NCBI RefSeq assembly: GCF_007671725.1
Contig: NZ_VCNM01000001.1
Span: 62,001-126,000 of the forward strand
Direction: 5' to 3'
Length of the DNA stretch: 64,000 nucleotides
Source of the DNA: Halorubrum depositum
Lineage (GTDB): Archaea; Halobacteriota; Halobacteria; Halobacteriales; Haloferacaceae
The translations under genes and the position numbers were made by a program. A model generated the notes under the pieces. It did no database searches, was not told the origin of the DNA, and saw nothing but the letters and a program-made list of their open reading frames with translations. This document shows, in pieces, positions 1 through 64,000 of this stretch. Each line of letters begins with the position of its first letter. The first letter of the stretch is position 1.

Positions 1-1260
1 CACGAACTCCGCGAGCTTCGGGACGAACGTCCCGATGTCGGTGACCATCCCGACGGCCTGCGCCGAGCCGCGGTCGAGCAGCTGGGTGACTGTCGCGGGG
101 TTGATGTCGACGCAGACGGTCTTCGTCGTCGACGGGAGGCAGTTCCCGACGGCGACCGAGTGGAGCAGCGTCGCGAGCATGATCACGATGTCGGCCTCGT
201 GCGCCTGCTCGCGGATCGCGTCCTGCGCCTCGACGGCGTCCGTGATCGTGTCCGGGAGCGGGCCGTCGTCGCGGATCGAGCCCGCGAGCACGACGTCGAC
301 GTCGCGCTCGACGCACTGGTACATCACGCCCTCGGTCACGATACCCTCCTCCACGGCGGCCTCGATCCCGCCCGCGCGGATGATCTCCGAGATGGTCCAG
401 ATGTGGTGTTTGTGCCCCTTCCGCGGGTGTTCGAGCGTCTCGACGTTCATCCCGAGCGACGTGCCGTACAGCGAGCGCTCCAGGTCGTGCGTCGCGAAGC
501 CGTTCCCGGCCGAGAGCGCGTCGACGTAGCCCGCCGCGACGAGGTCCGCGAGCGCGTCGCCGGCGCCCGAGTGGATCACGGCCGGGCCGGCGACGACCAT
601 CACGTTCCCGCCCGAGCGCTTCACCTCCCGGAGCTCCGCGGCGACCTCTCGGATGGTGGACTCCGAGGGGCGCTCGGCGGAGACGCCCCCCTGCATGAAG
701 CCGAACGCGCCGCCTCCGCTTCGCGGACGCTCCGGCGGGTGCACCCGGATCCCCGACCGGTCGGTCGCGATCAGGTCGCCCTCCTCGACCGCGTTGAGCA
801 CCTTCGTGTACGCGCGCGGTCCGCGGTCCGAATCGCTTCCCGTGCTCCCCTCGTCGCCGTCGGCGTCCGGCTCTGGTTCCACGACCAGCGCGCAGTCCAT
901 CTCGATCCGCTCGACCTCGATCCACTCCCCGTCGTACAACACCTCTGTCGGGTGGTTCGTGGTGGAGTAGAAGTCGGGCGGCACGACCCTGTCCGCGGGC
1001 GCGGCGACGAGGTCCACGTCGGTCGGGTCCTCCAGCACCGCGCCGTTCTGGTGGAGCTCGTGGAGGATCGCCCGCAGCGACCCCTCGTCGTCGGCCGAGA
1101 CCGTCATCCGGCAGTACGACTCCTCGTCCTCGTGTTTCCCCACGTCGAACCGCTCCACGTCGAAGGAGCCGCCCAGGTCCATCACCGCGCCGAAACAGCG
1201 CTGCATCGTCCCGCTGTCGATGATGTGGCCCTCGAGCTCGACGGTGCGTTCGTGGCTCAT
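1..1260 (-). CDS. LOR/SDH-domain protein (TIGR00300-type, ornithine cyclodeaminase-like), C-terminus cut by window edge
   Basis: The reading frame opens at the ATG complementary to 1258-1260 (MSHERTVELEGHIIDSG) and runs off the left edge, so about 420 residues are visible and the C-terminus is missing. The first 120 residues match the LOR/SDH conserved domain (FDVGKHEDEESYC, then LHELHQNGAV). The later part carries a nucleotide-binding-type region (GGNVMVVAGPAVIHSG, SAGNGFATHDLERSLYG). In archaea this family is annotated as TIGR00300, and a methanogen member is reported to be an NAD-dependent ornithine cyclodeaminase, giving proline from ornithine. The family call is recognised from the sequence. 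The reaction is inferred from the family. It is followed divergently by nothing; the next gene (protease) is on the same strand 58 bp upstream. Confidence 0.75.
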   Translation of the reverse strand, partial: MSHERTVELEGHIIDSGTMQRCFGAVMDLGGSFDVERFDVGKHEDEESYCRMTVSADDEGSLRAILHELHQNGAVLEDPTDVDLVAAPADRVVPPDFYSTTNHPTEVLYDGEWIEVERIEMDCALVVEPEPDADGDEGSTGSDSDRGPRAYTKVLNAVEEGDLIATDRSGIRVHPPERPRSGGGAFGFMQGGVSAERPSESTIREVAAELREVKRSGGNVMVVAGPAVIHSGAGDALADLVAAGYVDALSAGNGFATHDLERSLYGTSLGMNVETLEHPRKGHKHHIWTISEIIRAGGIEAAVEEGIVTEGVMYQCVERDVDVVLAGSIRDDGPLPDTITDAVEAQDAIREQAHEADIVIMLATLLHSVAVGNCLPSTTKTVCVDINPATVTQLLDRGSAQAVGMVTDIGTFVPKLAEFV

Positions 1261-1318
1261 ACCGCACCGTTTCGGCCCGCGGAGAAACCCGTTTCCCCTG
1301 CCGTCGACGATCCCCCCG

Positions 1319-3202
1319 TCAGATCAGCCCGAGCGCCGCGAGGATCTGGTTCCCGAACACCATCGCGATCAGCCCGGCGAGCATGACGAGCCCGGACGAG
1401 ACGGTGATCGTCCGGACCGCGGCGTGGCGGTCGGAGAGCGGGATCCGGCTGATCACCGCCTCGGCGACCATCCGGAGGATCCGGCCGCCGTCGAGCGGGA
1501 ACGCCGGCAGGCAGTTGAACAGCGCGAGCTGGATGTTGATCCAGCCGGTCCAGAAGAGGAGGTTCGCGAGCAGGAAGACCGCGCCGGCGAGCGCGCCGGA
1601 CGCCCCGTCGACGACGAAGAAGTTGGTCACGTCGCCGGTGAACCCCGCGAAGTTGAACGGGAGCCCGAACAGGCTGCCGAGCGGGAGGATCAGCGAGACG
1701 AACACGAGCCCCAGCGGCGAGTCGGTCAGCCCGCCGATCGCGACCCCGTCGCCCGCGGTCTCGCCGCCGTCGCCGCCGAGCAGTTCGAGGTAGGCACCGG
1801 CGGGGTACTCGGAGACGCCGAAGTCGTCGAGCGCGAGCCCGCTGGAGCCGGGGAACACCGTGACGCCCACGAACCCTCCGTCGCGGTTCGGGTGCGGAGC
1901 CAGCTCGACGTCGTACGCCCGCCGCTCGTCGCCGCCGTCGTACGCGATCACCTCGACCGTCGCGCCGGGATCGCGCTCGCCGAGCACCGCCGAGAGGTCC
2001 TCCGCGTCGTGAATCCGCTCCCCGTCGATCGAGACGATCGTCAGCGGTTCGCCCGGTGTCGCCCCGGCGTCGTCGAGCGGCCCGTCCGCCTGCACGCCGA
2101 GGGCGTAGGCGCCGATCGGGATCTCCGCGGTCGTGGCGTTCGCTCCCCCGTCGCCGGCGTTCCCGGTGGGCCGCACCGACACCGTGGCGCGCTCGGCGTC
2201 GCCGACGGCGTCGTAGAAGCCGCGCTCGGTCGCCACCGGCTCGCCGTTCACCGACTCGATCGTCAGCGGCGCCTCCGCGACCGTCACGCCGAGCGGGTTG
2301 CCGCCGGCTGAGCCGACCGCCTGTAACTGCCGGTCCACCTCGACCGTGCGCTCCCCGTCGCCGTCGTCGGCCGTGACCGTCACCGTGTCGCCCGCGTCAC
2401 CGATCGCGTCCTCGAACTCGGCGGCGGTGTCGACGGGCGTCCCGCCGACCTCGACGATCCGGTCGCCCGCCGAGAGCCCGGCGGCCTCGGCCGGCGAGTC
2501 GGGGTTCACCTCGCCGACGGCGTAGCCGGGCGCCGGCGAGATGGCGCCGACGACGGGGCCGAACAGCAGCGCGAACACGAGCACTGTGAGCAGCGTGTTG
2601 GCGGTGACGCCGGCCGCGAACATCCGGGCGCGGGCGCCGCGGGAGGCCGCCTGCGTCGCCTCCTCGTCCGGCTCGACGAAGGCGCCGACTGGCAGAATCG
2701 TAAAGAAGACGAGCCCCATCGACTCGATGTCGATGTCCTCGACGCGGCACAGCAGGCCGTGCGCGCCCTCGTGGACGACCATCGCGATCGCGAGCCCGGC
2801 GATGATCTCCGGCGCGACCGACAGGGGGAGGAAGTCGTTGACGCCGGGAATGATGAGGAAGTTCTGCGGCTGCTGGATCGCGGAGGGCTGGGCGGTGTTC
2901 AGCGCCGAGGCCGCCGACGAGAGGATCAGGAAGAAGGACCCGACCATCGCGACCAGCGCCCCGCCGAGGCCGAGGTTCGCGAGCCCGCGCCAGAAGCGTC
3001 GCGGCGCCGCGAGCCGGTTGAGGAACTCCCGGCCGCGGAGCGTGCGGAGCGTCAGTATCGGGCCGGAGACGCCGACCGACTCCGGGAGGATCCCGCGGTC
3101 CCGGAGCCACAGCGCGGCCGCGGAGTACGCGAGGACACCGGTGAGGACCCACAGGAGCGTGTTCTCGGCGAACAGGTCCGTCAGCGCGTTCATTACCGAC
3201 AC
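1319..3202 (-). CDS. Site-2 protease family (M50) intramembrane metalloprotease with PDZ domains
   Basis: A 627-residue membrane protein that should cleave transmembrane substrates within the bilayer. The zinc motif HEGAH lies near residue 145 and the second zinc-ligand motif NCLPAFPLDGGR near residue 565, both in hydrophobic segments. Between them are two PDZ-like domains (GLSAGDRIVEVGGTPV around residues 240-260, and EPLTIVSIDGERI around residue 390), which in this family gate substrate access. Several further hydrophobic helices sit at each end. The length and the double PDZ layout fit archaeal S2P/RseP-like proteases. An alternative start is the ATG nine bases downstream at 3193. The substrate is unknown; no adjacent anti-sigma-like or surface protein gene suggests one. 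Confidence 0.9.
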   Translation of the reverse strand: MSVMNALTDLFAENTLLWVLTGVLAYSAAALWLRDRGILPESVGVSGPILTLRTLRGREFLNRLAAPRRFWRGLANLGLGGALVAMVGSFFLILSSAASALNTAQPSAIQQPQNFLIIPGVNDFLPLSVAPEIIAGLAIAMVVHEGAHGLLCRVEDIDIESMGLVFFTILPVGAFVEPDEEATQAASRGARARMFAAGVTANTLLTVLVFALLFGPVVGAISPAPGYAVGEVNPDSPAEAAGLSAGDRIVEVGGTPVDTAAEFEDAIGDAGDTVTVTADDGDGERTVEVDRQLQAVGSAGGNPLGVTVAEAPLTIESVNGEPVATERGFYDAVGDAERATVSVRPTGNAGDGGANATTAEIPIGAYALGVQADGPLDDAGATPGEPLTIVSIDGERIHDAEDLSAVLGERDPGATVEVIAYDGGDERRAYDVELAPHPNRDGGFVGVTVFPGSSGLALDDFGVSEYPAGAYLELLGGDGGETAGDGVAIGGLTDSPLGLVFVSLILPLGSLFGLPFNFAGFTGDVTNFFVVDGASGALAGAVFLLANLLFWTGWINIQLALFNCLPAFPLDGGRILRMVAEAVISRIPLSDRHAAVRTITVSSGLVMLAGLIAMVFGNQILAALGLI

Positions 3203-3361
3203 GTCCGTGTCCGTTCGGTGTAAGGCGTTCGGTTACCGGAACCGCCGCGGTGCGGGATCGCCGCCGAGGCGAGCCGATCCGACGCGGCCTCGCAATCGCG
3301 CCCCGGGCGAGGAACGGCCGGGAACTCAACACCCAAGTACCCCGCCGATCAACCCCTCTCC

Positions 3362-3601
3362 ATGTTCGCACTCATCGACTTCGTCTCGCGGATCGTCGGC
3401 GACGTCGGCCGCTTCGTCGACATCTTCCTGAACGACCTCGTCCTCGGCGCCGGCGACCCGCTCTCGGCGCTGCTCGTCGCCGTCGGCCAGGTCCTGATCG
3501 TCGCCTCCGTGGCCGCGCTCGGCTACGCCGCGGTCGGCGCCCTCTTACAGGAGATCGGCGTGAAGCTCCCCTCGCTCGGCGGACGCGGCCGGTCCGAGTA
3601 G
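3362..3601 (+). CDS. Small membrane protein, hypothetical
   Basis: A 79-residue protein starting MFALIDFVSRIVGD. An amphipathic N-terminal part is followed by one clear hydrophobic helix (LLVAVGQVLIVASVAALGYAAVGALL, about residues 38-62) and a short basic-polar tail. GC content and third-position bias match a real haloarchaeal gene. It is divergent from the protease gene (160 bp between starts) and convergent with the mer gene. I do not recognise a named family. Function unknown. Confidence 0.7.
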   Translation: MFALIDFVSRIVGDVGRFVDIFLNDLVLGAGDPLSALLVAVGQVLIVASVAALGYAAVGALLQEIGVKLPSLGGRGRSE

Positions 3602-3608
3602 GGCTGTT

Positions 3609-4592
3609 TTAAAATAATCCGTCAAGCGCCTCGGCCGCGAGGTCGACCGCCGCCTCCAGGTCGGGGCCGAGCGGCGAGCCGACGACCAGCCCGTCGGCGT
3701 GCTCCGACACGGCGGCGGCGCGCTCGCGGACGGTCTCCGGCGAGCCGGCCATGCAGAAGGCGTCGATCATCCCCGGCGTCACGAGATCGAACGCCGCCGA
3801 GAACTCGCCCGCCGAAACGCGCTCGCCGATCGCGGCGGCCGCGTCGGGGTCGATCCCGTGACGCTTCAGGACGGGCGGCGCCGCGCCCGCGGTGATAAAC
3901 GCCACCGGCGGCCGGGCGGCCTCGCGGGCCGCGTCCTCGTCTTCGTCGATCGAGACGGCGGCGTACGCGACGAGGTCGAACTCGCCGCGGTGCTCGGGGC
4001 GGTCGGCGAGCCCGTCCTCGACCTGCTCGCGGGCCCACGCGAGGTCCTTCGGATGCGAGCCGTTGTACAGCAGGCCGTCGGCGTGTTTCGCCGCCATCCG
4101 GCACATGTGCGGCCCCTCGCCGCCGACGTGGACCGGAATCGACGCGCCCTGCGGGGGCTCGTAGTTGAGTCCCGCCTCGCTGGCGTCGAAGGTGCCGTCG
4201 TGGTCGACGCGCTCGCCGGCCCACAGCTTCTGGGCCGTCTTGAACGCCTCCAGGACGGACCGGAGCCCGCGCTCGTCGGCGAGTCCGAGGTTCGCGAGCG
4301 TGGAGGGGTCGCCGGGGCCGATCCCGAAGACGGCGCGCCCCTCGGAGAGCTCGTCGAGGGTGGCGACCCGCGAGGCGAGCGTCACCGGATGCGTCTCGTA
4401 AGGGTTGGCGACGCCCGGGCCGAGCCGGACGGTGTCCGTGGCGGTCGCGAGCTGCGAGAGGAACGCCCACGGGTCGCGGTTGTTGTAGTGACACGTCGAG
4501 TAGACGGCGTCGTAGCCGGCTGCCTCGGCGCGGACGCCGAGGTCGACGAGGCGATGCAGGTCGTGTTCGGGGGTGAGTTCGATACCGAGCAT
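3609..4592 (-). CDS. mer: 5,10-methylenetetrahydromethanopterin reductase-like F420-dependent oxidoreductase (luciferase-like)
   Basis: A bacterial-luciferase-fold protein of about 327 residues (MLGIELTPEHDLHRLVDLG). Conserved stretches of the F420-dependent Mer family are visible: YNNRDPWAFLSQLATATDTV, LGPGVANPYETHP and FGIGPGDPSTLANLGL. In methanogens Mer reduces methylene-H4MPT with F420H2. Haloarchaea use folate-type one-carbon chemistry and the in vivo substrate of their homologue is not settled. The upstream neighbour cofE makes F420, and its stop codon lies one base before this ATG, so the pair is co-transcribed and translationally linked. A start at 4607, inside cofE, is possible (MRTTDM) but the downstream ATG matches the family N-terminus better. 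Confidence 0.85.
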   Translation of the reverse strand: MLGIELTPEHDLHRLVDLGVRAEAAGYDAVYSTCHYNNRDPWAFLSQLATATDTVRLGPGVANPYETHPVTLASRVATLDELSEGRAVFGIGPGDPSTLANLGLADERGLRSVLEAFKTAQKLWAGERVDHDGTFDASEAGLNYEPPQGASIPVHVGGEGPHMCRMAAKHADGLLYNGSHPKDLAWAREQVEDGLADRPEHRGEFDLVAYAAVSIDEDEDAAREAARPPVAFITAGAAPPVLKRHGIDPDAAAAIGERVSAGEFSAAFDLVTPGMIDAFCMAGSPETVRERAAAVSEHADGLVVGSPLGPDLEAAVDLAAEALDGLF

Positions 4593-4593
4593 G

Positions 4594-5370
4594 TCAGTGG
4601 TTCTCATTCCGTCCGTCGCCCTCGTAGCGCCAGTTGCGTAACGCCTGCCGGACGAAGTCGCCCTCGACCTCGCGGAAGTGGTTGTCAGACCCGTCGTGGT
4701 CGCCGAACGCCCAGTCGCGGACGACGACGACGGGGGTGCCGCCGGCGCCCTCGCCGGCGACGAGGTTCGCGGCCGACGCGAGCTCGTCGATCACGTTCTG
4801 GACGGTGACGCCCATCTCGCGGCCGTCGCGGTCGCGCTCGCCGCGCCAGTCCCGGCTCGCCGGCAGGCCGGCCCAGCCGATCGCGACCCCGCGCTGGCCG
4901 TGTCGGAACGGGCGCCCGCAGGTGTCGCTGACGACCACGCGGTCGGCCGCGAGCCCCTCGCGGATCCGGTCCGCGCTCTCCGAGGGGCGCTCCGGGAGCA
5001 GCAGCAGGTCGCCGTCGGGGACGTTCGACCGGTCGATCCCGGCGTTGACGCCGATGTGGCCGAACCGCGTCGCAGTCAGGAGGAACGGGGCCTCCATGAT
5101 CAGCTCCGTCGACTCCTCGATGACGGCCTGCGCGAAGCGCGGGTCCTTCTCCTCGCCCGAAATTGCCGCGAGCCGGTCGGCGACCTCGTTCGCGCGCGGG
5201 CCGGCCGGGAAGTCGGAGAGGTCGAACGTCCGCCCCTCGGCCTTGGAGACGACCGTGCTGGCGACGACGACGACGTCGTCCTCGCGGAGGTCGACGCGCT
5301 CGTCGATCATGGCCGCCAGATCGTCTCCCTCCCGGATCTCCGGGAGGTCCGGGACGGCGAACAGCTCCAT
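4594..5370 (-). CDS. cofE: Coenzyme F420-0:L-glutamate ligase
   Basis: About 258 residues beginning MELFAVPDLPEIREGDDL, which is the usual CofE N-terminus; the open frame extends 31 codons further upstream but that part is basic and unlike the family. CofE adds glutamate residues to F420-0 with GTP. Recognised motifs are VVVASTVVSKAEGR, IEESTELIMEAPFLLTATRFG, HIGVNAGIDRSNV, VVSDTCGRPFRHGQRGVAIG and AGEGAGGTPVVVVRDW. It heads a two-gene unit with the F420-dependent reductase mer. The organism must make F420, and this gene is a good marker of that pathway. Confidence 0.92.
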   Translation of the reverse strand: MELFAVPDLPEIREGDDLAAMIDERVDLREDDVVVVASTVVSKAEGRTFDLSDFPAGPRANEVADRLAAISGEEKDPRFAQAVIEESTELIMEAPFLLTATRFGHIGVNAGIDRSNVPDGDLLLLPERPSESADRIREGLAADRVVVSDTCGRPFRHGQRGVAIGWAGLPASRDWRGERDRDGREMGVTVQNVIDELASAANLVAGEGAGGTPVVVVRDWAFGDHDGSDNHFREVEGDFVRQALRNWRYEGDGRNENH

Positions 5371-5480
5371 ACCGATCCCTGCGCGGCGACGAGGAAAAAC
5401 CCCGCCGGTACCGGGTCGGATTGACGGTACCGGGTTCGGGCGATAGAACGGCGGATTCGCCACCGCACTTGGGACAATCG
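5371..5480. other. Intergenic DNA upstream of cofE
   Basis: The 110 bp between the cofE start and the structured repeat should hold the cofE promoter. No strong TATA box stands out on the minus strand. I see no gene here. The full gap between cofE and tsr3 (393 bp) is otherwise filled by the structured repeat and the tsr3 promoter. Confidence 0.4.
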
Positions 5481-5685
5481 CTTATAAACTGAATGCGGTG
5501 GCGCGTGCCGACGAACGCCCGGAGGGCGTGAGTCGCACGCGCGAGGGACGCCGCGAGCGACGTGAGCGACCGTAGGGAGCCCCGAGCGAGCGGCGAGGCT
5601 GGGGAGGTGTGAGGCTGCGGTGCTGTGCGGAGTGGGACTCAAAGGGGCAGCCTCACGGCTGGGGCTTTGGAGGTGTTCACCATCT
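5481..5685 (+). repeat. Structured intergenic repeat, copy 1 (candidate non-coding RNA)
   Basis: About 200 bp that recurs at 11261-11442 in the same orientation. A TATA-like TTATAAA is at 5482-5488. Helix one pairs GCGCGTGC (5501-5508) with GCACGCGC (5535-5542), and inside it ACGCCC pairs with GGGCGT. Helix two pairs GTGAGGCTGC (5609-5618) with GCAGCCTCAC (5647-5656). Loop bases CTCAAAG (5638-5644) could pair with CTTTGGAG (5665-5672), giving a pseudoknot. The other copy keeps these helices with different bases. Short ORFs across it have no acidic bias and I regard them as spurious. A caveat is that a TATA-directed start would fall inside the first helix, so that helix may act as DNA or belong to a longer transcript. 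Confidence 0.75.
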
Positions 5686-5734
5686 GTCGGTATCGGACGA
5701 TATATACTCGTCCGTATCCCGCCGCTCCGCACGT

Positions 5735-5745
5735 CTTATAACCGA
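5735..5745 (+). promoter_or_regulatory. TATA box of tsr3, leaderless start
   Basis: The sequence CTTATAACC lies about 26 bases before the GTG at 5764. That is the usual haloarchaeal TATA-to-transcription-start distance, so transcription should begin at or next to the start codon. This decides the GTG start for the Tsr3 gene against longer frames that run back into the structured repeat. Confidence 0.6.
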
Positions 5746-5763
5746 AACCGCCAATCTCGTACC

Positions 5764-6267
5764 GTGGACCTGCACGTCCGGTATGAGGGCGACGACGATC
5801 CCGACAAGTGCACTGCCCGGAAGCTCGCGCGGTTCGACCTCGCCGAGCTGCACCGCTCGGACCGCGCGACGCCCTACGGCGTCGTGCTCAACCCGCACGC
5901 CGAGCGCGCGCTCTCGCCCGCCGACGCCGACCTCGCCCGCGAGAACGCGCTCGTCGCGCTGGACTGCTCGTGGGAGTCCGCGGGCGAGAAGATGTTCAGC
6001 CTCCCAGGTGAACACCGCGCGCTCCCGTACCTCGTCGCCGGCAACTCCGTGAACTTCGGCCGACCGATGCGGCTCACGACGGTGGAGGCGTTCGCGGCCG
6101 CGCTCGCGATCCTCGGCGAGCCCGACCACGCGGAGCGGATCATGGCGAAGTTCACGTGGGGCGAGACGTTCCTCGACCTCAACGAGGAGCCGCTCCGGCG
6201 GTACGCGGACTGCGAGGACTCCGCCGAGATCGTCGCGATTCAACAGGAGTACCTCGACCGGGAGTAG
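5764..6267 (+). CDS. tsr3: Tsr3-family rRNA aminocarboxypropyltransferase (DUF367)
   Basis: A 167-residue protein starting at GTG ([21 protein letters not shown]). Tsr3 transfers the aminocarboxypropyl group of S-adenosylmethionine to a methylated pseudouridine of small-subunit rRNA. Family motifs seen are [40 protein letters not shown] and [15 protein letters not shown], then the C-terminal helical part [18 protein letters not shown]. The open frame extends upstream to 5620 through the repeat, but the TATA box at 5735 and the family N-terminus favour 5764. Confidence 0.88.
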
Positions 6268-6347
6268 CGCCCCTCGGCCGACGCGAGTACCGGATCCGAA
6301 CGGGTTCGCGGCAAGCCTTTTGGACGATTCGCACGTATCAACGGGCG

Positions 6348-6821
6348 ATGGTATCCACTGGTGACACCGCACCCGGAATCTCCGCGACGGTCGGCACGAG
6401 CGACCACGAACCGTTCGATCTCGACGATCACCTCGGCGACGGCCCGGTGGTCCTCGCCTTCTTCCCCGGGGCGTTCACGCCGCCGTGCACGAACGAGATG
6501 GTGGCGCTCCAGGAGCACGCCGACGAGTTCGAGGCGGCCGGCGCGACCCTCTTCGGAGTCAGCGCCGACTCCCCGTTCTCGCAGGGCGCGTTCCGCGAGG
6601 AGCACGGCCTCGAGTTCGACCTCGTGAGCGACACGGCCGGCGACGCGATCCGGGCGTACGGCCTCGAGATGGACATCGCCGCCCTCGGGCTCTACGGCAT
6701 CGCCAACCGCGCCGTCTTCGTGCTCGACGAGTCTGGCGAGGTCGTCTACGACTGGGTCGCCGACGATCCGACGAACGAGCCCGACTACGAGGCGGTCCTC
6801 GACGCGGCGCGGTCCGTCTGA
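6348..6821 (+). CDS. Peroxiredoxin (AhpC/TSA family)
   Basis: A 157-residue thioredoxin-fold peroxidase, starting MVSTGDTAPGISATVG. The peroxidatic cysteine is in FFPGAFTPPCTNEM near residue 49, with the Thr and preceding Pro of the family motif. The resolving cysteine is not obvious: no other cysteine is seen, so a 1-Cys mechanism or an external thiol is likely. The C-terminal half (FVLDESGEVVYDWVADDP) is the usual beta-hairpin of the fold. It should reduce hydrogen peroxide or organic peroxides in the cytoplasm. A KatG gene lies 7 kb away, but there is no operon link. Confidence 0.9.
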   Translation: MVSTGDTAPGISATVGTSDHEPFDLDDHLGDGPVVLAFFPGAFTPPCTNEMVALQEHADEFEAAGATLFGVSADSPFSQGAFREEHGLEFDLVSDTAGDAIRAYGLEMDIAALGLYGIANRAVFVLDESGEVVYDWVADDPTNEPDYEAVLDAARSV

Positions 6822-6880
6822 ATTCCGGCGAGCGCCCGCGGTCCGCTTCCCGAACTGTCCCGGTACCGAACGCGCTTTTT

Positions 6881-7243
6881 TCAGTCGCCGAGCACGCCGC
6901 CGATGGCCCCCGCCAGCGCCGAGTCGATCGCGAACAGGAAGGTCAGGAACAGGCCGACGACGAGGACCCCGGCGCCTCCCAGAAGGCTTCCGATCGGTCC
7001 GCCGGCGAGCCCCACGAGCCCGCCGAACGCGGCCAGAAGCAGGGTGACGGCGACGCCGCTCACGGAGCCGGCCAGCAGGCCGTGCCACGTCCCGGAGAGG
7101 AGTCCCCCGCCGGCGACGTAGCCGGCGACGAACCCGCCGATCAGTCCCGCACCGACGTGCCCGACCACCGGCGCGAACGTCGCGAGCAGTCCGGCGATAA
7201 GCATCACGACGAACCCGTAGCCGACGGCGCGCCAGTCTGTCAT
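6881..7243 (-). CDS. DUF5518 membrane protein
   Basis: A 120-residue, glycine-rich, hydrophobic protein (MTDWRAVGYGFVVML) with four predicted membrane helices: roughly residues 6-25, 31-50, 57-80 and 88-115. The pattern GHVGAGLIGGFVAGYVAGG is typical of the haloarchaeal DUF5518 family. No function is established. It is divergent from the next membrane protein gene, with the two promoters sharing under 100 bp. Confidence 0.8.
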   Translation of the reverse strand: MTDWRAVGYGFVVMLIAGLLATFAPVVGHVGAGLIGGFVAGYVAGGGLLSGTWHGLLAGSVSGVAVTLLLAAFGGLVGLAGGPIGSLLGGAGVLVVGLFLTFLFAIDSALAGAIGGVLGD

Positions 7244-7331
7244 GCCCGACGATAGCCGGTCGCGAGGTAAGTATTCGCCGGGACGGCACGGCCGTCGGGA
7301 TTTAAGCCGCTCAGACCGCTATCTCCGCGGC

Positions 7332-8318
7332 GTGCCCTCCGATTCGCCCCCTTCGGCCGAGGAGACCGTCTCGGGGGTCGCCGACGGTGACGCCGGCGAC
7401 GCGCTCGACTCGGCCGTCTCCCCGGAGTCGACGGACGTTATCGAGTGGGGGCCGGTCCGTTTCGACCGCCTGCGTTCGCTGGCGCTCGGCGCGACCGTGA
7501 CCGCGGGCGGGCTCCTTCTCGCGGTGCTCGCGGTCGCCGCCGTCAGGGTCGGCGCCTCGCTACTCGGCGGGGACGGGCCGCCGGCGTCGACGTGGGCGGT
7601 GGCGGTCGTCCTCCTGGTCGGTGGCCCGGTGTCGCTGCTCTACTGGCTCGTGGCGTACGACCGAACCTCCCCGGAGCGGCGCCGAGAGCTCCTGTCGCAG
7701 TTCGGAGACTACTCGTTCGATCCCTCGCGATTCCGCCCCGGCTGGACGCTCGCCGGGGTGGGGGCCGTGCTCGCCGTTGCCATCGCGGCGACCGGGGTCG
7801 GCCCGCTTCCGGCCCTCCCGTCGCTGTCTCCGGGGCTCGCGCCGTTGGTCGTCGCGCTCCTCGCGTTTACGCCGGCCGTCGCGGGCTCGCGCGGGACCGA
7901 CGTGCGGTTCGATCAGGGCGCGCTGAGCGTGGAGCGAACCGACCGGAGCCACGACCGGACCCGCTCGGACGACCTCGGTTCCGTGATCCGGACGCGCCGG
8001 ATCGACCTCCCGTGGACGACCGTGTTCCTGCTGGCGTACCGCGGGAACGCCTGGTACCGCTCGACGCCGTGGCTGTTCGTTCCGACCGAACTCGCGGACG
8101 ACGTCGAACGGGGACTCGCCGAGGCGCTCGCGCGGAGCGACGGTCCCGACCGGGCCAGCGTCCCCGAGCGCGTCATCCTCGCCATGCTGGGCTCCGCGTC
8201 GCTCGTCGTCGGCCTCGCGATGGCCGTCGCGGCGGGCGAGGGTGCGGCCGGGATGCTGTTGACACTCCTGACGGCGCCGTTCAGCATCCTCTTCCTCGCG
8301 CTCGCGGCGCGGCTGTGA
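7332..8318 (+). CDS. Haloarchaeal membrane protein of unknown function
   Basis: A protein of about 328 residues. I choose the GTG at 7332 (VPSDSPPSAEETVSG) because a TATA-like TTTAAG lies about 30 bases upstream near 7301 and the N-terminal extension of the longer frame is basic. An acidic N-terminal segment is followed by hydrophobic helices near residues 45-75, 85-105, 135-160 and 165-180. A soluble basic/acidic loop comes next, then two final helices at the C-terminus. No enzyme motif is visible and I do not recognise the family. Confidence 0.7.
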   Translation: MPSDSPPSAEETVSGVADGDAGDALDSAVSPESTDVIEWGPVRFDRLRSLALGATVTAGGLLLAVLAVAAVRVGASLLGGDGPPASTWAVAVVLLVGGPVSLLYWLVAYDRTSPERRRELLSQFGDYSFDPSRFRPGWTLAGVGAVLAVAIAATGVGPLPALPSLSPGLAPLVVALLAFTPAVAGSRGTDVRFDQGALSVERTDRSHDRTRSDDLGSVIRTRRIDLPWTTVFLLAYRGNAWYRSTPWLFVPTELADDVERGLAEALARSDGPDRASVPERVILAMLGSASLVVGLAMAVAAGEGAAGMLLTLLTAPFSILFLALAARL

Positions 8319-8412
8319 CCGCCGACCGAGATGCCGGAACGCTCCCCCGTCGACACCGGACGTGCCACCCTCTACCACGCGACTCATATACTCGGCTCTC
8401 CTAGCGACGCAC

Positions 8413-8712
8413 ATGGACAGAACCCGTCTGGAAAAGGCGCTGGCGGAGGCGTTCGGCGGTACCGAGGCCGATCGGCGGGCGGTCGCTCGCGCGGCCTGCG
8501 ACCTCGACGACTCCGGACGTCCCTCCCGGGACCGCGGGCACGCGCTCACCGTCCCCGGCGTGATCGACCACCTCGAGGACGCGCCCGACGGTTCCTCGCT
8601 CGTCGAGCGCTGGAACTGGTGGCTCGGTGCGCTCGACGCCGCCTACGGTGGATACGACTACTTCACAGTCCGCTTCGTCGAGGGCGACGAGGAGGCGGGG
8701 CTCCGTCGGTAG
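8413..8712 (+). CDS. Small hypothetical protein
   Basis: A 99-residue acidic protein starting MDRTRLEKALAEAFGG. The chosen ATG excludes 17 upstream codons with non-haloarchaeal composition. It has alpha-helical character, with a tryptophan-rich stretch ERWNWWLGALDAAYGGYDYF and an acidic C-terminus. No family is recognised. Codon bias supports a real gene. A TATA-like CATATACTC lies about 25 bases upstream of the ATG. Confidence 0.6.
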   Translation: MDRTRLEKALAEAFGGTEADRRAVARAACDLDDSGRPSRDRGHALTVPGVIDHLEDAPDGSSLVERWNWWLGALDAAYGGYDYFTVRFVEGDEEAGLRR

Positions 8713-8834
8713 GTCCGCGTTCGTTCCGAAGGCGATCGAGACGAGATCGGCGGCGTTCGACGGCGATACGTTCACTTTCACTTTCACTCCGGACATGGCT
8801 CGCTTATACGGGCGTTCCGCTCGCAGTCGGAGGT

Positions 8835-9011
8835 ATGAGCGCGAGTACCCGCGACCGACCCCAGTACGCGACGCCGACGCGCGTGGACGTCACCGACTGT
8901 CGAACGGACCGGATCGCCGACCGCGTTCGCGTGAACCGCGTGCGCGGGAGCGAGGTGGCACTGGAACGCCGCGGCGGACGGACGTTCCTCGTGACGCGGC
9001 CGTCGGAGTAA
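8835..9011 (+). CDS. Small basic hypothetical protein
   Basis: A 58-residue ORF (MSASTRDRPQYATPTRVDVTDC) with a TATA-like CGCTTATACG about 25-30 bases upstream at 8811-8818, which argues for a transcribed leaderless gene. The protein is rich in Arg, Thr and Val (VRVNRVRGSEVALERRGG) and reads like a small beta-rich fold. No family is recognised. It is convergent with the GAPDH gene. Confidence 0.5.
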   Translation: MSASTRDRPQYATPTRVDVTDCRTDRIADRVRVNRVRGSEVALERRGGRTFLVTRPSE

Positions 9012-9035
9012 GCGCCGCCGCCGGCGCAGACCGAC

Positions 9036-10103
9036 TCAGTCGTCGGCCGTGAGCGGGCTCCGCGTGCTGCCGCCGTCGGAGAGCAGGCTGTCGAGGCCGA
9101 TCCCGAGCGATTCGTCGGTACGGGCGACGGATTCCTCGCGGGACGCGTCGGTCGCCAGCGCCCGGATCGCGTCGACGTTCTCCGGGACGACGTCGGCCTC
9201 CTGGTGGACGTTCTGGAACAGGTAGAGGTCCCGGCCCTGGACGCTAATCGACTCCTCCCAGACGCAGTTTTCCCAGAGGTCGCCGCGCGGGCGCCCGACG
9301 TCGGCGGCGTAGTCCTTCAGCGCGCCGGCGCCGTCGATCCCGGCGCGCTCGGGGATCAGGAACACGCGGCCCTCGCCGGCGAGGAGGTCCCTGACGGCGG
9401 CGGCGCTCGGCTCCTCCTCGAGCGTCACGTTGACGCTGTGGGTGTGCATCGCGGTTACGGGTGCCTTCAGCGCGGCCGTGTCGACGTCGACGTCCGGGAG
9501 GATCGTGTTCACGTCGGGACCGTGGTGGGAGGGGACCGTCCGCGGGTCGGGCACGACGTCGTTGATCGGCCCTCGGTCGGTCTCGCTCGGGTCGCCGCCG
9601 CGGCGGACGAGCGTCACGCGCGCCTTCTCGACGCCGTACGTCTCGTCGAGCGGCGCGAGGAGCCGGGAGAGCCCGGTGGTGTTACAGGAGACGACGCGGA
9701 GCGAGTCGGCGCCGCGAGCGGCGTCGTAGCTCCCCCGGGCGTTGAACGAGGCGTCGGCGACCCCGGCGTCCTCGCCGCCCTGGTAGATCGCGGACACGTC
9801 GTGGGCCTCGTACGTCGGTCCGTTTCGCTCGCCGATCCCGGAGGGACAGCAGTCGACGACGACGTCGATCTCGTCGAGCAGGTCCGCGAGGGTCCCCGAC
9901 ACGCCGAGGCCGGCGGCCTCGAACTCGTCGACTCGGTCGTCGATCGCGGCGTAGAGGTCGTACCCGTGTCGGACCGCGGCCTCGGCGCCGTAGTTCGGGC
10001 TCGTCTTCGTCACGCCGACGAGCTCCATGTCGGGCTGGGCCGCGACCGCGTCCGCGACCCGCTTGCCGATCGTGCCGTAGCCGTTGACGCCCACACGTAT
10101 CAT
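9036..10103 (-). CDS. gap: Type II glyceraldehyde-3-phosphate dehydrogenase
   Basis: About 355 residues beginning [20 protein letters not shown], the archaeal type II GAPDH N-terminus with the Rossmann GxGxxG-type motif. The catalytic cysteine is in [16 protein letters not shown] near residue 140. [12 protein letters not shown] and [12 protein letters not shown] are also family features. The enzyme interconverts glyceraldehyde-3-phosphate and 1,3-bisphosphoglycerate; in haloarchaea the type II enzyme serves mainly gluconeogenesis. The frame extends nine codons upstream, but [10 protein letters not shown] is the conserved start. The 178 bp to the next gene is AT-rich and holds divergent promoters. 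Confidence 0.92.
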
Positions 10104-10281
10104 ACCGAACCATCCCTCGCGTATCGGCATAATCTTTTCGAGGAATTTAGAAAGAAATTAACTACGGCGTGAGTAATCGGTCGGTTAATTCGCGTGACGA
10201 GAGCGTGTAACTGAATTTCAAAATAGAGTAAATAAGCGAAAATGCGACAGGCCTAACGCCCACGAGTACCGATCGTCGCGT

Positions 10282-11232
10282 ATGTCACCCTCCCTCTCCG
10301 AGGCGGCAGCCACCGCCGTGAACCAGTGTCTGAACGTCGCGCCCGACGAGTCGGTCGTGGTCGTCACGGACGACGAGCGCGAACCGGTCGGCGAGGCGCT
10401 GTACGTGGCCGCGGTCGCCGTAACCGACGACGCGACGGTCCTCCGATACCCGCCGGCCGAACAGCACGGGACCGAGCCGCCCGCGCCGGTGGCGGCCGCG
10501 ATGGCCGAGAGCGACGTGTTCCTCGCGCCGACGACGAAGAGCCTCAGCCACACCCGCGCTCGGGGGGCCGCCTGCGACGCCGGCGCCCGCGGCGCGACGC
10601 TCCCGGGAATCACCGAGGACGTGTTCGCCACCGGGCTCGACGCCGACTACGCCGCCATCGAGGCCGCGTGCGACGACGTGCTCGCGCAGGTCGCCGGCGC
10701 CGACGAGGTCCGCGTCACCTCGCCCGCGGGCACCGATATCGCGTTCGGGATCGGCGACCGCGAGTGGCTCTCCGACACCGGCATGGTGCGCGACCCCGGC
10801 GACTTCTCGAACCTGCCGGCCGGCGAGGTGTTCGTCGCGCCCGAGACCGCGACCGGGACGTTCGTCGTCGACGGGACGATGATGCCCCACGGGCTGCTCG
10901 ACGAGGACCAAGAGCTCACCTTCGAGGTCGAGGACGGACTGGTCACGAGCATCGACGACGACGCGATCCGCGCCGACGTCGAGGCGGCCGCGGAGTCGGT
11001 CGGCGACGCAGCGTACAACCTCGCCGAGCTCGGGATCGGGACCAACGTCGGCGTCGACGAGCTGGTCGGCTCCGTCCTCTTGGACGAGAAGGCGGGCGGC
11101 ACGGTCCACATCGCGATCGGCGACAACGCGGGCATCGGCGGGGAGACGGACGCCCCGATCCACCTCGACGGGATCCTCCGGAACCCGACCGTCTACGCCG
11201 ACGGCGAGGAAGTCGAACTGCCGACCGCGTAG
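10282..11232 (+). CDS. M29-like aminopeptidase
   Basis: A 316-residue protein (MSPSLSEAAATAVNQCLNVAPDESVVVVTDD) of the COG2309 aminopeptidase T-like group found in archaea. Recognisable parts are LGIGTNVGVDELVGSVLLDEKAGGTVHIAIGDN and the C-terminal HLDGILRNPTVYADG. In M29 enzymes these hold Glu, His and Asp metal ligands; here E in VLLDEKAGG, H in GTVHIAIG and H/D in IHLDGIL are the likely ligands. It should remove N-terminal residues from peptides. The metal-binding assignment is by analogy. The structured repeat copy 2 follows directly downstream. Confidence 0.78.
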   Translation: MSPSLSEAAATAVNQCLNVAPDESVVVVTDDEREPVGEALYVAAVAVTDDATVLRYPPAEQHGTEPPAPVAAAMAESDVFLAPTTKSLSHTRARGAACDAGARGATLPGITEDVFATGLDADYAAIEAACDDVLAQVAGADEVRVTSPAGTDIAFGIGDREWLSDTGMVRDPGDFSNLPAGEVFVAPETATGTFVVDGTMMPHGLLDEDQELTFEVEDGLVTSIDDDAIRADVEAAAESVGDAAYNLAELGIGTNVGVDELVGSVLLDEKAGGTVHIAIGDNAGIGGETDAPIHLDGILRNPTVYADGEEVELPTA

Positions 11233-11260
11233 GGGTAGTCGGGTCAGAGACAGTCGCTCA

Positions 11261-11442
11261 CTTATAAACCACTATGACGGTCGGCGCGTGCCTCCGAGGC
11301 CGCCTCGCGGCCGAGGAGCACGCGCGAGGGAAGCGGCGACCGAAGGGAGCCGCGAGGCTGGGGAGGCGTGAGGCTGCGGTGCTGTGCGGGGTGGACTCAA
11401 AGGGGCGGCCTCACGGCTGGGGCTTTGGAGGTATACACCATC
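11261..11442 (+). repeat. Structured intergenic repeat, copy 2 (candidate non-coding RNA)
   Basis: Second copy of the element at 5481-5685, in the same orientation. TTATAAA is at 11262-11268. Helix one pairs GCGCGTGC (11284-11291) with GCACGCGC (11318-11325). Its inner helix is CTCCGAGGCCGC opposite GCGGCCGAGGAG, a different sequence from copy 1 but again paired. Helix two pairs GTGAGGCTGC (11368-11377) with GCGGCCTCAC (11405-11414); the A-to-G change against copy 1 leaves a G-U pair. The loop bases ACTCAAAG and the downstream CTTTGGAG are unchanged. It follows the aminopeptidase gene. The rest of the gap to 11531 is AT-rich and contains a second TTTATAATC near 11513. Confidence 0.75.
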
Positions 11443-11531
11443 GATCCGCCACCAGCGGTTGCTAATAAGCGAACGGTTGAGTGTTTTTAAGCTACTACCG
11501 CGGCAGCAACCGTTTATAATCGATCGCGACA

Positions 11532-12449
11532 CTATTCAACGACCGCGAGCGCGACGCCCGCGACGTCCCGCACGCCGACCACCTGGTGTCGCCAGCCGTC
11601 GCCCGCGTCGACGCAGAGCGTCCCGGCCGCGGTGACGACCACGGAGATCCCGGGCCCGTAGCCGAGAGCGACCGCCGCCTCGTCGACCGGCAGGTCGGCG
11701 ATCCGCCACGTTTCGGCGTCCCATCCCGAAACTTCGCTCTCCGGCGCGTCGCCGGTGTGAAGTCGGAGATCGCCGTCGACCACCGCCATCGCGTGACCGT
11801 CGCCGTCGGCCGCGACCGCCTCGGCGGTCCCCTCCAGCGCCGTCATCCAGCCGTTACCGAGCCAGTAGAGCCCCGAGCCGGTCGCCGCGAGCGGCATCCC
11901 CGCGCCGGCGACGTCGCGGGCGTCGTCGAGGCCGACGGCGGTGAGACCGAGCTCTCCACCCGCGCCGTCGCTCCCGGTGACCTGATAAACCCCGTCGCCG
12001 GCGGCGACGAGGGGGCCGTCGATCGCGCGCGGCTCCGAGACGGTCCCGATCGAGGTCGCGGTCGGGTCGGAAGCCGCGCCGCCGATAGCGATCCGGTCGA
12101 TCCCGCCGTCCTCGCCGGCGAGGAGGAACGCGCCGTCGTGGACGCCGACCGCGACCACCGGGTCCGCGTCGGCCGCGATCGGATCGAACTCGGGGTCGTC
12201 ACCGACGGGCGCGACGCGCAGGCCGTCCGGGGTCGCGATCCCGACGAGGTCCGGGGCGTCGTCGCGGGGGAGGACGGCCACGTCGCGGGCCGGCTCGCGG
12301 GCGACCATGTCGAACGCGCCCACCTTGTCTGCCGACAGCGCCACCCGGACGACGCCGCTCCCGGTGGCGACGTACGCGTCGGTGCGGCCCGCCGTCCCGG
12401 CGTACACGCGCTTCTCCTCGATCGAGATGTCGTCCTCCGCGGGTGCCAT
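11532..12449 (-). CDS. HVO_0234-type beta-propeller protein
   Basis: About 305 residues from the ATG at 12449 (MAPAEDDISIEEKRVYAG); the longer frame adds 43 basic residues that I exclude. The sequence has repeating beta-blade units of the kind xxVxxGVHDGAFLLAGEDGGIDRIA, with several GVxxV/GLxxL turns, giving six or seven blades. It is soluble, acidic and without a signal peptide. I believe it belongs to the haloarchaeal HVO_0234-like propeller family, whose function is unknown. No catalytic motif is visible. Confidence 0.65.
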   Translation of the reverse strand: MAPAEDDISIEEKRVYAGTAGRTDAYVATGSGVVRVALSADKVGAFDMVAREPARDVAVLPRDDAPDLVGIATPDGLRVAPVGDDPEFDPIAADADPVVAVGVHDGAFLLAGEDGGIDRIAIGGAASDPTATSIGTVSEPRAIDGPLVAAGDGVYQVTGSDGAGGELGLTAVGLDDARDVAGAGMPLAATGSGLYWLGNGWMTALEGTAEAVAADGDGHAMAVVDGDLRLHTGDAPESEVSGWDAETWRIADLPVDEAAVALGYGPGISVVVTAAGTLCVDAGDGWRHQVVGVRDVAGVALAVVE

Positions 12450-12583
12450 CTGCGGAGGATTCGCGCGCGGGTCGCATAAGCCCCCCGAACGCTCGCCGCG
12501 CCGGGACCGATCGTCGTCCGAAACCCGACCAAGGGCCCGCCCGTTTCGACGCGCATTAGGTCGGCGGCCGCGTACCACGCCTC

Positions 12584-13567
12584 GTGCAATCGGTCGCCGC
12601 AGAGGTCGTCGCCCTGCTCGGCGAGGTCGCCCCGCGGCTCGCGCGGATCGCGGCGTTCATCGCGGTCGGCGTCTTCGCCGCCAACGTCGCGGTCGCGTTC
12701 GGGCTGATCCGGTACGTCGCCGGGCTGGCGGGGTGGCTCACCCGGCCCGCGAACCTCCCCGACGAGGTCGGCACCGCGATCCTCACGACCGCGGCGTCGA
12801 CGACGGCGGGCTACGCAACGCTCGCCGAATACCGCGAGTCCGGACTGCTCGACGACCGGGCGACGCTCGTCGCCGTCACCATCAACACGTTCTTCAGCTT
12901 CGTCCAGCACGTGTTCACCTTTTATATTCCCGTGTTGATCCCGATCCTGGGCGTCGAGACCGGCACCGTCTACGTCTCCGCGCGCGCCGGGATCGCCCTC
13001 GCGATCACGGTCACGGGCGTCCTCGCCGGCGGCGTCCTGCTCTCCGAGCGCAACGTGGACCGCGCCGCGCTCGCCGACGTGGACGCGAGCGGGCCCGAGG
13101 CCGACGACCGGACGAGCCGCGAGCGCGTCCGCGAGGCCGGCGAGAAGTCGTGGTCGACCCTCCGCCGGATCGTCCCGCGGCTCGCGGTCGTCTACACCCT
13201 CGTGATCGCGTTCGTCACCTACTACGACGTCGAGGCCCTGACGAGCGTCGCCGAGCCGATCACGGGCCTCCTCGGGCTGCCCGGCGCCGCAGTCCCCGTC
13301 ATCGCCGTCTACACGCTCGACACGACGGCCGGGGCCGTGACGCTCGCCGGGACCGAGGCGGGCGTGTTCACCACCCGGACCGCCGTCGCGAGCCTGCTCA
13401 TCGGCGGCATCCTCTCGTTCGCCGTCTCCACCTTCCGTCGCTCGATCCCCTTCCAGTACGGGATCTGGGGCGCCGAGTTCGGCACGAAGGTGATCGCGGT
13501 CAACACCGCCCTGAAGCTCGTCTTCATCTCGGCGACGGTCGCGCTGCTGCTCGCGCCGGTGTGGTGA
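12584..13567 (+). CDS. Nucleoside-recognition (Gate) domain membrane protein
   Basis: A 327-residue membrane protein starting at GTG (VQSVAAEVVALLGEVAPRL). Two Gate-type halves are visible: residues 20-150, with LPDEVGTAILTTAASTTAGYATLAEY and INTFFSFVQHVFTFYIPVLIPILG, and residues 200-327, with AVYTLDTTAGAVTLAGTEAGVFTTR. The charged linker is residues 150-195. Families with this domain include spore maturation proteins and concentrative nucleoside transporters. The substrate in haloarchaea is not known. It is divergent from the propeller gene with 134 bp between starts. Confidence 0.8.
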   Translation: MQSVAAEVVALLGEVAPRLARIAAFIAVGVFAANVAVAFGLIRYVAGLAGWLTRPANLPDEVGTAILTTAASTTAGYATLAEYRESGLLDDRATLVAVTINTFFSFVQHVFTFYIPVLIPILGVETGTVYVSARAGIALAITVTGVLAGGVLLSERNVDRAALADVDASGPEADDRTSRERVREAGEKSWSTLRRIVPRLAVVYTLVIAFVTYYDVEALTSVAEPITGLLGLPGAAVPVIAVYTLDTTAGAVTLAGTEAGVFTTRTAVASLLIGGILSFAVSTFRRSIPFQYGIWGAEFGTKVIAVNTALKLVFISATVALLLAPVW

Positions 13568-13622
13568 CGCCTCTCGGGGCCTGGAAGACCAAAAAACACC
13601 GCCGCGAATCGGTCGGACCGCG

Positions 13623-15797
<2,175 letters not shown>

Positions 15798-15803
15798 TCA
15801 CCT

Positions 15804-15838
15804 CGAATAAAAAGGTGTTCACTTTGGAGAGAAACACC
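15804..15838 (-). promoter_or_regulatory. katG promoter with inverted repeat
   Basis: Reading towards katG, an inverted repeat GGTGTT (15814-15819) / AACACC (15833-15838) with a 13-base spacer abuts the TATA-like TTTTTATTCG (15804-15813). The start codon is 28 bases further on. A site touching the TATA/BRE position would suit a repressor. The identity of the regulator is unknown. Confidence 0.45.
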
Positions 15839-15978
15839 CGGTGAAAACAACCTGTATTTTGAGATTATGAAGATTCGTTTCGAATCTCCGAAAAAGGTAC
15901 GACTTCGTTACACGTGCTCGGTTCACGCCGTCGGATGCGCTCGGTTCGCACCGTTACATTCGCTCGGCTCGCGCGAGG

Positions 15979-17154
15979 CTACGTCGACGACGACCGTCCG
16001 TCCGTCTCGGGTTCGGAACCCACGAGCACCCGCGCGACCGCTCGTCCCGTCCCCGCGAAGGTCAGCGCCCAGACGGTCAGCGCGAACCACCCCCAGTACG
16101 CGGGGACGACGGAGAGGAGTTCGAACGTCCCGATGCCGGCGAGGTTCAGCGTGCTGGCGGTGTACATCCCCATCGGAAACACTCGCCCCCACGCCGTCGG
16201 CGCGTAGGCGTGCAGGCGGTCGCCGAACGCCAGTCGCGACCACGGCAGGACCGCGACCCACGCGGGAGGGCGGCCGTCGATCCCGTCGGCGAGGAACGCC
16301 CACGCGTCGAGGACGAGCAGCAGCGGGATCCACCACGAGGCGATCGCCCACGCGAGGAACGTGGCGCCGACGACGACGGGGACGTACGGCTCCCAGCCGG
16401 GAACCGTCCCCAGGCGCGGACCGAGCGTCGCCCCCGCCAGCGTCGTGATGGCCGCCGCGCCCATCGTGATCCAGTACGGTCCGGTCCAGTCGTCGGGCCG
16501 GACTGGGCCGTCGAGGAGCCGATAGGCGACGACGGTGACGACGACGAAGTAGAGGACGTACCCCGACCCGAAGTAGCTCATGCTCAACAGGACGAGCGCG
16601 TTCGCGCTCTCGGTTAGCGGTTCGGCCAGCAGTCCGCCGAGGACGGCGAGCGACTGCATGCAGACGATAACCAACAGGAAGGCGCCGTCGATCCGCTCGC
16701 TCACGGCCGCCTTTTCGGCGCCGACGATCTCGGTCGCGAACAGGTAGTAGAGGAGCGCTGGCGTGGCGACGACCGCGACTCCCCAGAGCGCGGCGGCGAC
16801 GTGAACCGCGTCGAAGAAGAGCAGTAAGACCGTCCCGACGGTGTTCGTCGCGACCGCGAACGTCAGCGACCCCCAGTGTCGCTGTCGGTCCCGGAGGTCG
16901 GCGAGCATCCGCCTCGGAAACGAGACGGTTCGGACCGCGAACAGACCGATCAGCAGCGCGTAACAGGCCGCGGAGAGGACCGCGAGCGGTCGGGCGACCG
17001 CGGAGACGCCGAGCTCCCGGAACGCGATCGAGACGATCGCGGTCGACATGACGAGCCCGAAGTACGCCGGGTCGAGCTCTCGGAGCGCGGCGCCGAGGCG
17101 TTCCGACATCGTCGACTCGGCGGGCGTCTCGTCGGTTCGAGGTGACTCGGTCAT
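15979..17154 (-). CDS. TDT-family (TehA/SLAC1-type) transporter
   Basis: A 391-residue membrane protein (MTESPRTDETPAESTMSERL) with ten hydrophobic helices. Motifs such as LDPAYFGLVMSTAIVSIAF at the start, FGSGYVLYFVVVTVVAYRLL, and WGRVFPMGMYTASTLNLA near residue 320 fit the tellurite-resistance/dicarboxylate transporter (TDT) family, which includes malate and sulfite carriers and the SLAC1 anion channel. The substrate cannot be read from the sequence. It lies 122 bp upstream of the nirK stop on the same strand, so an anion role (nitrite, sulfite) is possible but not shown. A second in-frame ATG is at residue 16. Confidence 0.85.
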   Translation of the reverse strand: MTESPRTDETPAESTMSERLGAALRELDPAYFGLVMSTAIVSIAFRELGVSAVARPLAVLSAACYALLIGLFAVRTVSFPRRMLADLRDRQRHWGSLTFAVATNTVGTVLLLFFDAVHVAAALWGVAVVATPALLYYLFATEIVGAEKAAVSERIDGAFLLVIVCMQSLAVLGGLLAEPLTESANALVLLSMSYFGSGYVLYFVVVTVVAYRLLDGPVRPDDWTGPYWITMGAAAITTLAGATLGPRLGTVPGWEPYVPVVVGATFLAWAIASWWIPLLLVLDAWAFLADGIDGRPPAWVAVLPWSRLAFGDRLHAYAPTAWGRVFPMGMYTASTLNLAGIGTFELLSVVPAYWGWFALTVWALTFAGTGRAVARVLVGSEPETDGRSSST

Positions 17155-17276
17155 CGGTGGTACTCGCGGGCGGGCCGTTCGCCGACCCGATCGTCCCCCG
17201 CTGGTCGCGCCGCGGGTAAGTGAGTACCGCTATCGGGCGGTTCGCCGCGGGGGGTTCCCGAGGCGGACCGAACGGC

Positions 17277-18374
17277 TCACGCGTCGGATCCGGGGTCGTA
17301 CACGTCTGGGTTCGGCTCGCCTTCGACGTCCACGACCGCGAGCGCACCGCGCCGGCCGGCGCGCGAGAGCGCGTGGTCGACGATCTTGATCGGCCCCGGA
17401 ACCACGAGGTCCATCTCCCCGACCGTCGCCGTACCCGGCGCGACCGGCGTGGTCTCGACGTAGCGCGCGGGCGGCGAGACGAGGTCGCCGTCGCGGTACA
17501 GCCGCGACCAGACGTTGCCGATCGGGTGCCACGAGCTGGACTGGTTCGGTCCGCCGTTGACGAAGAACACCCGGACGGTCTCGCCGACCGCGGCGCCGAT
17601 CGCGCCGCGACGGTCCTTCGTGAAGCCGTGGTCTTCGCCGTTGAAGACGACGTACGTCGGCTCCTCGTCGACCATCGCGCCCTGGTCGAACGCGTGGTGG
17701 CCCTTCTCGCCGAGGTCGCCGGTCGTGTACAGCTCGTGCTGTCCGAGGTAGATTTCGCGATCCACCGCCGGCAGTCCCGCCTCGGGCTCGACGAGGATCG
17801 CGCCGAACATCCCGGAGCTGACGTGGTGGTCCATCGCCGGCACCGCGCAGTGGTAGGTGAACAGCCCGGGGAACTCGGCGCGGAAGCTCAGTTCCGCGGC
17901 GTCGTCGCCGGGCACGAGCGTCGTGTCGACGGCGCCGCCGCCGGGGCCGTAGACGGCGTGGAAGTCGACGTTGTGGATGTCGCTGTTGTCGTCGGCCGGC
18001 ACCTCGAACCGGAGGTTCACGGTGTCGCCCCGCCGGACGCGGATCATCGGTCCGGGGACCTGTCCCTCGAACGTCATGTACTTGAACGTCACGCCGGGCT
18101 CGATCTCCGCGACGAGCTCCTTCGTGCGAAGGGTGACGTCGTGCTCGCGGGGCTCGTCCCAGTCGACGGGGGCCGGCACGTCGGTCGGGTCCGCCGCGAT
18201 CCGGTCGACGTCGACGTCGCGTGCGGGGTCGAGTTCGGGGGCCTCGTCCGGGCTCGTCCCGGCGTTGGACGCGGGCTCCGCGTTCACCGGCGCGCCGATA
18301 CACCCGGCGAAGGCACCGACCGCTCCCGCGCCGATCGCCTGCACCGCCCGCCGCCTGCTGAGGTTCTGTGTCAT
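17277..18374 (-). CDS. nirK: Copper-containing nitrite reductase
   Basis: A 365-residue exported two-cupredoxin protein. The N-terminus SRRRAVQAIGAGAVGAFAGCIG has twin arginines and a lipobox-like AGC, so Tat export and lipid anchoring are likely. Copper ligands are visible: HNVDFHAVYG (type 1 His and catalytic Asp/type 2 His) near residues 135-145, and YHCAVPAMDHHVSSGM (Cys, His and Met of type 1 copper with a type 2 His) near residues 175-190. WHPIGNVW near residue 290 gives a further type 2 ligand. NirK reduces nitrite to NO outside the membrane. A short leader and a TATA at about 18405-18417 are seen. Confidence 0.93.
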   Translation of the reverse strand: MTQNLSRRRAVQAIGAGAVGAFAGCIGAPVNAEPASNAGTSPDEAPELDPARDVDVDRIAADPTDVPAPVDWDEPREHDVTLRTKELVAEIEPGVTFKYMTFEGQVPGPMIRVRRGDTVNLRFEVPADDNSDIHNVDFHAVYGPGGGAVDTTLVPGDDAAELSFRAEFPGLFTYHCAVPAMDHHVSSGMFGAILVEPEAGLPAVDREIYLGQHELYTTGDLGEKGHHAFDQGAMVDEEPTYVVFNGEDHGFTKDRRGAIGAAVGETVRVFFVNGGPNQSSSWHPIGNVWSRLYRDGDLVSPPARYVETTPVAPGTATVGEMDLVVPGPIKIVDHALSRAGRRGALAVVDVEGEPNPDVYDPGSDA

Positions 18375-18383
18375 CGTCTTTCT

Positions 18384-18460
18384 CCGTTCGAACGGACGCG
18401 ACGTCGCATCATATATCGTATATACTGTTCTATAATACCGGGGCGAACACCGCAGTTCTC
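18384..18460 (-). promoter_or_regulatory. nirK promoter region
   Basis: On the minus strand the TATA-like CGATATATGATG (18405-18417) and a second TATATAC stand 30-60 bases before the nirK ATG. A perfect palindrome CCGTTCGAACGG lies at 18384-18395 in the leader. Upstream, CGAAC and GTTCT occur with a six-base spacer near 18443-18458. This is only a weak match to the CGAAC-2-GTTC repeats found at 19058, 19761 and 19813. Confidence 0.45.
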
Positions 18461-18538
18461 CCCCATATACTGGTGTTTAAATACTGTATTCGACGTGAGG
18501 TGACGGCCGAGTGCGGCGGTCGATCCCCGCGGCGATCC

Positions 18539-18934
18539 TCACTCCCGTCCGTCCCGCGGGTCGAACTCGCCGCGTCGGATCCCCTCCCGGACCGGATCGT
18601 GTTCCGCGTCGGTCGGGGGCGGCGCGGTGACGAGAACCGCTTCGAGGCGCTCGCCCTCGTCCGCCTTCACGCCGCGCTCGGTCCCCGCCTCGACGACGAC
18701 CACGTCGCCGGGGGCGACGGCGTGGTCAGTGTCACCTTCACGGACCGTTCCCGTGCCGGACTGGACCGTGACGACCACGTCGCTCTCGGGGGCGTGGACC
18801 GGGATGAACTGCCCCGGCTCGAAGTAGCCGCAGACGACCTTCGCTCGGTCGCTCCGGAACACGCCGCTCGTCGAGAAGCGCTCCTCGTCGTACGTTCGCT
18901 CCGCGTCGAGGCTCGTCGCCGGCACGTCACTCAC
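18539..18934 (-). CDS. Cupin-domain protein
   Basis: A 131-residue single cupin (MSDVPATSLDAERTYDEERF). Motif one, FEPGQFIPVHAPESD, keeps one histidine, and motif two is HAVAPGDVVVVEAGTERGV. The first His-x-His pair of enzymatic cupins is reduced, so metal binding is uncertain. The position upstream of nirK on the same strand, with 164 bp between, and the frequent pairing of such cupins with haloarchaeal denitrification genes suggest a role in sensing or repair there. Function unproven. Confidence 0.8.
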   Translation of the reverse strand: MSDVPATSLDAERTYDEERFSTSGVFRSDRAKVVCGYFEPGQFIPVHAPESDVVVTVQSGTGTVREGDTDHAVAPGDVVVVEAGTERGVKADEGERLEAVLVTAPPPTDAEHDPVREGIRRGEFDPRDGRE

Positions 18935-19057
18935 CCCGGCGGTGCGGGCCGCGTCGCCCGTCCGAGCGGCGGTTTCTGTCCGTGCGCCTTCCGATCGACG
19001 GCGTCATCGAGCGTGTCACGTCCGGATCTTCGGGCCCGTGCGGGGAGTGGCTGTACC

Positions 19058-19069
19058 CGAACGTGTTCG
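19058..19069 (+). promoter_or_regulatory. Operator-like inverted repeat before the DUF2249 gene
   Basis: CGAACGTGTTCG, an inverted repeat of CGAAC with a two-base spacer, ends 40 bases before the DUF2249 start codon. The identical 12-mer recurs at 19761-19772 and a near copy at 19813-19823, each 38-41 bases from a start codon of the same nitrogen-oxide block. A regulator site just upstream of the core promoter is the likely meaning. Confidence 0.65.
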
Positions 19070-19109
19070 TCTCAAGGCGGATGCGGACGCGCACGCAACG
19101 GTCGACCGC

Positions 19110-19343
19110 ATGCCGAGACTAGACGTGCGCGACATTCCGCCGGTGAACAGGCACGACCGGATCCACGACGAGTTCGACGGGATGGAGCCCGGCGAGACGC
19201 TCACCATCGTCAACGACCACGAACCGAAGCCGCTGTACTACGAGATGGCCGCCGAGGTGCCCGCCTTCGACGAGGAGGGGTACGAGGTCCGGCAGGACGC
19301 GCCCGACGAGTTCGTCGCCGAGTTCCCGAAGGTCGAGACGTAG
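19110..19343 (+). CDS. DUF2249 domain protein
   Basis: A 77-residue protein starting MPRLDVRDIPPVNRHDRIHDEF; the longer frame upstream crosses the operator and is excluded. It matches DUF2249 throughout: LDVRDIPPxxRH at the start, FDGMEPGETLTIVNDHEPKPLYYEM in the middle, and EVRQDAPDEFVAEF near the end. This SirA-like fold domain is common beside nitrite and NO reduction genes in haloarchaea, consistent with its position between nirK and a truncated haemoglobin. Its biochemical role is not established. Confidence 0.85.
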   Translation: MPRLDVRDIPPVNRHDRIHDEFDGMEPGETLTIVNDHEPKPLYYEMAAEVPAFDEEGYEVRQDAPDEFVAEFPKVET

Positions 19344-19357
19344 GCGCCGGGTCGCGG

Positions 19358-19723
19358 CTACTCGCGCTCGACGTCGAACAACCGCGCGACGGCCCGAACG
19401 GTCGCCGGCTCGTCCCGTGCGGGTCGCTCCAAGGCCGACTCGGGAGCGGCCGTCAGCCCCCTGGCTATCGCCGTTCCGAGGAGACGGACCGTCTCGCGCT
19501 GCTCGTCCGTGAGACCGCCGCGCGCCTCGAGCGACGAGATCGCCTCCCCGACCTCGCGGCGCTCGATCCGCTCCGCTCGGTCCCGTATCCGCCGCCGGAC
19601 GCGGTCCGGATCGGGAGCTCCGTCATCGGCCGATCCGTTGTCGGCCCCTCCGTCTCCGCTCGATTCGTCGCCGGGCTCGCGAACGGCCGGTCGTCGTCGC
19701 GCGTCGAGCCGTTCGTGTCTCAT
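19358..19723 (-). CDS. Small protein resembling the glutamyl-tRNA reductase dimerisation domain
   Basis: A 121-residue acidic protein (MRHERLDARRRPAVREPGDES). A low-complexity acidic-glycine linker is followed by helices IRDRAERIERREVGEAISSLEARGG and VRLLGTAIARGLTAAPESALERPA. That pattern resembles the C-terminal dimerisation domain of HemA, without its catalytic and NADPH domains. The resemblance is from memory and moderate. A CGAACGTGTTCG repeat lies 38 bases upstream, which places it in the same regulon as the DUF2249 and haemoglobin genes. A role tied to haem supply for denitrification is speculation. Confidence 0.6.
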   Translation of the reverse strand: MRHERLDARRRPAVREPGDESSGDGGADNGSADDGAPDPDRVRRRIRDRAERIERREVGEAISSLEARGGLTDEQRETVRLLGTAIARGLTAAPESALERPARDEPATVRAVARLFDVERE

Positions 19724-19760
19724 ATCGGATCGCCGGCCGCCACGCGGGTCAGCGTTCACC

Positions 19761-19772
19761 CGAACGTGTTCG
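19761..19772 (-). promoter_or_regulatory. Operator-like inverted repeat before the HemA-like gene
   Basis: CGAACGTGTTCG, identical to the site at 19058-19069, lies 38 bases upstream of the start codon at 19723. It sits in the divergent intergenic region shared with the truncated haemoglobin gene. Confidence 0.65.
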
Positions 19773-19812
19773 CCACGAGCCTCCGGTCCCCGCGAGTCGC
19801 GAACGACGTCCC

Positions 19813-19823
19813 CGAACATGTTC
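19813..19823 (+). promoter_or_regulatory. Operator-like inverted repeat before the truncated haemoglobin gene
   Basis: CGAACATGTTC contains the perfect palindrome GAACATGTTC. It ends 41 bases before the ATG at 19865 and about 12 bases before the TATA-like TCTTAAG near 19835. Third member of the CGAAC-2-GTTC set in this block. Confidence 0.65.
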
Positions 19824-19864
19824 TTTCGAATCGGTCTTAAGTCGCAAGAAACACGGTCGAAGCG

Positions 19865-20230
19865 ATGACGGAGAGCCAATCGATCTACGCCGACATCGGC
19901 GGCCGCGAGGCCGTCGAGGCCGTCGTGTCCGACTTCTACGACCGCGTCTTCGACGACCCGCTCCTCGAGCCGTACTTCGAGGGCGTCGACCGGGAGGCGC
20001 TGTACGCCCACCAGGTGCAGTTCGTCAGCGCCGTCGCCGGCGGGCCGGTCTCGTACGAGGGCGCCGACATGCGGACGGCGCACGAGGGGATGGGGATCAC
20101 GGCGGAGGCGTTCGGTCGCGTCGCGACGTACCTCGGCGAGGCGCTCCGAGAGAACGGCGTCGCCGAGGGGGACGTCGAGGCGATTCTCGAGGAGGTCGGC
20201 GCGCTCGAACCGGACGTCGTCGGACGGTAG
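19865..20230 (+). CDS. Group 1 truncated haemoglobin
   Basis: A 121-residue 2-over-2 globin: MTESQSIYADIGGREAVEAVVSDFYDRVFDDPLLEPYFEGVDREAL. The B10 Tyr is in DFYDRV, the proximal His is in MRTAHEGMGI near residue 73, and the AHQVQFVSAVAGG helix is typical. Such proteins bind O2 and NO and often detoxify NO. The location beside nirK and the shared operator fit NO protection, which is inferred. Confidence 0.9.
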   Translation: MTESQSIYADIGGREAVEAVVSDFYDRVFDDPLLEPYFEGVDREALYAHQVQFVSAVAGGPVSYEGADMRTAHEGMGITAEAFGRVATYLGEALRENGVAEGDVEAILEEVGALEPDVVGR

Positions 20231-20279
20231 CGGCGGGGTCGACACCCATACTCAAGTTCTCGCCGGGAGACACCGACGT

Positions 20280-21599
20280 ATGGACTCCGCTCGCTTCCTG
20301 TTCGTCTCCGCCGACGCCGCGCTGATCACCGACCTGGCCTGGCAGGTCCACCGCGAGGGCCACGACGTGAAGTACTACATCGAGGCCGAGAGCGACAAGG
20401 AGATCGGCGACGGCTTCGTCCCGAAGACGGACGACTGGGAGGCCGAGGTCGACTGGGCCGACGTCGTCGTTTTCGACGACATCTGGGTCGGCTCCGACGT
20501 CGGCACCGGCGCGCTCGCAGAGGAGCTCCGCGAGGAGGGGAAAGCCGTCGTCGGCGGGACGCCGAACACCGATCGCCTCGAAGAGGACCGCGGCTACGCG
20601 ATGGAGGTGCTCGAGGAGCACGGCGTCACCACGATCGACCACCACGTCTTCCGCGACTTCGACGAGGGCATCCGGCACGTGCAGGAGAACCCCGCGCCGT
20701 ACGTCATCAAACCCCTCGGCGAGGTCCAGAACGTCAAGCGCTTGCTCTACGTCGGTAACGAGGACGACGGCAGCGACGTCGTCGACGTTCTCCGAGCGTA
20801 CAAGAAGGCGTGGGGCCACCGCATGAAGGGCTTCCAGCTTCAGCGAAAGGTCGAGGGCGTCGAGATCGCCATCTGCGGATTTTTCAACGGCGACGAGTTC
20901 ATCGACCAGGTCAATTTCAACTTCGAGCACAAGAAACTGTTCCCGGGAAACATCGGTCCCTCGACCGGCGAGATGGGGACGTCGATGTTCTGGGCCGGCC
21001 AGAACGAGTTATTCGAAGAAACGTTCGGTAAGATCGAGGGCTGGCTCGCCGACGAGGGGTACGTCGGCAGCATCGACATCAACTGCATCGTGAACGAGAG
21101 CGGGATCTACCCGCTGGAGTTCACGCCGCGGTTCGGCTATCCGACGATCGCGTTACAGGAGGAGTCGTTCGAGTCCGGGACCGGCCAGTTCTTCTACGAC
21201 CTCGCCCACGGGAACGACCCGGAGCTGTCGGTCCACCGGGGGTACCAGATCGCGGTCCGCGTCGTGCTCCCGCCGTTCCCGTTCGACGACGAGAAGACGT
21301 ACGACGAGAACTCGCGGAATGCGGCCGTGGTGTTCGAGACGGAGAGCAGGGACGGGATCCACCTCGAAGACGCGAAGAGCGTCGACGGGCAGTGGCGGGC
21401 CGCGGGCGACAACGGAATGCCCATCGTCGTCACCGGCAAGGGCGAGACGATGCAGGCCGCCCGCGAGCGGGCGTACGACCGCATCGACGACATCGTGATG
21501 CCGAACATGTACTACCGCGACGACATCGGCGAGCGGTGGGTCGACGGCGACGGCGACCGGCTGCTCGCGTGGGGGTACCTCGGTCCGGGCGGAGAGTGA
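20280..21599 (+). CDS. PurD-like ATP-grasp protein (phosphoribosylamine-glycine ligase family)
   Basis: A 439-residue protein (MDSARFLFVSADAALITDLAWQVHREGHDVKYYI). The domain order resembles PurD: N-terminal Rossmann-like domain, then an ATP-grasp region from about residue 100 (PYVIKPLGEVQNVKRLLYVG gives the ATP-binding Lys), and ATP-grasp carboxylate ligands in DINCIVNESGIYPLEFTPRFGYP. The C-terminal domain ends DIVMPNMYYRDDIGERWV. Differences from classic PurD make the substrate uncertain; it may be the purine enzyme or a paralogue acting on another amine and carboxylate. There is no purine operon around it. Confidence 0.75.
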   Translation: MDSARFLFVSADAALITDLAWQVHREGHDVKYYIEAESDKEIGDGFVPKTDDWEAEVDWADVVVFDDIWVGSDVGTGALAEELREEGKAVVGGTPNTDRLEEDRGYAMEVLEEHGVTTIDHHVFRDFDEGIRHVQENPAPYVIKPLGEVQNVKRLLYVGNEDDGSDVVDVLRAYKKAWGHRMKGFQLQRKVEGVEIAICGFFNGDEFIDQVNFNFEHKKLFPGNIGPSTGEMGTSMFWAGQNELFEETFGKIEGWLADEGYVGSIDINCIVNESGIYPLEFTPRFGYPTIALQEESFESGTGQFFYDLAHGNDPELSVHRGYQIAVRVVLPPFPFDDEKTYDENSRNAAVVFETESRDGIHLEDAKSVDGQWRAAGDNGMPIVVTGKGETMQAARERAYDRIDDIVMPNMYYRDDIGERWVDGDGDRLLAWGYLGPGGE

Positions 21600-21702
21600 G
21601 GTTCGGGCCCGGCGGGGAGTGAGGCCGGCGCCGACGGTCGCCGCTCGTTCGAACGGCCGTCGCTCCACGACTTTTTAACCGTCCGGGTCCACCACTCGCG
21701 GT

Positions 21703-22272
21703 ATGGCGAAGTACTCGACGGGCGGAGGCGGCGGCGGCGACGACGGCGACGCCTGTGAGCTCTGCGGGCGGGAGACGACGAAGCTCCAGCGCGCCACGGT
21801 CGCCGGCGCGAAGCTGCTGGTGTGCTCGGACTGCCGCCCGCACGACGACGCGGGCAACGCGCCGCAGAGCGGGGGCGGCTCCGGCTCGGGCGGCAGTCGC
21901 GGCGGCAGCTCCGGCGGGAGCCCGGGCGGCGCCAGCGCCGAGTCGAGCGGCTCGGAGAGCCGGAAGAAAGAGCTCGCGCGGAAGCAGGCGAAGATGTACG
22001 ACTCCGTGACCGGCGACTCCAAGCACTGGGAGGAGGGCGGCACGAGCTACGAGTCCGACCGCCTCCCGTACCTCGTCTCCGGCTACGGCGACGACGTGGC
22101 GGCGGCCCGGCAGGAGGCCGGCCTCACCGTCGAGGAGCTCGCCGACGAGCTCGACGTCGACGAGGACGACCTGTTCGCGGTGGAGGACGGCCGCGCCGCG
22201 ACGGCCGGCGTCGGCGGCTCCGTCGTCCGGGCCGTAGAGGAGCGGCTCGGCGTCGAGATCGTCGACGAGTGA
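21703..22272 (+). CDS. Multiprotein bridging factor 1-like transcription factor (aMBF1)
   Basis: A 189-residue protein. The N-terminal zinc ribbon has CELCGRETTKLQRA and VCSDCRPH. A glycine-serine linker spans residues 55-85, and a cro/C1-type helix-turn-helix follows (VAAARQEAGLTVEELADELDVDEDDLFAVEDGR, residues 130-165). This is the archaeal MBF1 layout; MBF1 links activators to TBP. The HD-domain gene starts 13 bp downstream, so the two are probably co-transcribed. Confidence 0.88.
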   Translation: MAKYSTGGGGGGDDGDACELCGRETTKLQRATVAGAKLLVCSDCRPHDDAGNAPQSGGGSGSGGSRGGSSGGSPGGASAESSGSESRKKELARKQAKMYDSVTGDSKHWEEGGTSYESDRLPYLVSGYGDDVAAARQEAGLTVEELADELDVDEDDLFAVEDGRAATAGVGGSVVRAVEERLGVEIVDE

Positions 22273-22285
22273 CCCGCGGGGGACG

Positions 22286-23524
22286 ATGAAGGCGATCAAG
22301 GACAGCGTCCACGGCCACGTTCGGCTCGGCGACGTCGCCGCCGAGCTGATCGACACGCCCGCCTTCCAGCGGCTGCGCCACGTCAAACAGCTGTCCACCG
22401 TCAGGCTGGTGTACCCCTCCGCGAACCACACCCGCTTCGAGCACAGCCTCGGCGTCTACCACCTCGCCGGCCGCGCCGTCGAGGGGTTCGACGTCGACGC
22501 CGACACCGCCGCCCACGTCCGCGCGGCGGCGCTCCTCCACGACGCCGGTCACGGCCCCTACGGCCACCAGACCGAGGGGATCATCCGGCGCGCGACCGGA
22601 CGTGACCACGACGACGTGGCGTGGCTGTTGACCGACGCCGACCGCGAGGTGTGCCAGGTCCTGGAGCGCAACGGGCTCGACCCCGAGCGCGTCGCCTCGC
22701 TGATCGCGGGCGAGGGCGGGCTCGGTGCGCTCGTCTCGGGCGAGCTCGACGTCGACCGCATGGACTACCTCGTGCGCGACGCCCACCACACGGGCGTCCC
22801 GTACGGCACGGTCGACACCGGGCGGCTCGTCAACGAGCTCCGGCTGGCGGGCGAGGGCGGCTCAGCCGGGAACGGCGGGGCGAGCGACCTCGGCTCGGTC
22901 GATCCCGAAAGCGCCGAGCTCGTGCTCGCGGAGGGGAACGTCCCCACCGCGGAGAGCCTGCTCGTCGCCCGGTCGCTGATGAACGCGGTCGTCTACCGCC
23001 ACCACGTCTCGCGGGTCGCCGGCGCGATGCTGGAGCGCGCCTGCGAACGCTACCTCGACCGCACCGACACCGACGCCGAGACGTTCCGCCGGATGGCCGA
23101 CCACGACCTGCTCGTCGAGCTCCGCGAGACCGTCCCCGAGCTCGGCCGGCGCATCGAGCGCCGCGACCTCTACAAGCGGGCGGTGTGGGTCGGGCTGGCC
23201 GACGTGCCGGCCGGAACGGTCGACGCGGGCCACGCCGAGGAGGTCGCCGCCGAGCGCGAGATCGCCGAGCGCGTCGGCCTGGACCGCGAGGCGGTCGTCG
23301 TCGACGTCCCCTCTCGGCCCGGGCTGAAGGAGTCCGGCTCCACCGTCGTCGTCGACGGCGTCCCGCAGCGGCTGGAGGACGCCTCCGAGCTCGTCGGCGG
23401 GCTGCGGAGCGCCGAGCGCCGCCGCTGGACGCTCGGCGTCTACTGTCCGCCGGAGCACGTCGACGCGGTCGGCGAGGCCGCGAGCGACGTGCTCGGGCTC
23501 CGGACCGCCGGAGCGCGGACGTAA
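22286..23524 (+). CDS. HD-domain phosphohydrolase (dGTPase/SAMHD1-like), paralogue 1
   Basis: A 412-residue protein. The HD metal site is visible as HTRFEHSLGVYHLAGRAV (His), LLHDAGHGPYGHQ (His-Asp) and ELDVDRMDYLVRDAHHTG (Asp). The opening IKDSVHGHVRLGDVAAELID and RLRHVKQLSTVRLVYPSANHTR are the family signature. Members hydrolyse dNTPs or related nucleotides. A close paralogue lies at 24052-25308, separated by a UspA gene. Placed right after MBF1. Confidence 0.88.
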   Translation: MKAIKDSVHGHVRLGDVAAELIDTPAFQRLRHVKQLSTVRLVYPSANHTRFEHSLGVYHLAGRAVEGFDVDADTAAHVRAAALLHDAGHGPYGHQTEGIIRRATGRDHDDVAWLLTDADREVCQVLERNGLDPERVASLIAGEGGLGALVSGELDVDRMDYLVRDAHHTGVPYGTVDTGRLVNELRLAGEGGSAGNGGASDLGSVDPESAELVLAEGNVPTAESLLVARSLMNAVVYRHHVSRVAGAMLERACERYLDRTDTDAETFRRMADHDLLVELRETVPELGRRIERRDLYKRAVWVGLADVPAGTVDAGHAEEVAAEREIAERVGLDREAVVVDVPSRPGLKESGSTVVVDGVPQRLEDASELVGGLRSAERRRWTLGVYCPPEHVDAVGEAASDVLGLRTAGART

Positions 23525-23543
23525 CGCGTCCGGTCGTCCCCGT

Positions 23544-23948
23544 TCACTCGTCCCGCGGCGCCGGCACCGCGAACACCGGCCGATCGCTCCCGAGGATCAC
23601 GTCCTGGGTCACGCTCCCGAAGACGGCCTTCCCCGACGGCCTGCGCTGGCGCCCGGAGACGCAGATCGCGTTCGCGTCGACGTCGGCGGCGGCCGAGAGC
23701 AGCTCGTCGGCCGGCTCGCCGCTCGCCTCGTAGTGGACGCAGGTGACCCCCGCCGCTTCGAGCGTCTCCCGGGCGCGCCGCACCGCGGAGAGCTGGTGGA
23801 CCGAGGCCCCCTCGGGATTGTCTCGGAACACGTGACACAGGTGCGCCTTCGTCTCGTCGGCCGCCCGCGGGAGGTCGGCGACGGCCTCCGCCTGCGCGAC
23901 CGCGCGGCTGTCCGTCGCGTTATCGATCCCCATGAGTACCTCGTACAT
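23544..23948 (-). CDS. Universal stress protein (UspA family)
   Basis: A 134-residue single Usp domain (MYEVLMGIDNATDSRAVAQAEAVADL). The ATP-binding-type C-terminal motif is partly kept: CVSGRQRRPSGKAVFGSVTQDVILGSDRPVFAVP. The longer frame to 24164 has no haloarchaeal bias. A TATA-like TTTATAAG is on the minus strand near 23971-23981. It is inserted between two paralogous HD genes and convergent with the first. Confidence 0.85.
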   Translation of the reverse strand: MYEVLMGIDNATDSRAVAQAEAVADLPRAADETKAHLCHVFRDNPEGASVHQLSAVRRARETLEAAGVTCVHYEASGEPADELLSAAADVDANAICVSGRQRRPSGKAVFGSVTQDVILGSDRPVFAVPAPRDE

Positions 23949-24051
23949 ACGCCGACCTTCGCGGACGACCCTTATAAATAATAGCCGCGGTTCCCGCTCG
24001 CCGCCACCGGCCCTCCCACTCCTTTTATCAGATGCCGACGAACCGGTCCGC

Positions 24052-25308
24052 ATGATCACGGTCAAGGACACCGTCCACGACCACATCGAGATCGACGGTG
24101 TCGCCGCCGCGCTCATCGACACCCCCGCCGTCCAGCGCCTCCGCCACGTGAAACAGCTCGGCACGGTTCAGCTCGTTTACCCCTCCGCGAACCACACCCG
24201 CTTCGAGCACAGCCTCGGCGTCTACCACCTCGCCAGCCGCGCGCTCGATCACCTCGGCATCGGCGGGAAGCGGGCCGAACGCATCGAAGCGGCGGCGATG
24301 CTCCACGACGTCGGCCACGGACCCTTCAGCCACAACCTGGAGTCGCTCACCCATCGGCGCACCGGGAAGTACCACGACGACGTGGGCGAACTGCTCGCGA
24401 CCGGCGCGGTCGGAGAAGTCCTCCGCGACCACGACCTCGACCCGGACCGGATCGCCGGGATCGTCGCCGGCGAGGGTCGGTACGCCGGGCTCGTCTCGGG
24501 GGAGCTCGACGTCGACCGCATGGACTACCTCGTCCGCGACGCGTACCACACGGGCGTCCCGTACGGCACCATCGACACCGAGCGGTTCGTCCGCGAACTG
24601 ACGTTCGTCGAACGGGAGGGCGACGCAGCGGGCCCCGGCGGAGACGGCCCCGAACTCGTCCTCGACGAGGGGAACGTCCAGACCGCGGAGAGCCTCCTGC
24701 TCGCCCGCGCGCTGATGAACCCGGTCGTCTACACCCACCACGTCGCGCGCATCTCGAAGGCGATGCTGCGGCGGGCCGCGAGCGACCTGCTGGAGGCGAC
24801 CGCGACGACGGCCCCCGAGCTCCGGCGCATGGACGACCACGACTTCCTCGCCGCGGTCCGCGACTGCCGGGCGACCGCCGAGCTCTCCCGGCGCTACGAC
24901 GAGCGCGACCTCTACAAGCTGGCGGTGTGGGCCGAGTACGACGACGTCCCCGAGCGCGTCCACGAGGCGGACCGCGAGACCGAGGTCGCCTTAGAGCGCG
25001 AGATCGCCGAGGAGGCCGGCGTCGACCGCGAACACGTGATCCTCGACGTGCCGCCGGAGCCGTCGATGCGCGAGTCGACCGCCCGCGTGACCGTCAGCGG
25101 CGAGGTGCGCCGGCTCGAACGGCAGTCGCCTCTGGTCTCCGCGCTCCGGACCGCACAGCGCAACCAGTGGCGGCTCGGCGTCTACGCCCCCCGGCCGGCG
25201 ACCGACCGCGTCGGGCGCGCGGCCGCGGACGTGCTCGGCCTCGACCCGGACGGGCTCGTGACCGAGGTGCGCGGTGCGATGCCGACGACGCTCGACGAGT
25301 TCGAGTAG
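24052..25308 (+). CDS. HD-domain phosphohydrolase (dGTPase/SAMHD1-like), paralogue 2
   Basis: A 418-residue protein starting MITVKDTVHDHIEIDGVAAALID. HD motifs are intact: HTRFEHSLGVYHLASRAL, MLHDVGHGPFSHN and ELDVDRMDYLVRDAYHTG. It aligns with the 22286-23524 protein along its whole length, and many blocks are identical, so a tandem duplication is clear. A TATA-like TTTTATCA near 24023 supports the start. The presence of a UspA gene between the copies means the duplication is old or was interrupted later. Confidence 0.88.
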   Translation: MITVKDTVHDHIEIDGVAAALIDTPAVQRLRHVKQLGTVQLVYPSANHTRFEHSLGVYHLASRALDHLGIGGKRAERIEAAAMLHDVGHGPFSHNLESLTHRRTGKYHDDVGELLATGAVGEVLRDHDLDPDRIAGIVAGEGRYAGLVSGELDVDRMDYLVRDAYHTGVPYGTIDTERFVRELTFVEREGDAAGPGGDGPELVLDEGNVQTAESLLLARALMNPVVYTHHVARISKAMLRRAASDLLEATATTAPELRRMDDHDFLAAVRDCRATAELSRRYDERDLYKLAVWAEYDDVPERVHEADRETEVALEREIAEEAGVDREHVILDVPPEPSMRESTARVTVSGEVRRLERQSPLVSALRTAQRNQWRLGVYAPRPATDRVGRAAADVLGLDPDGLVTEVRGAMPTTLDEFE

Positions 25309-25375
25309 GGGAAGCCACGGCCCTCCGTCGACCCGTTCCCGTACCGTTTTAACCTCGGGCTGGCGACCGAGAGGT

Positions 25376-26440
25376 ATGCATCTGGAGGGGACGGTCCTCG
25401 TCGGCGAGGCGTTCGAGCCCGTCGAGGGACGGGTGGTCGTCGACGACGGCGAGATCGTCCGGGTCGAGGAGGAGTCCGTCGAGAGCGACGACGTGATCCT
25501 CCCCGCCTTCGTCAACGCCCACACCCACATCGGCGACTCCATCGCGAAGGAGGCGGGCGAGGGGCTCTCGCTCGATGAGCTCGTCGCCCCGCCGGACGGG
25601 CTCAAACACCGGCTCCTCCGGTCGGCGAGCCGCGAGGAGAAGGTGGCGGCGATGGCCCGCACCCTGCGGTACATGGAGTCGACCGGCACCGGGGCCTTCC
25701 TGGAGTTCCGCGAGGGCGGCGTCGACGGCGTGGCCGCGCTGCGGGACGCGGTCGCCGGCGAGGGCGTCGCCTTCGGCGAGCGCGCGATCGACCCCGTCGT
25801 GTTCGGCCGCGACGATCCCGACGTGCTCTCCGTCGCCGACGGCTACGGCGCCTCCGGCGCCCGCGACGCCGACTTCGACGCCGTACGCACGGAGGCGCGC
25901 GAGGCCGGGAAGCTGTTCGGGATCCACGCGGGCGAGCGCGACGCCGACGACGTCAACCCCGCGATGGACCTGGACCCGGACTTCCTCGTCCACATGGTCC
26001 ACGCGGAGCCGATCCACCTCGAACGGCTCGACGACCGCGGCACGCCGGTCGTCGTCTGCCCGCGCTCGAACCTCGTGACGAAGGTCGGCGTCCCGCCGAT
26101 TCGCGATCTCGCGGAGCGGACGACCGTCGCGCTCGGCACCGACAACGTCATGCTCGACTCCCCGTCGATGTTCCGCGAGATGGAGTTCGCCGCCAAGTTG
26201 GCGGACCTGCCCGCCCGCGACGTGCTCCGGATGGCGACCGTCAACGGCGCCCGGATCGCGGGGCTGAACAAGGGGGTCGTCGACCCCGGCGCCGACGCGG
26301 ACCTGCTCGTCCTCGACGGCGACTCGGACAACCTCGCCGGGGCGCACGACCTCGTCAGAGCGATCGTCCGGCGCGCCGGCGCCGCGGACGTCTCGCGGGT
26401 CGTGATCGGCGGCGAGGAGATCGGCTCGGCGGGGGACTGA
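25376..26440 (+). CDS. Amidohydrolase family protein (deaminase-like)
   Basis: About 354 residues from the ATG at 25376 (MHLEGTVLVGEAFEPVEGRV). A TATA-like GTTTTAAC lies about 30 bases upstream. Metal-site motifs of the amidohydrolase superfamily are present: NAHTHIGDS (His-x-His) near residue 43, FGIHAGE (His) near 180, MVHAEPIHLERL (His) near 205 and VALGTDNVMLDSPSMF (Asp) near 255. The order and the TDNVML motif resemble guanine/cytosine-type deaminases. The neighbouring thymidine kinase and HD phosphohydrolases make a nucleobase substrate plausible, but this is inference. Confidence 0.82.
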   Translation: MHLEGTVLVGEAFEPVEGRVVVDDGEIVRVEEESVESDDVILPAFVNAHTHIGDSIAKEAGEGLSLDELVAPPDGLKHRLLRSASREEKVAAMARTLRYMESTGTGAFLEFREGGVDGVAALRDAVAGEGVAFGERAIDPVVFGRDDPDVLSVADGYGASGARDADFDAVRTEAREAGKLFGIHAGERDADDVNPAMDLDPDFLVHMVHAEPIHLERLDDRGTPVVVCPRSNLVTKVGVPPIRDLAERTTVALGTDNVMLDSPSMFREMEFAAKLADLPARDVLRMATVNGARIAGLNKGVVDPGADADLLVLDGDSDNLAGAHDLVRAIVRRAGAADVSRVVIGGEEIGSAGD

Positions 26441-26543
26441 AGCCGATCGCGGCCGGTATCTGACCGCGATTCGGTCGCCGTCGCAGTCGCCGAGACGAGC
26501 CGGGAGAGAAACGGTTTAGTCGCTGGCACCGGCCCGATCGCTC

Positions 26544-27239
26544 ATGCACGCCATCACTCGATCCGGCTGGATCGAGGTCATTTCGGGGTCGATGTTCTCG
26601 GGAAAGACCGAGGAGCTGCTGCGCCGGCTCCGCCGGTCCGAGATCGCCGGGCAGTCCGTCGCGGTGTACAAGCCGGCGGTCGACGACCGCTACGGTGAGA
26701 CGACGATCGGCAGCCACACGGGCCGCCAGTGGGACGCGACCGTCGTCGACAACGAGGGCGACGGCCCCCTCGACATCCTCGACGACGAGCCGTTCCCGGA
26801 GGTCGTCGCGGTCGACGAGGCGAACTTCTTCTCGAACGCGCTCGTCGAGGTCTGTAACGCGCTCGCCGACGCGGGGACCCGCGTGATCGTCTCCGGCACC
26901 GATCAGACGTTCCGGGGCGAGCCGTTCGAGCCGCTCCCGCAGCTGATGGCGACCGCCGAGTACGTCGACAAGCTCCAGGCGATCTGCTCGCAGTGCGGCG
27001 AGCCCGCCTCGCGGAACCAGCGCCTGATCGAGGGCGAGCCGGCCCACGCCGAGGACCCGACCATCCTCGTCGGCGCCGAGGAGTCCTACGAGGCCCGGTG
27101 TCGCGACTGTCACGTCCTGCGGACCGGCGAGCGCGCCGACGGCGGCCGGTCGTACCTGGCCGATGGCGAGGCCGACTCGGACGATCCGGACGCACGGGCT
27201 GACGAGATCGGAGAGCCGGTGGACGCGAGCGACGACTGA
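26544..27239 (+). CDS. tdk: Thymidine kinase
   Basis: A 231-residue type II thymidine kinase. The P-loop is GSMFSGKTEELLRRL near residue 16. The Walker B-like VVAVDEANFF has the catalytic Glu region near residue 93. The lasso zinc site is CSQCGEPA and CRDCHVLR. It phosphorylates thymidine to dTMP for salvage. The acidic C-terminal tail of about 35 residues is a haloarchaeal extension. It lies 103 bp after the amidohydrolase. Confidence 0.95.
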   Translation: MHAITRSGWIEVISGSMFSGKTEELLRRLRRSEIAGQSVAVYKPAVDDRYGETTIGSHTGRQWDATVVDNEGDGPLDILDDEPFPEVVAVDEANFFSNALVEVCNALADAGTRVIVSGTDQTFRGEPFEPLPQLMATAEYVDKLQAICSQCGEPASRNQRLIEGEPAHAEDPTILVGAEESYEARCRDCHVLRTGERADGGRSYLADGEADSDDPDARADEIGEPVDASDD

Positions 27240-27254
27240 GAGGGCGACCGCCGT

Positions 27255-27512
27255 TTATCCGTCCGACCGTTCGTCGCTCGTCGAAGACGCCTCGGCGTCG
27301 TCCGACGCCGTCGCGACGCGGTACAGCCCGACGAGCGAGACGAGCGTGAGCACCGCTCCCTCGGCTCGCGCGGCGACGTAAGCCCACTCGCGGGGCTCCG
27401 CGTCGCCCGCATCGCGGTAGACGACGCGGGTCCACGCCCGCACGACCGGGCGCGGGGCGAGCGTCTGCACCAGTCCGACGAGGCCGACGACCAACAGCAG
27501 CGCGGCTTTCAT
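27255..27512 (-). CDS. Small membrane protein, hypothetical
   Basis: An 85-residue protein from the ATG at 27512 (MKAALLLVVGLVGLVQTLAPRPVV). One N-terminal hydrophobic helix and a second near residues 48-65 (VAARAEGAVLTLVSLVGLYRVA), then an acidic-serine tail. No named family. Convergent with tdk, 15 bp apart. Confidence 0.65.
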   Translation of the reverse strand: MKAALLLVVGLVGLVQTLAPRPVVRAWTRVVYRDAGDAEPREWAYVAARAEGAVLTLVSLVGLYRVATASDDAEASSTSDERSDG

Positions 27513-27588
27513 GGCCGTCGATTCGTCGGGCGCGGGCAAAAGCGATGCGCCGCGGGCGCTCGCGTTCGACGCGGCGCGCCGCCGCCCG

Positions 27589-28089
27589 TCACACCGGCTC
27601 GGCGGCCGCGAGGAACCGGCGACAGGTCGCGGCCGCCCACTCCCGGACCGGCGGCGCGTCGGACCACAGCAGCGCGGCGAGTCCCCGCTCGTCGAACAGG
27701 CCCGCGACGGCGCGGTCGCCGACGAGGAGAACGCCGATCGGGGAGTCCCCCTCGTGGCGGTACGCCTCCACGCCGTGTCCGGCGAGAGCCGATCGGACCG
27801 CGGCGCCCGCGGGACCGTCGAACCGGTCGCCCGCGCTCCCGGTGAAGACGAGCCGCGCTTCCCCCTCGATCCCGTCCGCGACCCGTCGTGCGAGCGACGG
27901 GTCGACCCGGGGGATCACGCCGACGAGGGGGCCGCCGCCGGTGACGAGCGCGGAGAGCCGCGCGGCGGGTCCGGGGTCCTCGCCGCGCTCGACGACGGCG
28001 ACTCGGCTCTCCATCCCCGAGTGGTCGCCGTCAACGGCCTCGGCGACGAGCGCGCGGAGCGAGTCTCCGTGCGATGCGTTCTCACTCAT
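27589..28089 (-). CDS. DUF5821/TbsP-like protein
   Basis: A 166-residue acidic protein ([21 protein letters not shown]). The C-terminal part (GVLLVGDRAVAGLFDERGLAALLWSDAPPVREWAAATCRRF) resembles haloarchaeal DUF5821, the family that includes the transcription regulator TbsP. No clear helix-turn-helix is visible to me. It overlaps the upstream methyltransferase by eight bases, so the two are translationally coupled. The assignment is moderate. Confidence 0.6.
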   Translation of the reverse strand: MSENASHGDSLRALVAEAVDGDHSGMESRVAVVERGEDPGPAARLSALVTGGGPLVGVIPRVDPSLARRVADGIEGEARLVFTGSAGDRFDGPAGAAVRSALAGHGVEAYRHEGDSPIGVLLVGDRAVAGLFDERGLAALLWSDAPPVREWAAATCRRFLAAAEPV

Positions 28090-28705
28090 CGATCGCGTCC
28101 CCGCCGGGTCGCGCCGGGTACGACTGCCGACCGCCGGTCGACCGCCGCGCGAGCAGTCGGGCCGTCGCGCGCCGCCGGTCGTCGGGGCGCTCCTGGGCCG
28201 TCTCGTCGTAGTACAGCACCGTCAGCCCGAGGCCCGCCCGGAGGAGCTCGTTGGCCGCGAACCGGTACCGATCGTCGCTCGGGCCGGACGGGGTAGAGGA
28301 GTCCGATCGGAGGTGCCCCTCGACGAACAGGTAGCCGCCGGGGACGAGCGCCTCCGCGAGGTCGGCGAAGCGGTCGAGCGTGTGGAAGAAGCTCACGGTG
28401 ATCAGCTCGTACGCCTCGCTCGGGAAGCCGTACGTCGAGACGTCGCCGCGGATCGGCTCGATCCGGTCGCCGATCCCGCGCTCCGCGGCGCGCTCACCGA
28501 CGATCTTCAGCCCCTCGCGCGAGGCGTCGAGCGCGTCGACCGCGTAGCCGGCCTCCGCCAGGAACACCGCGTTCCGGCCGGTGCCCGCGGCGACGTCGAG
28601 CGCGCGCCCGTCGGGGATCGAAGGCTCGTACGAGCGCAACACGGGCGACGGCTCCGGCTCTCGTGGGTACTCGCCGGACGCGAACCGCTCGTCCCAGTCC
28701 GTCAT
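28082..28705 (-). CDS. Class I SAM-dependent methyltransferase
   Basis: A 207-residue protein ([21 protein letters not shown]). The SAM-binding motif I is [26 protein letters not shown] near residues 35-60, followed by an acidic motif GDVSTYGF and a motif IV-like [13 protein letters not shown]. The layout resembles TehB-like methyltransferases; the substrate is unknown. It overlaps the downstream DUF5821-like gene. Confidence 0.85.
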
Positions 28706-28764
28706 GGGGGCGCTTGCGCCCGGCCGAGCGTAAACCCCACGGGCGTGCGGGTCTCAGTGCGGGC

Positions 28765-29283
28765 ATGGACGAGACCGAGTCGGCCGCTGAGGTCCTCCGC
28801 GAGCTGCTGACCGACCGCGACGAGACGCTCGCGGTCGCGGAGTCGCTGACCGGCGGGCTGGTCGGCTCGCGCGTGACGGACGTGCCCGGCGCGAGCGCCT
28901 ACTTCGACCGGGGATTCGTCACCTACGCCTACGACGCGAAGCGGGAGCTGCTCGGCGTCTCCCGCGAGTCGCTCGACGCCGAGGGGGCCGTGAGCGCGGC
29001 CGTCGCGGAGGAGATGGCGGCCGGGGCGCGCGACCGCGCGGGCACGACGTGGGCGGTCGCGACCACCGGGATCGCCGGCCCGGGCGGCGGCAGCGCGGAG
29101 AAGCCCGTCGGCCTCGTCTACGTCGGCGTCGCGTACGCCGCGCCGTGGGGGACCGAGGCGTCGTTCGTCCGGAGCGAGCGCGTCGTCCTCGACGGGGACC
29201 GCGCCGCCGTGAAACGCGGCGCGGTCGACGCCGCGCTCGACGCCTTGCTCCGAGCGATCCGCGAGGTCGACGCCGGGGAGTGA
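28765..29283 (+). CDS. pncC: CinA C-terminal domain protein (nicotinamide-nucleotide amidohydrolase)
   Basis: A 172-residue protein from the ATG at 28765 ([34 protein letters not shown]). Motifs of the CinA amidase domain are [39 protein letters not shown] and [21 protein letters not shown]. This domain deamidates nicotinamide mononucleotide in pyridine nucleotide recycling. There is no N-terminal CinA competence domain. Confidence 0.9.
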
Positions 29284-29356
29284 GACCGGTCGCCGACGCC
29301 GGCGTCGAACGTCCGAGCGCGCGAGCGTTTATCCCCGTGGCTCGTGTACGGGCGCC

Positions 29357-29776
29357 ATGGTCGAACGCGTGCTGGTGCCGATGGACGACTCAGAGCTCTC
29401 CGAGCGAGCGCTGCGCTACGCGCTCGACGTGCACCGGGACGCCGACGTGACGGTGTTACACGTCGTCGGGGAGCCCTCTCGGATGATGGGGGCGGCGACG
29501 GGGATCGCTCTCGCGGACGACAGCGAGGAGCGGGTCCGAGAGCTCTGCGAGGACGTGTTCGAACGGGCCCACGACATCGCCGAGGAGTACGGGGTCGAGC
29601 TGGACACGTTGGCGGAGGTCGGGTCGCCGGCCCGCCGGATCGTCGAGCGCGCCGACGAGTTCGACGTGGTCGTGATCGGGACGCACGGCGGGTCGCTGGC
29701 CGACCGGCTCCTCGTCGGTAACGTGGCGAAGTCCGTCTTCCAGCACTCGCCGGTCCCCGTGACGGTCGTGCGCTGA
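29357..29776 (+). CDS. Universal stress protein (UspA family)
   Basis: A 139-residue Usp domain (MVERVLVPMDDSELSERALRYAL). The nucleotide-binding motif is complete: DVVVIGTHGGSLADRLLVGNVAKSVFQHSPVPVTVV, with the G-2x-G-9x-G-S/T pattern. ATP binding is therefore likely. Single gene, 73 bp after pncC. Confidence 0.92.
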   Translation: MVERVLVPMDDSELSERALRYALDVHRDADVTVLHVVGEPSRMMGAATGIALADDSEERVRELCEDVFERAHDIAEEYGVELDTLAEVGSPARRIVERADEFDVVVIGTHGGSLADRLLVGNVAKSVFQHSPVPVTVVR

Positions 29777-29815
29777 GCGGGGACGCCCCAATCGGGTCGA
29801 CGCCGAGTCGGGTCG

Positions 29816-30022
29816 TCACCCGTCGATGTACGCGTGGCCGACGACCGCGACGAGCAGCGCCGCGACGACGATCCACGCGAACGGCTCGACGGCGAGCAGC
29901 CGGATCGGCCGCGTCACGGACTCGTCGAGGCCGAACAGGACGCCAGCGGCGAAGACGATTGCGAGGACGAGGGCGGCGACGACCCCGGCGACCCCGAGCA
30001 GCGCGGTGTCGGTCCGGTCCAT
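29816..30022 (-). CDS. Small two-helix membrane protein
   Basis: A 68-residue protein from the ATG at 30022 (MDRTDTALLGVAGVVAALVLAIVF). Two transmembrane helices: residues 8-30 and 45-64. The extended upstream frame to 30112 crosses the island boundary and is not credible. It is the last host gene before the integrated element. No named family. Confidence 0.65.
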   Translation of the reverse strand: MDRTDTALLGVAGVVAALVLAIVFAAGVLFGLDESVTRPIRLLAVEPFAWIVVAALLVAVVGHAYIDG

Positions 30023-30092
30023 ACCGCGGATCCGTTCGGAGCGTACATAAGCGGATCCCGACGGTGTCGGCGCGGATCTACGGAGAATATCG

Positions 30093-30104
30093 AAGCCAGG
30101 GCAG
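30093..30104. other. Attachment-site repeat, integrase-proximal end of the island
   Basis: AAGCCAGGGCAG, identical to 51682-51693 where it forms the 3' end of tRNA-Thr. The copy here is not part of a full tRNA. It therefore marks the far end of an element that integrated into the tRNA gene. The flanking AT content changes within about 50 bases. Confidence 0.8.
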
Positions 30105-30158
30105 AAACACAACCGGAAGGTTCAAAGTCCAACCTATTAAAGATAAGGTATCCTAAAA

Positions 30159-31403
30159 ATGCCAGATATCAGGAAGCAAATCAGAAATCTCCAAGACAGA
30201 ATTGAGACGTCTAGTGACATCAAAGAGGAAGATAGGGAGGTATTGCTCGCGTTCAGTGACCGCCTCGACCTCCTGAAATCGGAGTATACCGACCACCGGC
30301 ACAACAAACTTCTCAGGCACTGCACGATCATGGCCGAGGAAGTTGGTGGACTCGCTGAAGCGCTTGAGGATCGGTCCACGACGGAAGACATCGTTCGGTG
30401 GATCAACCGCAATTACGACAACGAGAACACCAACTCGGACTACCGAACTGCCCTCCGTGTTTTCGGGAAACGCGTTACTGAAGACGAAGGATATCCCCCT
30501 GGCATCGAATGGATTCCGTCCGGGACCTCGAACAGTTACAACCCCGTTCCCGATCCCTCGAATATGCTCGACTGGAACGAAGACGTCGTTCCAATGATCG
30601 AGGCGACGCGAAACACCCGTGACGCCGCACTCATCGCGATGGCGTTCGACTCCGGGGCCCGGAGCGGGGAACTTCAGGACCTTACTGTCGGCGACGTGAG
30701 CGACCACGAGCACGGACTCATGATCCGAGTCGACGGGAAAACCGGACAGCGGTCCGTCTCCCTCGTGCCGAGCGTGCCGTACGTCCAGCGGTGGATGACC
30801 GACCATCCGGCACCGGACGATCCCGGTGCTCCCCTTTGGTCGAAGCTGTCGAAGCCAGAAGGGCTCAGCTATCGGCAGTTCAAAAACTGCTTCGAGGACT
30901 CTGCCGACCGTGCGGGCGTCAATAAGCCTGTCACTCCGACCAACTTCCGGAAGTCGAACGCCACCTACCTCGCCCGCCAAGGGATGAGTCAGGCCCGTAT
31001 CGAGGATCGACAGGGACGGAAACGGGGAAGCGACGCGACGGCCCACTACATCGCCCGGTTCGGAGGGGAGGCTGACTCCGAATACGCGCGAATACACGGA
31101 ATGGAGGTCGAAGAAGAGGAACCCGACCCCATCGGACCGGTGGAGTGTCCGCGCTGTCACGAACGGACCCCCCGGGAGCATGCGACGTGTGTCTGGTGTA
31201 ACCAGCCGCTCGAATACGGAGCTCTCGGATCGATCGAGGAAGAGGAGCGGGAGGTTCGGGAAGCCGTCTTCAGTTTCGTCAAAGACAACAACGAACTCCT
31301 CGACGACCTCGAACAGTCCCGTGCGTTCTCCGAGCTCGTCGACGACCATCCCGAACTTGTCGAAGACGCTCGTGAGTTCGCAGAGGCGCTCTCGGAAGAA
31401 TAG
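30159..31403 (+). CDS. Tyrosine recombinase/integrase with C-terminal zinc ribbon
   Basis: A 414-residue integrase. The N-terminal SAM-like core-binding domain covers residues 1-120 and the catalytic domain about residues 135-320. Catalytic Arg I is in FDSGARSGELQDLT, the box II Arg is in TNFRKSNATYLARQG, and the nucleophile Tyr is in AHYIARFGG. The box II histidine of many integrases is replaced by Asn here. A zinc ribbon CPRCHERTPREHATCVWC follows at about residue 329, and the C-terminus is acidic and coiled-coil-like. It sits 55 bp from the att repeat and probably integrates and excises the island at tRNA-Thr. Confidence 0.9.
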   Translation: MPDIRKQIRNLQDRIETSSDIKEEDREVLLAFSDRLDLLKSEYTDHRHNKLLRHCTIMAEEVGGLAEALEDRSTTEDIVRWINRNYDNENTNSDYRTALRVFGKRVTEDEGYPPGIEWIPSGTSNSYNPVPDPSNMLDWNEDVVPMIEATRNTRDAALIAMAFDSGARSGELQDLTVGDVSDHEHGLMIRVDGKTGQRSVSLVPSVPYVQRWMTDHPAPDDPGAPLWSKLSKPEGLSYRQFKNCFEDSADRAGVNKPVTPTNFRKSNATYLARQGMSQARIEDRQGRKRGSDATAHYIARFGGEADSEYARIHGMEVEEEEPDPIGPVECPRCHERTPREHATCVWCNQPLEYGALGSIEEEEREVREAVFSFVKDNNELLDDLEQSRAFSELVDDHPELVEDAREFAEALSEE

Positions 31404-31491
31404 CGGTCGAACGTTACCTCTCCATCGGTGAGTACCGGCTGACAAAGTGGCTTGCTTCACTGTGGTGTGACGCTGATGTGAGAACGATCTG

Positions 31492-31686
31492 TTACCGGAT
31501 CTCTCTGCGGATCTCGTCCAACTGCGCCTGGACCTCATCTATCGCCTCGACGGAGCCGCTGTTGGCAAGCAGCGCGAGTGCGTAGGCTCTCGCCTCTTCG
31601 TCGCCGTGAGCGAGAACCCGAGACAGGAACTCAGTATTCCGGTCCGCGTATTGGCTCACTTCTGAGATGGATTCTTGGCTACTCAT
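31492..31686 (-). CDS. Small helical protein, hypothetical
   Basis: A 64-residue acidic protein (MSSQESISEVSQYADRNTEFLSRV). The segment DEEARAYALALLANSGSVEAIDEVQAQL reads like a single HEAT-type helical hairpin. Convergent with the integrase. No named family is recognised. The 300 bp upstream (31687-31986) shows no gene; it must hold promoters for this gene and for the DUF7342 gene. Confidence 0.55.
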   Translation of the reverse strand: MSSQESISEVSQYADRNTEFLSRVLAHGDEEARAYALALLANSGSVEAIDEVQAQLDEIRREIR

Positions 31687-31986
31687 CGCTCGCCCTCCGT
31701 CTGGGCAGCCGATTTGCGCGTGATTCGTTGGCTAGAGCAGATGCTGGTCGCTTCTGTGGACATTTTTTGAGTTCCTCGTGCTGTCGGTTACGGCGTCAAT
31801 TCGTTCTCGACTCCGGGAAGGACCGCAGTACTGACCGATACCCCGGCGGCCAGCAATCTTGGATTTCCTTCAAGAGCCGATGTGCGATTCACACTCGGGA
31901 CGAGGGACCATAGACAAAAATAGGTTAGTGAGACCAGATAATTGCGTAATCAAAAAATAGTTTGCACCACCCGGCTAGTAGACCGT

Positions 31987-32553
31987 ATGGAACCATCAGA
32001 GGAGGTTGTCACCAACATCCGCGATTCATGGGAAGGAGACAACGATGCATTTGGACGGGTTTACGAAGCGATTCTAGGTATTTCTGAATATACAGGACAC
32101 AATGATATTGCCGAGATTGCCAGATGTGCCCCTAATACCGCAAAGAAGCATTTGAACCGTCTGAATCAGATGGGAATCGCAGAATGCCAAAGTTCGCACT
32201 GGTCTCTCGCGTTCCGGCGGAACGATGCATATCTGGAATGGCGAGAGGTAACCCAGATTTCGGAAGAACATTCCGTTCAAGACCTCGCTGAGCGGGTTCG
32301 TGAGCTAGAAACGAAAGAATCCGAGCTGCAAGAGGAGTTCGGTGTCGAAGGGCCAGATACTGCCTCAGTATACGCGTCTAACAGTGATCGATCGACACAC
32401 GAACTGATGCAGGCAATCGGTACCTGGGACGGTATCCAACGGGATATCCGCCTTTACGAGGCAGCACGTCAACTCCAGCAGAATGATGGGCGCCTGATAT
32501 CAGCGTTTGTTGAGATCCCCTCCGATGACCATGCACCGGCTGAGTCGCAATAA
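31987..32553 (+). CDS. DUF7342-type winged-helix protein (putative regulator)
   Basis: A 188-residue protein from the ATG at 31987 (MEPSEEVVTNIRDSWEGDNDAF). The N-terminal helix-turn-helix is YTGHNDIAEIARCAPNTAKKHLNRLNQMGIAE, residues 35-65. A coiled-coil-like stretch (LAERVRELETKESELQEEFG) and a helical C-terminus follow. I recognise it as a member of the haloarchaeal DUF7342 group. The next gene begins within its stop codon (TAATG), so the two form a unit. This pair is common on haloarchaeal mobile elements. Function not proven; toxin-antitoxin is one option. Confidence 0.75.
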   Translation: MEPSEEVVTNIRDSWEGDNDAFGRVYEAILGISEYTGHNDIAEIARCAPNTAKKHLNRLNQMGIAECQSSHWSLAFRRNDAYLEWREVTQISEEHSVQDLAERVRELETKESELQEEFGVEGPDTASVYASNSDRSTHELMQAIGTWDGIQRDIRLYEAARQLQQNDGRLISAFVEIPSDDHAPAESQ

Positions 32554-32990
32554 TGACTACCAACCATACCCCGACGATCAAACGGTGGGACACCCACCCA
32601 GATAGGGAGTCCTTGCGGGTAATTTATCGATTCCTGAATCAGCGGGAGGAGATCGAGAATGTTAGCCTTGAGCCACAGAGGACTCATCCGCGTCTGGTAC
32701 GTGCAACTGTTACTGATAGGGCTTCATCGACAGCACACGGCATTCTTGAGGTTCAATGGTACGAGACGAGAGATTTCATCATCACGTATCAGACGGACCA
32801 GACAGACGACACCTCCCCATTCCTTCGGTGGACATATTCCCCGGATGCAGAGAGAGTCATAGTATCACATAGCGAGTCAGACGACGTACAAACGTTATCG
32901 CCACCATCTCATCATCTAGGCGAGAATCGGTTTCACCCTCTCCGAGTTCTTCCTCTGATCCTTGGTACTGTCGAAGAATCTACAAAATAA
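32553..32990 (+). CDS. Partner of the DUF7342 gene, unknown function
   Basis: A 145-residue protein (MTTNHTPTIKRWDTHPDRESLRV) whose ATG overlaps the stop codon of the upstream gene. A beta-rich middle (LVRATVTDRASSTAHGILEVQWYETRDFIITYQTD) is followed by HxxxLRVLPLILGTVEES. No enzymatic motif is visible. The strict overlap with a DNA-binding-type protein suggests a bicistronic pair in which this may be the effector. Confidence 0.7.
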   Translation: MTTNHTPTIKRWDTHPDRESLRVIYRFLNQREEIENVSLEPQRTHPRLVRATVTDRASSTAHGILEVQWYETRDFIITYQTDQTDDTSPFLRWTYSPDAERVIVSHSESDDVQTLSPPSHHLGENRFHPLRVLPLILGTVEESTK

Positions 32991-33009
32991 GGTTCTATAG
33001 AGATTCAGT

Positions 33010-33696
33010 CTATAAACCCTCGCTCAGCCTATCACCTAATTCGCGTGGTAGAACTGCACGAGTCCGTCGAGCAGCTTTGTCAATATTATATTCTGTCCGG
33101 TGTAAATCAATAGAACCCTCTTCCGTATTCCAAACCGCGAACCCAGATCTACTGTCTCCGTCTCTAGGTTGGCCTACACTTCCAGGGTTTACCACTTTCA
33201 CATCATTAATTGATTTTGTGAATTGTCGGTGAATATGTCCCAAGACCACTATATCTGGCTTTGAGGAAAACCAGTGGTCTAATGCAGATGGAGTCACATC
33301 TTCCTCAAACACATATTGATTTACCGGGTTCGTAGGGGACCCGTGTGCTACGACTACATCCTTGCCATCTATACTCATTCGTCGCTTGTTCGGCAAATCC
33401 TTTAGATATTGTTTCTCCTCATCAGACAACTGTCGCCGAGTCCAATCGACAGCGCGCTTTGCTGGAATATTGAAATTTGAGGGGGTCTCAGTAACTATAG
33501 CCTCATCATGATTTCCTCGGATAGCGGTTACATTATTCTCAATTAATTGATTGAGGGTTTTGTTTGGAAATGCATTATATCCTAAAAGATCTCCTGCACA
33601 GAGTGTTCGGTCAACTCCCAGTCTTTCTAGTTCCTCAAATACGGACTCCAGAGCAGGCGAATTAGAGTGAACATCAGAAACCAGGCCGATTCTCAT
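33010..33696 (-). CDS. Calcineurin-like metallophosphoesterase (YfcE-type), last gene of a four-gene operon
   Basis: A 228-residue protein with all metallophosphoesterase blocks: GLVSDVHSNSPALE, CAGDLLGYN, IRGNHDEAI, VVAHGSPTNP and VLGHIHRQF. The family cleaves phosphodiesters or phosphomonoesters, often nucleotides or cyclic nucleotides. It lies 24 bp after the 400-residue protein gene, at the end of the operon 36480-33010. It is much lower in GC than host genes. In this context it could be a regulatory phosphatase opposing the kinase or a nuclease-like effector; the sequence does not decide. Confidence 0.88.
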   Translation of the reverse strand: MRIGLVSDVHSNSPALESVFEELERLGVDRTLCAGDLLGYNAFPNKTLNQLIENNVTAIRGNHDEAIVTETPSNFNIPAKRAVDWTRRQLSDEEKQYLKDLPNKRRMSIDGKDVVVAHGSPTNPVNQYVFEEDVTPSALDHWFSSKPDIVVLGHIHRQFTKSINDVKVVNPGSVGQPRDGDSRSGFAVWNTEEGSIDLHRTEYNIDKAARRTRAVLPRELGDRLSEGL

Positions 33697-33720
33697 TAGA
33701 GAATTAGTTGTGACACAGGG

Positions 33721-34923
33721 TTATAAATCGGACTCAATGAGCGAAAGAGCAACCTGCCAGTCAGAATATATCGCAGGCTCGGGCTCAGACAACATACCGA
33801 AGACATCATTCACGTTGTTATATGTCTCCTCGGCGTCTTCCAACTTCTCCTTCGCTGTATCCAGTCGCTCGTCATCATCTAAACCGCGATATTTTTCGGC
33901 TATTTGATTGCAACACCACAGATAGTGGTCCCAAGCTGCTTCACGGAAGTCCCAACCGGTGGCAGATGGTGGGACAGAATCATCAAAGAGATCTTCATCA
34001 TAAGGTGAGGGAGTACGAATAGTCTCTATATCAAAATCAGGCTTCTGGTACATTAGATCAAGTTCTGGGTCCACTCTTAGTTCATTTAGGATTTCCTCAG
34101 AATAGTACTTAACAACGAGACGTCCCCCTCCCTGCTCATCCTGCGGATCCCACCTACGTGTATCAAACGCCCTCAGATTTTGATAGTGCCCCGACGCAAA
34201 TGCATTGATTCCAATTCCAAAGAATAGATGAGCGATTTGGTGAGTATGTCCGACTACCACCTCATATCGATTTTTGTTAAGAGTGTTCAAGAGTTGCAGT
34301 AGAGAATATACCTCGGAAGATCCTGTAAGTGGATGTCTTTGTTCTTTTTCGAACTCAGCGGAAACGTAGAATCCATCTACATCATGTTTCGTTATACGAT
34401 TGAGTAGCTCACTCCGTCTTCCAGCATCAACGAGCGATTTTTGATAGACCGGTAGCGAGGCCAGAATTGGAATATCTCTTCCGATCTCTTCAGCTATTTG
34501 TTTAAATTCCATAGTCAGTTCAACCCAACTCTCTATCTTTTCATCTGAGAATGCATCTAAATTTCTCGCTGGTGCAATGTATGCATCAGTCTGAAGATCA
34601 TCTTGGACAGAGATTATGTCTGAGCAAAGATCTCTATATCTGCTGGAAACCATTGCAGTATCAAAGTCATCACCACCAAAATCGTCAAAATAATCGTATG
34701 TCTCTAGGCCCGGACGCTCAGTTCTCGGTATATAATATTGTGGATCAAAGAGTACCGTACCGCCCTCATCGTTAATTCCTTGAGCGATTTCTTTGTTCTT
34801 TTCTTTAGTGAAATCTGCCGGACTGAGAATTGCGCCGTCGGCGTGATTCTGACTGATTAGTGATTGACTCAGCTTATGACCGTTGTGTCCGATTTGGACT
34901 AGGAACGTTGGTTCTTCGAACAT
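33721..34923 (-). CDS. Unknown 400-residue protein in kinase/nuclease operon
   Basis: MFEEPTFLVQIGHNGHKLSQ opens the protein. The alternation of hydrophobic strands and helices (GAILSPADFTKEKN, PILASLPVYQKS, DVDGFYVSAEFE, EVVVGHTHQIAHLFFGIGINAFASG) suggests an alpha/beta-barrel, perhaps related to tRNA-guanine transglycosylase-like folds. I cannot confirm this by eye. The helical C-terminus runs from about residue 310 (GWDFREAAWDHYLWC). The gene starts two bases after the kinase stop. No family is recognised. It is the least explained part of the operon and probably the specific component. Confidence 0.75.
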   Translation of the reverse strand: MFEEPTFLVQIGHNGHKLSQSLISQNHADGAILSPADFTKEKNKEIAQGINDEGGTVLFDPQYYIPRTERPGLETYDYFDDFGGDDFDTAMVSSRYRDLCSDIISVQDDLQTDAYIAPARNLDAFSDEKIESWVELTMEFKQIAEEIGRDIPILASLPVYQKSLVDAGRRSELLNRITKHDVDGFYVSAEFEKEQRHPLTGSSEVYSLLQLLNTLNKNRYEVVVGHTHQIAHLFFGIGINAFASGHYQNLRAFDTRRWDPQDEQGGGRLVVKYYSEEILNELRVDPELDLMYQKPDFDIETIRTPSPYDEDLFDDSVPPSATGWDFREAAWDHYLWCCNQIAEKYRGLDDDERLDTAKEKLEDAEETYNNVNDVFGMLSEPEPAIYSDWQVALSLIESDL

Positions 34924-34925
34924 TC

Positions 34926-35786
34926 TTATTTGAGGTGGGTGTTGAAAATTTCAACGAGGTCTTCTTGGGCGTGTTGCGGTTTGCGGTAACGATCCATGGG
35001 TTCATACTCGGTCATTCGCAGATAGAAGCTATTCAAATCACGCTCAAGGGGTTGGTTATCTAAGTACCCGGATAACTCCAACCGATTATATTCACGAATC
35101 GCGTCTGATGCGTCCCCCCGTGTGTGGTTGAATGGGTGTTCCCCAGTAATCGACTCAAAGAATACGATCCCTGTAGAAAACAAATCAGAGCGGGTGTTCT
35201 CCTTTTTCTTCTCGTTTCGGAGAACTTCGGGTGCTGAGTATGCAGGGGTTCCAGGCCCACTCTGTTTAAAATCAGGAGTGAGTGTATCTTTTTGGTTCAT
35301 TCTTGCGACGCCAGCATCTATAAGACGGATCTCGCCTTCTGACGTGAATAATACATTGCCTGGTTTAATATCTCGATGGACAATATCGTCCTTGGCAAAC
35401 TCGGGCAGGACACTTAGAATCGCGTTTGCCACCTTGATTCCAAGTGAGACGCTCGTCTCGCGATTATCGATTCTATCTTTTAAAATACCTCCTTCCAAGT
35501 ATTGCTCTACAAGAACTATGGTCTGTTGGCCTGCAAGAGATATTTCGTCTGAATCAACTAGGTCAACAAAATATTCGGAGTCTATTCGTTGCATGATCTC
35601 TACTTCACGCTGGGTATACTCTCGTAATCTCCCATTATCACCAACAGGTATAATCTTCAAACAGACTCTTTCACCATCGTATTCAGCGGTGTAAACCTGC
35701 TTGATATTCCCCTGTCTGATTTCTTCTATTATTTCAAACTGAGGGAATGCTGCTTCAACCTCTGATCTACTTATATCTGGGGACAT
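34926..35786 (-). CDS. Hanks-type serine/threonine protein kinase
   Basis: A 286-residue kinase with no transmembrane or sensor domain. The ATP Lys is in ERVCLKIIPV near residue 44, the Glu of helix C in REVEIMQ, the catalytic loop is VHRDIKPGNVL near residue 132, and the activation and peptide-binding part is GPGTPAYSAPEVL. Two deviations are seen: the glycine loop reads IRQGNIKQVYT and the DFG motif is replaced by DAG (LIDAGVAR), with Asp kept. It should be active but atypical. It lies between the nuclease-like gene (one base gap) and the unknown protein (two base gap). Confidence 0.93.
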   Translation of the reverse strand: MSPDISRSEVEAAFPQFEIIEEIRQGNIKQVYTAEYDGERVCLKIIPVGDNGRLREYTQREVEIMQRIDSEYFVDLVDSDEISLAGQQTIVLVEQYLEGGILKDRIDNRETSVSLGIKVANAILSVLPEFAKDDIVHRDIKPGNVLFTSEGEIRLIDAGVARMNQKDTLTPDFKQSGPGTPAYSAPEVLRNEKKKENTRSDLFSTGIVFFESITGEHPFNHTRGDASDAIREYNRLELSGYLDNQPLERDLNSFYLRMTEYEPMDRYRKPQHAQEDLVEIFNTHLK

Positions 35787-35787
35787 A

Positions 35788-36480
35788 TTAATCGGAGCAA
35801 ATTGATTGTGGAAGTTCTTCCATTATAGTCCTTTCATTCAGGCGCCACTTATTCATTGGTGAATATGGTTTCTGACGAGATGGTTCTTTATGAATATAAA
35901 CGTCTCCGTCTTCGGAAATCTCCATCAAACCAACACCATATTCCTCAAATAGTTCGAGATTATCTATAGCTCTAAGAACATTATCCTCGTCTAAAGCCAC
36001 ATACTGATACTCAGAGAAGGACTTCCCTCGGACGGCCTGTTCCAGTGCCTTCTTCCACTTACTAAGTTTTAGTTCTATAGAATATGATGTGGTTACGTGG
36101 CGCCGCAGATCATGTGCAGTCTGTATTTTCCCATTATCTAGCTCATCAACGAACCCTTTTTTAATCAATTCCTCTAGTGCATTTTTCTTTTTCCGCTTCC
36201 CCATTGCGCCAACGCTATAGTAAAAGTCTCGAGTAATCGGACCCCGTCCGTGAAGTTGTAGAAAAGCCTGGAGGTGTGATTTTCTTTCTAATACCGAGGA
36301 GATTCGCAATTCATTGATCCGGTGATCAAGATAGGCTGTTGAAGGATTTGCGAGTACAATGTCTGCCCTGCCATTCCCATAAGTAAATTCTTCTAGGAGA
36401 ATGGATTCGTCCTGCGCAAAGTCTTGGCTAATCGAATCTATGGCCACCTTTCTCATTTCCTGTTCCGAATCAAATCCCAT
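35788..36480 (-). CDS. PD-(D/E)XK-nuclease-like protein with inserted winged-helix segment
   Basis: A 230-residue protein. A possible active site is split: FTYGNGRADIVLA (Asp, residues 33-45) and SYSIELKLSKWKKALEQA (Glu-x-Lys, residues 132-148), followed by YVALDEDNVLRAIDNLELFEEYGVGLMEI, which matches the rest of a restriction-type fold. Residues 55-125 between them look like a winged helix (LQAFLQLHGRGPITRDFYY). First gene of the operon. A TATA-like TTTTTATAAC is on the minus strand at about 36535-36547. The nuclease call is inference from the motifs and needs structure prediction. Confidence 0.7.
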   Translation of the reverse strand: MGFDSEQEMRKVAIDSISQDFAQDESILLEEFTYGNGRADIVLANPSTAYLDHRINELRISSVLERKSHLQAFLQLHGRGPITRDFYYSVGAMGKRKKKNALEELIKKGFVDELDNGKIQTAHDLRRHVTTSYSIELKLSKWKKALEQAVRGKSFSEYQYVALDEDNVLRAIDNLELFEEYGVGLMEISEDGDVYIHKEPSRQKPYSPMNKWRLNERTIMEELPQSICSD

Positions 36481-36897
36481 TGTATCACTCCTGCCTGCCT
36501 TTCGGCAGACCTTATTGGTTGAATTTGATAGACTCGTTATAAAAACCTGTCCCAGAATTTACGGTGAATAATAATTAGGGTACTGGCCGATTATGAAAAT
36601 CAACTTGACCGTGGCCTCATCTTGTTTCTTACGTCTATCTCATCCTCTAGGTAAAACTGACTCTATCCTGTACCTCGTCAATAGATCAGCTGGATTTTCC
36701 CGCTAATTGTGTGAGTCAGAGCGTTCAATTATTCCACTGCTCTACCAGATGGTAGATATAACGGTCATAGTAATTACCCCATCCTATAATCGAGTTATTG
36801 TATAACCCGATTACGAACTAGCCGTTGAACGGCACTAATCGGTGAAGTCGGCCTCAGGAACGCAAAGCTATAACCGGGTTTACTGTGATATCCGATT
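36481..36897. promoter_or_regulatory. AT-rich divergent promoter region between the kinase operon and an integrase remnant
   Basis: 417 bp with no gene. At the left is the operon promoter (minus strand, TTTTTATAAC near 36535-36547) and a small hairpin TGCCTTTCGGCA near 36496. A 12-bp inverted repeat TAATCGAGTTAT / ATAACCCGATTA lies at 36787-36813, one mismatch between arms. A related pair ATAACCGG / CCGATTAT occurs around 36870-36897, just before the integrase start. These look like operator copies for one regulator. Confidence 0.5.
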
Positions 36898-37492
36898 ATG
36901 GTCCGCATCGATGACAGCGATGACGTGACAAAGTGCTGGCTCTCCCCTGACGAACTGGATCGACTCGAGCGAACGGCTGGGGAGGATGGTTGGGAGCGTG
37001 AGGTCGCAATTCAACTGATGGGGCGGTGCGGGCTCCGGGCGTCGGAGGTGAGCTATCCGAACGACAGCAACCTCCGGTACTCCGACGATGGCGACATCTG
37101 GCTCTTCGAGATCCAGGGGAAGAATACGAAAGGCGGGTCAAAGACGACACGCGACGCATGGATGCCCGACGACGTCGCCGAGGACATCCACAAATACAGC
37201 CGTGAACGAGACCTCAGCCTATCCAACCCGTGGGTCGACGCCAGTTACCCCCTCTGTTCGTCGATGGGTTAAGGAAGCGGCTCACGCCGTTTCAGAGAAA
37301 ACTGACGACCCACGCTGGCAGTCAGTCTCGTTGCATGACCTCCGTCGGTCCTGGGCGACGTATCATCTCGTCGAGCGCCAGGTCGACGTCCGGACTATGA
37401 TGAGTGTCGGTGGGTGGTCTGACTACTCCGCTATCGAGCCCTACCTTGCAGAGCCGACCGAGGCACGTATCGGAGAGGCGATGCGGACATGA
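36898..37492 (+). pseudogene. Frameshifted tyrosine recombinase
   Basis: Frame one runs 36898-37272 (MVRIDDSDDVTKCWLSPDEL, Arg I in GRCGLRASEVS, Lys in GKNTKGGSK). The second frame continues as SVRRWVKEAAHAVSEKTD with the box II motif SLHDLRRSWATYHL and GGWSDYSAIEPYL, ending at 37492. The break lies in the run of C near 37247-37253. About 190 residues in total: a short phage-type recombinase lacking the long core-binding domain. The reconstructed protein has Arg, Lys, His, Arg and Tyr, so the loss is recent or a sequencing error. Confidence 0.8.
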
Positions 37493-37561
37493 GGCCGAAC
37501 TAAGAGAGCCGAATCCAGCACGTCATAATTGGAACAGTTCACCGCCAGAGTTTTCAGACCA

Positions 37562-37594
37562 TTTCCTAATAGGAATTGTATGCCTAATAGGAAA
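37562..37594 (+). promoter_or_regulatory. Paired CCTAATAGG repeats over the MNT start codon
   Basis: CCTAATAGG occurs at 37565-37573 and 37583-37591, 18 bases apart, and together with their TTT and AAA flanks the two form a near-perfect inverted arrangement. The ATG of the MNT gene (37580-37582) lies between them. This is typical of antitoxin autoregulation, and the N-terminal helix-turn-helix of the MNT protein is the obvious binder. Confidence 0.55.
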
Positions 37595-38245
37595 GATTCT
37601 ATCTCGATAGAGTTGCAATATCCGTTTCCGGAGGATCGGGTATTCCGATACCAAGCGATGCAGGACGTTCTCGACATTCTCATCGACCAGCCGTATGCGA
37701 CGTACTCGATGAGCGAGCTCGCGAACCTCACAGGGGCAAATCAAGGAACGATCTCAAAGGCAGTTAGGCTACTTTCCGATCTCGATGTCATCGAGACTGC
37801 ACAGGACGGGCGGACCCAGCAGGTCCGGATCAACCGTGACCGGCTCACAAAACCGGACCCGGTTCTCTCGATTCCGCAGGACGAGTTTCACCAACCAGTC
37901 CAGGCATTTCTGCAACAACTCCAGGGCCGGTTGGACGAGATAGTCGGGGTCGTCCTGTTCGGAAGCGTCGCTCGGGGGGAAGCAGATAGGACCAGCGACA
38001 TCGACCTCTTGGTGATCGTCGACGAAGATAGAACGGTAGCTCGTCGGACCGTTCAGTCAGTCGTTAGTGATCTCGAAGATCAACGGTTCGAGGGGAATCG
38101 GTACACGTACCAGCCGCTCGTCGAATCGACGGACAGCGTCCAACGAATTGGTGCCCAACTCCGCCCGCAGTTCGACGACGGGATTACGTTGGTGGGTTCC
38201 GACCAACTCTCCGAGCTCCGGACCGAGGTGTACGCCGATGAATGA
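37580..38245 (+). CDS. Minimal nucleotidyltransferase (MNT) antitoxin with helix-turn-helix
   Basis: A 221-residue protein from the ATG at 37580. A winged helix-turn-helix is at residues 28-70 (YSMSELANLTGANQGTISKAVRLLSDLD). The nucleotidyltransferase motif GSVARGEADRTSDIDLLV near residue 130 has the GS and the DxD metal ligands. In HEPN/MNT systems the MNT protein AMPylates and silences the HEPN toxin. It overlaps the HEPN gene by eight bases. The low-GC context fits horizontal transfer. Confidence 0.88.
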   Translation: MPNRKDSISIELQYPFPEDRVFRYQAMQDVLDILIDQPYATYSMSELANLTGANQGTISKAVRLLSDLDVIETAQDGRTQQVRINRDRLTKPDPVLSIPQDEFHQPVQAFLQQLQGRLDEIVGVVLFGSVARGEADRTSDIDLLVIVDEDRTVARRTVQSVVSDLEDQRFEGNRYTYQPLVESTDSVQRIGAQLRPQFDDGITLVGSDQLSELRTEVYADE

Positions 38246-38726
38246 CGATATTCGAGACCAATTGGTGGAGGCCGAGCGAACCTTCGAGGGCAGTCCCGGA
38301 ACGATCGAGGAGGGACTGGACGTCGACGACGCAGAGTTGGTCCAACTTCGCCGTGCCTGCCGGCTGTTGGAGGTCGGCTCGAATCTCCTCGAGCAAGGGT
38401 ACTACACAGTCGTGATCGAGTCGGCGTTCGTCGCTATCGAGCGCACTATCCAGTTCCGATTGATCCACGATGGAGCCATGTCCGCAGCGGAGGTCATCAG
38501 CAGCCACCGACGACTCTACCAACGTGGTGCCGAGATTGGCCTCTACGACGACGCGTTTGGGGAGGACCTTGCCGAGCTGTGGAACCGGAATCGAACGAAG
38601 ACCTATTACAGACTTGGTATCGCGACGAAGGAACAGGCCGAGGCGATGTACCGGCTCGCCGACGATATCCACCGGCACCTCGTCGATATGACGCGGGTGT
38701 CACACGAGTGTCTCTGTCGGGGGTGA
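38238..38726 (+). CDS. HEPN-domain protein, putative toxin
   Basis: A 162-residue helical protein (MNDDIRDQLVEAERTFEGSPG). Helix two reads RACRLLEVGSNLLEQGYYTVVIESAFVAIERTIQFRLI, as in HEPN domains. The catalytic RxxxxH-type motif is RNRTKTYYR near residue 118: the Arg and Tyr are there but the histidine is replaced. RNase activity is therefore uncertain, although RNRTxTYY variants exist in this group. It is paired with the overlapping MNT gene. Confidence 0.85.
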   Translation: MNDDIRDQLVEAERTFEGSPGTIEEGLDVDDAELVQLRRACRLLEVGSNLLEQGYYTVVIESAFVAIERTIQFRLIHDGAMSAAEVISSHRRLYQRGAEIGLYDDAFGEDLAELWNRNRTKTYYRLGIATKEQAEAMYRLADDIHRHLVDMTRVSHECLCRG

Positions 38727-39510
38727 GGTACTCCAAGAGTAGATAGGGTCGCCACTGAGGGCCGGGGGAGCCGGAGGAGAGAACAGGAGATCGACGGTGA
38801 GGAAGATCCCCGGTGGAAGTAAATCCGATCTATCCGTAGAATCGGAATCTCGCTCGGCCGGAACGTCGAAATTCGGATTTAGGAATACGGATACAACGGT
38901 TGGGGATCTCGGGGGTGAGCCTTCCCGGCTCACCGGCATAAATTGGTCGGGTGATGGCCGAGAACTGACAGGCTCCGATGAGCAACAAATGGATGAGTCA
39001 GCGAATAACTCTGTTCTGTCGGTAGAATCGCCTTTTTCGCCGGGCGAAATGTCCGTATTCGATTTCCGGAGAGTCGGGTTCACTCTCCATTGGTCCGGGT
39101 AGAAATGGCCGGAATCTCGACCTATCGACTCCGGTTGTCGCCCGGGACCTCCGAGCATTGACTGAGATCGTCTTCAGTGTCGGACGCTGTAGGTTATTCT
39201 ACCGGCTAAACCGTCATTTTCGCCCGAGGAAACGACCGATTTGTATTATACTGGGTGTGGGTTCGTCAACTATTAAGCCGGGTCGAATTGGCCGGGGATA
39301 ACTCCATACAATTGCCAGTTGGTCGAGGATATTGGAGTGTTAATTAAAAACGACTCGCGGTACCGGGTTGTGTCGAGAAAACGGCCTTTTCCCGCCGAAA
39401 CATCCGAATTCGGTTCAGGAATTGCATCTCCAACGTCCCACGTCGGTCGTGTCATGGCCTATAGTGCGCACGTAGTTGACGGGGTTCTATCTCCAATCCA
39501 GATCTGATTG
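38727..39510. repeat. Degenerate tandem repeat cluster, left
   Basis: No gene is seen. About four diverged units, spaced roughly 170-185 bp, can be picked out by their shared parts: GTAGAATCG followed by CG-rich TTTTCGCCGG and GTCCG-AATTCGG. Examples start near 38833, 39018, 39195 and 39365. Between them the AATTGGTCGGG-like element recurs (near 38943, 39090, 39285). The same motifs are found again at 42132-42789, on the other side of the membrane protein gene. Spacing is too irregular and units too diverged for a CRISPR array. Confidence 0.55.
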
Positions 39511-39590
39511 CTATAGCTCAGAACCTTGCCCGGTAGTAGATGCTGTGGCGGTTTGTCGACGTGGAAGGTAGGAAAAGGACGACGGGGAGA

Positions 39591-39670
39591 ACAGGGCAAT
39601 CGCGGCCTTCCTCGACAGTAACGAGGCGTTGTTCATCCACGGCGAAGTGCTCAATGTCGATGGATTGTGA
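39591..39670 (+). pseudogene. C-terminal remnant of a short-chain dehydrogenase (SDR)
   Basis: The frame ending at TGA 39668-39670 reads AIAAFLDSNEALFIHGEVL then NVDGL. This is the C-terminal signature of SDR oxidoreductases (AxAFLxSxEAxFIxGxVLxVDGG). There is no SDR Rossmann part upstream. It marks DNA captured and deleted within the island. The remainder of the gap (39671-39841) contains the promoter of the next gene, with TATA-like GTATACTAA near 39800. Confidence 0.55.
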
Positions 39671-39841
39671 CATTCTGTCAGGGATGTAGGAGCCGACGCG
39701 GGGGACGCTCGCCGCGTTGTGAGATTCGAGGCGTCAGCATCGGAGTTTTACGCTGCCGTCTCGAACAGAGATGATACGTCACATATACACGCGATACGCG
39801 ATGTATACTAATACGCGTCAACGTCGAAAGTCACTCGGCCT

Positions 39842-41803
39842 ATGCGTTCCCCAGAGTGGGGTGGAAAACGGATCGTGGCGATCCTCGTTTCGGTCGATGT
39901 GCTCTGGCACCTCTTCGAGATCGTCGTAGGACCCCTCGGGAACGAGCTGGCGCTGCTCATTTCGACCGGACTTGAGCTGTTCCCACAACCGCTCGCTGTT
40001 GAGGTAGCGTTCCAGGGATTGATCCTCTTTGCGGCGTTCTATCAGGTGATCCCCGCGATCTTTCGGCCGACGATCGATTCGGAGGCAGTCGCGAAGGGCT
40101 TCAGAGTGCTGTCCTCCTTTCAGAGCACATTACTTGCGTTGCCTCTGCTCGTTGCGCTGAGGATTCCTGAAATGAGCTTCGGTGCTGCCGTAGCGACGGT
40201 CGGGGTGTTTGTCTTCACCATCCAAGTGTTTGCGTACTACCACACCCATCGGGGCGAAGATGACATCTTCACTGGCGAGACTCCTACCCAAGCGCTCCGG
40301 TCTATGTTGGGCGTGTGGTTCACTCGGGTCCGTAGCGGATCAACCGAACACACCGTGGAGAGATCGACCCGCTCGTCGAACCGGTGGCGCGACGCCGAGT
40401 TCGCTGCAGCAGGCAGCATCGCCGCTGTTCCTGCTCTCTACTGTCTGTTCCTCGGCATCCTAGGTGCGCTCGGGGTGAACACGTTCCCGATCTTGGAATC
40501 CGTCATCGCAATCTGGCTTCTCGGCGACTGGCTCGACGGTCGACGCGACCTCGGCCCCAGGTCAAGGAAAGTCCTCCGCGGGAGCAAGGATCTCGAAGGC
40601 CGGATCTACTCGCACTTGAACGTGCTCAGAAGTGGTCGAGAGGGACTTTATGGGATGCTCGTGATCGTCCTCGGATTCTCGATTTCAGTAAGGCTGCTCC
40701 AGATGGGGTTCGCGCCGAGCCAGGTTGCGCACTTCGAGGCGCTGCTGACCGAGTTGTGGCGGCTTGGTGTGAGCGGTGCGCCCCTTCAGGCATTCTTAGT
40801 TCCACTGGAACAGTTGAGCTGGACAATGATTCCGGTGTCGGTCGGCCTGTTCAACCTCTGGTACTGGTACCGGATGCTTCAACGGCTGTCCTATTCCGTC
40901 GATAGAGATGATGGCGAGGTCGACCATTCCGGACCGAAACGATTGGTACGTCGCCCTCCGATGGATGTCTTCGCGATAGGGTGGTTGCTGTTCGCGTTCA
41001 CACAGCTTTCAGCCCTCTTCGCCGTCGCGCGATGGCTGACTCCAACCGGCGGACCGGACGCGTTGGTTGGGGAAGTCTTCGGCATCGTGGTCGCGTTCGC
41101 GTACTGGCCGGCGTTGCTCCTCCTGTGCGTCATCAGTCTCCTCTCACAACTCTCGCCGACACGCCGGCTGTACGGGATGCAACGGATCGAAGCATTCCCG
41201 TTCTTCGAGCTCTCCCGAGAGATGGTTCCGCGAGACCCTCCCCAGTTGGGCATTCCACCTGACGACGACTCCGATGAGCATATGTCTGAGTCTGACGTGC
41301 GCATCGTTTCGATCGAGGTCGCGATCGCCGGCTATCTCGGTATCAACGCGCTGACACTACTTCTCGGGGGTCTGCGAGGTGGAGTGCTTCGGTCAGTCCC
41401 ACCGACAGGGAACGTGCGTCTCGAGGCGGCGTCATCGATCGCGTTGCTCGGATGGCAACCTCTTTTGACCTACCTCTACATCAGCATCGGATTACTTTTG
41501 CTGTCAGTCTCGATAGAGCAACTGCCGATTGACCAGGAGGGCGGCAGGGATAGGATACTCACACTGAGCGACAGGACGCTCGCGGGCGGATTTCATGCGC
41601 CCGTCTTCCGGGAGATATTGTGGATACTCTTCGCTGAGTTCTGTATCGCGATCGTCGTTATTCAACTCGCCTTTCAGGCTCCGCTTCCACTGTTCGTGAT
41701 GTTGATTTTCGGTCCGTTCGCGCTAATCGCGGTTACGATGTTTAGCTTTAGCGTGTGTGCAGTGGTCTCAAGGCTGTACGACGTCCTCGCCGCCGGGTCG
41801 TAA
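39842..41803 (+). CDS. Large multi-pass membrane protein of unknown function
   Basis: A 653-residue protein (MRSPEWGGKRIVAILVSVDVLWHLF) with about twelve to fourteen hydrophobic helices. They fall in three groups: residues 10-135, 185-325 and 375-440, plus 500-650. Charged cytoplasmic loops separate them (residues 140-185, 335-375, 445-490). No transport, kinase or protease motif is seen. It stands alone, with its own TATA about 40 bases upstream, between two clusters of related degenerate repeats. GC is intermediate between host and island. It may be a stable cargo gene of an earlier insertion. Confidence 0.75.
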   Translation: MRSPEWGGKRIVAILVSVDVLWHLFEIVVGPLGNELALLISTGLELFPQPLAVEVAFQGLILFAAFYQVIPAIFRPTIDSEAVAKGFRVLSSFQSTLLALPLLVALRIPEMSFGAAVATVGVFVFTIQVFAYYHTHRGEDDIFTGETPTQALRSMLGVWFTRVRSGSTEHTVERSTRSSNRWRDAEFAAAGSIAAVPALYCLFLGILGALGVNTFPILESVIAIWLLGDWLDGRRDLGPRSRKVLRGSKDLEGRIYSHLNVLRSGREGLYGMLVIVLGFSISVRLLQMGFAPSQVAHFEALLTELWRLGVSGAPLQAFLVPLEQLSWTMIPVSVGLFNLWYWYRMLQRLSYSVDRDDGEVDHSGPKRLVRRPPMDVFAIGWLLFAFTQLSALFAVARWLTPTGGPDALVGEVFGIVVAFAYWPALLLLCVISLLSQLSPTRRLYGMQRIEAFPFFELSREMVPRDPPQLGIPPDDDSDEHMSESDVRIVSIEVAIAGYLGINALTLLLGGLRGGVLRSVPPTGNVRLEAASSIALLGWQPLLTYLYISIGLLLLSVSIEQLPIDQEGGRDRILTLSDRTLAGGFHAPVFREILWILFAEFCIAIVVIQLAFQAPLPLFVMLIFGPFALIAVTMFSFSVCAVVSRLYDVLAAGS

Positions 41804-41889
41804 TCGATGGCACCTGAAGTCAACTCTGTGTGTTCATCGAATTACAGAAGCGGGATTGCTCGGGTCCAACACCGTGAGGCCGAATTCAA

Positions 41890-42131
41890 TCACCGATCAG
41901 TCAAAATCTAGCTTTCAACGAGTACCGATTTATTCGGACTACCGTCATGTGATCTCCCACGACCTTCGCCGGCGATTCGCCCAGCGGTTACTCGTGGAGG
42001 AAAACATGAATCCCCGAGTGGTGAGACAGGTCGGCGGGTGGGACTCCTTCCAAGCTATCGTGCCGTATCTCAACGCTCCTGCCCCCACCGCCGTCGACGA
42101 CGCCTTCGAATCAGCTGGGCTTCACGGGTAA
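41890..42131 (+). pseudogene. C-terminal remnant of a tyrosine recombinase
   Basis: The frame reads HVISHDLRRRFAQRLLVEEN, then RQVGGWDSFQAIVPYLNAP. This is the His-x-x-Arg box and the tyrosine-containing end of an integrase. The core-binding domain and the first Arg are missing. It lies just before the right repeat cluster. This is the second integrase remnant in the island. Confidence 0.75.
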
Positions 42132-42789
42132 CGCCTCGAGAGAATTGGTCGAGATCATCCCCTTCCCCCGGAAACAGCCCCAACAGATACCGGGAAGATT
42201 ATTCTCCGCACCAGGGGCATGAACGCGAAGCCCTCTAAATATGTGAGTTTGGCAGTTCCAGTGGGAATGAAACGGTAAAATCGAGCGATGTTGTAGTCAG
42301 TAGCTGCCGCCCATAGAGGGGGGAAGCACAGTGTCTGTGAAGTATCACAGGTACGCGACTCCCAACCGAAACGGTCCCGGAGAATTGGTCGGGGTTCCCG
42401 GGGGAGACTCGGGAGTGTCCCGGTAAAGACTGGACGTGGCACGTGTCTCTAGAGTCAGAGGATAGGGGGTACTCGGAATATCCGAATTCAGCATTTTTGA
42501 TCGAACGAAAACGCCGAAATCGGCCGATACTTCGGTTAGCAACTACCGGCCATTTCTAGGAGACAGTAAGATGTCTCTGGTGGACTGCGTCAACGACGTC
42601 CGATTCTCGGAGGGACCTCTCAAAATCTCCGGGGAGTTGGTCGGGACTTCCGGGGCTACTCCGGGGACTTCCCTGGCAAAAACTAGGGATCGCTTGAATC
42701 CCCAGAGCCGGGAAGAGAGGAAGCACCCATAATACTCGAATTCGACAGGTTTGATGGAACTGAAATGTCGAAATCGGTCACTCCGCTTG
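42132..42789. repeat. Degenerate tandem repeat cluster, right
   Basis: No gene is seen. Three diverged units of about 240-250 bp are visible. AGAATTGGTC or its variant occurs at 42141, 42381 and 42633, followed by C/G-rich CCGGGG stretches. GAATTC at 42484 and 42738 leads into a shared segment like GGTTTGATGGAACGAAA then CGAAATCGG (third, weaker copy near 42245). Related units lie at 38727-39510. They might be att-like sites, protein-binding iterons or remnants of a repeated element. Confidence 0.55.
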
Positions 42790-43731
42790 TTAGCTGTCCC
42801 CTTCTTCGGCAGGGGATTGTACAACGTCTCCGAGGGACCGCACTAGCTGGACCCCGTTCTCGTAGTTGGTGGTGACCCGATACCCGTCCTCGTCTTGTGT
42901 TACAACCCCTATGCTCGGGTGTGCGAGGAGTTGGAGGGCGGACCGAACCTCTTTGATGGACGGGACATCGTCGGAGTCCTCCATGCCTACGACGATCCAC
43001 CGGACGTCTTCCGCCGTTTCCACAGCCCCATCGGCGCGTTCGAGGGCCCGGATGACTGCGAGGAGGGTCTCTCCGGCGTCAACGCGGTCCTGAATGGATT
43101 CGTCGAGGAGATCAAGCCTGTCGTCCTGGAAGGCTCCGGAGCGGGTCAAGAGAGCCAGGGTCTCCTCCGGGGGAACAGCGTATCGGTCCCGGCGGTCGAG
43201 GAGCTCGACGAGGTCATCGACGGCAAGGGTGGTCAGATCGGTCGTCTCGGCGTTGTCGATGACCTTCGGTACGAACCCCGGGGCGACCACGATAGCATGG
43301 TCGGCCCCTCGTTGGCGGCGGTGCTTGTCCACATTAGTGACCTCCAAGGAGTTGATTCGCCCATTACCCCGAGCTTTCACTTCGACAACGACGTGTTTTG
43401 GGGGTCGGATCTCCACATCGGTATCACCCCCTCCCTCGATCCAGTCAGCGGTACACCCTAATTTGGAGAAGGCCTTCGCGACGAGTTTCTCGAACTCCTC
43501 GTGGGCAGTTCCGTCCGTGCTGGCTGCTCGAAGTTGGTCGGCGAGCGTGGCTCTCACGTCGGCCGAGGACCCGTCGTTCGCGATCGAGATGTCGGTCGTC
43601 TGATCGGCCGGGTCTCCGTTGACGGCGACATCGGATATTGAGGTGACGCTCGGATCGGCGATGCTGACGGCGAAGTCGTAGGCACCGACACCTCCATTGG
43701 TCGCGTCGACGACCACGTCGTACGTCGTCAT
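42790..43731 (-). CDS. Mrr-like restriction endonuclease, N-terminally joined to a cohesin fragment
   Basis: The endonuclease part has FEKLVAKAFSKLGCTADWIEGGGDTDVEI and VVVEVKARGNGRI, the Asp and Glu-x-Lys of a PD-(D/E)XK Mrr-like site, followed by a helical C-terminus. The first 55 residues of this frame (MTTYDVVVDATNGGVGAYDFAV) are instead a cohesin-type surface domain with no signal peptide. That part reads like the interior of a broken upstream gene. The endonuclease may really start at the GTG complementary to 43555-43557 (VRATLADQLRAAS). It would cut modified or foreign DNA. No methyltransferase is near, so a type IV-like role is possible. Confidence 0.8.
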   Translation of the reverse strand: MTTYDVVVDATNGGVGAYDFAVSIADPSVTSISDVAVNGDPADQTTDISIANDGSSADVRATLADQLRAASTDGTAHEEFEKLVAKAFSKLGCTADWIEGGGDTDVEIRPPKHVVVEVKARGNGRINSLEVTNVDKHRRQRGADHAIVVAPGFVPKVIDNAETTDLTTLAVDDLVELLDRRDRYAVPPEETLALLTRSGAFQDDRLDLLDESIQDRVDAGETLLAVIRALERADGAVETAEDVRWIVVGMEDSDDVPSIKEVRSALQLLAHPSIGVVTQDEDGYRVTTNYENGVQLVRSLGDVVQSPAEEGDS

Positions 43732-43895
43732 CTCGCCGCTCGTGACGGTCGCGCTGTTCGGCTAGAGGCTCACCGCGTCTTGAGCGGGTTCTCCTGCTGT
43801 GCTGCCACCGTTTCCTGGCTATCGATCGGTCCGACGCCCAGTGCAGCGCCGCCGAAGCTGGCAGCCACTACCAGCGCCACCGTCGCGATGGTCAT
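43732..43895 (-). pseudogene. Broken cohesin-domain surface protein (signal peptide and start)
   Basis: From the ATG at 43895 the frame gives a signal peptide MTIATVALVVAASFGGAALG and ends QQENPLKTR, because of a one-base shift. In the shifted frame it continues AQDAVSL, stop, PNSATVTSGE, MTTYDVVV. The stop sits where relatives have Glu (GAG to TAG). The first part of the cohesin domain continues into the Mrr-like ORF at 43731-43557. The gene follows the dockerin gene by about 45 bp on the same strand. An older start may be CTG near 43940, where an ATG would be expected. Confidence 0.7.
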
Positions 43896-43940
43896 GATGC
43901 TTTCCAACTCGAATGTCGTCCCGATGTTGCTTGTACTCAG

Positions 43941-46900
43941 TTATGTTCCCTCCTCAGTGAACAGCTTCTGCACGTCGACGACGTCAACCGTTTCGTCACC
44001 GTTGAAGTCGAACGCGTCGAGGCTGCTCTGGACCGTTTCGTCGTCGAGGTTGGCGAACAGCGCTTGGACGTCGACGATGGTGAAGTCGCCGTCGCCGTTG
44101 ACGTCCTCGTAGAGGCCGTCACCGTCCGGGTCCGTCGGCGCGTTCTCGAAGTCGCCGATCGCCGGCGGTCCCTCCCCCTTGCCGTCGTCCGGTTCCTCGA
44201 CCGAGAGGGTCGCGGTCTCGGAGTCGTTCTCGGCGAAGACGCCGTGAGCGTAATCGCCGGCTTCGAGACCGTCCGTCCCGATGCCGGTGAACTCGACGGT
44301 CGTCGACTCTCCGGGCTCTAACTGGACGTCCTGAGAGATGACCACGTCGTCGTCGTCGCCGAAGCCGTCGCCCTCGGCGTCGAGCCGGAACTCGACCGAC
44401 TGCGTTGCGCCTTGACCGCCGTCGTTGGTGACGTCGGTGGAGACGTCGACGGCGTCGCCCTGCGTGGCAGTAGCCGGCGCGCTCAGGTTCGAGACTTGGA
44501 AGTTCGCCGGCTCTGGTTCGGGCGCGTCGATCGTGATCGTCGCGGTCGCCGAGTCGTTCTCCGTGGAGACGCCGTGGGTGTAGTCGCCAGGTGCGAGGAC
44601 GCCCGTATCGATCCCGTCGAACGTGACGGTCCGCGTCTCATCGGACGTCAGCGTCACGTCCTGCGCGGTCAGCTCTTCGAGGGTGCCGTCATCGTCGGTG
44701 TCGAGACCGAACGCCACCGACTGCGTGGCTTCCTGTCCACCGGCGTTGCTGATGTCCGCCGAGACGGTGATGTTCTCGCCCTGCGTCGCCGCGCCCGGCG
44801 CGCTCAGGTTCGAGACCTGGAAGTCCGCCGGCTCCGGTTCGGGCGCGTCGATCGTGATCGTCGCGGTCGCCGAGTCGTCGTCGGTAAAGACGCCGTGGTC
44901 GTAGTCGCCGGCGTCAAGGTCGCTCGTATCAATGTCACTGAAGGTGACAGTCGTCGACTGTTCAGGATCCAACTGGACCTCCCGAGTGAGGACCACGTCG
45001 TCGTCGCCAAAGCCGTCGTCGTCAGCGTCGAGCCGGAACGCCACCGACTGGGTGGCCACCTGTTCACCGTCGTTGGTGGCGTTGGCGGAGACGTCGATCG
45101 CGTCGCCCTGTGTCGCGTTCTCCGGTGCGCTCAGGTTCGAGATCTGGAAGTTCGCCGGATCCGGCGACTCGACGGTCACTTCCACGGTGTCGGTGTCCGT
45201 GTTTCCTGTGGCATCGGAAACACGCAGAGTCACTGTCTGAGTACCGGTGGCTTGGTACGTATGCGTGATAGACTGTCCGGATTTCTCGTAGTCACCGTCG
45301 CCATCAACGTCCCACTCGTAGGATTCGATACCGACATTGTCAGACGATCCACTTCCATCGAACGATACGGTCTCACCGACAGAGATACTCTTGTCTTCGC
45401 CACCAGTAGCAGTAGGTGGCGAATTGTCCTCGATAGCCACCTCGACGGTATCTGTATCCATGTTGCCTTCCGCATCCGACACACGGAGAGTGACTGTGTT
45501 AGTACCCGCAGTTCGGAAGGTGTGGGAGACGGTCGGTCCGTATTTCTCGTAGTCACCGTCGCCATCGATGTCCCACTCGTAGGACTCGATACCGACATTG
45601 TCAGAGGAGCCACTTCCGTCGAAAGATATCTCGCTGCCGATGGAAGCCGTTTTATCTCCTCCAGCATCTGCGGTGGGACTGGCGGTATCTTCAACAGTTA
45701 CTTGCACAGTATCGGTGTCTGCGTTCCCTGCGGCGTCAGTAACGCGGAGAGTAACGGTTTGAGTACCCACGGTCTGGAAGGTGTGGGAGACGGTCGGTCC
45801 GTATTTCTCGTAGTCTCCGTCGCCATCGATGCCCCACTCGTAGGACTCGATACCGACATTGTCAGAGGAGCCACTTCCGTCGAAATTCACCTCGACACCG
45901 ATTGAAACGGCTATATCATCTCCCGCATCAGCAGTCGGTCCTGCATCGTCTTCGACGGTCACTTCCACGGTGTCGGTATCCGTGTTTCCAGCTGCATCAG
46001 AGACACGAAGCGTGACAATCGTCGGACCCGTATTCTGGAACGTGTGTGCGATAGAAGATGACCCACTGGATTTCTCGAAGTCACCATCATCGTCAAGATC
46101 CCATTCGTAGGTAGTGATGCCAACATTATCTGACGATCCACTTCCGTCGAAAGTGACACTACTTCCAACAGTAGTCGTTTTATGTGGGCCAGCATCGGCT
46201 GTTGGGTCGGTCCCATCTTCGACGGTCACGGAAACGGTGTCGGTGTCCGTATTCCCTGCGCCATCTCTCACTCGTAATGTGACATCTTTCGTCCCGGTCG
46301 TTTGGAACGTGTGTGCGATAGAAGGTGACCCACTGGATTTCTCGAAGTTACCGTCATCGTCAAGATCCCATTCATAGGTGGTGATGCCAACATTATCTGA
46401 CGATCCACTTCCATCAAAAGAGATCTCACTGCCGATGGAAGCCGTCTTGTCTCCTCCAGCGTCTGCCGTGGGACTGACAGGATCTCCGACAGTTACCTGC
46501 ACAGTGTCGGTGTCTGCGTTCCCCGCGGCGTCAGTAACGCGGAGAGTAACGGTTTGAGTACCAACGTTTTGGAAAGTGTGGGAGACTGTCGCTCCGGGTT
46601 TCTCGTAGTTACCGTCGTCATCAATGTCCCACTCGTAGGACTCAATACCGACGTTATCAGAGGAGATGCTTCCGTCGAACGATACGGTCTCACCAACAGA
46701 GATCGTCTTGTCTTTGCCAGCAGTCGCAGTTGGTGTTGAAGTGTCTTTTTGTTCGACAGTGATAACGTGCTCATATGCGTACTCTCCTTGGTCGTCCTTC
46801 AGCACACCAGTGTTGCCAGCATCTTCCCATCCCGGGTCCGGGTTGAGGCTCCCTCGAGAGTTGTCCGCCCAAGCGATCGATTTTGCCCAAACCCGAATGT

Positions 46901-48383
46901 CACCCACCTCTGTTGGCGTGAATGTTACCGTAATTGAATGAGTCGTCCCACCATTCAAGCTGTCTCCTGCCTCAACGACTGGGTAATTGACCGTCTTTTC
47001 GGTCTCACCATAGTCTCCCCAGAGTTTGCTCCCGCTGGCATACACCTTCGCGTAAGAAGGATCGGGGAGGGTGTTTGAGGCGGTCGATATGTCAGAGACG
47101 CGTTCATCGTCTGGGAGTCCCAGCGTGAACGTCTGGTACGGCGTGTCCGCATACTGGGTTTCAACTGTCATTGATACCGTTACCGTCTCGCCAACGTGGA
47201 CCGTCTTCGGATAGGAGACATCTGTAATCTTCGCATCGGGGTACTCAGGCTCCTCGTCATCAACGATATTCGTCAGGTTCGATGGCGTCTGGTTCGGATT
47301 GAGCGCAAGTTGAGTAAAGTAGTAGTCTGCGATGAGGGTCTGCTGAAGCTGGTCGAAATTACCCTTAACCGTCTGGTAGCTCTGTTGGTCCGCTCCAAAT
47401 ACTTCAACTATTAGATCAGGGAAGAACTGCTGGTTGTCAGTATAGCTGTTGTCGACCTCCGATTCGTACTTTTTCGATTTCTTATAGACGGTCTCGATAA
47501 TCGAGAGGCGTTTCTCAAGTGTTGAGTCCGAAACGTCCGAACTATCAACGACCGTTTGTGTGTTCTGTTTCAGTTTGTCGAGGTTACGATGGAAATCCTC
47601 TCGCGTGTTCCTATCTGTCTTTGACAGGGTGTTAGAGAGTTTGCCCGCCTGGACTGACGTCGCTAGCTCAACGCCCACCTCTGGCGCCGAGAGCAAGCTG
47701 GTTCCAATGCCCCCAGCAGAGGTCCCAGCAGCATCGTCAAGGACTGTGATTGCAGACTCTAGCTCGGCTTCCCTTTCGGAATCCGGAACAAGTGCCCCGA
47801 ACGCGTCCAAGACACCATCAAGATTCTCATTTAAAAGATAGTCCTGACTAAGTCGTTTGCTTGCAGCCTCATAGGAGCTGTCGAGTGGCCGAATACCCTT
47901 GAGACTACGTTCCCTGATAGTATAATCCTCGCTCTCAGGTTCGAACTCAACGTATTCTCCCGAGTCATCCCAAGTTGCAAAATAATCGTCGCTCGAGACC
48001 GAGTCGCCCTCCCAGAGTTCGACCCGTACGTCCGCCTGGCCAGCTGAGATATCCGCAAGTTCCTTCTGCGAGAGTGAGTACTCGAAAATGCCGTTCTGCT
48101 CGGTTTCTACTATCGTCGTGGTACGTACAAGTTGATCATTGACGTATATCTTGAAGTATGGGTTGGTCGAAAAGTCTCCGACCTGTCCGACTCGCGTGTC
48201 GGCGGCAATGGCTATACCGATCGAAGAGTATTTACCGTCCCCATCTTCGTCAGTTACGCCGAATACGTTGACGTTCGAGATTGTCCCACCGTCCGCAGCA
48301 GAAACCGTTCCAACCGCTGATATCGGACCGACTGTAAGCATTAACAATACAATGAACACCGTGACGAGTCTCTTCCTAATCAT
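43941..48383 (-). CDS. Large secreted surface protein: PKD repeats, CARDB-like repeats, C-terminal dockerin
   Basis: About 1480 residues. A signal peptide (MIRKRLVTVFIVLLMLTVGPISAVGTVSAADGG) starts it. Residues 30-540 are a unique ectodomain. Six PKD domains of about 84 residues follow (about 545-1070), each with PTADAG, SFDGSGSSDNVGI and YEWDxDxDGDYE motifs. Three CARDB-like repeats of about 105 residues come next (FQVSNLSAPxxATQGD). The end is a dockerin with two calcium loops, DVNGDGDFTIVDVQALF and DFNGDETVDVVDVQKLF. It is an exported adhesin or scaffold. GTG at 48395 is an alternative start. The matching cohesin gene just downstream is broken, so its binding partner may be elsewhere. Confidence 0.88.
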   Translation of the reverse strand: MIRKRLVTVFIVLLMLTVGPISAVGTVSAADGGTISNVNVFGVTDEDGDGKYSSIGIAIAADTRVGQVGDFSTNPYFKIYVNDQLVRTTTIVETEQNGIFEYSLSQKELADISAGQADVRVELWEGDSVSSDDYFATWDDSGEYVEFEPESEDYTIRERSLKGIRPLDSSYEAASKRLSQDYLLNENLDGVLDAFGALVPDSEREAELESAITVLDDAAGTSAGGIGTSLLSAPEVGVELATSVQAGKLSNTLSKTDRNTREDFHRNLDKLKQNTQTVVDSSDVSDSTLEKRLSIIETVYKKSKKYESEVDNSYTDNQQFFPDLIVEVFGADQQSYQTVKGNFDQLQQTLIADYYFTQLALNPNQTPSNLTNIVDDEEPEYPDAKITDVSYPKTVHVGETVTVSMTVETQYADTPYQTFTLGLPDDERVSDISTASNTLPDPSYAKVYASGSKLWGDYGETEKTVNYPVVEAGDSLNGGTTHSITVTFTPTEVGDIRVWAKSIAWADNSRGSLNPDPGWEDAGNTGVLKDDQGEYAYEHVITVEQKDTSTPTATAGKDKTISVGETVSFDGSISSDNVGIESYEWDIDDDGNYEKPGATVSHTFQNVGTQTVTLRVTDAAGNADTDTVQVTVGDPVSPTADAGGDKTASIGSEISFDGSGSSDNVGITTYEWDLDDDGNFEKSSGSPSIAHTFQTTGTKDVTLRVRDGAGNTDTDTVSVTVEDGTDPTADAGPHKTTTVGSSVTFDGSGSSDNVGITTYEWDLDDDGDFEKSSGSSSIAHTFQNTGPTIVTLRVSDAAGNTDTDTVEVTVEDDAGPTADAGDDIAVSIGVEVNFDGSGSSDNVGIESYEWGIDGDGDYEKYGPTVSHTFQTVGTQTVTLRVTDAAGNADTDTVQVTVEDTASPTADAGGDKTASIGSEISFDGSGSSDNVGIESYEWDIDGDGDYEKYGPTVSHTFRTAGTNTVTLRVSDAEGNMDTDTVEVAIEDNSPPTATGGEDKSISVGETVSFDGSGSSDNVGIESYEWDVDGDGDYEKSGQSITHTYQATGTQTVTLRVSDATGNTDTDTVEVTVESPDPANFQISNLSAPENATQGDAIDVSANATNDGEQVATQSVAFRLDADDDGFGDDDVVLTREVQLDPEQSTTVTFSDIDTSDLDAGDYDHGVFTDDDSATATITIDAPEPEPADFQVSNLSAPGAATQGENITVSADISNAGGQEATQSVAFGLDTDDDGTLEELTAQDVTLTSDETRTVTFDGIDTGVLAPGDYTHGVSTENDSATATITIDAPEPEPANFQVSNLSAPATATQGDAVDVSTDVTNDGGQGATQSVEFRLDAEGDGFGDDDDVVISQDVQLEPGESTTVEFTGIGTDGLEAGDYAHGVFAENDSETATLSVEEPDDGKGEGPPAIGDFENAPTDPDGDGLYEDVNGDGDFTIVDVQALFANLDDETVQSSLDAFDFNGDETVDVVDVQKLFTEEGT

Positions 48384-48576
48384 CTGACTCACCACCCTCT
48401 CCGTTAAACTGCTCGTGGTACTTCTGCTCGATCTCTAACCGCGTGTCGAGACTGAGATCGCCCATATCGTCACCGTACTCTTGGTTTGCAATCTCTTCGC
48501 GCGTCTGAACATCAGCCGGTGTCAGTCCGTCCGCGAAGGGTTGGCGGTTGTACAGTGTGATGTTACGTGTGCTCAT
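48376..48576 (-). CDS. Small hypothetical protein in the surface-protein operon
   Basis: A 66-residue acidic soluble protein (MSTRNITLYNRQPFADGLTPAD). Its ATG follows directly after the TAA of the dockerin remnant, and its end overlaps the start of the large surface protein by eight bases. Translational coupling with the surface protein is likely. No family recognised. Its survival between broken genes suggests selection or recent decay of the neighbours. Confidence 0.6.
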   Translation of the reverse strand: MSTRNITLYNRQPFADGLTPADVQTREEIANQEYGDDMGDLSLDTRLEIEQKYHEQFNGEGGESDD

Positions 48577-48764
48577 TTAGCTCAGCACCTCGTTGAACAG
48601 TTTCTGGACGTCAACCACGTTGACGACTCCGTCCTGGTTGAACTGGAAGGTGTTTGTTGAATCTGTGCACTGGTTGGTTGTCCGAATCCTGCTCCCGATC
48701 CCACTAACAATGTCAGGAACAGGGCAACTGCTACGACAGCTGTTTTCTTGGGCGATCCGATCAT
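48577..48764 (-). pseudogene. Remnant: signal peptide joined out of frame to a dockerin end
   Basis: The frame from the ATG at 48764 gives MIGSPKKTAVVAVALFLTLL plus a signal-peptide end VGSGAGFGQPTSAQ. A different frame ends FNQDGVVNVVDVQKLFNEVLS with a dockerin calcium loop. The body of the protein is deleted. It resembles the dockerin of the large surface protein, so it was probably a second dockerin protein of the same operon. A TATA-like ATTTATTATAAG on the minus strand near 48828 drives it. Confidence 0.7.
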
Positions 48765-48898
48765 TCCCAGCCACCACCATTGTGACGAGTGGTTGACATT
48801 CCTCGCATCGTAAGCATACACAGACTTATAATAAATAAGAAAAATCTACATAATGGATTGACATAATCTATAAGTCAATATTACATTCGTTAATTTGA

Positions 48899-49078
48899 CC
48901 TTTCTTCTCTCTTGGATCCGCAGACAGCATTGAGATCACTGTTTCTCATCCAGGATTCGATAAATCAACCGTCAACTACATCCGGACCAATCTCTTCGAC
49001 AGCGTCGGGATCCTCATTTCTGACTACGAGGACCGGCGCGAATGGCTGCGAGTCAGGGGGAACACGCTAGTAGTCTGA
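48899..49078 (+). pseudogene. C-terminal remnant of an unknown protein
   Basis: The frame closed by TGA at 49076-49078 reads ADSIEITVSHPGFDKSTVNY, then LFDSVGILISDYEDRREWLRV. It is protein-like with balanced composition, but it has no start codon and begins after a TGA at 48896-48898. No family is recognised. It borders the structured region. Confidence 0.4.
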
Positions 49079-49153
49079 CTACTCTGGTGTTTGAGTCGGA
49101 GCGCTACTCTGCGTATAGTCTCAAAGTCCTATAGATTGGACATAGCTGATCGA

Positions 49154-49286
49154 GGCGCGCCGAGTCAGGCGCGCCGACCCCTGTGTTTCTGCTGGAATCT
49201 GCCGAGCGAAGCGAGGCAGTGGTTTACTCTAGTGGCTTCTTAGCCACACACCTAACGGAAAGGTGGGACCCCACCTCGGAGTTAGG
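49154..49286. other. Dense cluster of hairpins in a non-coding stretch
   Basis: Four strong inverted repeats stand in a row: GGCGCGCC at 49154-49161 and 49168-49175; CTGCC (49199-49203) / GGCAG (49215-49219); GTGGCT (49232-49237) / AGCCAC (49242-49247); and a nested pair CCTAAC (49251-49256) / GTTAGG (49281-49286) enclosing AGGTGGG / CCCACCT. An extra AGTAGT / ACTACT lies near 49069-49083. No gene covers them. The rest of 48765-49418 has only the remnant and a short frame ending SLRERGIDELVANTIRKEAK. A structured RNA or transposon-end remnant is possible. Confidence 0.5.
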
Positions 49287-49418
49287 GCGGTGCGGGAGAC
49301 GGTATCGTCACTGAGAGAGCGAGGGATCGACGAACTAGTCGCGAACACCATCAGAAAAGAAGCAAAATAGGCCGCTAATTCCCCGGATCGATAGTGATGC
49401 CTCTCACGAGGTGCCGCG

Positions 49419-51544
49419 CTAGCCGGGAGTCCCTAATGCGTCGGCAAAGCGACGGGGTTCGTATATCCGACCGTCGACGAGAGTGATCGTTGGCGCGAAC
49501 TCGAACGCGAACTGCCGAAGGTCTTCACCCGTCACCTTCGACCACTGGCTCGCCCCACTCCGGAAGAGCCGACGCGCCTCAGCGAGGGAGTCGGGCTGGA
49601 ATCCGATGTCAAGCTTGTCTGGATCCGGCCCCTCCGTCCGGCTGATCTCTCCGCCGTACCTGTCGAGCCACCGACTCCACGGATCGTCGCCACCGCCGTG
49701 AGCCTCCGCTCTGGTGAGCCCGTCAAGAGCGTTCTCCAAGCCGGACTTGATGCTGTTCGACACCGAGTCGATGTACCCTGTGAGCTCCTGGGCGATGTAC
49801 TTCGATCCGAGTTGAACCTCTCCGTAGGTATGATCCACGAGCGGAGAGAGCCGCTTGAGAGCGCGATAGACGGTGTCGATATGAACGCCGATGGATTGGC
49901 CAACTCCTTCGGCGACGTCTCTCTGCCGTCTGTGAGTAGCGTCTCGACCATCTCTGTGTCCGTCTCGTTCATCTGCGCCGCCGTCGCGAAGATCTGGTCG
50001 TCTTGTTTGTCCTCAATTCGCGGCAGACGGTCGGGGAGTAGCTTCCGCCACCGACGAGAACCGGTCACCTCGAAGTAGTCGTCTGCGACGAAGATCTGGC
50101 CATCGGGACGGGTCGGAATGTTCGACCAGTTGAGGACGTTCAACAGCGCCTCGTCGAGCTCCGTGACGAGCGTGTCGAGGTCGTTCCAGTACAGCGTGTC
50201 GTCGTGGATTGAATTCTGGAAGGAGACCCCAATCTTCGGATTTTCGAGAGCAATCCCCTCGACCGCGTCGGGGTTTCGCATGTGGTAATGTTTGAACTCC
50301 TTCGCGAGCTCGTGACCGCCGACTAATTCGGCAGCACGGCGGGAGTCGATCGTCGCGGTATGGTAGTGACCGGGACACTCACGGTCGTCGCGGACCGACT
50401 TCGTGTATCCCTCGCGGTCGCCGGCGAGCAACAGGGAAATCTCGTGAAGCGTTCCGTCGTACGCGATGACCTTACCGGTCTCTCCGTTGAGTACTCTGAC
50501 GTACAGCTCCGCGTCGACGATATTTGACGACTTATGCAGACGGTCCTCGTCAAAGTCGCCTGGGTAGATGGGGGTCGGACTGTTGAACCGGAACCCCTGA
50601 CGTGCCGCGAGCGCATCGAGCGACTGCCGGAGCACCGTCGGGTACTGCTCGAAGTCCCAATATGACCCCTCAACTTCCACGTCGTATCCCTCTAGGTCGT
50701 AGGGATTGGACATCGCCCTGTTCCCCTCCTTCGTCTCGATGTCTGGCCACCGAGGAGAGATTCGGAAGTACGCGCGCTTCCGAGCTTCCGACTTGGCAGC
50801 ACCCCATGAGTCGTATCCTTTCGGATAGACATATACGAGGTACTCACGGACCTCATCGAGTTGGAAATTCTCGGCAGCGCGTGGGGCAAGCCCGGAGGAT
50901 TTGAAACCAAACTCAACGTTCCACTCGGTTCCATCGATTTCGGCCGTCGTCCTGAGTCGCCCGTGCTGCTCGAAGTCGTGCTCTCCCTGAAGGGAGCGCA
51001 GGCCGAAGTACGATCGAAGCGGATTAGCTAGGTCCTCACAGTTCCATTTGAGATAGGCGTGGAACTCGTGGGGTTGTGGGTCGATGAACCGACGGGAGAA
51101 GTGGTCGTCGTCAGAGTTGGCGGTCTCAGTCTCCTGACCGTTATCATCTCCATCCGACTCGGCCTCGTCGTCGAGGCGTTTCTCGGCGCGCTCGTACGTC
51201 TCACAGGTCTTGAGATGGATGTCCGGGTCGTCAGTCCGGGGATGTGTCTCGCCGCAGTATCGATACTGCGCGACCGGTTCCGCGTCGCACCTACCCTCAT
51301 GTCTCACCGCGATGCGATGCTGTTGGAACTTACACCGACAGAACCGACAACGAGCTACAAAACGAGACGCCCCAACTCGTCGACGCGATCCCTTTGATAC
51401 AGACGCATCCAAGGAGGTGTCGACGCTCTCCCGACGCTCGTCAGTCTCCGTTCGTTCGACCGACGACTGAATCGAGTCGGCTTGGTCGTTAGTGACCGCC
51501 TCGGCCTTGTCGAGCTGTCCGATGAAATCGTCTGGGTCGGTCAC
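49419..51544 (-). pseudogene. DUF7845-type protein gene, frameshifted before its winged helix
   Basis: From the GTG near 51544 the frame runs through zinc-ligand clusters (CRFCRCKFQQHRIAVRHEG, CGETHPRTDDPDIHLKTC) and the recognisable DUF7845 core (FIDPQPHEFHAYLKWNCEDL) to about 49900. There a one-base deletion (GCCAATCC where GCC-G-AATCC is expected) breaks the frame. The other frame continues IGVHIDTVYRALKRLSPLVD, a winged helix, then MDHTYGEVQLGSKY to the stop at 49419. The GTG at 51604 gives a basic extension and lies too near the TATA-like AAATAAAATG (51612-51621). About 720 residues if repaired. Confidence 0.7.
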
Positions 51545-51645
51545 TGCGACCACCCGCTTCCGTCGCCGCTGGCGCGCGGAGCCACGGGTCGGCTCGCGCG
51601 ACACCCCATTTTATTTGGGTGGACACTAGTTGTATCAGGTGCGAA

Positions 51646-51662
51646 CTCCCCTTTAGCAGGGG
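51646..51662. terminator. Small hairpin at the tRNA-proximal island end
   Basis: TCCCCT / AGGGGA with a TTAGC loop lies about 20 bases beyond the tRNA-Thr 3' end on the island side. It could be a terminator of the tRNA transcript or an integrase arm-site feature. Confidence 0.3.
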
Positions 51663-51681
51663 AAATTGAACGAACCGTTTC

Positions 51682-51693
51682 AAGCCAGGGCAG
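51682..51693. other. Attachment-site repeat within tRNA-Thr
   Basis: AAGCCAGGGCAG, matching 30093-30104. Read on the minus strand it is the 3' end of the T-arm side and acceptor stem of tRNA-Thr plus one base. Integration here leaves the tRNA intact, as usual for archaeal integrases. Confidence 0.8.
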
Positions 51694-51756
51694 GGATTTG
51701 AACCCCGGAAGTCTCGATTACAAGTCGAGTGCATGAACCGCCCATGCTCCCCTGGC
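51683..51756 (-). tRNA. tRNA-Thr (anticodon TGT)
   Basis: A full cloverleaf on the minus strand, 74 nt without CCA. The acceptor stem is GCCAGGG / CCCTGGC with discriminator T. The D stem is GCAT / ATGC and the anticodon stem is CTCGA / TCGAG around CTTGTAA, anticodon TGT. The T arm is around GTTCAAATC. It is the integration target of the island to its 3' side. Confidence 0.95.
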
Positions 51757-51824
51757 GCAGGCTGGCGTACTCGGGCCTCGTATGAGTGCGTGTCGCTTTC
51801 GGCGAGCGTGACGCCCGCTCGCGG

Positions 51825-52406
51825 TCACTCGGTTCCGCCCGCGGGGTCGCTCTCAGACTCGCCGCCGTCGGTCTCGCCGCTGGTCCCGTCGCCCGCCCCC
51901 TCCGCCAGCGGCTTCGTCAGCTCGACGCGGTGGACGTCGTACCCGTGGGTGGCGTAGAAGGCGCGGGCCCGGCCGTTGTCGGCGAGCGCCTCCAGCGCGA
52001 CGGTCTCGGCGCCCTCGGCCGCGAGGGCGCGCTCGGCGGCGTCGAGGAGGTCGGCGCCGACCCCCTCGCCGCGTCGCTCGGGGACGACGAACAGGTTGCT
52101 CACCGTGCCGCGGACGCGCTCGCGCTCGTATCCCTCGCGGTCGATCGAAAAGCCGACGAAGCCGATCGGGTCGCCGTCGCCGTCGCCGCCGTCGCTATCG
52201 CCATCGTCACCTTCGCGAGCGACGAGTAGCTCCCCGGTGACGACCGAGCGGGCGACCCACTCGCGCACCGCGGCGCGGTTCGACTCGGCGAGCAGCGTCG
52301 AGCCGTGGCTCCGCTGATCCTCCGCCAGCGCGACCCACAGGTCCGTGACGTCGTCGACGTCGTCGACCATCGCCGGCGCGACCGTCGACCGCTCGTCGTC
52401 GGACAT
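51825..52406 (-). CDS. GNAT-family N-acetyltransferase
   Basis: A 193-residue protein from the ATG at 52406 (MSDDERSTVAPAMVDDVDDV); 22 upstream basic codons are excluded. The GNAT acetyl-CoA motif A is VSNLFVVPERRGEGVGADLLDAAERAL, and motif B is ALADNGRARAFYATHGYDVHRVELTKPL. The C-terminal acidic tail is haloarchaeal. The substrate is unknown. First host gene right of the island on this side, next to tRNA-Thr. Confidence 0.88.
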   Translation of the reverse strand: MSDDERSTVAPAMVDDVDDVTDLWVALAEDQRSHGSTLLAESNRAAVREWVARSVVTGELLVAREGDDGDSDGGDGDGDPIGFVGFSIDREGYERERVRGTVSNLFVVPERRGEGVGADLLDAAERALAAEGAETVALEALADNGRARAFYATHGYDVHRVELTKPLAEGAGDGTSGETDGGESESDPAGGTE

Positions 52407-52508
52407 TCGACCGCCCGTTCGGCGCGGCGCGGCATGAGGGTACCGACGCGGCGGGGGAGCGGCCGTGACCACCGGTCGGGAGGGCGGGAGGAGAGACGGC
52501 CGCGCGGC

Positions 52509-53138
52509 TCACACCTCGCGGCAGTCGGGACAGACGGCCTGCCCGTTGGCGGTCACCAGGTCGGGGACGAGCGCCCCGCAGCTCTCGCAGACCCCCTGCG
52601 TCGGCGACTCCGCCGCGTCCGTCGTGGCGGCCTCGCTCGCCGGAGCGACGCCGCCGTCCGAGCCGAGCATCCCCTCGTCGCCGCGCCGCGTTCCGCGGAG
52701 CGTCTCGTCGCCGACGGCGGCCTCGCGGGCGCCGTCGCCGGTCCGCGGCGCCCCCGCGGCCAGCGCGTCACCGGCGGTGACGACGCCGACCGCCTCGCCG
52801 GCCTCGACCGCCACGACGCGGTCGACGCCCTCGGAGACGAGCCGTTCCTCGACGGCCGCGAGCGAGTCGTCCGGCGTCACCGTCGGGAGGGGCGGGCCCA
52901 TCACCGATCCGACCGTGTGAGCGTCGGCGTTGCCGTCGCTCCGATCGTCGGCGTCGAGGAGCGCGCCGAGCGCGTCCCGACAGCCGAGCCGCCCCACGGG
53001 CTCGCCGCCGCGAACGACGACGAGACAGTCGGTCTCCTCCTCGACCATCAGCCCCGCCGCGTCGGCCAGGCCGTCGGACTCGCTCACGCCGAGGAACTCG
53101 CGATGCATCACGTCACGAACCGTGGTGTCTGTTCGCAT
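52509..53138 (-). CDS. Tandem CBS-domain protein with C-terminal zinc ribbon
   Basis: A 209-residue protein (MRTDTTVRDVMHREFLGVSES). CBS one covers residues 5-60 and CBS two about 75-130 (VMGPPLPTVTPDDSLAAVEERL). A linker leads to a zinc ribbon with CESCGALVP and CPDCREV at the C-terminus. CBS pairs bind adenine nucleotides and control partner proteins. The ribbon suggests nucleic-acid or protein contact. No partner is obvious nearby. Confidence 0.88.
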   Translation of the reverse strand: MRTDTTVRDVMHREFLGVSESDGLADAAGLMVEEETDCLVVVRGGEPVGRLGCRDALGALLDADDRSDGNADAHTVGSVMGPPLPTVTPDDSLAAVEERLVSEGVDRVVAVEAGEAVGVVTAGDALAAGAPRTGDGAREAAVGDETLRGTRRGDEGMLGSDGGVAPASEAATTDAAESPTQGVCESCGALVPDLVTANGQAVCPDCREV

Positions 53139-53394
53139 GGAGCGAGGATCCGACGCGAACGGCTAAAAGCTGCCCCCGATATCGTTATACGGGTTCCGAA
53201 CGTAGGAACCCGATCGGCACGGAAAACGACGGTTCCGTCGTGTTCGCTCTCCGTCGTCTTCACACGCCGGCGTGTTCGACGCCCCCTGCGACGTGCCCTC
53301 CCGCGTTGCGACGCGTTCACCGTCGACGCACCGCTCGGCTCGTCGCCGCGGGCCGAAGAGGAGGGTTCAAACCCTCCGGCGTTCGAGCGGGCAC

Positions 53395-54090
53395 ATGACC
53401 ATTCCCTCGTTCGTGATCGGGATCGCGGGGGGGACCGGCGCGGGGAAGACGACCGTCTCTCGGCTCGTCACCCGCGACCTCGGCGACAGCGTCACCCGCA
53501 TCCCGCTGGACAACTACTACGAGGACCTCTCGCACCTGGACTTCGAGGAGCGGCAGTCGGTCAACTACGACCACCCCTCGGCGTTCGAGTGGGAGCTCCT
53601 CCGCGAACACCTCGAAGCCCTGTTGGAGGGCCAGTCCGTCCAGATGCCGCAGTACGACTTCGAGATCCACAACCGGAAAGCAGAGCGGGTCACGGTCGAG
53701 CCGACCGACGTCATCGTGCTCGAGGGGATCTTGGCGCTGTACGACGAGGAGATAAACGACATGATGGACCTCCGGCTGTTCGTCGAGACCGACGCCGACG
53801 TCCGCATCCTGCGCCGGATCCGCCGGGACGTGATCGAGCGCGGCCGCGACCTGGAGGGCGTCATCGACCAGTACCTCTCGACGGTGAAGCCGATGCACGA
53901 GCAGTTCATCGAGCCGTCGAAGAAGCACGCGGACGTGATCATCCCCGAGGGCGCCAACAGCGTCGCCGTGAACCTCTTAGAGGAGAAGCTCCGCGCCGAG
54001 GTCGAGGGCGACGCGGTCCGGAGCTGGGAGCGCGGGAGCCTGGAGGAAGAACTCGGCGAGAAGCGCTCGCTCGACGTGGACGGGGACTGA
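53395..54090 (+). CDS. udk: Uridine kinase
   Basis: A 231-residue protein from the ATG at 53395 (MTIPSFVIGIAGGTGAGKTTVS). The P-loop is GGTGAGKTT. Other parts are LDNYYEDLSHLDFEERQSVNYDHP (substrate region), VIVLEGILALYDEEI (Walker B-like) and RRIRRDVIERGRDLE (lid). It makes UMP from uridine. The 18-base palindrome GGAGGGTTCAAACCCTCC (53360-53377) lies in its leader, about 18 bases before the ATG. Confidence 0.93.
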   Translation: MTIPSFVIGIAGGTGAGKTTVSRLVTRDLGDSVTRIPLDNYYEDLSHLDFEERQSVNYDHPSAFEWELLREHLEALLEGQSVQMPQYDFEIHNRKAERVTVEPTDVIVLEGILALYDEEINDMMDLRLFVETDADVRILRRIRRDVIERGRDLEGVIDQYLSTVKPMHEQFIEPSKKHADVIIPEGANSVAVNLLEEKLRAEVEGDAVRSWERGSLEEELGEKRSLDVDGD

Positions 54091-54124
54091 GCGCACGGGA
54101 GCCTATTTAAACAGCTTCCCCTCT

Positions 54125-55558
54125 TCACCGCCGGCGGCTCGCCACCCGCTCTTCCGCCGTCTCCGCGCTGACGACCTCGTAGAGGGTCGCCCGGCCGCCG
54201 TCCTCTTTCGGTCGGAGCACGCGCCCGAGCCGTTGGGTGAACTCCCGTTCGCTCCCGGACCCAGACAGCACGACGGCGACGTTCGCGTCCGGGACGTCGA
54301 CGCCCTCGTCGAGGACGTTCGCGGCCACGACCCGGCCGTAGGTCCCGTCGCGGAACCGCTCCAATATCTCGCGGCGCTCCTTCGCGCCCGTCTCCGCGGT
54401 TATCGCGGGGAGGAGGAACCGCTCGGAGAGCCGGTAGACGAGGTCGGTGTGGGCGGTGAACACGATCACGCGGTCGCCGCGGTGGCGGTCGAGGACGGAT
54501 TCGAGGCGGTCGACCTTCCGATCCGCGTTCATCATGATCTCGCGGGCGTCCTGCTTCGCGAGGAGGGCCTCGCGGGCGGCCGGGTCGTTGCCGGAGCGCT
54601 TGACCAGTTCCTGATAGTCGCTCCCGCTGGTGAAGGTGATCCCCGCGTCGCGGACGTACTCGACGAAGGTGCCCTGCCTCTCGTCGTAGCGCTCGCGCTC
54701 TTCCGGCGTCAGCTCCACCTCGATCCGCCGGATGTCGTAGGGAGCGAGGTGGTCGCCCGCGAGGTCGTCGACGTCGAGCGCGTAGACGCGGTCGCCGATC
54801 AGCTCCGCGACCGCCTCGTGGGCGCCGTCGGGGCGCTCGAACGTCGCCGTCAGGCCGAGGCGCGCGGGCGCCGCGAGCAGGCGCGCGACGTCGCGGTACC
54901 CCTCGCCGCCGAGGTGGTGGACCTCGTCGAAGACGACGAATTCGAAGGCGTCGCCGACGCCGTCGGCCTTCAGGTACGCCGAGTCGTACGTCGACACCGT
55001 GATCGCCTCGCGGCGCTGCTCGCCGCCGCCGAACCGGCCGATCGGGACGTCGAACTCCCGCTCGAGCTCCCGCTGCCACTGGTCGAGCAGGTCGACCGTG
55101 GGGACGACGACGAGCGTCGGAACCCCCAGTTCGACCATCGCACGGATCGCGATCACGGTCTTGCCAGCGCCGGTCGGGAGTTCGAGCACGCCGCGGTCGC
55201 CCGCGTCGCGCCACGCGTCGAGGGCTTCGCGCTGGTACTCACGCAGGTCGTAGTCGGTCGCGAGCGCGTCCGGGAGCCCGGCCTCGCGCGCGGCGCGATC
55301 GCTCGCGTCCAGCACGCGGTCCTCGACGCTCACGCCGGCGACCTCCAGGGCCCGCCGGATCGCGGCGTAGCGGTACGCGGGGGCCCGCCCGGTCCCCGAG
55401 CGGGGGTCGACCTCGACGCCCGGGAGCGGCGGGAGCGAGTCGAGGCCGCCGCCGTCGACCGGCGCCCCGGTGCCGTCGACCGACCCCTCCGTCTCACCGG
55501 CCGACCTCCCGGCGTCGACCCGGATCGTCCCTCCCTCGTAGGTCAGCCGGACGTTCAT
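54125..55558 (-). CDS. rad25: XPB/Rad25-like DNA helicase
   Basis: A 477-residue superfamily 2 helicase. Q-like and motif I are DYDLREYQREALDAW and LELPTGAGKTVIAI, motif II is VFDEVHHLGG, motif III is LGLTATFERPDG and motif VI is QRLGRVLRPKEDGG. The RED-type and thumb regions of XPB are represented around residues 290-330. It unwinds DNA in repair. The N-terminal 80 residues are acidic and variable. It is convergent with udk. Confidence 0.92.
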   Translation of the reverse strand: MNVRLTYEGGTIRVDAGRSAGETEGSVDGTGAPVDGGGLDSLPPLPGVEVDPRSGTGRAPAYRYAAIRRALEVAGVSVEDRVLDASDRAAREAGLPDALATDYDLREYQREALDAWRDAGDRGVLELPTGAGKTVIAIRAMVELGVPTLVVVPTVDLLDQWQRELEREFDVPIGRFGGGEQRREAITVSTYDSAYLKADGVGDAFEFVVFDEVHHLGGEGYRDVARLLAAPARLGLTATFERPDGAHEAVAELIGDRVYALDVDDLAGDHLAPYDIRRIEVELTPEERERYDERQGTFVEYVRDAGITFTSGSDYQELVKRSGNDPAAREALLAKQDAREIMMNADRKVDRLESVLDRHRGDRVIVFTAHTDLVYRLSERFLLPAITAETGAKERREILERFRDGTYGRVVAANVLDEGVDVPDANVAVVLSGSGSEREFTQRLGRVLRPKEDGGRATLYEVVSAETAEERVASRRR

Positions 55559-55607
55559 CGCCGGACGTTGCCGACCGACTTACAAAGGGGCACCGCCTCC
55601 GTCCGCC

Positions 55608-56603
55608 ATGCGCGCGGACGAACTCGACCCCGAACTCGCCGCCGTCGTCGACGAGATCGAGGCCCTCGGGCTCCCCGAGTGGCACGCCCTCTCCGTCGAC
55701 GCCGCGAGGCGCGTCGAGGACGAGGTGTTCTCGGGAGAGCCGGAGCCCGCCGTCGCCGAGGTCCGGGACCTCGCGTTCGACGGCCCCCACGGCGAGGTGC
55801 CGGTGCGGATGTACCGGCCCGAGGCGGCGATCGACGCGGCGGGCTCCCGCGGCGGCCTCGGCGATGACGGCGACGATGGCGACGCCGCGGGCGCTCGCAC
55901 TCTCGTCCACTTCCACGGCGGGGGCTGGACGCTCGGCAGCCTCGACTCCATCGACGGCCCCTGCCGCGAGTTGGCGACACGAACCGACGCCGTCGTCGTC
56001 TCCGTCGACTACCGGCTCGCGCCCGAACACCCCTTCCCCGTCGCCGTCGACGAGGCGGCCGCGGCGGTGGAGTGGGTCGCGGACAACGCGGCCGCGTTCG
56101 GCGGCGACCCGGACCGACTGGGCGTCTCCGGCACCAGCGCGGGGGCGACGCTCGCGCTCGCGGCGTGTCTGTACGACCGAGATATGAGGGGCGACCCCGT
56201 CGAGGTCGCCGGACAGTTCCTCCTCTACCCGATCGCGGGCGACGACTTCGAGACGAAGTCGTACCGCGAGAACGCCGACGGCCCCCTGCTCACCCGCGCG
56301 GACATGCGGTGGTTCTACGACCGGTACCTCCGGAGCCCGGTCGATGCGCACAATCCGTTCGCGGTGCCGCTCCGCGCGGCGGACCTCGGCGGGCTCCCGC
56401 CCGCGACGGTCGTCACCGCCGGCTTCGACCCGCTCCGGGACGACGGCGTCGCGCTCGCGGAGCGGTTCGGCGAGGAGGGGACGCCCGTCGAGCACCGCCA
56501 CTACCCGGCGATGGCCCACGGGTTCTGCAGCCTCGCCGACCGCGTCGCCGTCGCGGAGGCGGCGCTGTCGGCGGTGGCGGGCGACGTGCGCGAGCGACTG
56601 TAG
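55608..56603 (+). CDS. Alpha/beta hydrolase (hormone-sensitive lipase family)
   Basis: A 331-residue protein. The oxyanion motif HFHGGGWTLGS lies near residue 103 and the nucleophile elbow GVSGTSAGATLAL near residue 180. The catalytic Asp is in AGFDPLRDDG and the His in MAHGFCSL near residue 305. An acidic insertion (residues 80-95) is typical of halophiles. It should hydrolyse short-chain esters. The starts of this gene and rad25 are 49 bp apart and divergent. Confidence 0.92.
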   Translation: MRADELDPELAAVVDEIEALGLPEWHALSVDAARRVEDEVFSGEPEPAVAEVRDLAFDGPHGEVPVRMYRPEAAIDAAGSRGGLGDDGDDGDAAGARTLVHFHGGGWTLGSLDSIDGPCRELATRTDAVVVSVDYRLAPEHPFPVAVDEAAAAVEWVADNAAAFGGDPDRLGVSGTSAGATLALAACLYDRDMRGDPVEVAGQFLLYPIAGDDFETKSYRENADGPLLTRADMRWFYDRYLRSPVDAHNPFAVPLRAADLGGLPPATVVTAGFDPLRDDGVALAERFGEEGTPVEHRHYPAMAHGFCSLADRVAVAEAALSAVAGDVRERL

Positions 56604-56703
56604 GGAGTCGGTCCCGAACGGCTGTAGGGCGTCGGTCCCGAACGGCGGACCCGTTGGGACACCGCGGCGACGACCCCAAGTGGCTCGCCGAGAGAGGTGA
56701 GGC

Positions 56704-57075
56704 ATGTCGCTCATCGGCTCCGCCGTCACGTTCGTCGTCGGACTGCTCGTCGGCGGACTGGCGATCTTCGTCGCCGCCGCGGTCGTCACGGGGACGCGCG
56801 ACTACGAGCACGCCGTGTTCACGGCGCTGTTCGGCGCGATCGTCTGGGCGCTCGCGGCGCTGTTCCTCTCGTGGCTCCCGCTGATCGGGGAGTTCATGCC
56901 GCTCGTCGCGTGGGTGTGGCTGATCCGGCGGCGCTACGGCGTCTCGTGGCTCCACGCGGGGGTCATCGGCTTCGTCGCCTGGGCCGCCGCCGTGCTCGTG
57001 CTCGCGCTGCTCCCGTTCGCCGGCGTCACCGACGCCGTGGGGATCCCCTTCGTTCGGTCGCTGAGCGCGGTCTGA
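56704..57075 (+). CDS. Hypothetical membrane protein
   Basis: A 123-residue protein (MSLIGSAVTFVVGLLVGG) with four hydrophobic helices: residues 3-28, 38-60, 62-80 and 88-110. The Trp-rich end of helix three (LVAWVWLIRRRYGVSW) is notable. No named family is recognised. Codon use supports it as real. Separate unit between the esterase and a UspA gene. Confidence 0.75.
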   Translation: MSLIGSAVTFVVGLLVGGLAIFVAAAVVTGTRDYEHAVFTALFGAIVWALAALFLSWLPLIGEFMPLVAWVWLIRRRYGVSWLHAGVIGFVAWAAAVLVLALLPFAGVTDAVGIPFVRSLSAV

Positions 57076-57102
57076 ACGCGGCCGCTCCTGCGGCCGTCGA
57101 CC

Positions 57103-57552
57103 TCACTCCGCGACGGTCGTCTTCACGATGCTGACCGGCGCGGTCGACCGGCGCGAGACGCGCTCGGTGACGGATCCGAGCATCCGCCGGTAGTCGCCGG
57201 AGCGCGTCTTCGACCCCATCACCGTCAGGTCGATGTCCTCCCGGTCGACATACCGGAGGATCTCCTCGTGGGGGACGCCGTACACCAGGTCGGTGACGAC
57301 GTCGACGCCGGCGTCGGCAGCGTGGGCCGCCACCGCGTCGAGCGCCTCGCGTCCGCGCTCCTCCAGCGTCTCCTCCGCTCCCTCCGCCCCGTCGACGAAC
57401 TCGTCGCCGGAGTAGGCGTTGATCACGTCGCTGTCGACGACGTACAGCACGTGGAGGGTCGCGCCGTATCGGTCCGCGGCGTCGACGGCGTGGTCGATCG
57501 CGCGGTCGACGCCCTCGCTGCCGTCGGTGGGGAGCAGGATGCGGTCGTACAT
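57103..57552 (-). CDS. Universal stress protein (UspA family)
   Basis: A 149-residue Usp domain (MYDRILLPTDGSEGVDRAIDHAVD). The ATP-binding motif region reads LTVMGSKTRSGDYRRMLGSVTERVSRRSTAPVSIV, keeping the G-x-x-G pattern only in part. Third Usp gene in the window. It is divergent from the YtcJ-like gene. Confidence 0.9.
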   Translation of the reverse strand: MYDRILLPTDGSEGVDRAIDHAVDAADRYGATLHVLYVVDSDVINAYSGDEFVDGAEGAEETLEERGREALDAVAAHAADAGVDVVTDLVYGVPHEEILRYVDREDIDLTVMGSKTRSGDYRRMLGSVTERVSRRSTAPVSIVKTTVAE

Positions 57553-57633
57553 ACCCGGCGATTCGCGGCGTCACCGAATAAATTGGTCGCCGTTTCCCGA
57601 ACGGTTAACACGCTGCCAGCCCCGGAGTCGGCC

Positions 57634-59259
57634 ATGACAGCCGCCGCGGATCGACTGTTCGTGAACGGGGAGGTCCACACGCTCGCGGCGCCCGACGAGA
57701 CACGCGAGGCGGTCGCGGTCCGGGACGGGAAGATCGTCAGGCTCGGCTCCACCCGGGAGGTCGAGTTCCTCGAAGGCGTCGACACCGACGTCGTCGACCT
57801 CGGCGGGCGGGTCCTCCTCCCCGGCTTCGTCGACGCGCACACCCACCTGACGACGGTCGGCCGCTACCTCGTGCACGCGGACCTCTCGGCGGCCGACTCC
57901 CCGAACGAGGCGGTCGACCTGCTGGCGGAGCGGGCGGAGGAGGTGGCGCACGCGGAACGCGCGGCCGGGGCGGGAGACGCGGAACGCGCTGGCGAGGTCG
58001 CCGATGAGGACGGCGCCGGCGACGAGTGGGTCCTCGGCTACGGCTACGACGAGTCGACGTGGGCGGAGGACCGCTACCTGACGCGGGCGGACCTCGACCA
58101 CGTCTCGACGGAGCGGCCCGTCGCCGCCTTCCGCGAGGACATGCACGTCGCCGCGGTCAACGGGGTCGCCCTCGACCGGTTCGCCGACGCGATCGACGCG
58201 GGCCCGGACGAGACGGTGCCGACCGACGCGGACGGCGAGCCGACCGGCGTCCTCCTGGAGAGCGCGATCGACCCGATCTACGAGGCGGTCGAGCCCGGCC
58301 CGGCCGAGACCCGAGAGATCGTCGCGGCCGCGCTCGACGACTGCGCCGCGAAGGGGATCACCGGGTTCCACGACATGGTGCGCAACTCCCACGCGCCGCG
58401 GGCCTACCGCGAGCTCGACGCGGCCGGCGAGCTGACCGCCCGGGTCCGGATCAACTACTGGAGCGACCACCTCGACGCGCTCCGCGAGGTCGGTCTCGGG
58501 ACGAACGACGGGAGCGGGACGGTCGAAACGGGCGCGATCAAGTCGTACACGGACGGGAGCTTCGGCGGCCGGACCGCGCGGCTCTCCGAGCCGTACGCGG
58601 ACGCCCCCGACGAGACCGGCCAGTGGGTCGTCGACCCCGAGGAGCTGGCGGCGACGGTCGCGGAGGCGACCGCGGCCGGCTACCAGTTCACCGCCCACGC
58701 CATCGGCGACGAGGCGGTCGACGCCGTCCTCGACGCGTACGAGGGGGCCTCCGAGACCGATCCGGGCGAGGCGCGACACCGGGTCGAGCACGTCGAGCTC
58801 GCCGACGACGCCGCCATCGAGCGGCTCGCCGATTCGGGCGTCGTCGCCAGCGTCCAGCCGAACTTCCTCAAGTGGGCGGGCGAGGGCGGGCTCTACGAGT
58901 CCCGACTCGGACCGGAGCGGACCGCCGAAACGAACCGTTACCGCGACATGCTCGACGCGGGCGTGCGCCTCGCGTTCGGCTCCGACGGGATGCCGATGGA
59001 CCCCCTCCTCGGCGTCCACCACGCGGTCAACGCCCCCGCGGAGGCCCAGCGGCTGACGGTGACCGAGGCGCTGCGCGCGTACACCCGCGGGGGGGCGTAC
59101 GCCGGCTTCGACGAGGACCGGCTCGGCACGGTCGCGGTCGGCAAGCGCGCCGACCTCGTCGCGCTCGACGCGTCGCCGTGGGAGAACCCGGACGCGATCC
59201 GCGACGTCGACGTCGCGATGACGGTCGTCGACGGCGAGGTCGTGTACGACGGGCGCTGA
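57634..59259 (+). CDS. YtcJ-like amidohydrolase
   Basis: A 541-residue protein from the ATG at 57634 (MTAAADRLFVNGEVHTLAAP). Metal-site motifs are GFVDAHTHLTTVGRYL (His-x-His), IKSYTDGSFGGRTARL (carboxylated-Lys region), FTAHAIGDEAVDA (His), HRVEHVELADD (His) and LAFGSDGMPMDPL (Asp). It belongs to the YtcJ-like metal-dependent hydrolases. The substrate is unknown. An acidic insertion occupies residues 95-130. Confidence 0.9.
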   Translation: MTAAADRLFVNGEVHTLAAPDETREAVAVRDGKIVRLGSTREVEFLEGVDTDVVDLGGRVLLPGFVDAHTHLTTVGRYLVHADLSAADSPNEAVDLLAERAEEVAHAERAAGAGDAERAGEVADEDGAGDEWVLGYGYDESTWAEDRYLTRADLDHVSTERPVAAFREDMHVAAVNGVALDRFADAIDAGPDETVPTDADGEPTGVLLESAIDPIYEAVEPGPAETREIVAAALDDCAAKGITGFHDMVRNSHAPRAYRELDAAGELTARVRINYWSDHLDALREVGLGTNDGSGTVETGAIKSYTDGSFGGRTARLSEPYADAPDETGQWVVDPEELAATVAEATAAGYQFTAHAIGDEAVDAVLDAYEGASETDPGEARHRVEHVELADDAAIERLADSGVVASVQPNFLKWAGEGGLYESRLGPERTAETNRYRDMLDAGVRLAFGSDGMPMDPLLGVHHAVNAPAEAQRLTVTEALRAYTRGGAYAGFDEDRLGTVAVGKRADLVALDASPWENPDAIRDVDVAMTVVDGEVVYDGR

Positions 59260-59385
59260 GTCGGTCGCGTCGTCGCGACTGCGACGCGACGGCCACCGCC
59301 GGCGCGCGACGACCCCCCTCTCGGGGACGCCGCAAGCGCTGCCAGAAAACAGTAGTTATTAATCATGTAGTTCGTATATCCGGAC

Positions 59386-59637
59386 ATGGCAGAGATAGCC
59401 ATCGAGTACGCGGCCGGGAGTCGCCTCCAGCCGGAGGCGGAGACGGCCCGACGCCTGATCGACGCCTACCTCGGAGACCGGTCCGACGTCGACGGGGTAA
59501 CCCTCTCGCCCTCCGCCGACTCCGTGTTCTGCGTCAGCGTCGAGGGCGACCGCATCTGGTGTACGGACCCGCGCGAGTGGATCGACGCGATGGAGGCCGT
59601 CAGCGCGGCGCGGCGGCGGCTCTCGGAGCTGTCGTAA
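59386..59637 (+). CDS. Small protein resembling Rdx/SelT-type domain without CxxC
   Basis: An 83-residue protein (MAEIAIEYAAGSRLQPEAET). The order beta-strand, AAGSRL at the position where CxxC would be, helix AETARRLIDAYLGD, strands GVTLSPSADSVFCVSVEG and DRIWCTDPREW, then a helix, resembles Rdx-family proteins. The redox cysteine pair is absent. The family link is my inference. A TATA-like TATTAAT lies about 30 bases upstream near 59356. Confidence 0.65.
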   Translation: MAEIAIEYAAGSRLQPEAETARRLIDAYLGDRSDVDGVTLSPSADSVFCVSVEGDRIWCTDPREWIDAMEAVSAARRRLSELS

Positions 59638-59659
59638 GCGGTCGCGCTCGAAGAGAGAC

Positions 59660-60508
59660 TCAGTCGTCGCGCACCGCCGCGTGAGTCCGCACGAACTCCC
59701 GGAGGAGCTTGCCGGCGACCGCCGCGGCCTGCCCGTCGTCGCGGTCGTTCACCTCGACGACGTCGAAGCCGTCGGCGCGGGGCGCGACCGCCCGCACGAG
59801 GTCGCGGGCCTCGCGCGGGGCGAGCCCGAACGGCTCCATCGTCCCCGTCCCCGGCGCGAAGCCGGGGTCGAGCCCGTCGACGTCGACCGAGCAGTAGACG
59901 GACTCGCCGGCGAAGGGGTCGTCGCTGTCGGCGGCGTCTCCGGAGAGCCCGTCCAGCCACTCGCGCGCCTCCTCCGGCGGCACGACCTCGACGTCGGCCT
60001 CGGCGGCGCGGTCCCACTCCGCCTCGGAGCCGGTGCGCGCGCCGACGATCACGGCCCGGTCGACGCCGAGGTCATCGAGACATCGGCGCGTCACGCAGGC
60101 GTGGCTCCACGGGTTGCCGTCGTACGCGTCCCGGAGGTCGAGGTGCGCGTCGCAGACGACGAGCACGTCGGGGTCGACCGCCTCGACGCCGGCGTAGGTG
60201 ACGGTGTGCTCGCCGCCGACGAGGAGGGGAACGGCGTCGTCGAGGGCGACGCTCCGGAGCTCGGCGGCGAGGTGATCGAGGTACGCCTCGACGTCGTCCC
60301 ACGGGCGGACGTCGCCGGCGTCGTGGACGCCGAGCGCGGAGAAGCGGCTGTCCGTCCTGCGGTCGTAGTCGTCGTACGTCTCGGCGAATCGCCGGATCCG
60401 GTCCGGTCCGAACCGGGTGCCCGGCTGAAAAGTGGTCGTGGCGTCGAGGGGAGCGCCGACGACCACGTAGGAAGCAGCCTCGCGGTCGGTCGTCGCTCCG
60501 GGGAACAT
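59660..60508 (-). CDS. speB: Agmatinase/ureohydrolase
   Basis: A 282-residue member of the arginase/agmatinase family. Manganese ligands are in LVGGEHTVTYAG (His), VVCDAHLDLRDAYDG (Asp-x-His-x-Asp) and YCSVDVDGLDPGFAPGTG (Asp-x-Asp). EVNDRDDGQAAAVAGKLL follows the family pattern near the C-terminus. It would make putrescine from agmatine. The aIF-5A gene lies seven bases upstream on the same strand, a link kept in many archaea and fitting the polyamine-derived hypusine modification of aIF-5A. Confidence 0.92.
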   Translation of the reverse strand: MFPGATTDREAASYVVVGAPLDATTTFQPGTRFGPDRIRRFAETYDDYDRRTDSRFSALGVHDAGDVRPWDDVEAYLDHLAAELRSVALDDAVPLLVGGEHTVTYAGVEAVDPDVLVVCDAHLDLRDAYDGNPWSHACVTRRCLDDLGVDRAVIVGARTGSEAEWDRAAEADVEVVPPEEAREWLDGLSGDAADSDDPFAGESVYCSVDVDGLDPGFAPGTGTMEPFGLAPREARDLVRAVAPRADGFDVVEVNDRDDGQAAAVAGKLLREFVRTHAAVRDD

Positions 60509-60515
60509 GCCTCGA

Positions 60516-60893
60516 CTACCCGACGACCTTGCGCTGGCCCTCGTACTCGAGGTACTCGATGTTGTCGTCCGAGGAGAAGTCCTCGCCCTCGGGGATGCGC
60601 ATCGTGAACGTCTCGTAGGTGTCGAGGTCCATGACCTGCGCGTCGTTTCCGGAGACGGAGACGACCTGGCCCTGCTTCCGCTGGATGATCGGGACCCAGA
60701 CCTTCGCGTCGACCGGCTGGGAGAGCGAGCGCTTCTTCTCGTCGAAGACGCCCTTGCCCTCGACGCGCGCCTTGGCGCTCCCGTGTTTGCCGGGCTTGGC
60801 TGTGCTGTAGTGGTTGATCTTGCAGGGCGAACTGTCCATCATCACGTAGCTGCCCTCCTGGAGTTCGCGAACCTGCTTCTGCTCTCGCGGCAT
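60516..60893 (-). CDS. eif5A: Translation factor aIF-5A
   Basis: A 125-residue protein from the ATG at 60893 ([20 protein letters not shown]). The hypusine loop is [18 protein letters not shown], with the modified Lys in PGKHG. It helps ribosomes across difficult peptide sequences. The C-terminal OB domain includes [19 protein letters not shown]. It is co-transcribed with speB. The long upstream frame (to 61721) is a shadow of the neighbouring genes. Confidence 0.95.
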
Positions 60894-61008
60894 GCGCGCT
60901 ACTTTTTCCGGCGCGGGTATAAACGGTTTGGAACGGCGTCGACGCCGGCGTTCGGCGCCGGGTCGCCGCCGACGCTCGGGGGACGGAGCGCCTCGGGGGC
61001 GGCCCGCG

Positions 61009-61293
61009 TCAGGGATCCATCTCGTCGACGTACTCCTCGGGCTCGTCCTCGTCGTCCGCGTTCCCGTCCGGCGGGACGAACCGCCCGGTGATGAGGTAGC
61101 TGGCGACGAACAGCCCGATGAAGCCGACCCCGACCGCCGCGGTCGTCCGCACGACGAACGGGAAGTCGATCCACCAGAGCGCGCGGTCGGCGATCGCCAT
61201 GGCGACGAAGGCGACGAACAGCGCCTTCTGCTCGTCGGTCGGGTCGCGGACGAAGCCGACGACGTCCTCTTTGAGCTCGCTGAAAAAGCCCAT
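61009..61293 (-). CDS. Small membrane protein, hypothetical
   Basis: A 94-residue protein ([26 protein letters not shown]). Two membrane helices: [16 protein letters not shown] and [18 protein letters not shown], residues 28-45 and 53-72. An acidic C-terminus follows. Its ATG comes one base after the stop of the upstream aminotransferase gene, so it is co-translated; a GTG at 61302 inside that gene is possible. No named family. Confidence 0.8.
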
Positions 61294-61294
61294 C

Positions 61295-62470
61295 TCAGGC
61301 ACCCCCCTCCGCGTCGTCGCCTTCGCTCGTGGCCTCTCCGGCGCCCTCGATCACGCGGCTCACGCGCTCTAGCCCCTCCTCCAGTTCCTCGGTCGGCAGG
61401 CCGAACCCGATCCGGAAGCGGTCCGGGAAGCCGAACAGGTCGCCGGGGGCGAGCACGACGCTCTCCGTCTCGACGACGGTCCGGCAGAACGACTCGGCGT
61501 CGTCGAAGCGGTCGGGAACGGTGACGAACCCGTTGACGCCCACGGGATCGTACCAGTCGAGGTCGTGGCGGTCCAGCCAATCGGCGACGATCGCGCGGTT
61601 CGTCGCCGCCAGCTCGCGGTTCTCCTCTAAGATCCGCGGCTCGCGCCGGCCGAGCGCCTGCCTCGCGACGTGCTGGCCGAACAGCGACGGCGAGATGGTG
61701 GTGTAATCCTTCCACCGCCACGCGCGCTCGACGACCGCCTCAGGACCGGCGATCCAGCCGAACCGGAGCCCGGCGAGCCCGTACGCCTTCGTGAGGCTCG
61801 TCGTCGAGATCCCGTGCGAGCCGAAGCTCGCGACCGGGGGGTGCGGCTCGTCCGCGAGCAGCCGGTACACCTCGTCGCAGAGCAGGTACGCGTCGCGCTC
61901 GACGGCGACGTCGTACACCGCCCGCATCGCCGCCTCGTCGTGGTACCGGCCGGTGGGGTTGTTCGGATTGTTCACGACGATCGCGGCGGTGTCGTCGCGG
62001 GCCGCGTCGGCGACCGCGTCCGGGTCGAGCTCCCACTCCGGCGGCTCCAGCTCGACGCGGGTCACGTCGCCGAACGCGTCGGGAACGGCGTGGAGCGCCT
62101 GGTACGTGGGTGTGACAACGACCGCGTGGGTGCCGGAGCCGATCGCGTCGGCGTCGTCCGCCCAGTCGTCGCTCGATCCCTCGCCGCCCACGCCGGCCTC
62201 GTCGCCGAGCAGCGAGAGGAACGCGAGGAAGTTCGCCTCCTGCGTCCCGCAGGTGAACAGCACCTCGTCGGCGCTTCGGCCGTAGCGGTCGCCGACCGAC
62301 GCGCGGAACTCGGGGTCACCGTTCGTCGGGATGACGTAGTCGAGCCGACCGGGGTCCAGATCGAACCGGCTCGCGTCGAGCGAGCGGATCCCGCTCTCGG
62401 CCAACATGATGTCGGCCTCGTGCTCGTACTCCGCGAACCAGCGTTCGAGGCCGAACGGGTCGATGCGCAT
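61295..62470 (-). CDS. PLP-dependent class I/II aminotransferase
   Basis: A 391-residue enzyme. The PLP lysine is in [17 protein letters not shown] near residue 228. [13 protein letters not shown] and [10 protein letters not shown] hold the Asn and Asp that contact PLP, and [11 protein letters not shown] holds the substrate Arg. The acidic loop near residue 85 ([14 protein letters not shown]) is haloarchaeal. The subgroup resembles aspartate/aromatic aminotransferases; the exact amino acid is not clear. Confidence 0.9.
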
Positions 62471-62609
62471 ACCGGACGTGGGAGTGGCGCGAGGTTAGGT
62501 GCTACGGTCCCTGACGGCGACGCGGGTCCCGGACCGCTCAGGCGGGGACAGCTCGGACGGCCAGTTCGGCCGTCGGAACGACTTTCATCCGCCGTCGAGA
62601 CGTGACGGC

Positions 62610-63629
62610 ATGATACTCTCTCGCTCCCGGGTCCTCGGCGCGCTGCTCGTCGCGACGGCCGCGATAGCGGCGTTCGTGTTGGCCGAGGTGCTCCGAACCG
62701 TCGTCTTCGCGGTCACCTTCGCGTACGTCCTCTATCCGCTTCGGCAGCGGCTCGTCGGCCGCGGACTGTCGCGGCGAGTCGCCAGCGCCGCGTCCACCGT
62801 CGTCTCCTTCCTCGCCGCCGCGCTCCTCGTGATTCCGCTGTTGTACGTCCTCTACCGGCAGCGGTCGCGGCTGATCGACCTCCTCGGACAGATCCCCGAC
62901 GTCCTCGTCGTGGAAGCGCTCGGCCTCCGGTTCCCGATCGAGGTGGCGCCGGTGGTGTCGGCCGTCCGGATCGCCCTCCGGGACCTCGCGCTCGCGCTCA
63001 CCGCCGCGGCGCCGCGGATCGCGCTCGAGCTCATCGTGTTCACGATCCTCGTGTACGGGCTCCTCCTCCGGCCGGACGCGGTCGGCACCGCCGTCTTCAA
63101 GGTCGTTCCCCCGGAGTACCGCGACATCCCGACGCGACTGCACGATCGAACGCGCACGACCCTGTACTCCATCTACATCCTCCAGGCGGCCACGGCCGCC
63201 GCGACCTTCGTGCTCGCGTTCGCCCTGTTTTCGATCCTCGGATACGAGTCACCGGCCCTGTTGGCCGTCATCGCGGGCGTCCTCCAGTTCGTCCCCGTCG
63301 TCGGACCCAGCGTGCTCGTCGTCACGCTCGGCGCGGGCGACCTCCTGCTCGGCGAGACGACGCGGGCGGTCCTCGTGGTCGTCTTCGGCCTCGGCGTCGT
63401 CTCCTTCGTCCCGGACGCGGTGATCCGGACGCAGCTCGCCGACTGGACGGGGAAGATATCCCCCGGCCTCTACCTCGTCGGCTTCGTCGGGGGCATCCTC
63501 ACCGTCGGGGCGGTCGGGATCATCGTCGGGCCGCTCGTCGTGTCGCTCCTGCTGGAGATCATCGAGCTGCTCTCCGAACACGAGGGGACGTCGATCCCTG
63601 CCGAGCCGGCGATCGACTCGACGGAGTGA
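62610..63629 (+). CDS. AI-2E family permease
   Basis: A 339-residue membrane protein from the ATG at 62610 (MILSRSRVLGALLVATAAI). About seven or eight helices with the family's C-terminal signature: GVLQFVPVVGPSVLVVTLGAGD and PGLYLVGFVGGILTVGAVGIIVGPLVVSLLLEI. The family includes the AI-2 exporter TqsA and sodium-proton antiporters; the substrate in archaea is not known. The acidic C-terminal tail is short. Confidence 0.9.
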   Translation: MILSRSRVLGALLVATAAIAAFVLAEVLRTVVFAVTFAYVLYPLRQRLVGRGLSRRVASAASTVVSFLAAALLVIPLLYVLYRQRSRLIDLLGQIPDVLVVEALGLRFPIEVAPVVSAVRIALRDLALALTAAAPRIALELIVFTILVYGLLLRPDAVGTAVFKVVPPEYRDIPTRLHDRTRTTLYSIYILQAATAAATFVLAFALFSILGYESPALLAVIAGVLQFVPVVGPSVLVVTLGAGDLLLGETTRAVLVVVFGLGVVSFVPDAVIRTQLADWTGKISPGLYLVGFVGGILTVGAVGIIVGPLVVSLLLEIIELLSEHEGTSIPAEPAIDSTE

Positions 63630-63711
63630 CCGGAGACGGGGACGACCGGACCGGTCGGCGGCCGATTCACCGGCACGGCTTTCCCGCTCCCGACCCTCCC
63701 TCGGACAACCG

Positions 63712-64000
63712 ATGTCCCCGACGGACCCGCCGTCCCAGACGGACACGCCCGCCGCGCTCGCGGACGCGCCGCGCCTCTCGACGCGACGGCTCGACGACCT
63801 CGCGGAGCGCGTGCGTCGCTCGGCGCCAGCGTCCTCGCCCGCCTCGACGGATTCGCCCGGCGCGAGCGACCCGTCCGGTGGGAGCGGCGCGTCCGCCGAC
63901 GGCGCCACCATCGACGTGTTCGCCCCGGCGACGACCGAGCGTATCGGCTCGGTTCCGGCCTGCGACGGCGCCGACGTCGCCGCCGCGGTCGAGCGCGCGC
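63712..64000 (+). CDS. Aldehyde dehydrogenase family protein, start only
   Basis: The open frame starts MSPTDPPSQTDTPAALADAP and is not closed before the right edge. After an acidic-serine linker it reads TIDVFAPATTERIGSVPAC and DVAAAVERA, the usual N-terminal strand and helix of succinic-semialdehyde or related aldehyde dehydrogenases. The catalytic part lies outside the window, so the substrate cannot be told. Confidence 0.7.
   Translation, partial: MSPTDPPSQTDTPAALADAPRLSTRRLDDLAERVRRSAPASSPASTDSPGASDPSGGSGASADGATIDVFAPATTERIGSVPACDGADVAAAVERA

Follow-up and report, generated by a model that had tools for sequence, protein, structure and literature searches.

What does the repeated palindrome beside the copper nitrite reductase gene nirK of Halorubrum depositum do, which genes does it serve, and which protein reads it? 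In the window, the whole 64,000-nucleotide stretch of DNA analyzed here, a first-pass annotation had placed one 12-mer at 19058 and 19761 and a variant of it at 19813, and all three were recovered in sequence and coordinates (Table 1). Their placing, described there as equal at 38-41 bases before the start codons, proved near-equal (40, 37, and 40 bases), the range being 37-40. The globin copy, CGAACATGTTCT, is one base off the full palindrome CGAAC-N2-GTTCG. In the divergent HemA-like/globin pair each gene has a site of its own, and 52 bases separate the two sites. Pfam searches of the block returned DUF2249, GlutR_dimer, Bac_globin, two multicopper-oxidase domains, cupin, and SLAC1; the HemA-like protein is without the catalytic and NADPH domains. 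For nirK itself the match was as weak as had been noted, with 7/10 half-site bases at best in the 200 upstream bases scanned in the window.

Table 1. Operator sites and genes of the nirK block, with the candidate regulator encoded elsewhere in the genome
Feature	Position	Strand	Family and score	Placing or remark
Operator CGAACGTGTTCG	19058-19069			40 bases before DUF2249 start (ATG 19110); 123 before divergent cupin gene
Operator CGAACGTGTTCG (CGAACACGTTCG on minus strand)	19761-19772			37 bases before HemA-like start (ATG 19721-19723)
Operator CGAACATGTTCT	19813-19824		11/12, 1 mismatch	40 bases before globin start (ATG 19865)
DUF2249 protein, 77 aa	19110..19343	+	PF10006, 82.5 bits	
Stand-alone HemA (glutamyl-tRNA reductase) dimerisation-domain protein, 121 aa	19358..19723	-	PF00745 GlutR_dimer, 26.0 bits (cut-off 22.9)	
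Truncated haemoglobin, 121 aa	19865..20230	+	PF01152, 76.4 bits	
Copper nitrite reductase NirK	17277..18374	-	NCBIfam TIGR02376, 359.1 bits (cut-off 296.3)	
Small cupin protein	18539..18934	-	PF07883	Divergent from DUF2249
Candidate regulator	C2:490117-490788		HTH_10 PF04967, 69.5 bits (cut-off 23.1)	

In a second genome of the Halorubrum group (G038, locus L347) a one-change copy, CGAACGTATTCG, is retained 40 bases before the DUF2249 gene, and a globin 78% identical to that of the window (genome G086) had an upstream site the same in both sequence and gap (40). The cupin gene probably belongs to the same gene set; cupin genes of similar type were found inside clusters of other genomes (e.g., at locus L164, where a site precedes the gene by 39 bases). 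A further exact 12-mer, CGAACGGGTTCG, occurs at 6297-6308, 138 bases before a peroxiredoxin-like gene; it is outside the set, as its GG core and its distance do not fit.

Copies with at most one mismatch numbered 12 in the window versus 7.9 +/- 3.0 in shuffles, a count within chance. Copy counting alone was rejected as evidence: it was non-significant in the window and noisy between genomes, because CGAACGTGTTCG was also found inside genes. The whole genome (3.18 Mb) contains 39 copies of CGAAC-N2-GTTCG. Among the perfect copies with a GT, AC, or AT core, 8 of 10 were intergenic and 7 of 10 lay 37-40 bases before a start, a figure that includes the HemA-like gene, which was missed by the gene caller and entered by hand from its Pfam match. 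At 0.00095 genes per base, about 0.04 such placings would be expected (binomial P ~1e-15); the gene calls came from a simple home-made codon model run on stretches around copies of CGAAC-N2-GTTCG and GAACRTGTTC. The remaining 29 of the 39 perfect-half-site copies were mostly intragenic. One-mismatch copies were mostly intragenic as well, yet they contributed three more placed sites, for a set of about 10. Random genome-wide occurrence, the outcome that the first-pass annotation had named as fatal to its proposal, thus does not hold for the copies with GT, AC, or AT cores, although other-core and one-mismatch copies do lie mostly within genes. Position and gene context, not copy number, exceed chance, and we take the copies outside the set as background.

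The genome search that had been suggested for the 12-mer and its downstream genes thereby returned about 10 placed sites, all at NO/denitrification-type genes and with gaps of 37-44 bases. The genes 3' of them encode DUF2249 proteins (three), the HemA-like protein, the globin, a MoaD-like protein, a copper ATPase, a COX1-like membrane protein, a cupin, and a TIGR04053 radical SAM protein. The MoaD-like gene is divergent from norB, and a divergent pair of DUF2249 and COX1-like genes has sites at C2:492790 and 492837, 47 bases apart. Upstream scans found no good copy at the nirK, narG/nar operon, or nosZ of the genome; the gene set here is therefore one of NO handling and accessory functions, not the whole denitrification pathway.

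Conservation was assessed without prior choice of motif by comparing all 1024 5-base half-sites, at spacers of 0-8 and from -100 to -21, across 79 loci picked by a regulator protein (described below) rather than by the motif. CGAAC with a spacer of 2 ranked first among palindromes (99 versus 10.6 expected), and the site-to-start gaps across these loci peaked at 37-40. The targets of positioned sites across genera were DUF2249 (54), the regulator gene (22), MoaD-like (9), COX1-like (8), CGCGG RiPP (6), copper ATPase (5), and halocyanin (4) genes. Sites of nirK in other genera lay 67-81 bases upstream; on annotated plasmids of Haloferax larsenii and Halobellus limi, sites were placed at 42 (regulator), 66 (norB-like), and 67 (nirK-like).

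The sections of two papers on Haloferax mediterranei drawn on here describe the same element. In that species the promoters of nar, nir, nor, and nos all contain the semi-palindrome CGAAYATDKTYG; point mutations of it lowered nos and nor promoter activity under anoxia, had no significant effect for nir, and had none for nar. Hattori et al. 2016, as cited there, reported a similar motif in the same types of promoter from several genera, Halorubrum among them (PMC10062603). RNA sequencing showed that a cyanoglobin, two DUF2249 genes, and a bacterio-opsin-activator-like gene, all with the motif, rise under denitrifying conditions; the regulator that binds the motif was called undisclosed, the candidates being two bacterio-opsin-activator-like genes, one of them in the nirK-nor cluster (PMC11218638). 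Each window site agrees with the CGAAYATDKTYG consensus at 11/12 positions, with one difference, and the norB-side site at C1:399545, CGAACATGTTCG, is identical to the nos and nor copies as they appear in Table 3 of PMC10062603. The sites also share the location of the published motif upstream of denitrification genes: positioned copies adjoin the norB/MoaD-like, DUF2249, globin, and copper ATPase genes, among others, but not the nirK, nosZ, or nar of this genome. The first-pass annotation had supposed a longer spacer for the related motif; there is no such difference, CGAAC-N2-GTTCG and CGAA-N4-TTCG being two spellings of one motif. The window operator is therefore the published denitrification motif and already known, and its link to DUF2249 and truncated-globin genes is likewise already published, the former in PMC10062603 and the latter in PMC11218638.

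The H. mediterranei system resembles the one here in sequence, in its nor- and nir-type promoters, in its DUF2249 and truncated-globin targets, and in a linked bacterio-opsin-activator-like gene. It differs in its published gaps of 79 (nirK), 66 (nor), and 69 (nosZ), versus 37-44 in this genome, and in that the nirK, nosZ, and nar of this genome are without a good copy. The common regulator that had been proposed for a nitrite/NO block is well supported by about 10 promoters, dozens of haloarchaeal loci, and the H. mediterranei mutagenesis (PMC10062603). That the three sites are chance palindromes is scarcely credible: haloarchaeal DNA is GC-rich and abounds in CGAA and TTCG, the window count falls within the shuffles, and most other-core copies are intragenic, but the positional clustering in the genome, the half-site ranking in other genomes, and the published mutagenesis all contradict it.

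We propose that CGAAC-N2-GTTCG acts as the operator of the haloarchaeal denitrification/NO gene set, that a dimeric activator would bind the palindrome, with a weak TATA-like region following directly downstream, and that the genes would be switched on at low oxygen in the presence of N-oxides or NO. The likeliest binder would be a short HTH_10 (bacterio-opsin-activator-like) protein whose gene stands beside nirK, norB, halocyanin, and DUF2249 genes in many genera and is often itself under the same operator. We regard this explanation as a whole, with an HTH_10 binder of this kind rather than NarO, as probable. The positions of the sites, their enrichment, the target genes, the linkage, and the co-occurrence are observed here, whereas the identity of the binder, the nature of the signal, and the activation of the genes in Halorubrum depositum are what we infer. 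Haloarchaeal genes are mostly leaderless, and 37-40 bases before a start falls just upstream of the BRE/TATA. Aligned promoters showed only a weak A-rich, TATA-like stretch. A palindrome that adjoins the expected BRE/TATA could, on general grounds, also serve a repressor, for instance one relieved by NO, whose binding would block the promoter. We consider this very improbable, for the weak TATA-like regions also suit an activator-dependent promoter, and the loss of nos and nor promoter activity on mutation of the motif under anoxia suits activation; by analogy with H. mediterranei, position, weak TATA, and mutational loss together would fit an activator site (PMC10062603).

The candidate regulator gene lies in a second NO cluster (C2:488-497k); the leading gene of its operon encodes a DUF2249 protein and has a site at 38. 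Its orthologues adjoin nirK, norB, or globin genes in many genomes, with halocyanin and DUF2249 genes also as neighbors, and in Haloferax larsenii and Halobellus limi the HTH_10 regulator is encoded between or beside norB and nirK. A site lay no more than 120 bases upstream of the regulator's own gene in 31/79 loci and before an upstream gene of its operon in 16/79 further loci; the other 32/79 had no recognized site before the regulator or its operon. With presence set by a bit-score threshold of our choosing, regulator and nirK were both found in 46 genomes, the regulator only in 19, nirK only in 2, and neither in 22 (Fisher P ~1e-7, genomes being counted without phylogenetic correction). 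Of 29 sites sampled from ten genomes with the regulator, 5 were positioned, and these genomes held 19 or more copies with an AT core; ten without a close orthologue had 0/30 positioned and no AT core among the 69 copies listed, this comparison likewise being uncorrected for phylogeny. Compared with the bacterio-opsin activator Bat, the candidate shares the HTH_10 domain and matches the BAT-associated N-terminal domain weakly; it is short (about 220 aa), and the Pfam scan found neither a PAS nor a GAF domain in it. Linkage, co-occurrence, and sites in its own gene or operon make this HTH_10 protein the likelier binder.

NarO of Haloferax volcanii, and DmsR, share the PF04967 domain family and physiology with the candidate. 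NarO reportedly carries, according to the abstract of Hattori 2016, a conserved cysteine motif, CXnCXCX7C. This pattern is absent from a 16-member alignment (A2) of the site-linked family, whose members are encoded near nirK/norB and not before nar; the candidate itself (C2:490117) is far from narG (C2:218.7k) and so not upstream of the nar operon. The sites might nevertheless be bound by NarO, or by some other HTH_10 protein that bears cysteines and senses oxygen, with the nirK-linked protein as one more of its targets, and a site at the regulator gene fits such a cascade as well as it fits autoregulation. This genome does encode a cysteine-rich HTH_10 protein near nosZ (C2:502007), although none of its HTH_10 proteins matches the cysteine pattern as searched here, its nar genes have no adjoining HTH_10 gene, and its nar operon has no site; compared as a NarO homologue, the C2:502007 protein gave only partial plasmid matches (at most 54% coverage). 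The link to NarO made in the first-pass annotation stands insofar as the NarO paper of Hattori et al. 2016 is cited for a similar motif before denitrification genes in several genera, but NarO as the binder is unsupported, H. mediterranei being described as having a functional motif and no narO homologue (PMC10062603). We therefore judge binding by NarO or its like unlikely, and NarO a less likely binder than the candidate HTH_10 protein, because the site-linked family is without NarO's cysteine motif.

What is new beyond the published work is evidence pointing to one regulator family, a positional rule for finding members of the set (37-45 bases before a start, or 66-81 for nirK and norB), and the stand-alone HemA-domain gene, which is not named in the sections of the H. 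mediterranei work drawn on (PMC10062603, PMC11218638). Several other genera have similar short genes within their nirK or regulator clusters; the product might modulate HemA and thereby adjust the synthesis of haem under NO. The broadest form of the proposal, in which the cysteine-poor, nirK/norB-linked HTH_10 protein would bind the motif across haloarchaea, control its own gene, and govern a set that includes the HemA-domain protein and rSAM/RiPP genes, is in our estimation evenly balanced between right and wrong.

Genes for TIGR04053 radical SAM proteins and rSAM-modified RiPPs (CGCGG and Htur_1727 families) carry or adjoin the operator at C2:113480, C1:288637, and L027 in this genome and at L225 and L399-L401 in relatives, and the RiPP system may therefore belong to the NO set.

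Globin promoters retained the palindrome only in part of the family. In other genera (L096, L100, L105, L116, and more) a conserved CCCGAGTGTCTTAG-like stretch, perhaps a diverged or different operator, replaces it 42-45 bases before the start. The closest relatives of the window globin (78% and 73% identical) were in another genus, and there was no match in 5 of 7 congeners sampled; this patchy distribution suggests gene gain or loss. A second palindrome, CGACC-N2-GGTCG, was enriched upstream in loci L258-L336 (16 versus 2.4 expected). At L392, a site at 1501 lies 97 bases upstream of a gene whose protein starts with MEESLAFAPVFEEFGIDYCCGGDVS and which, by that start, we take to be ScdA/Ric-like, of a family that repairs NO-damaged iron-sulphur centres.
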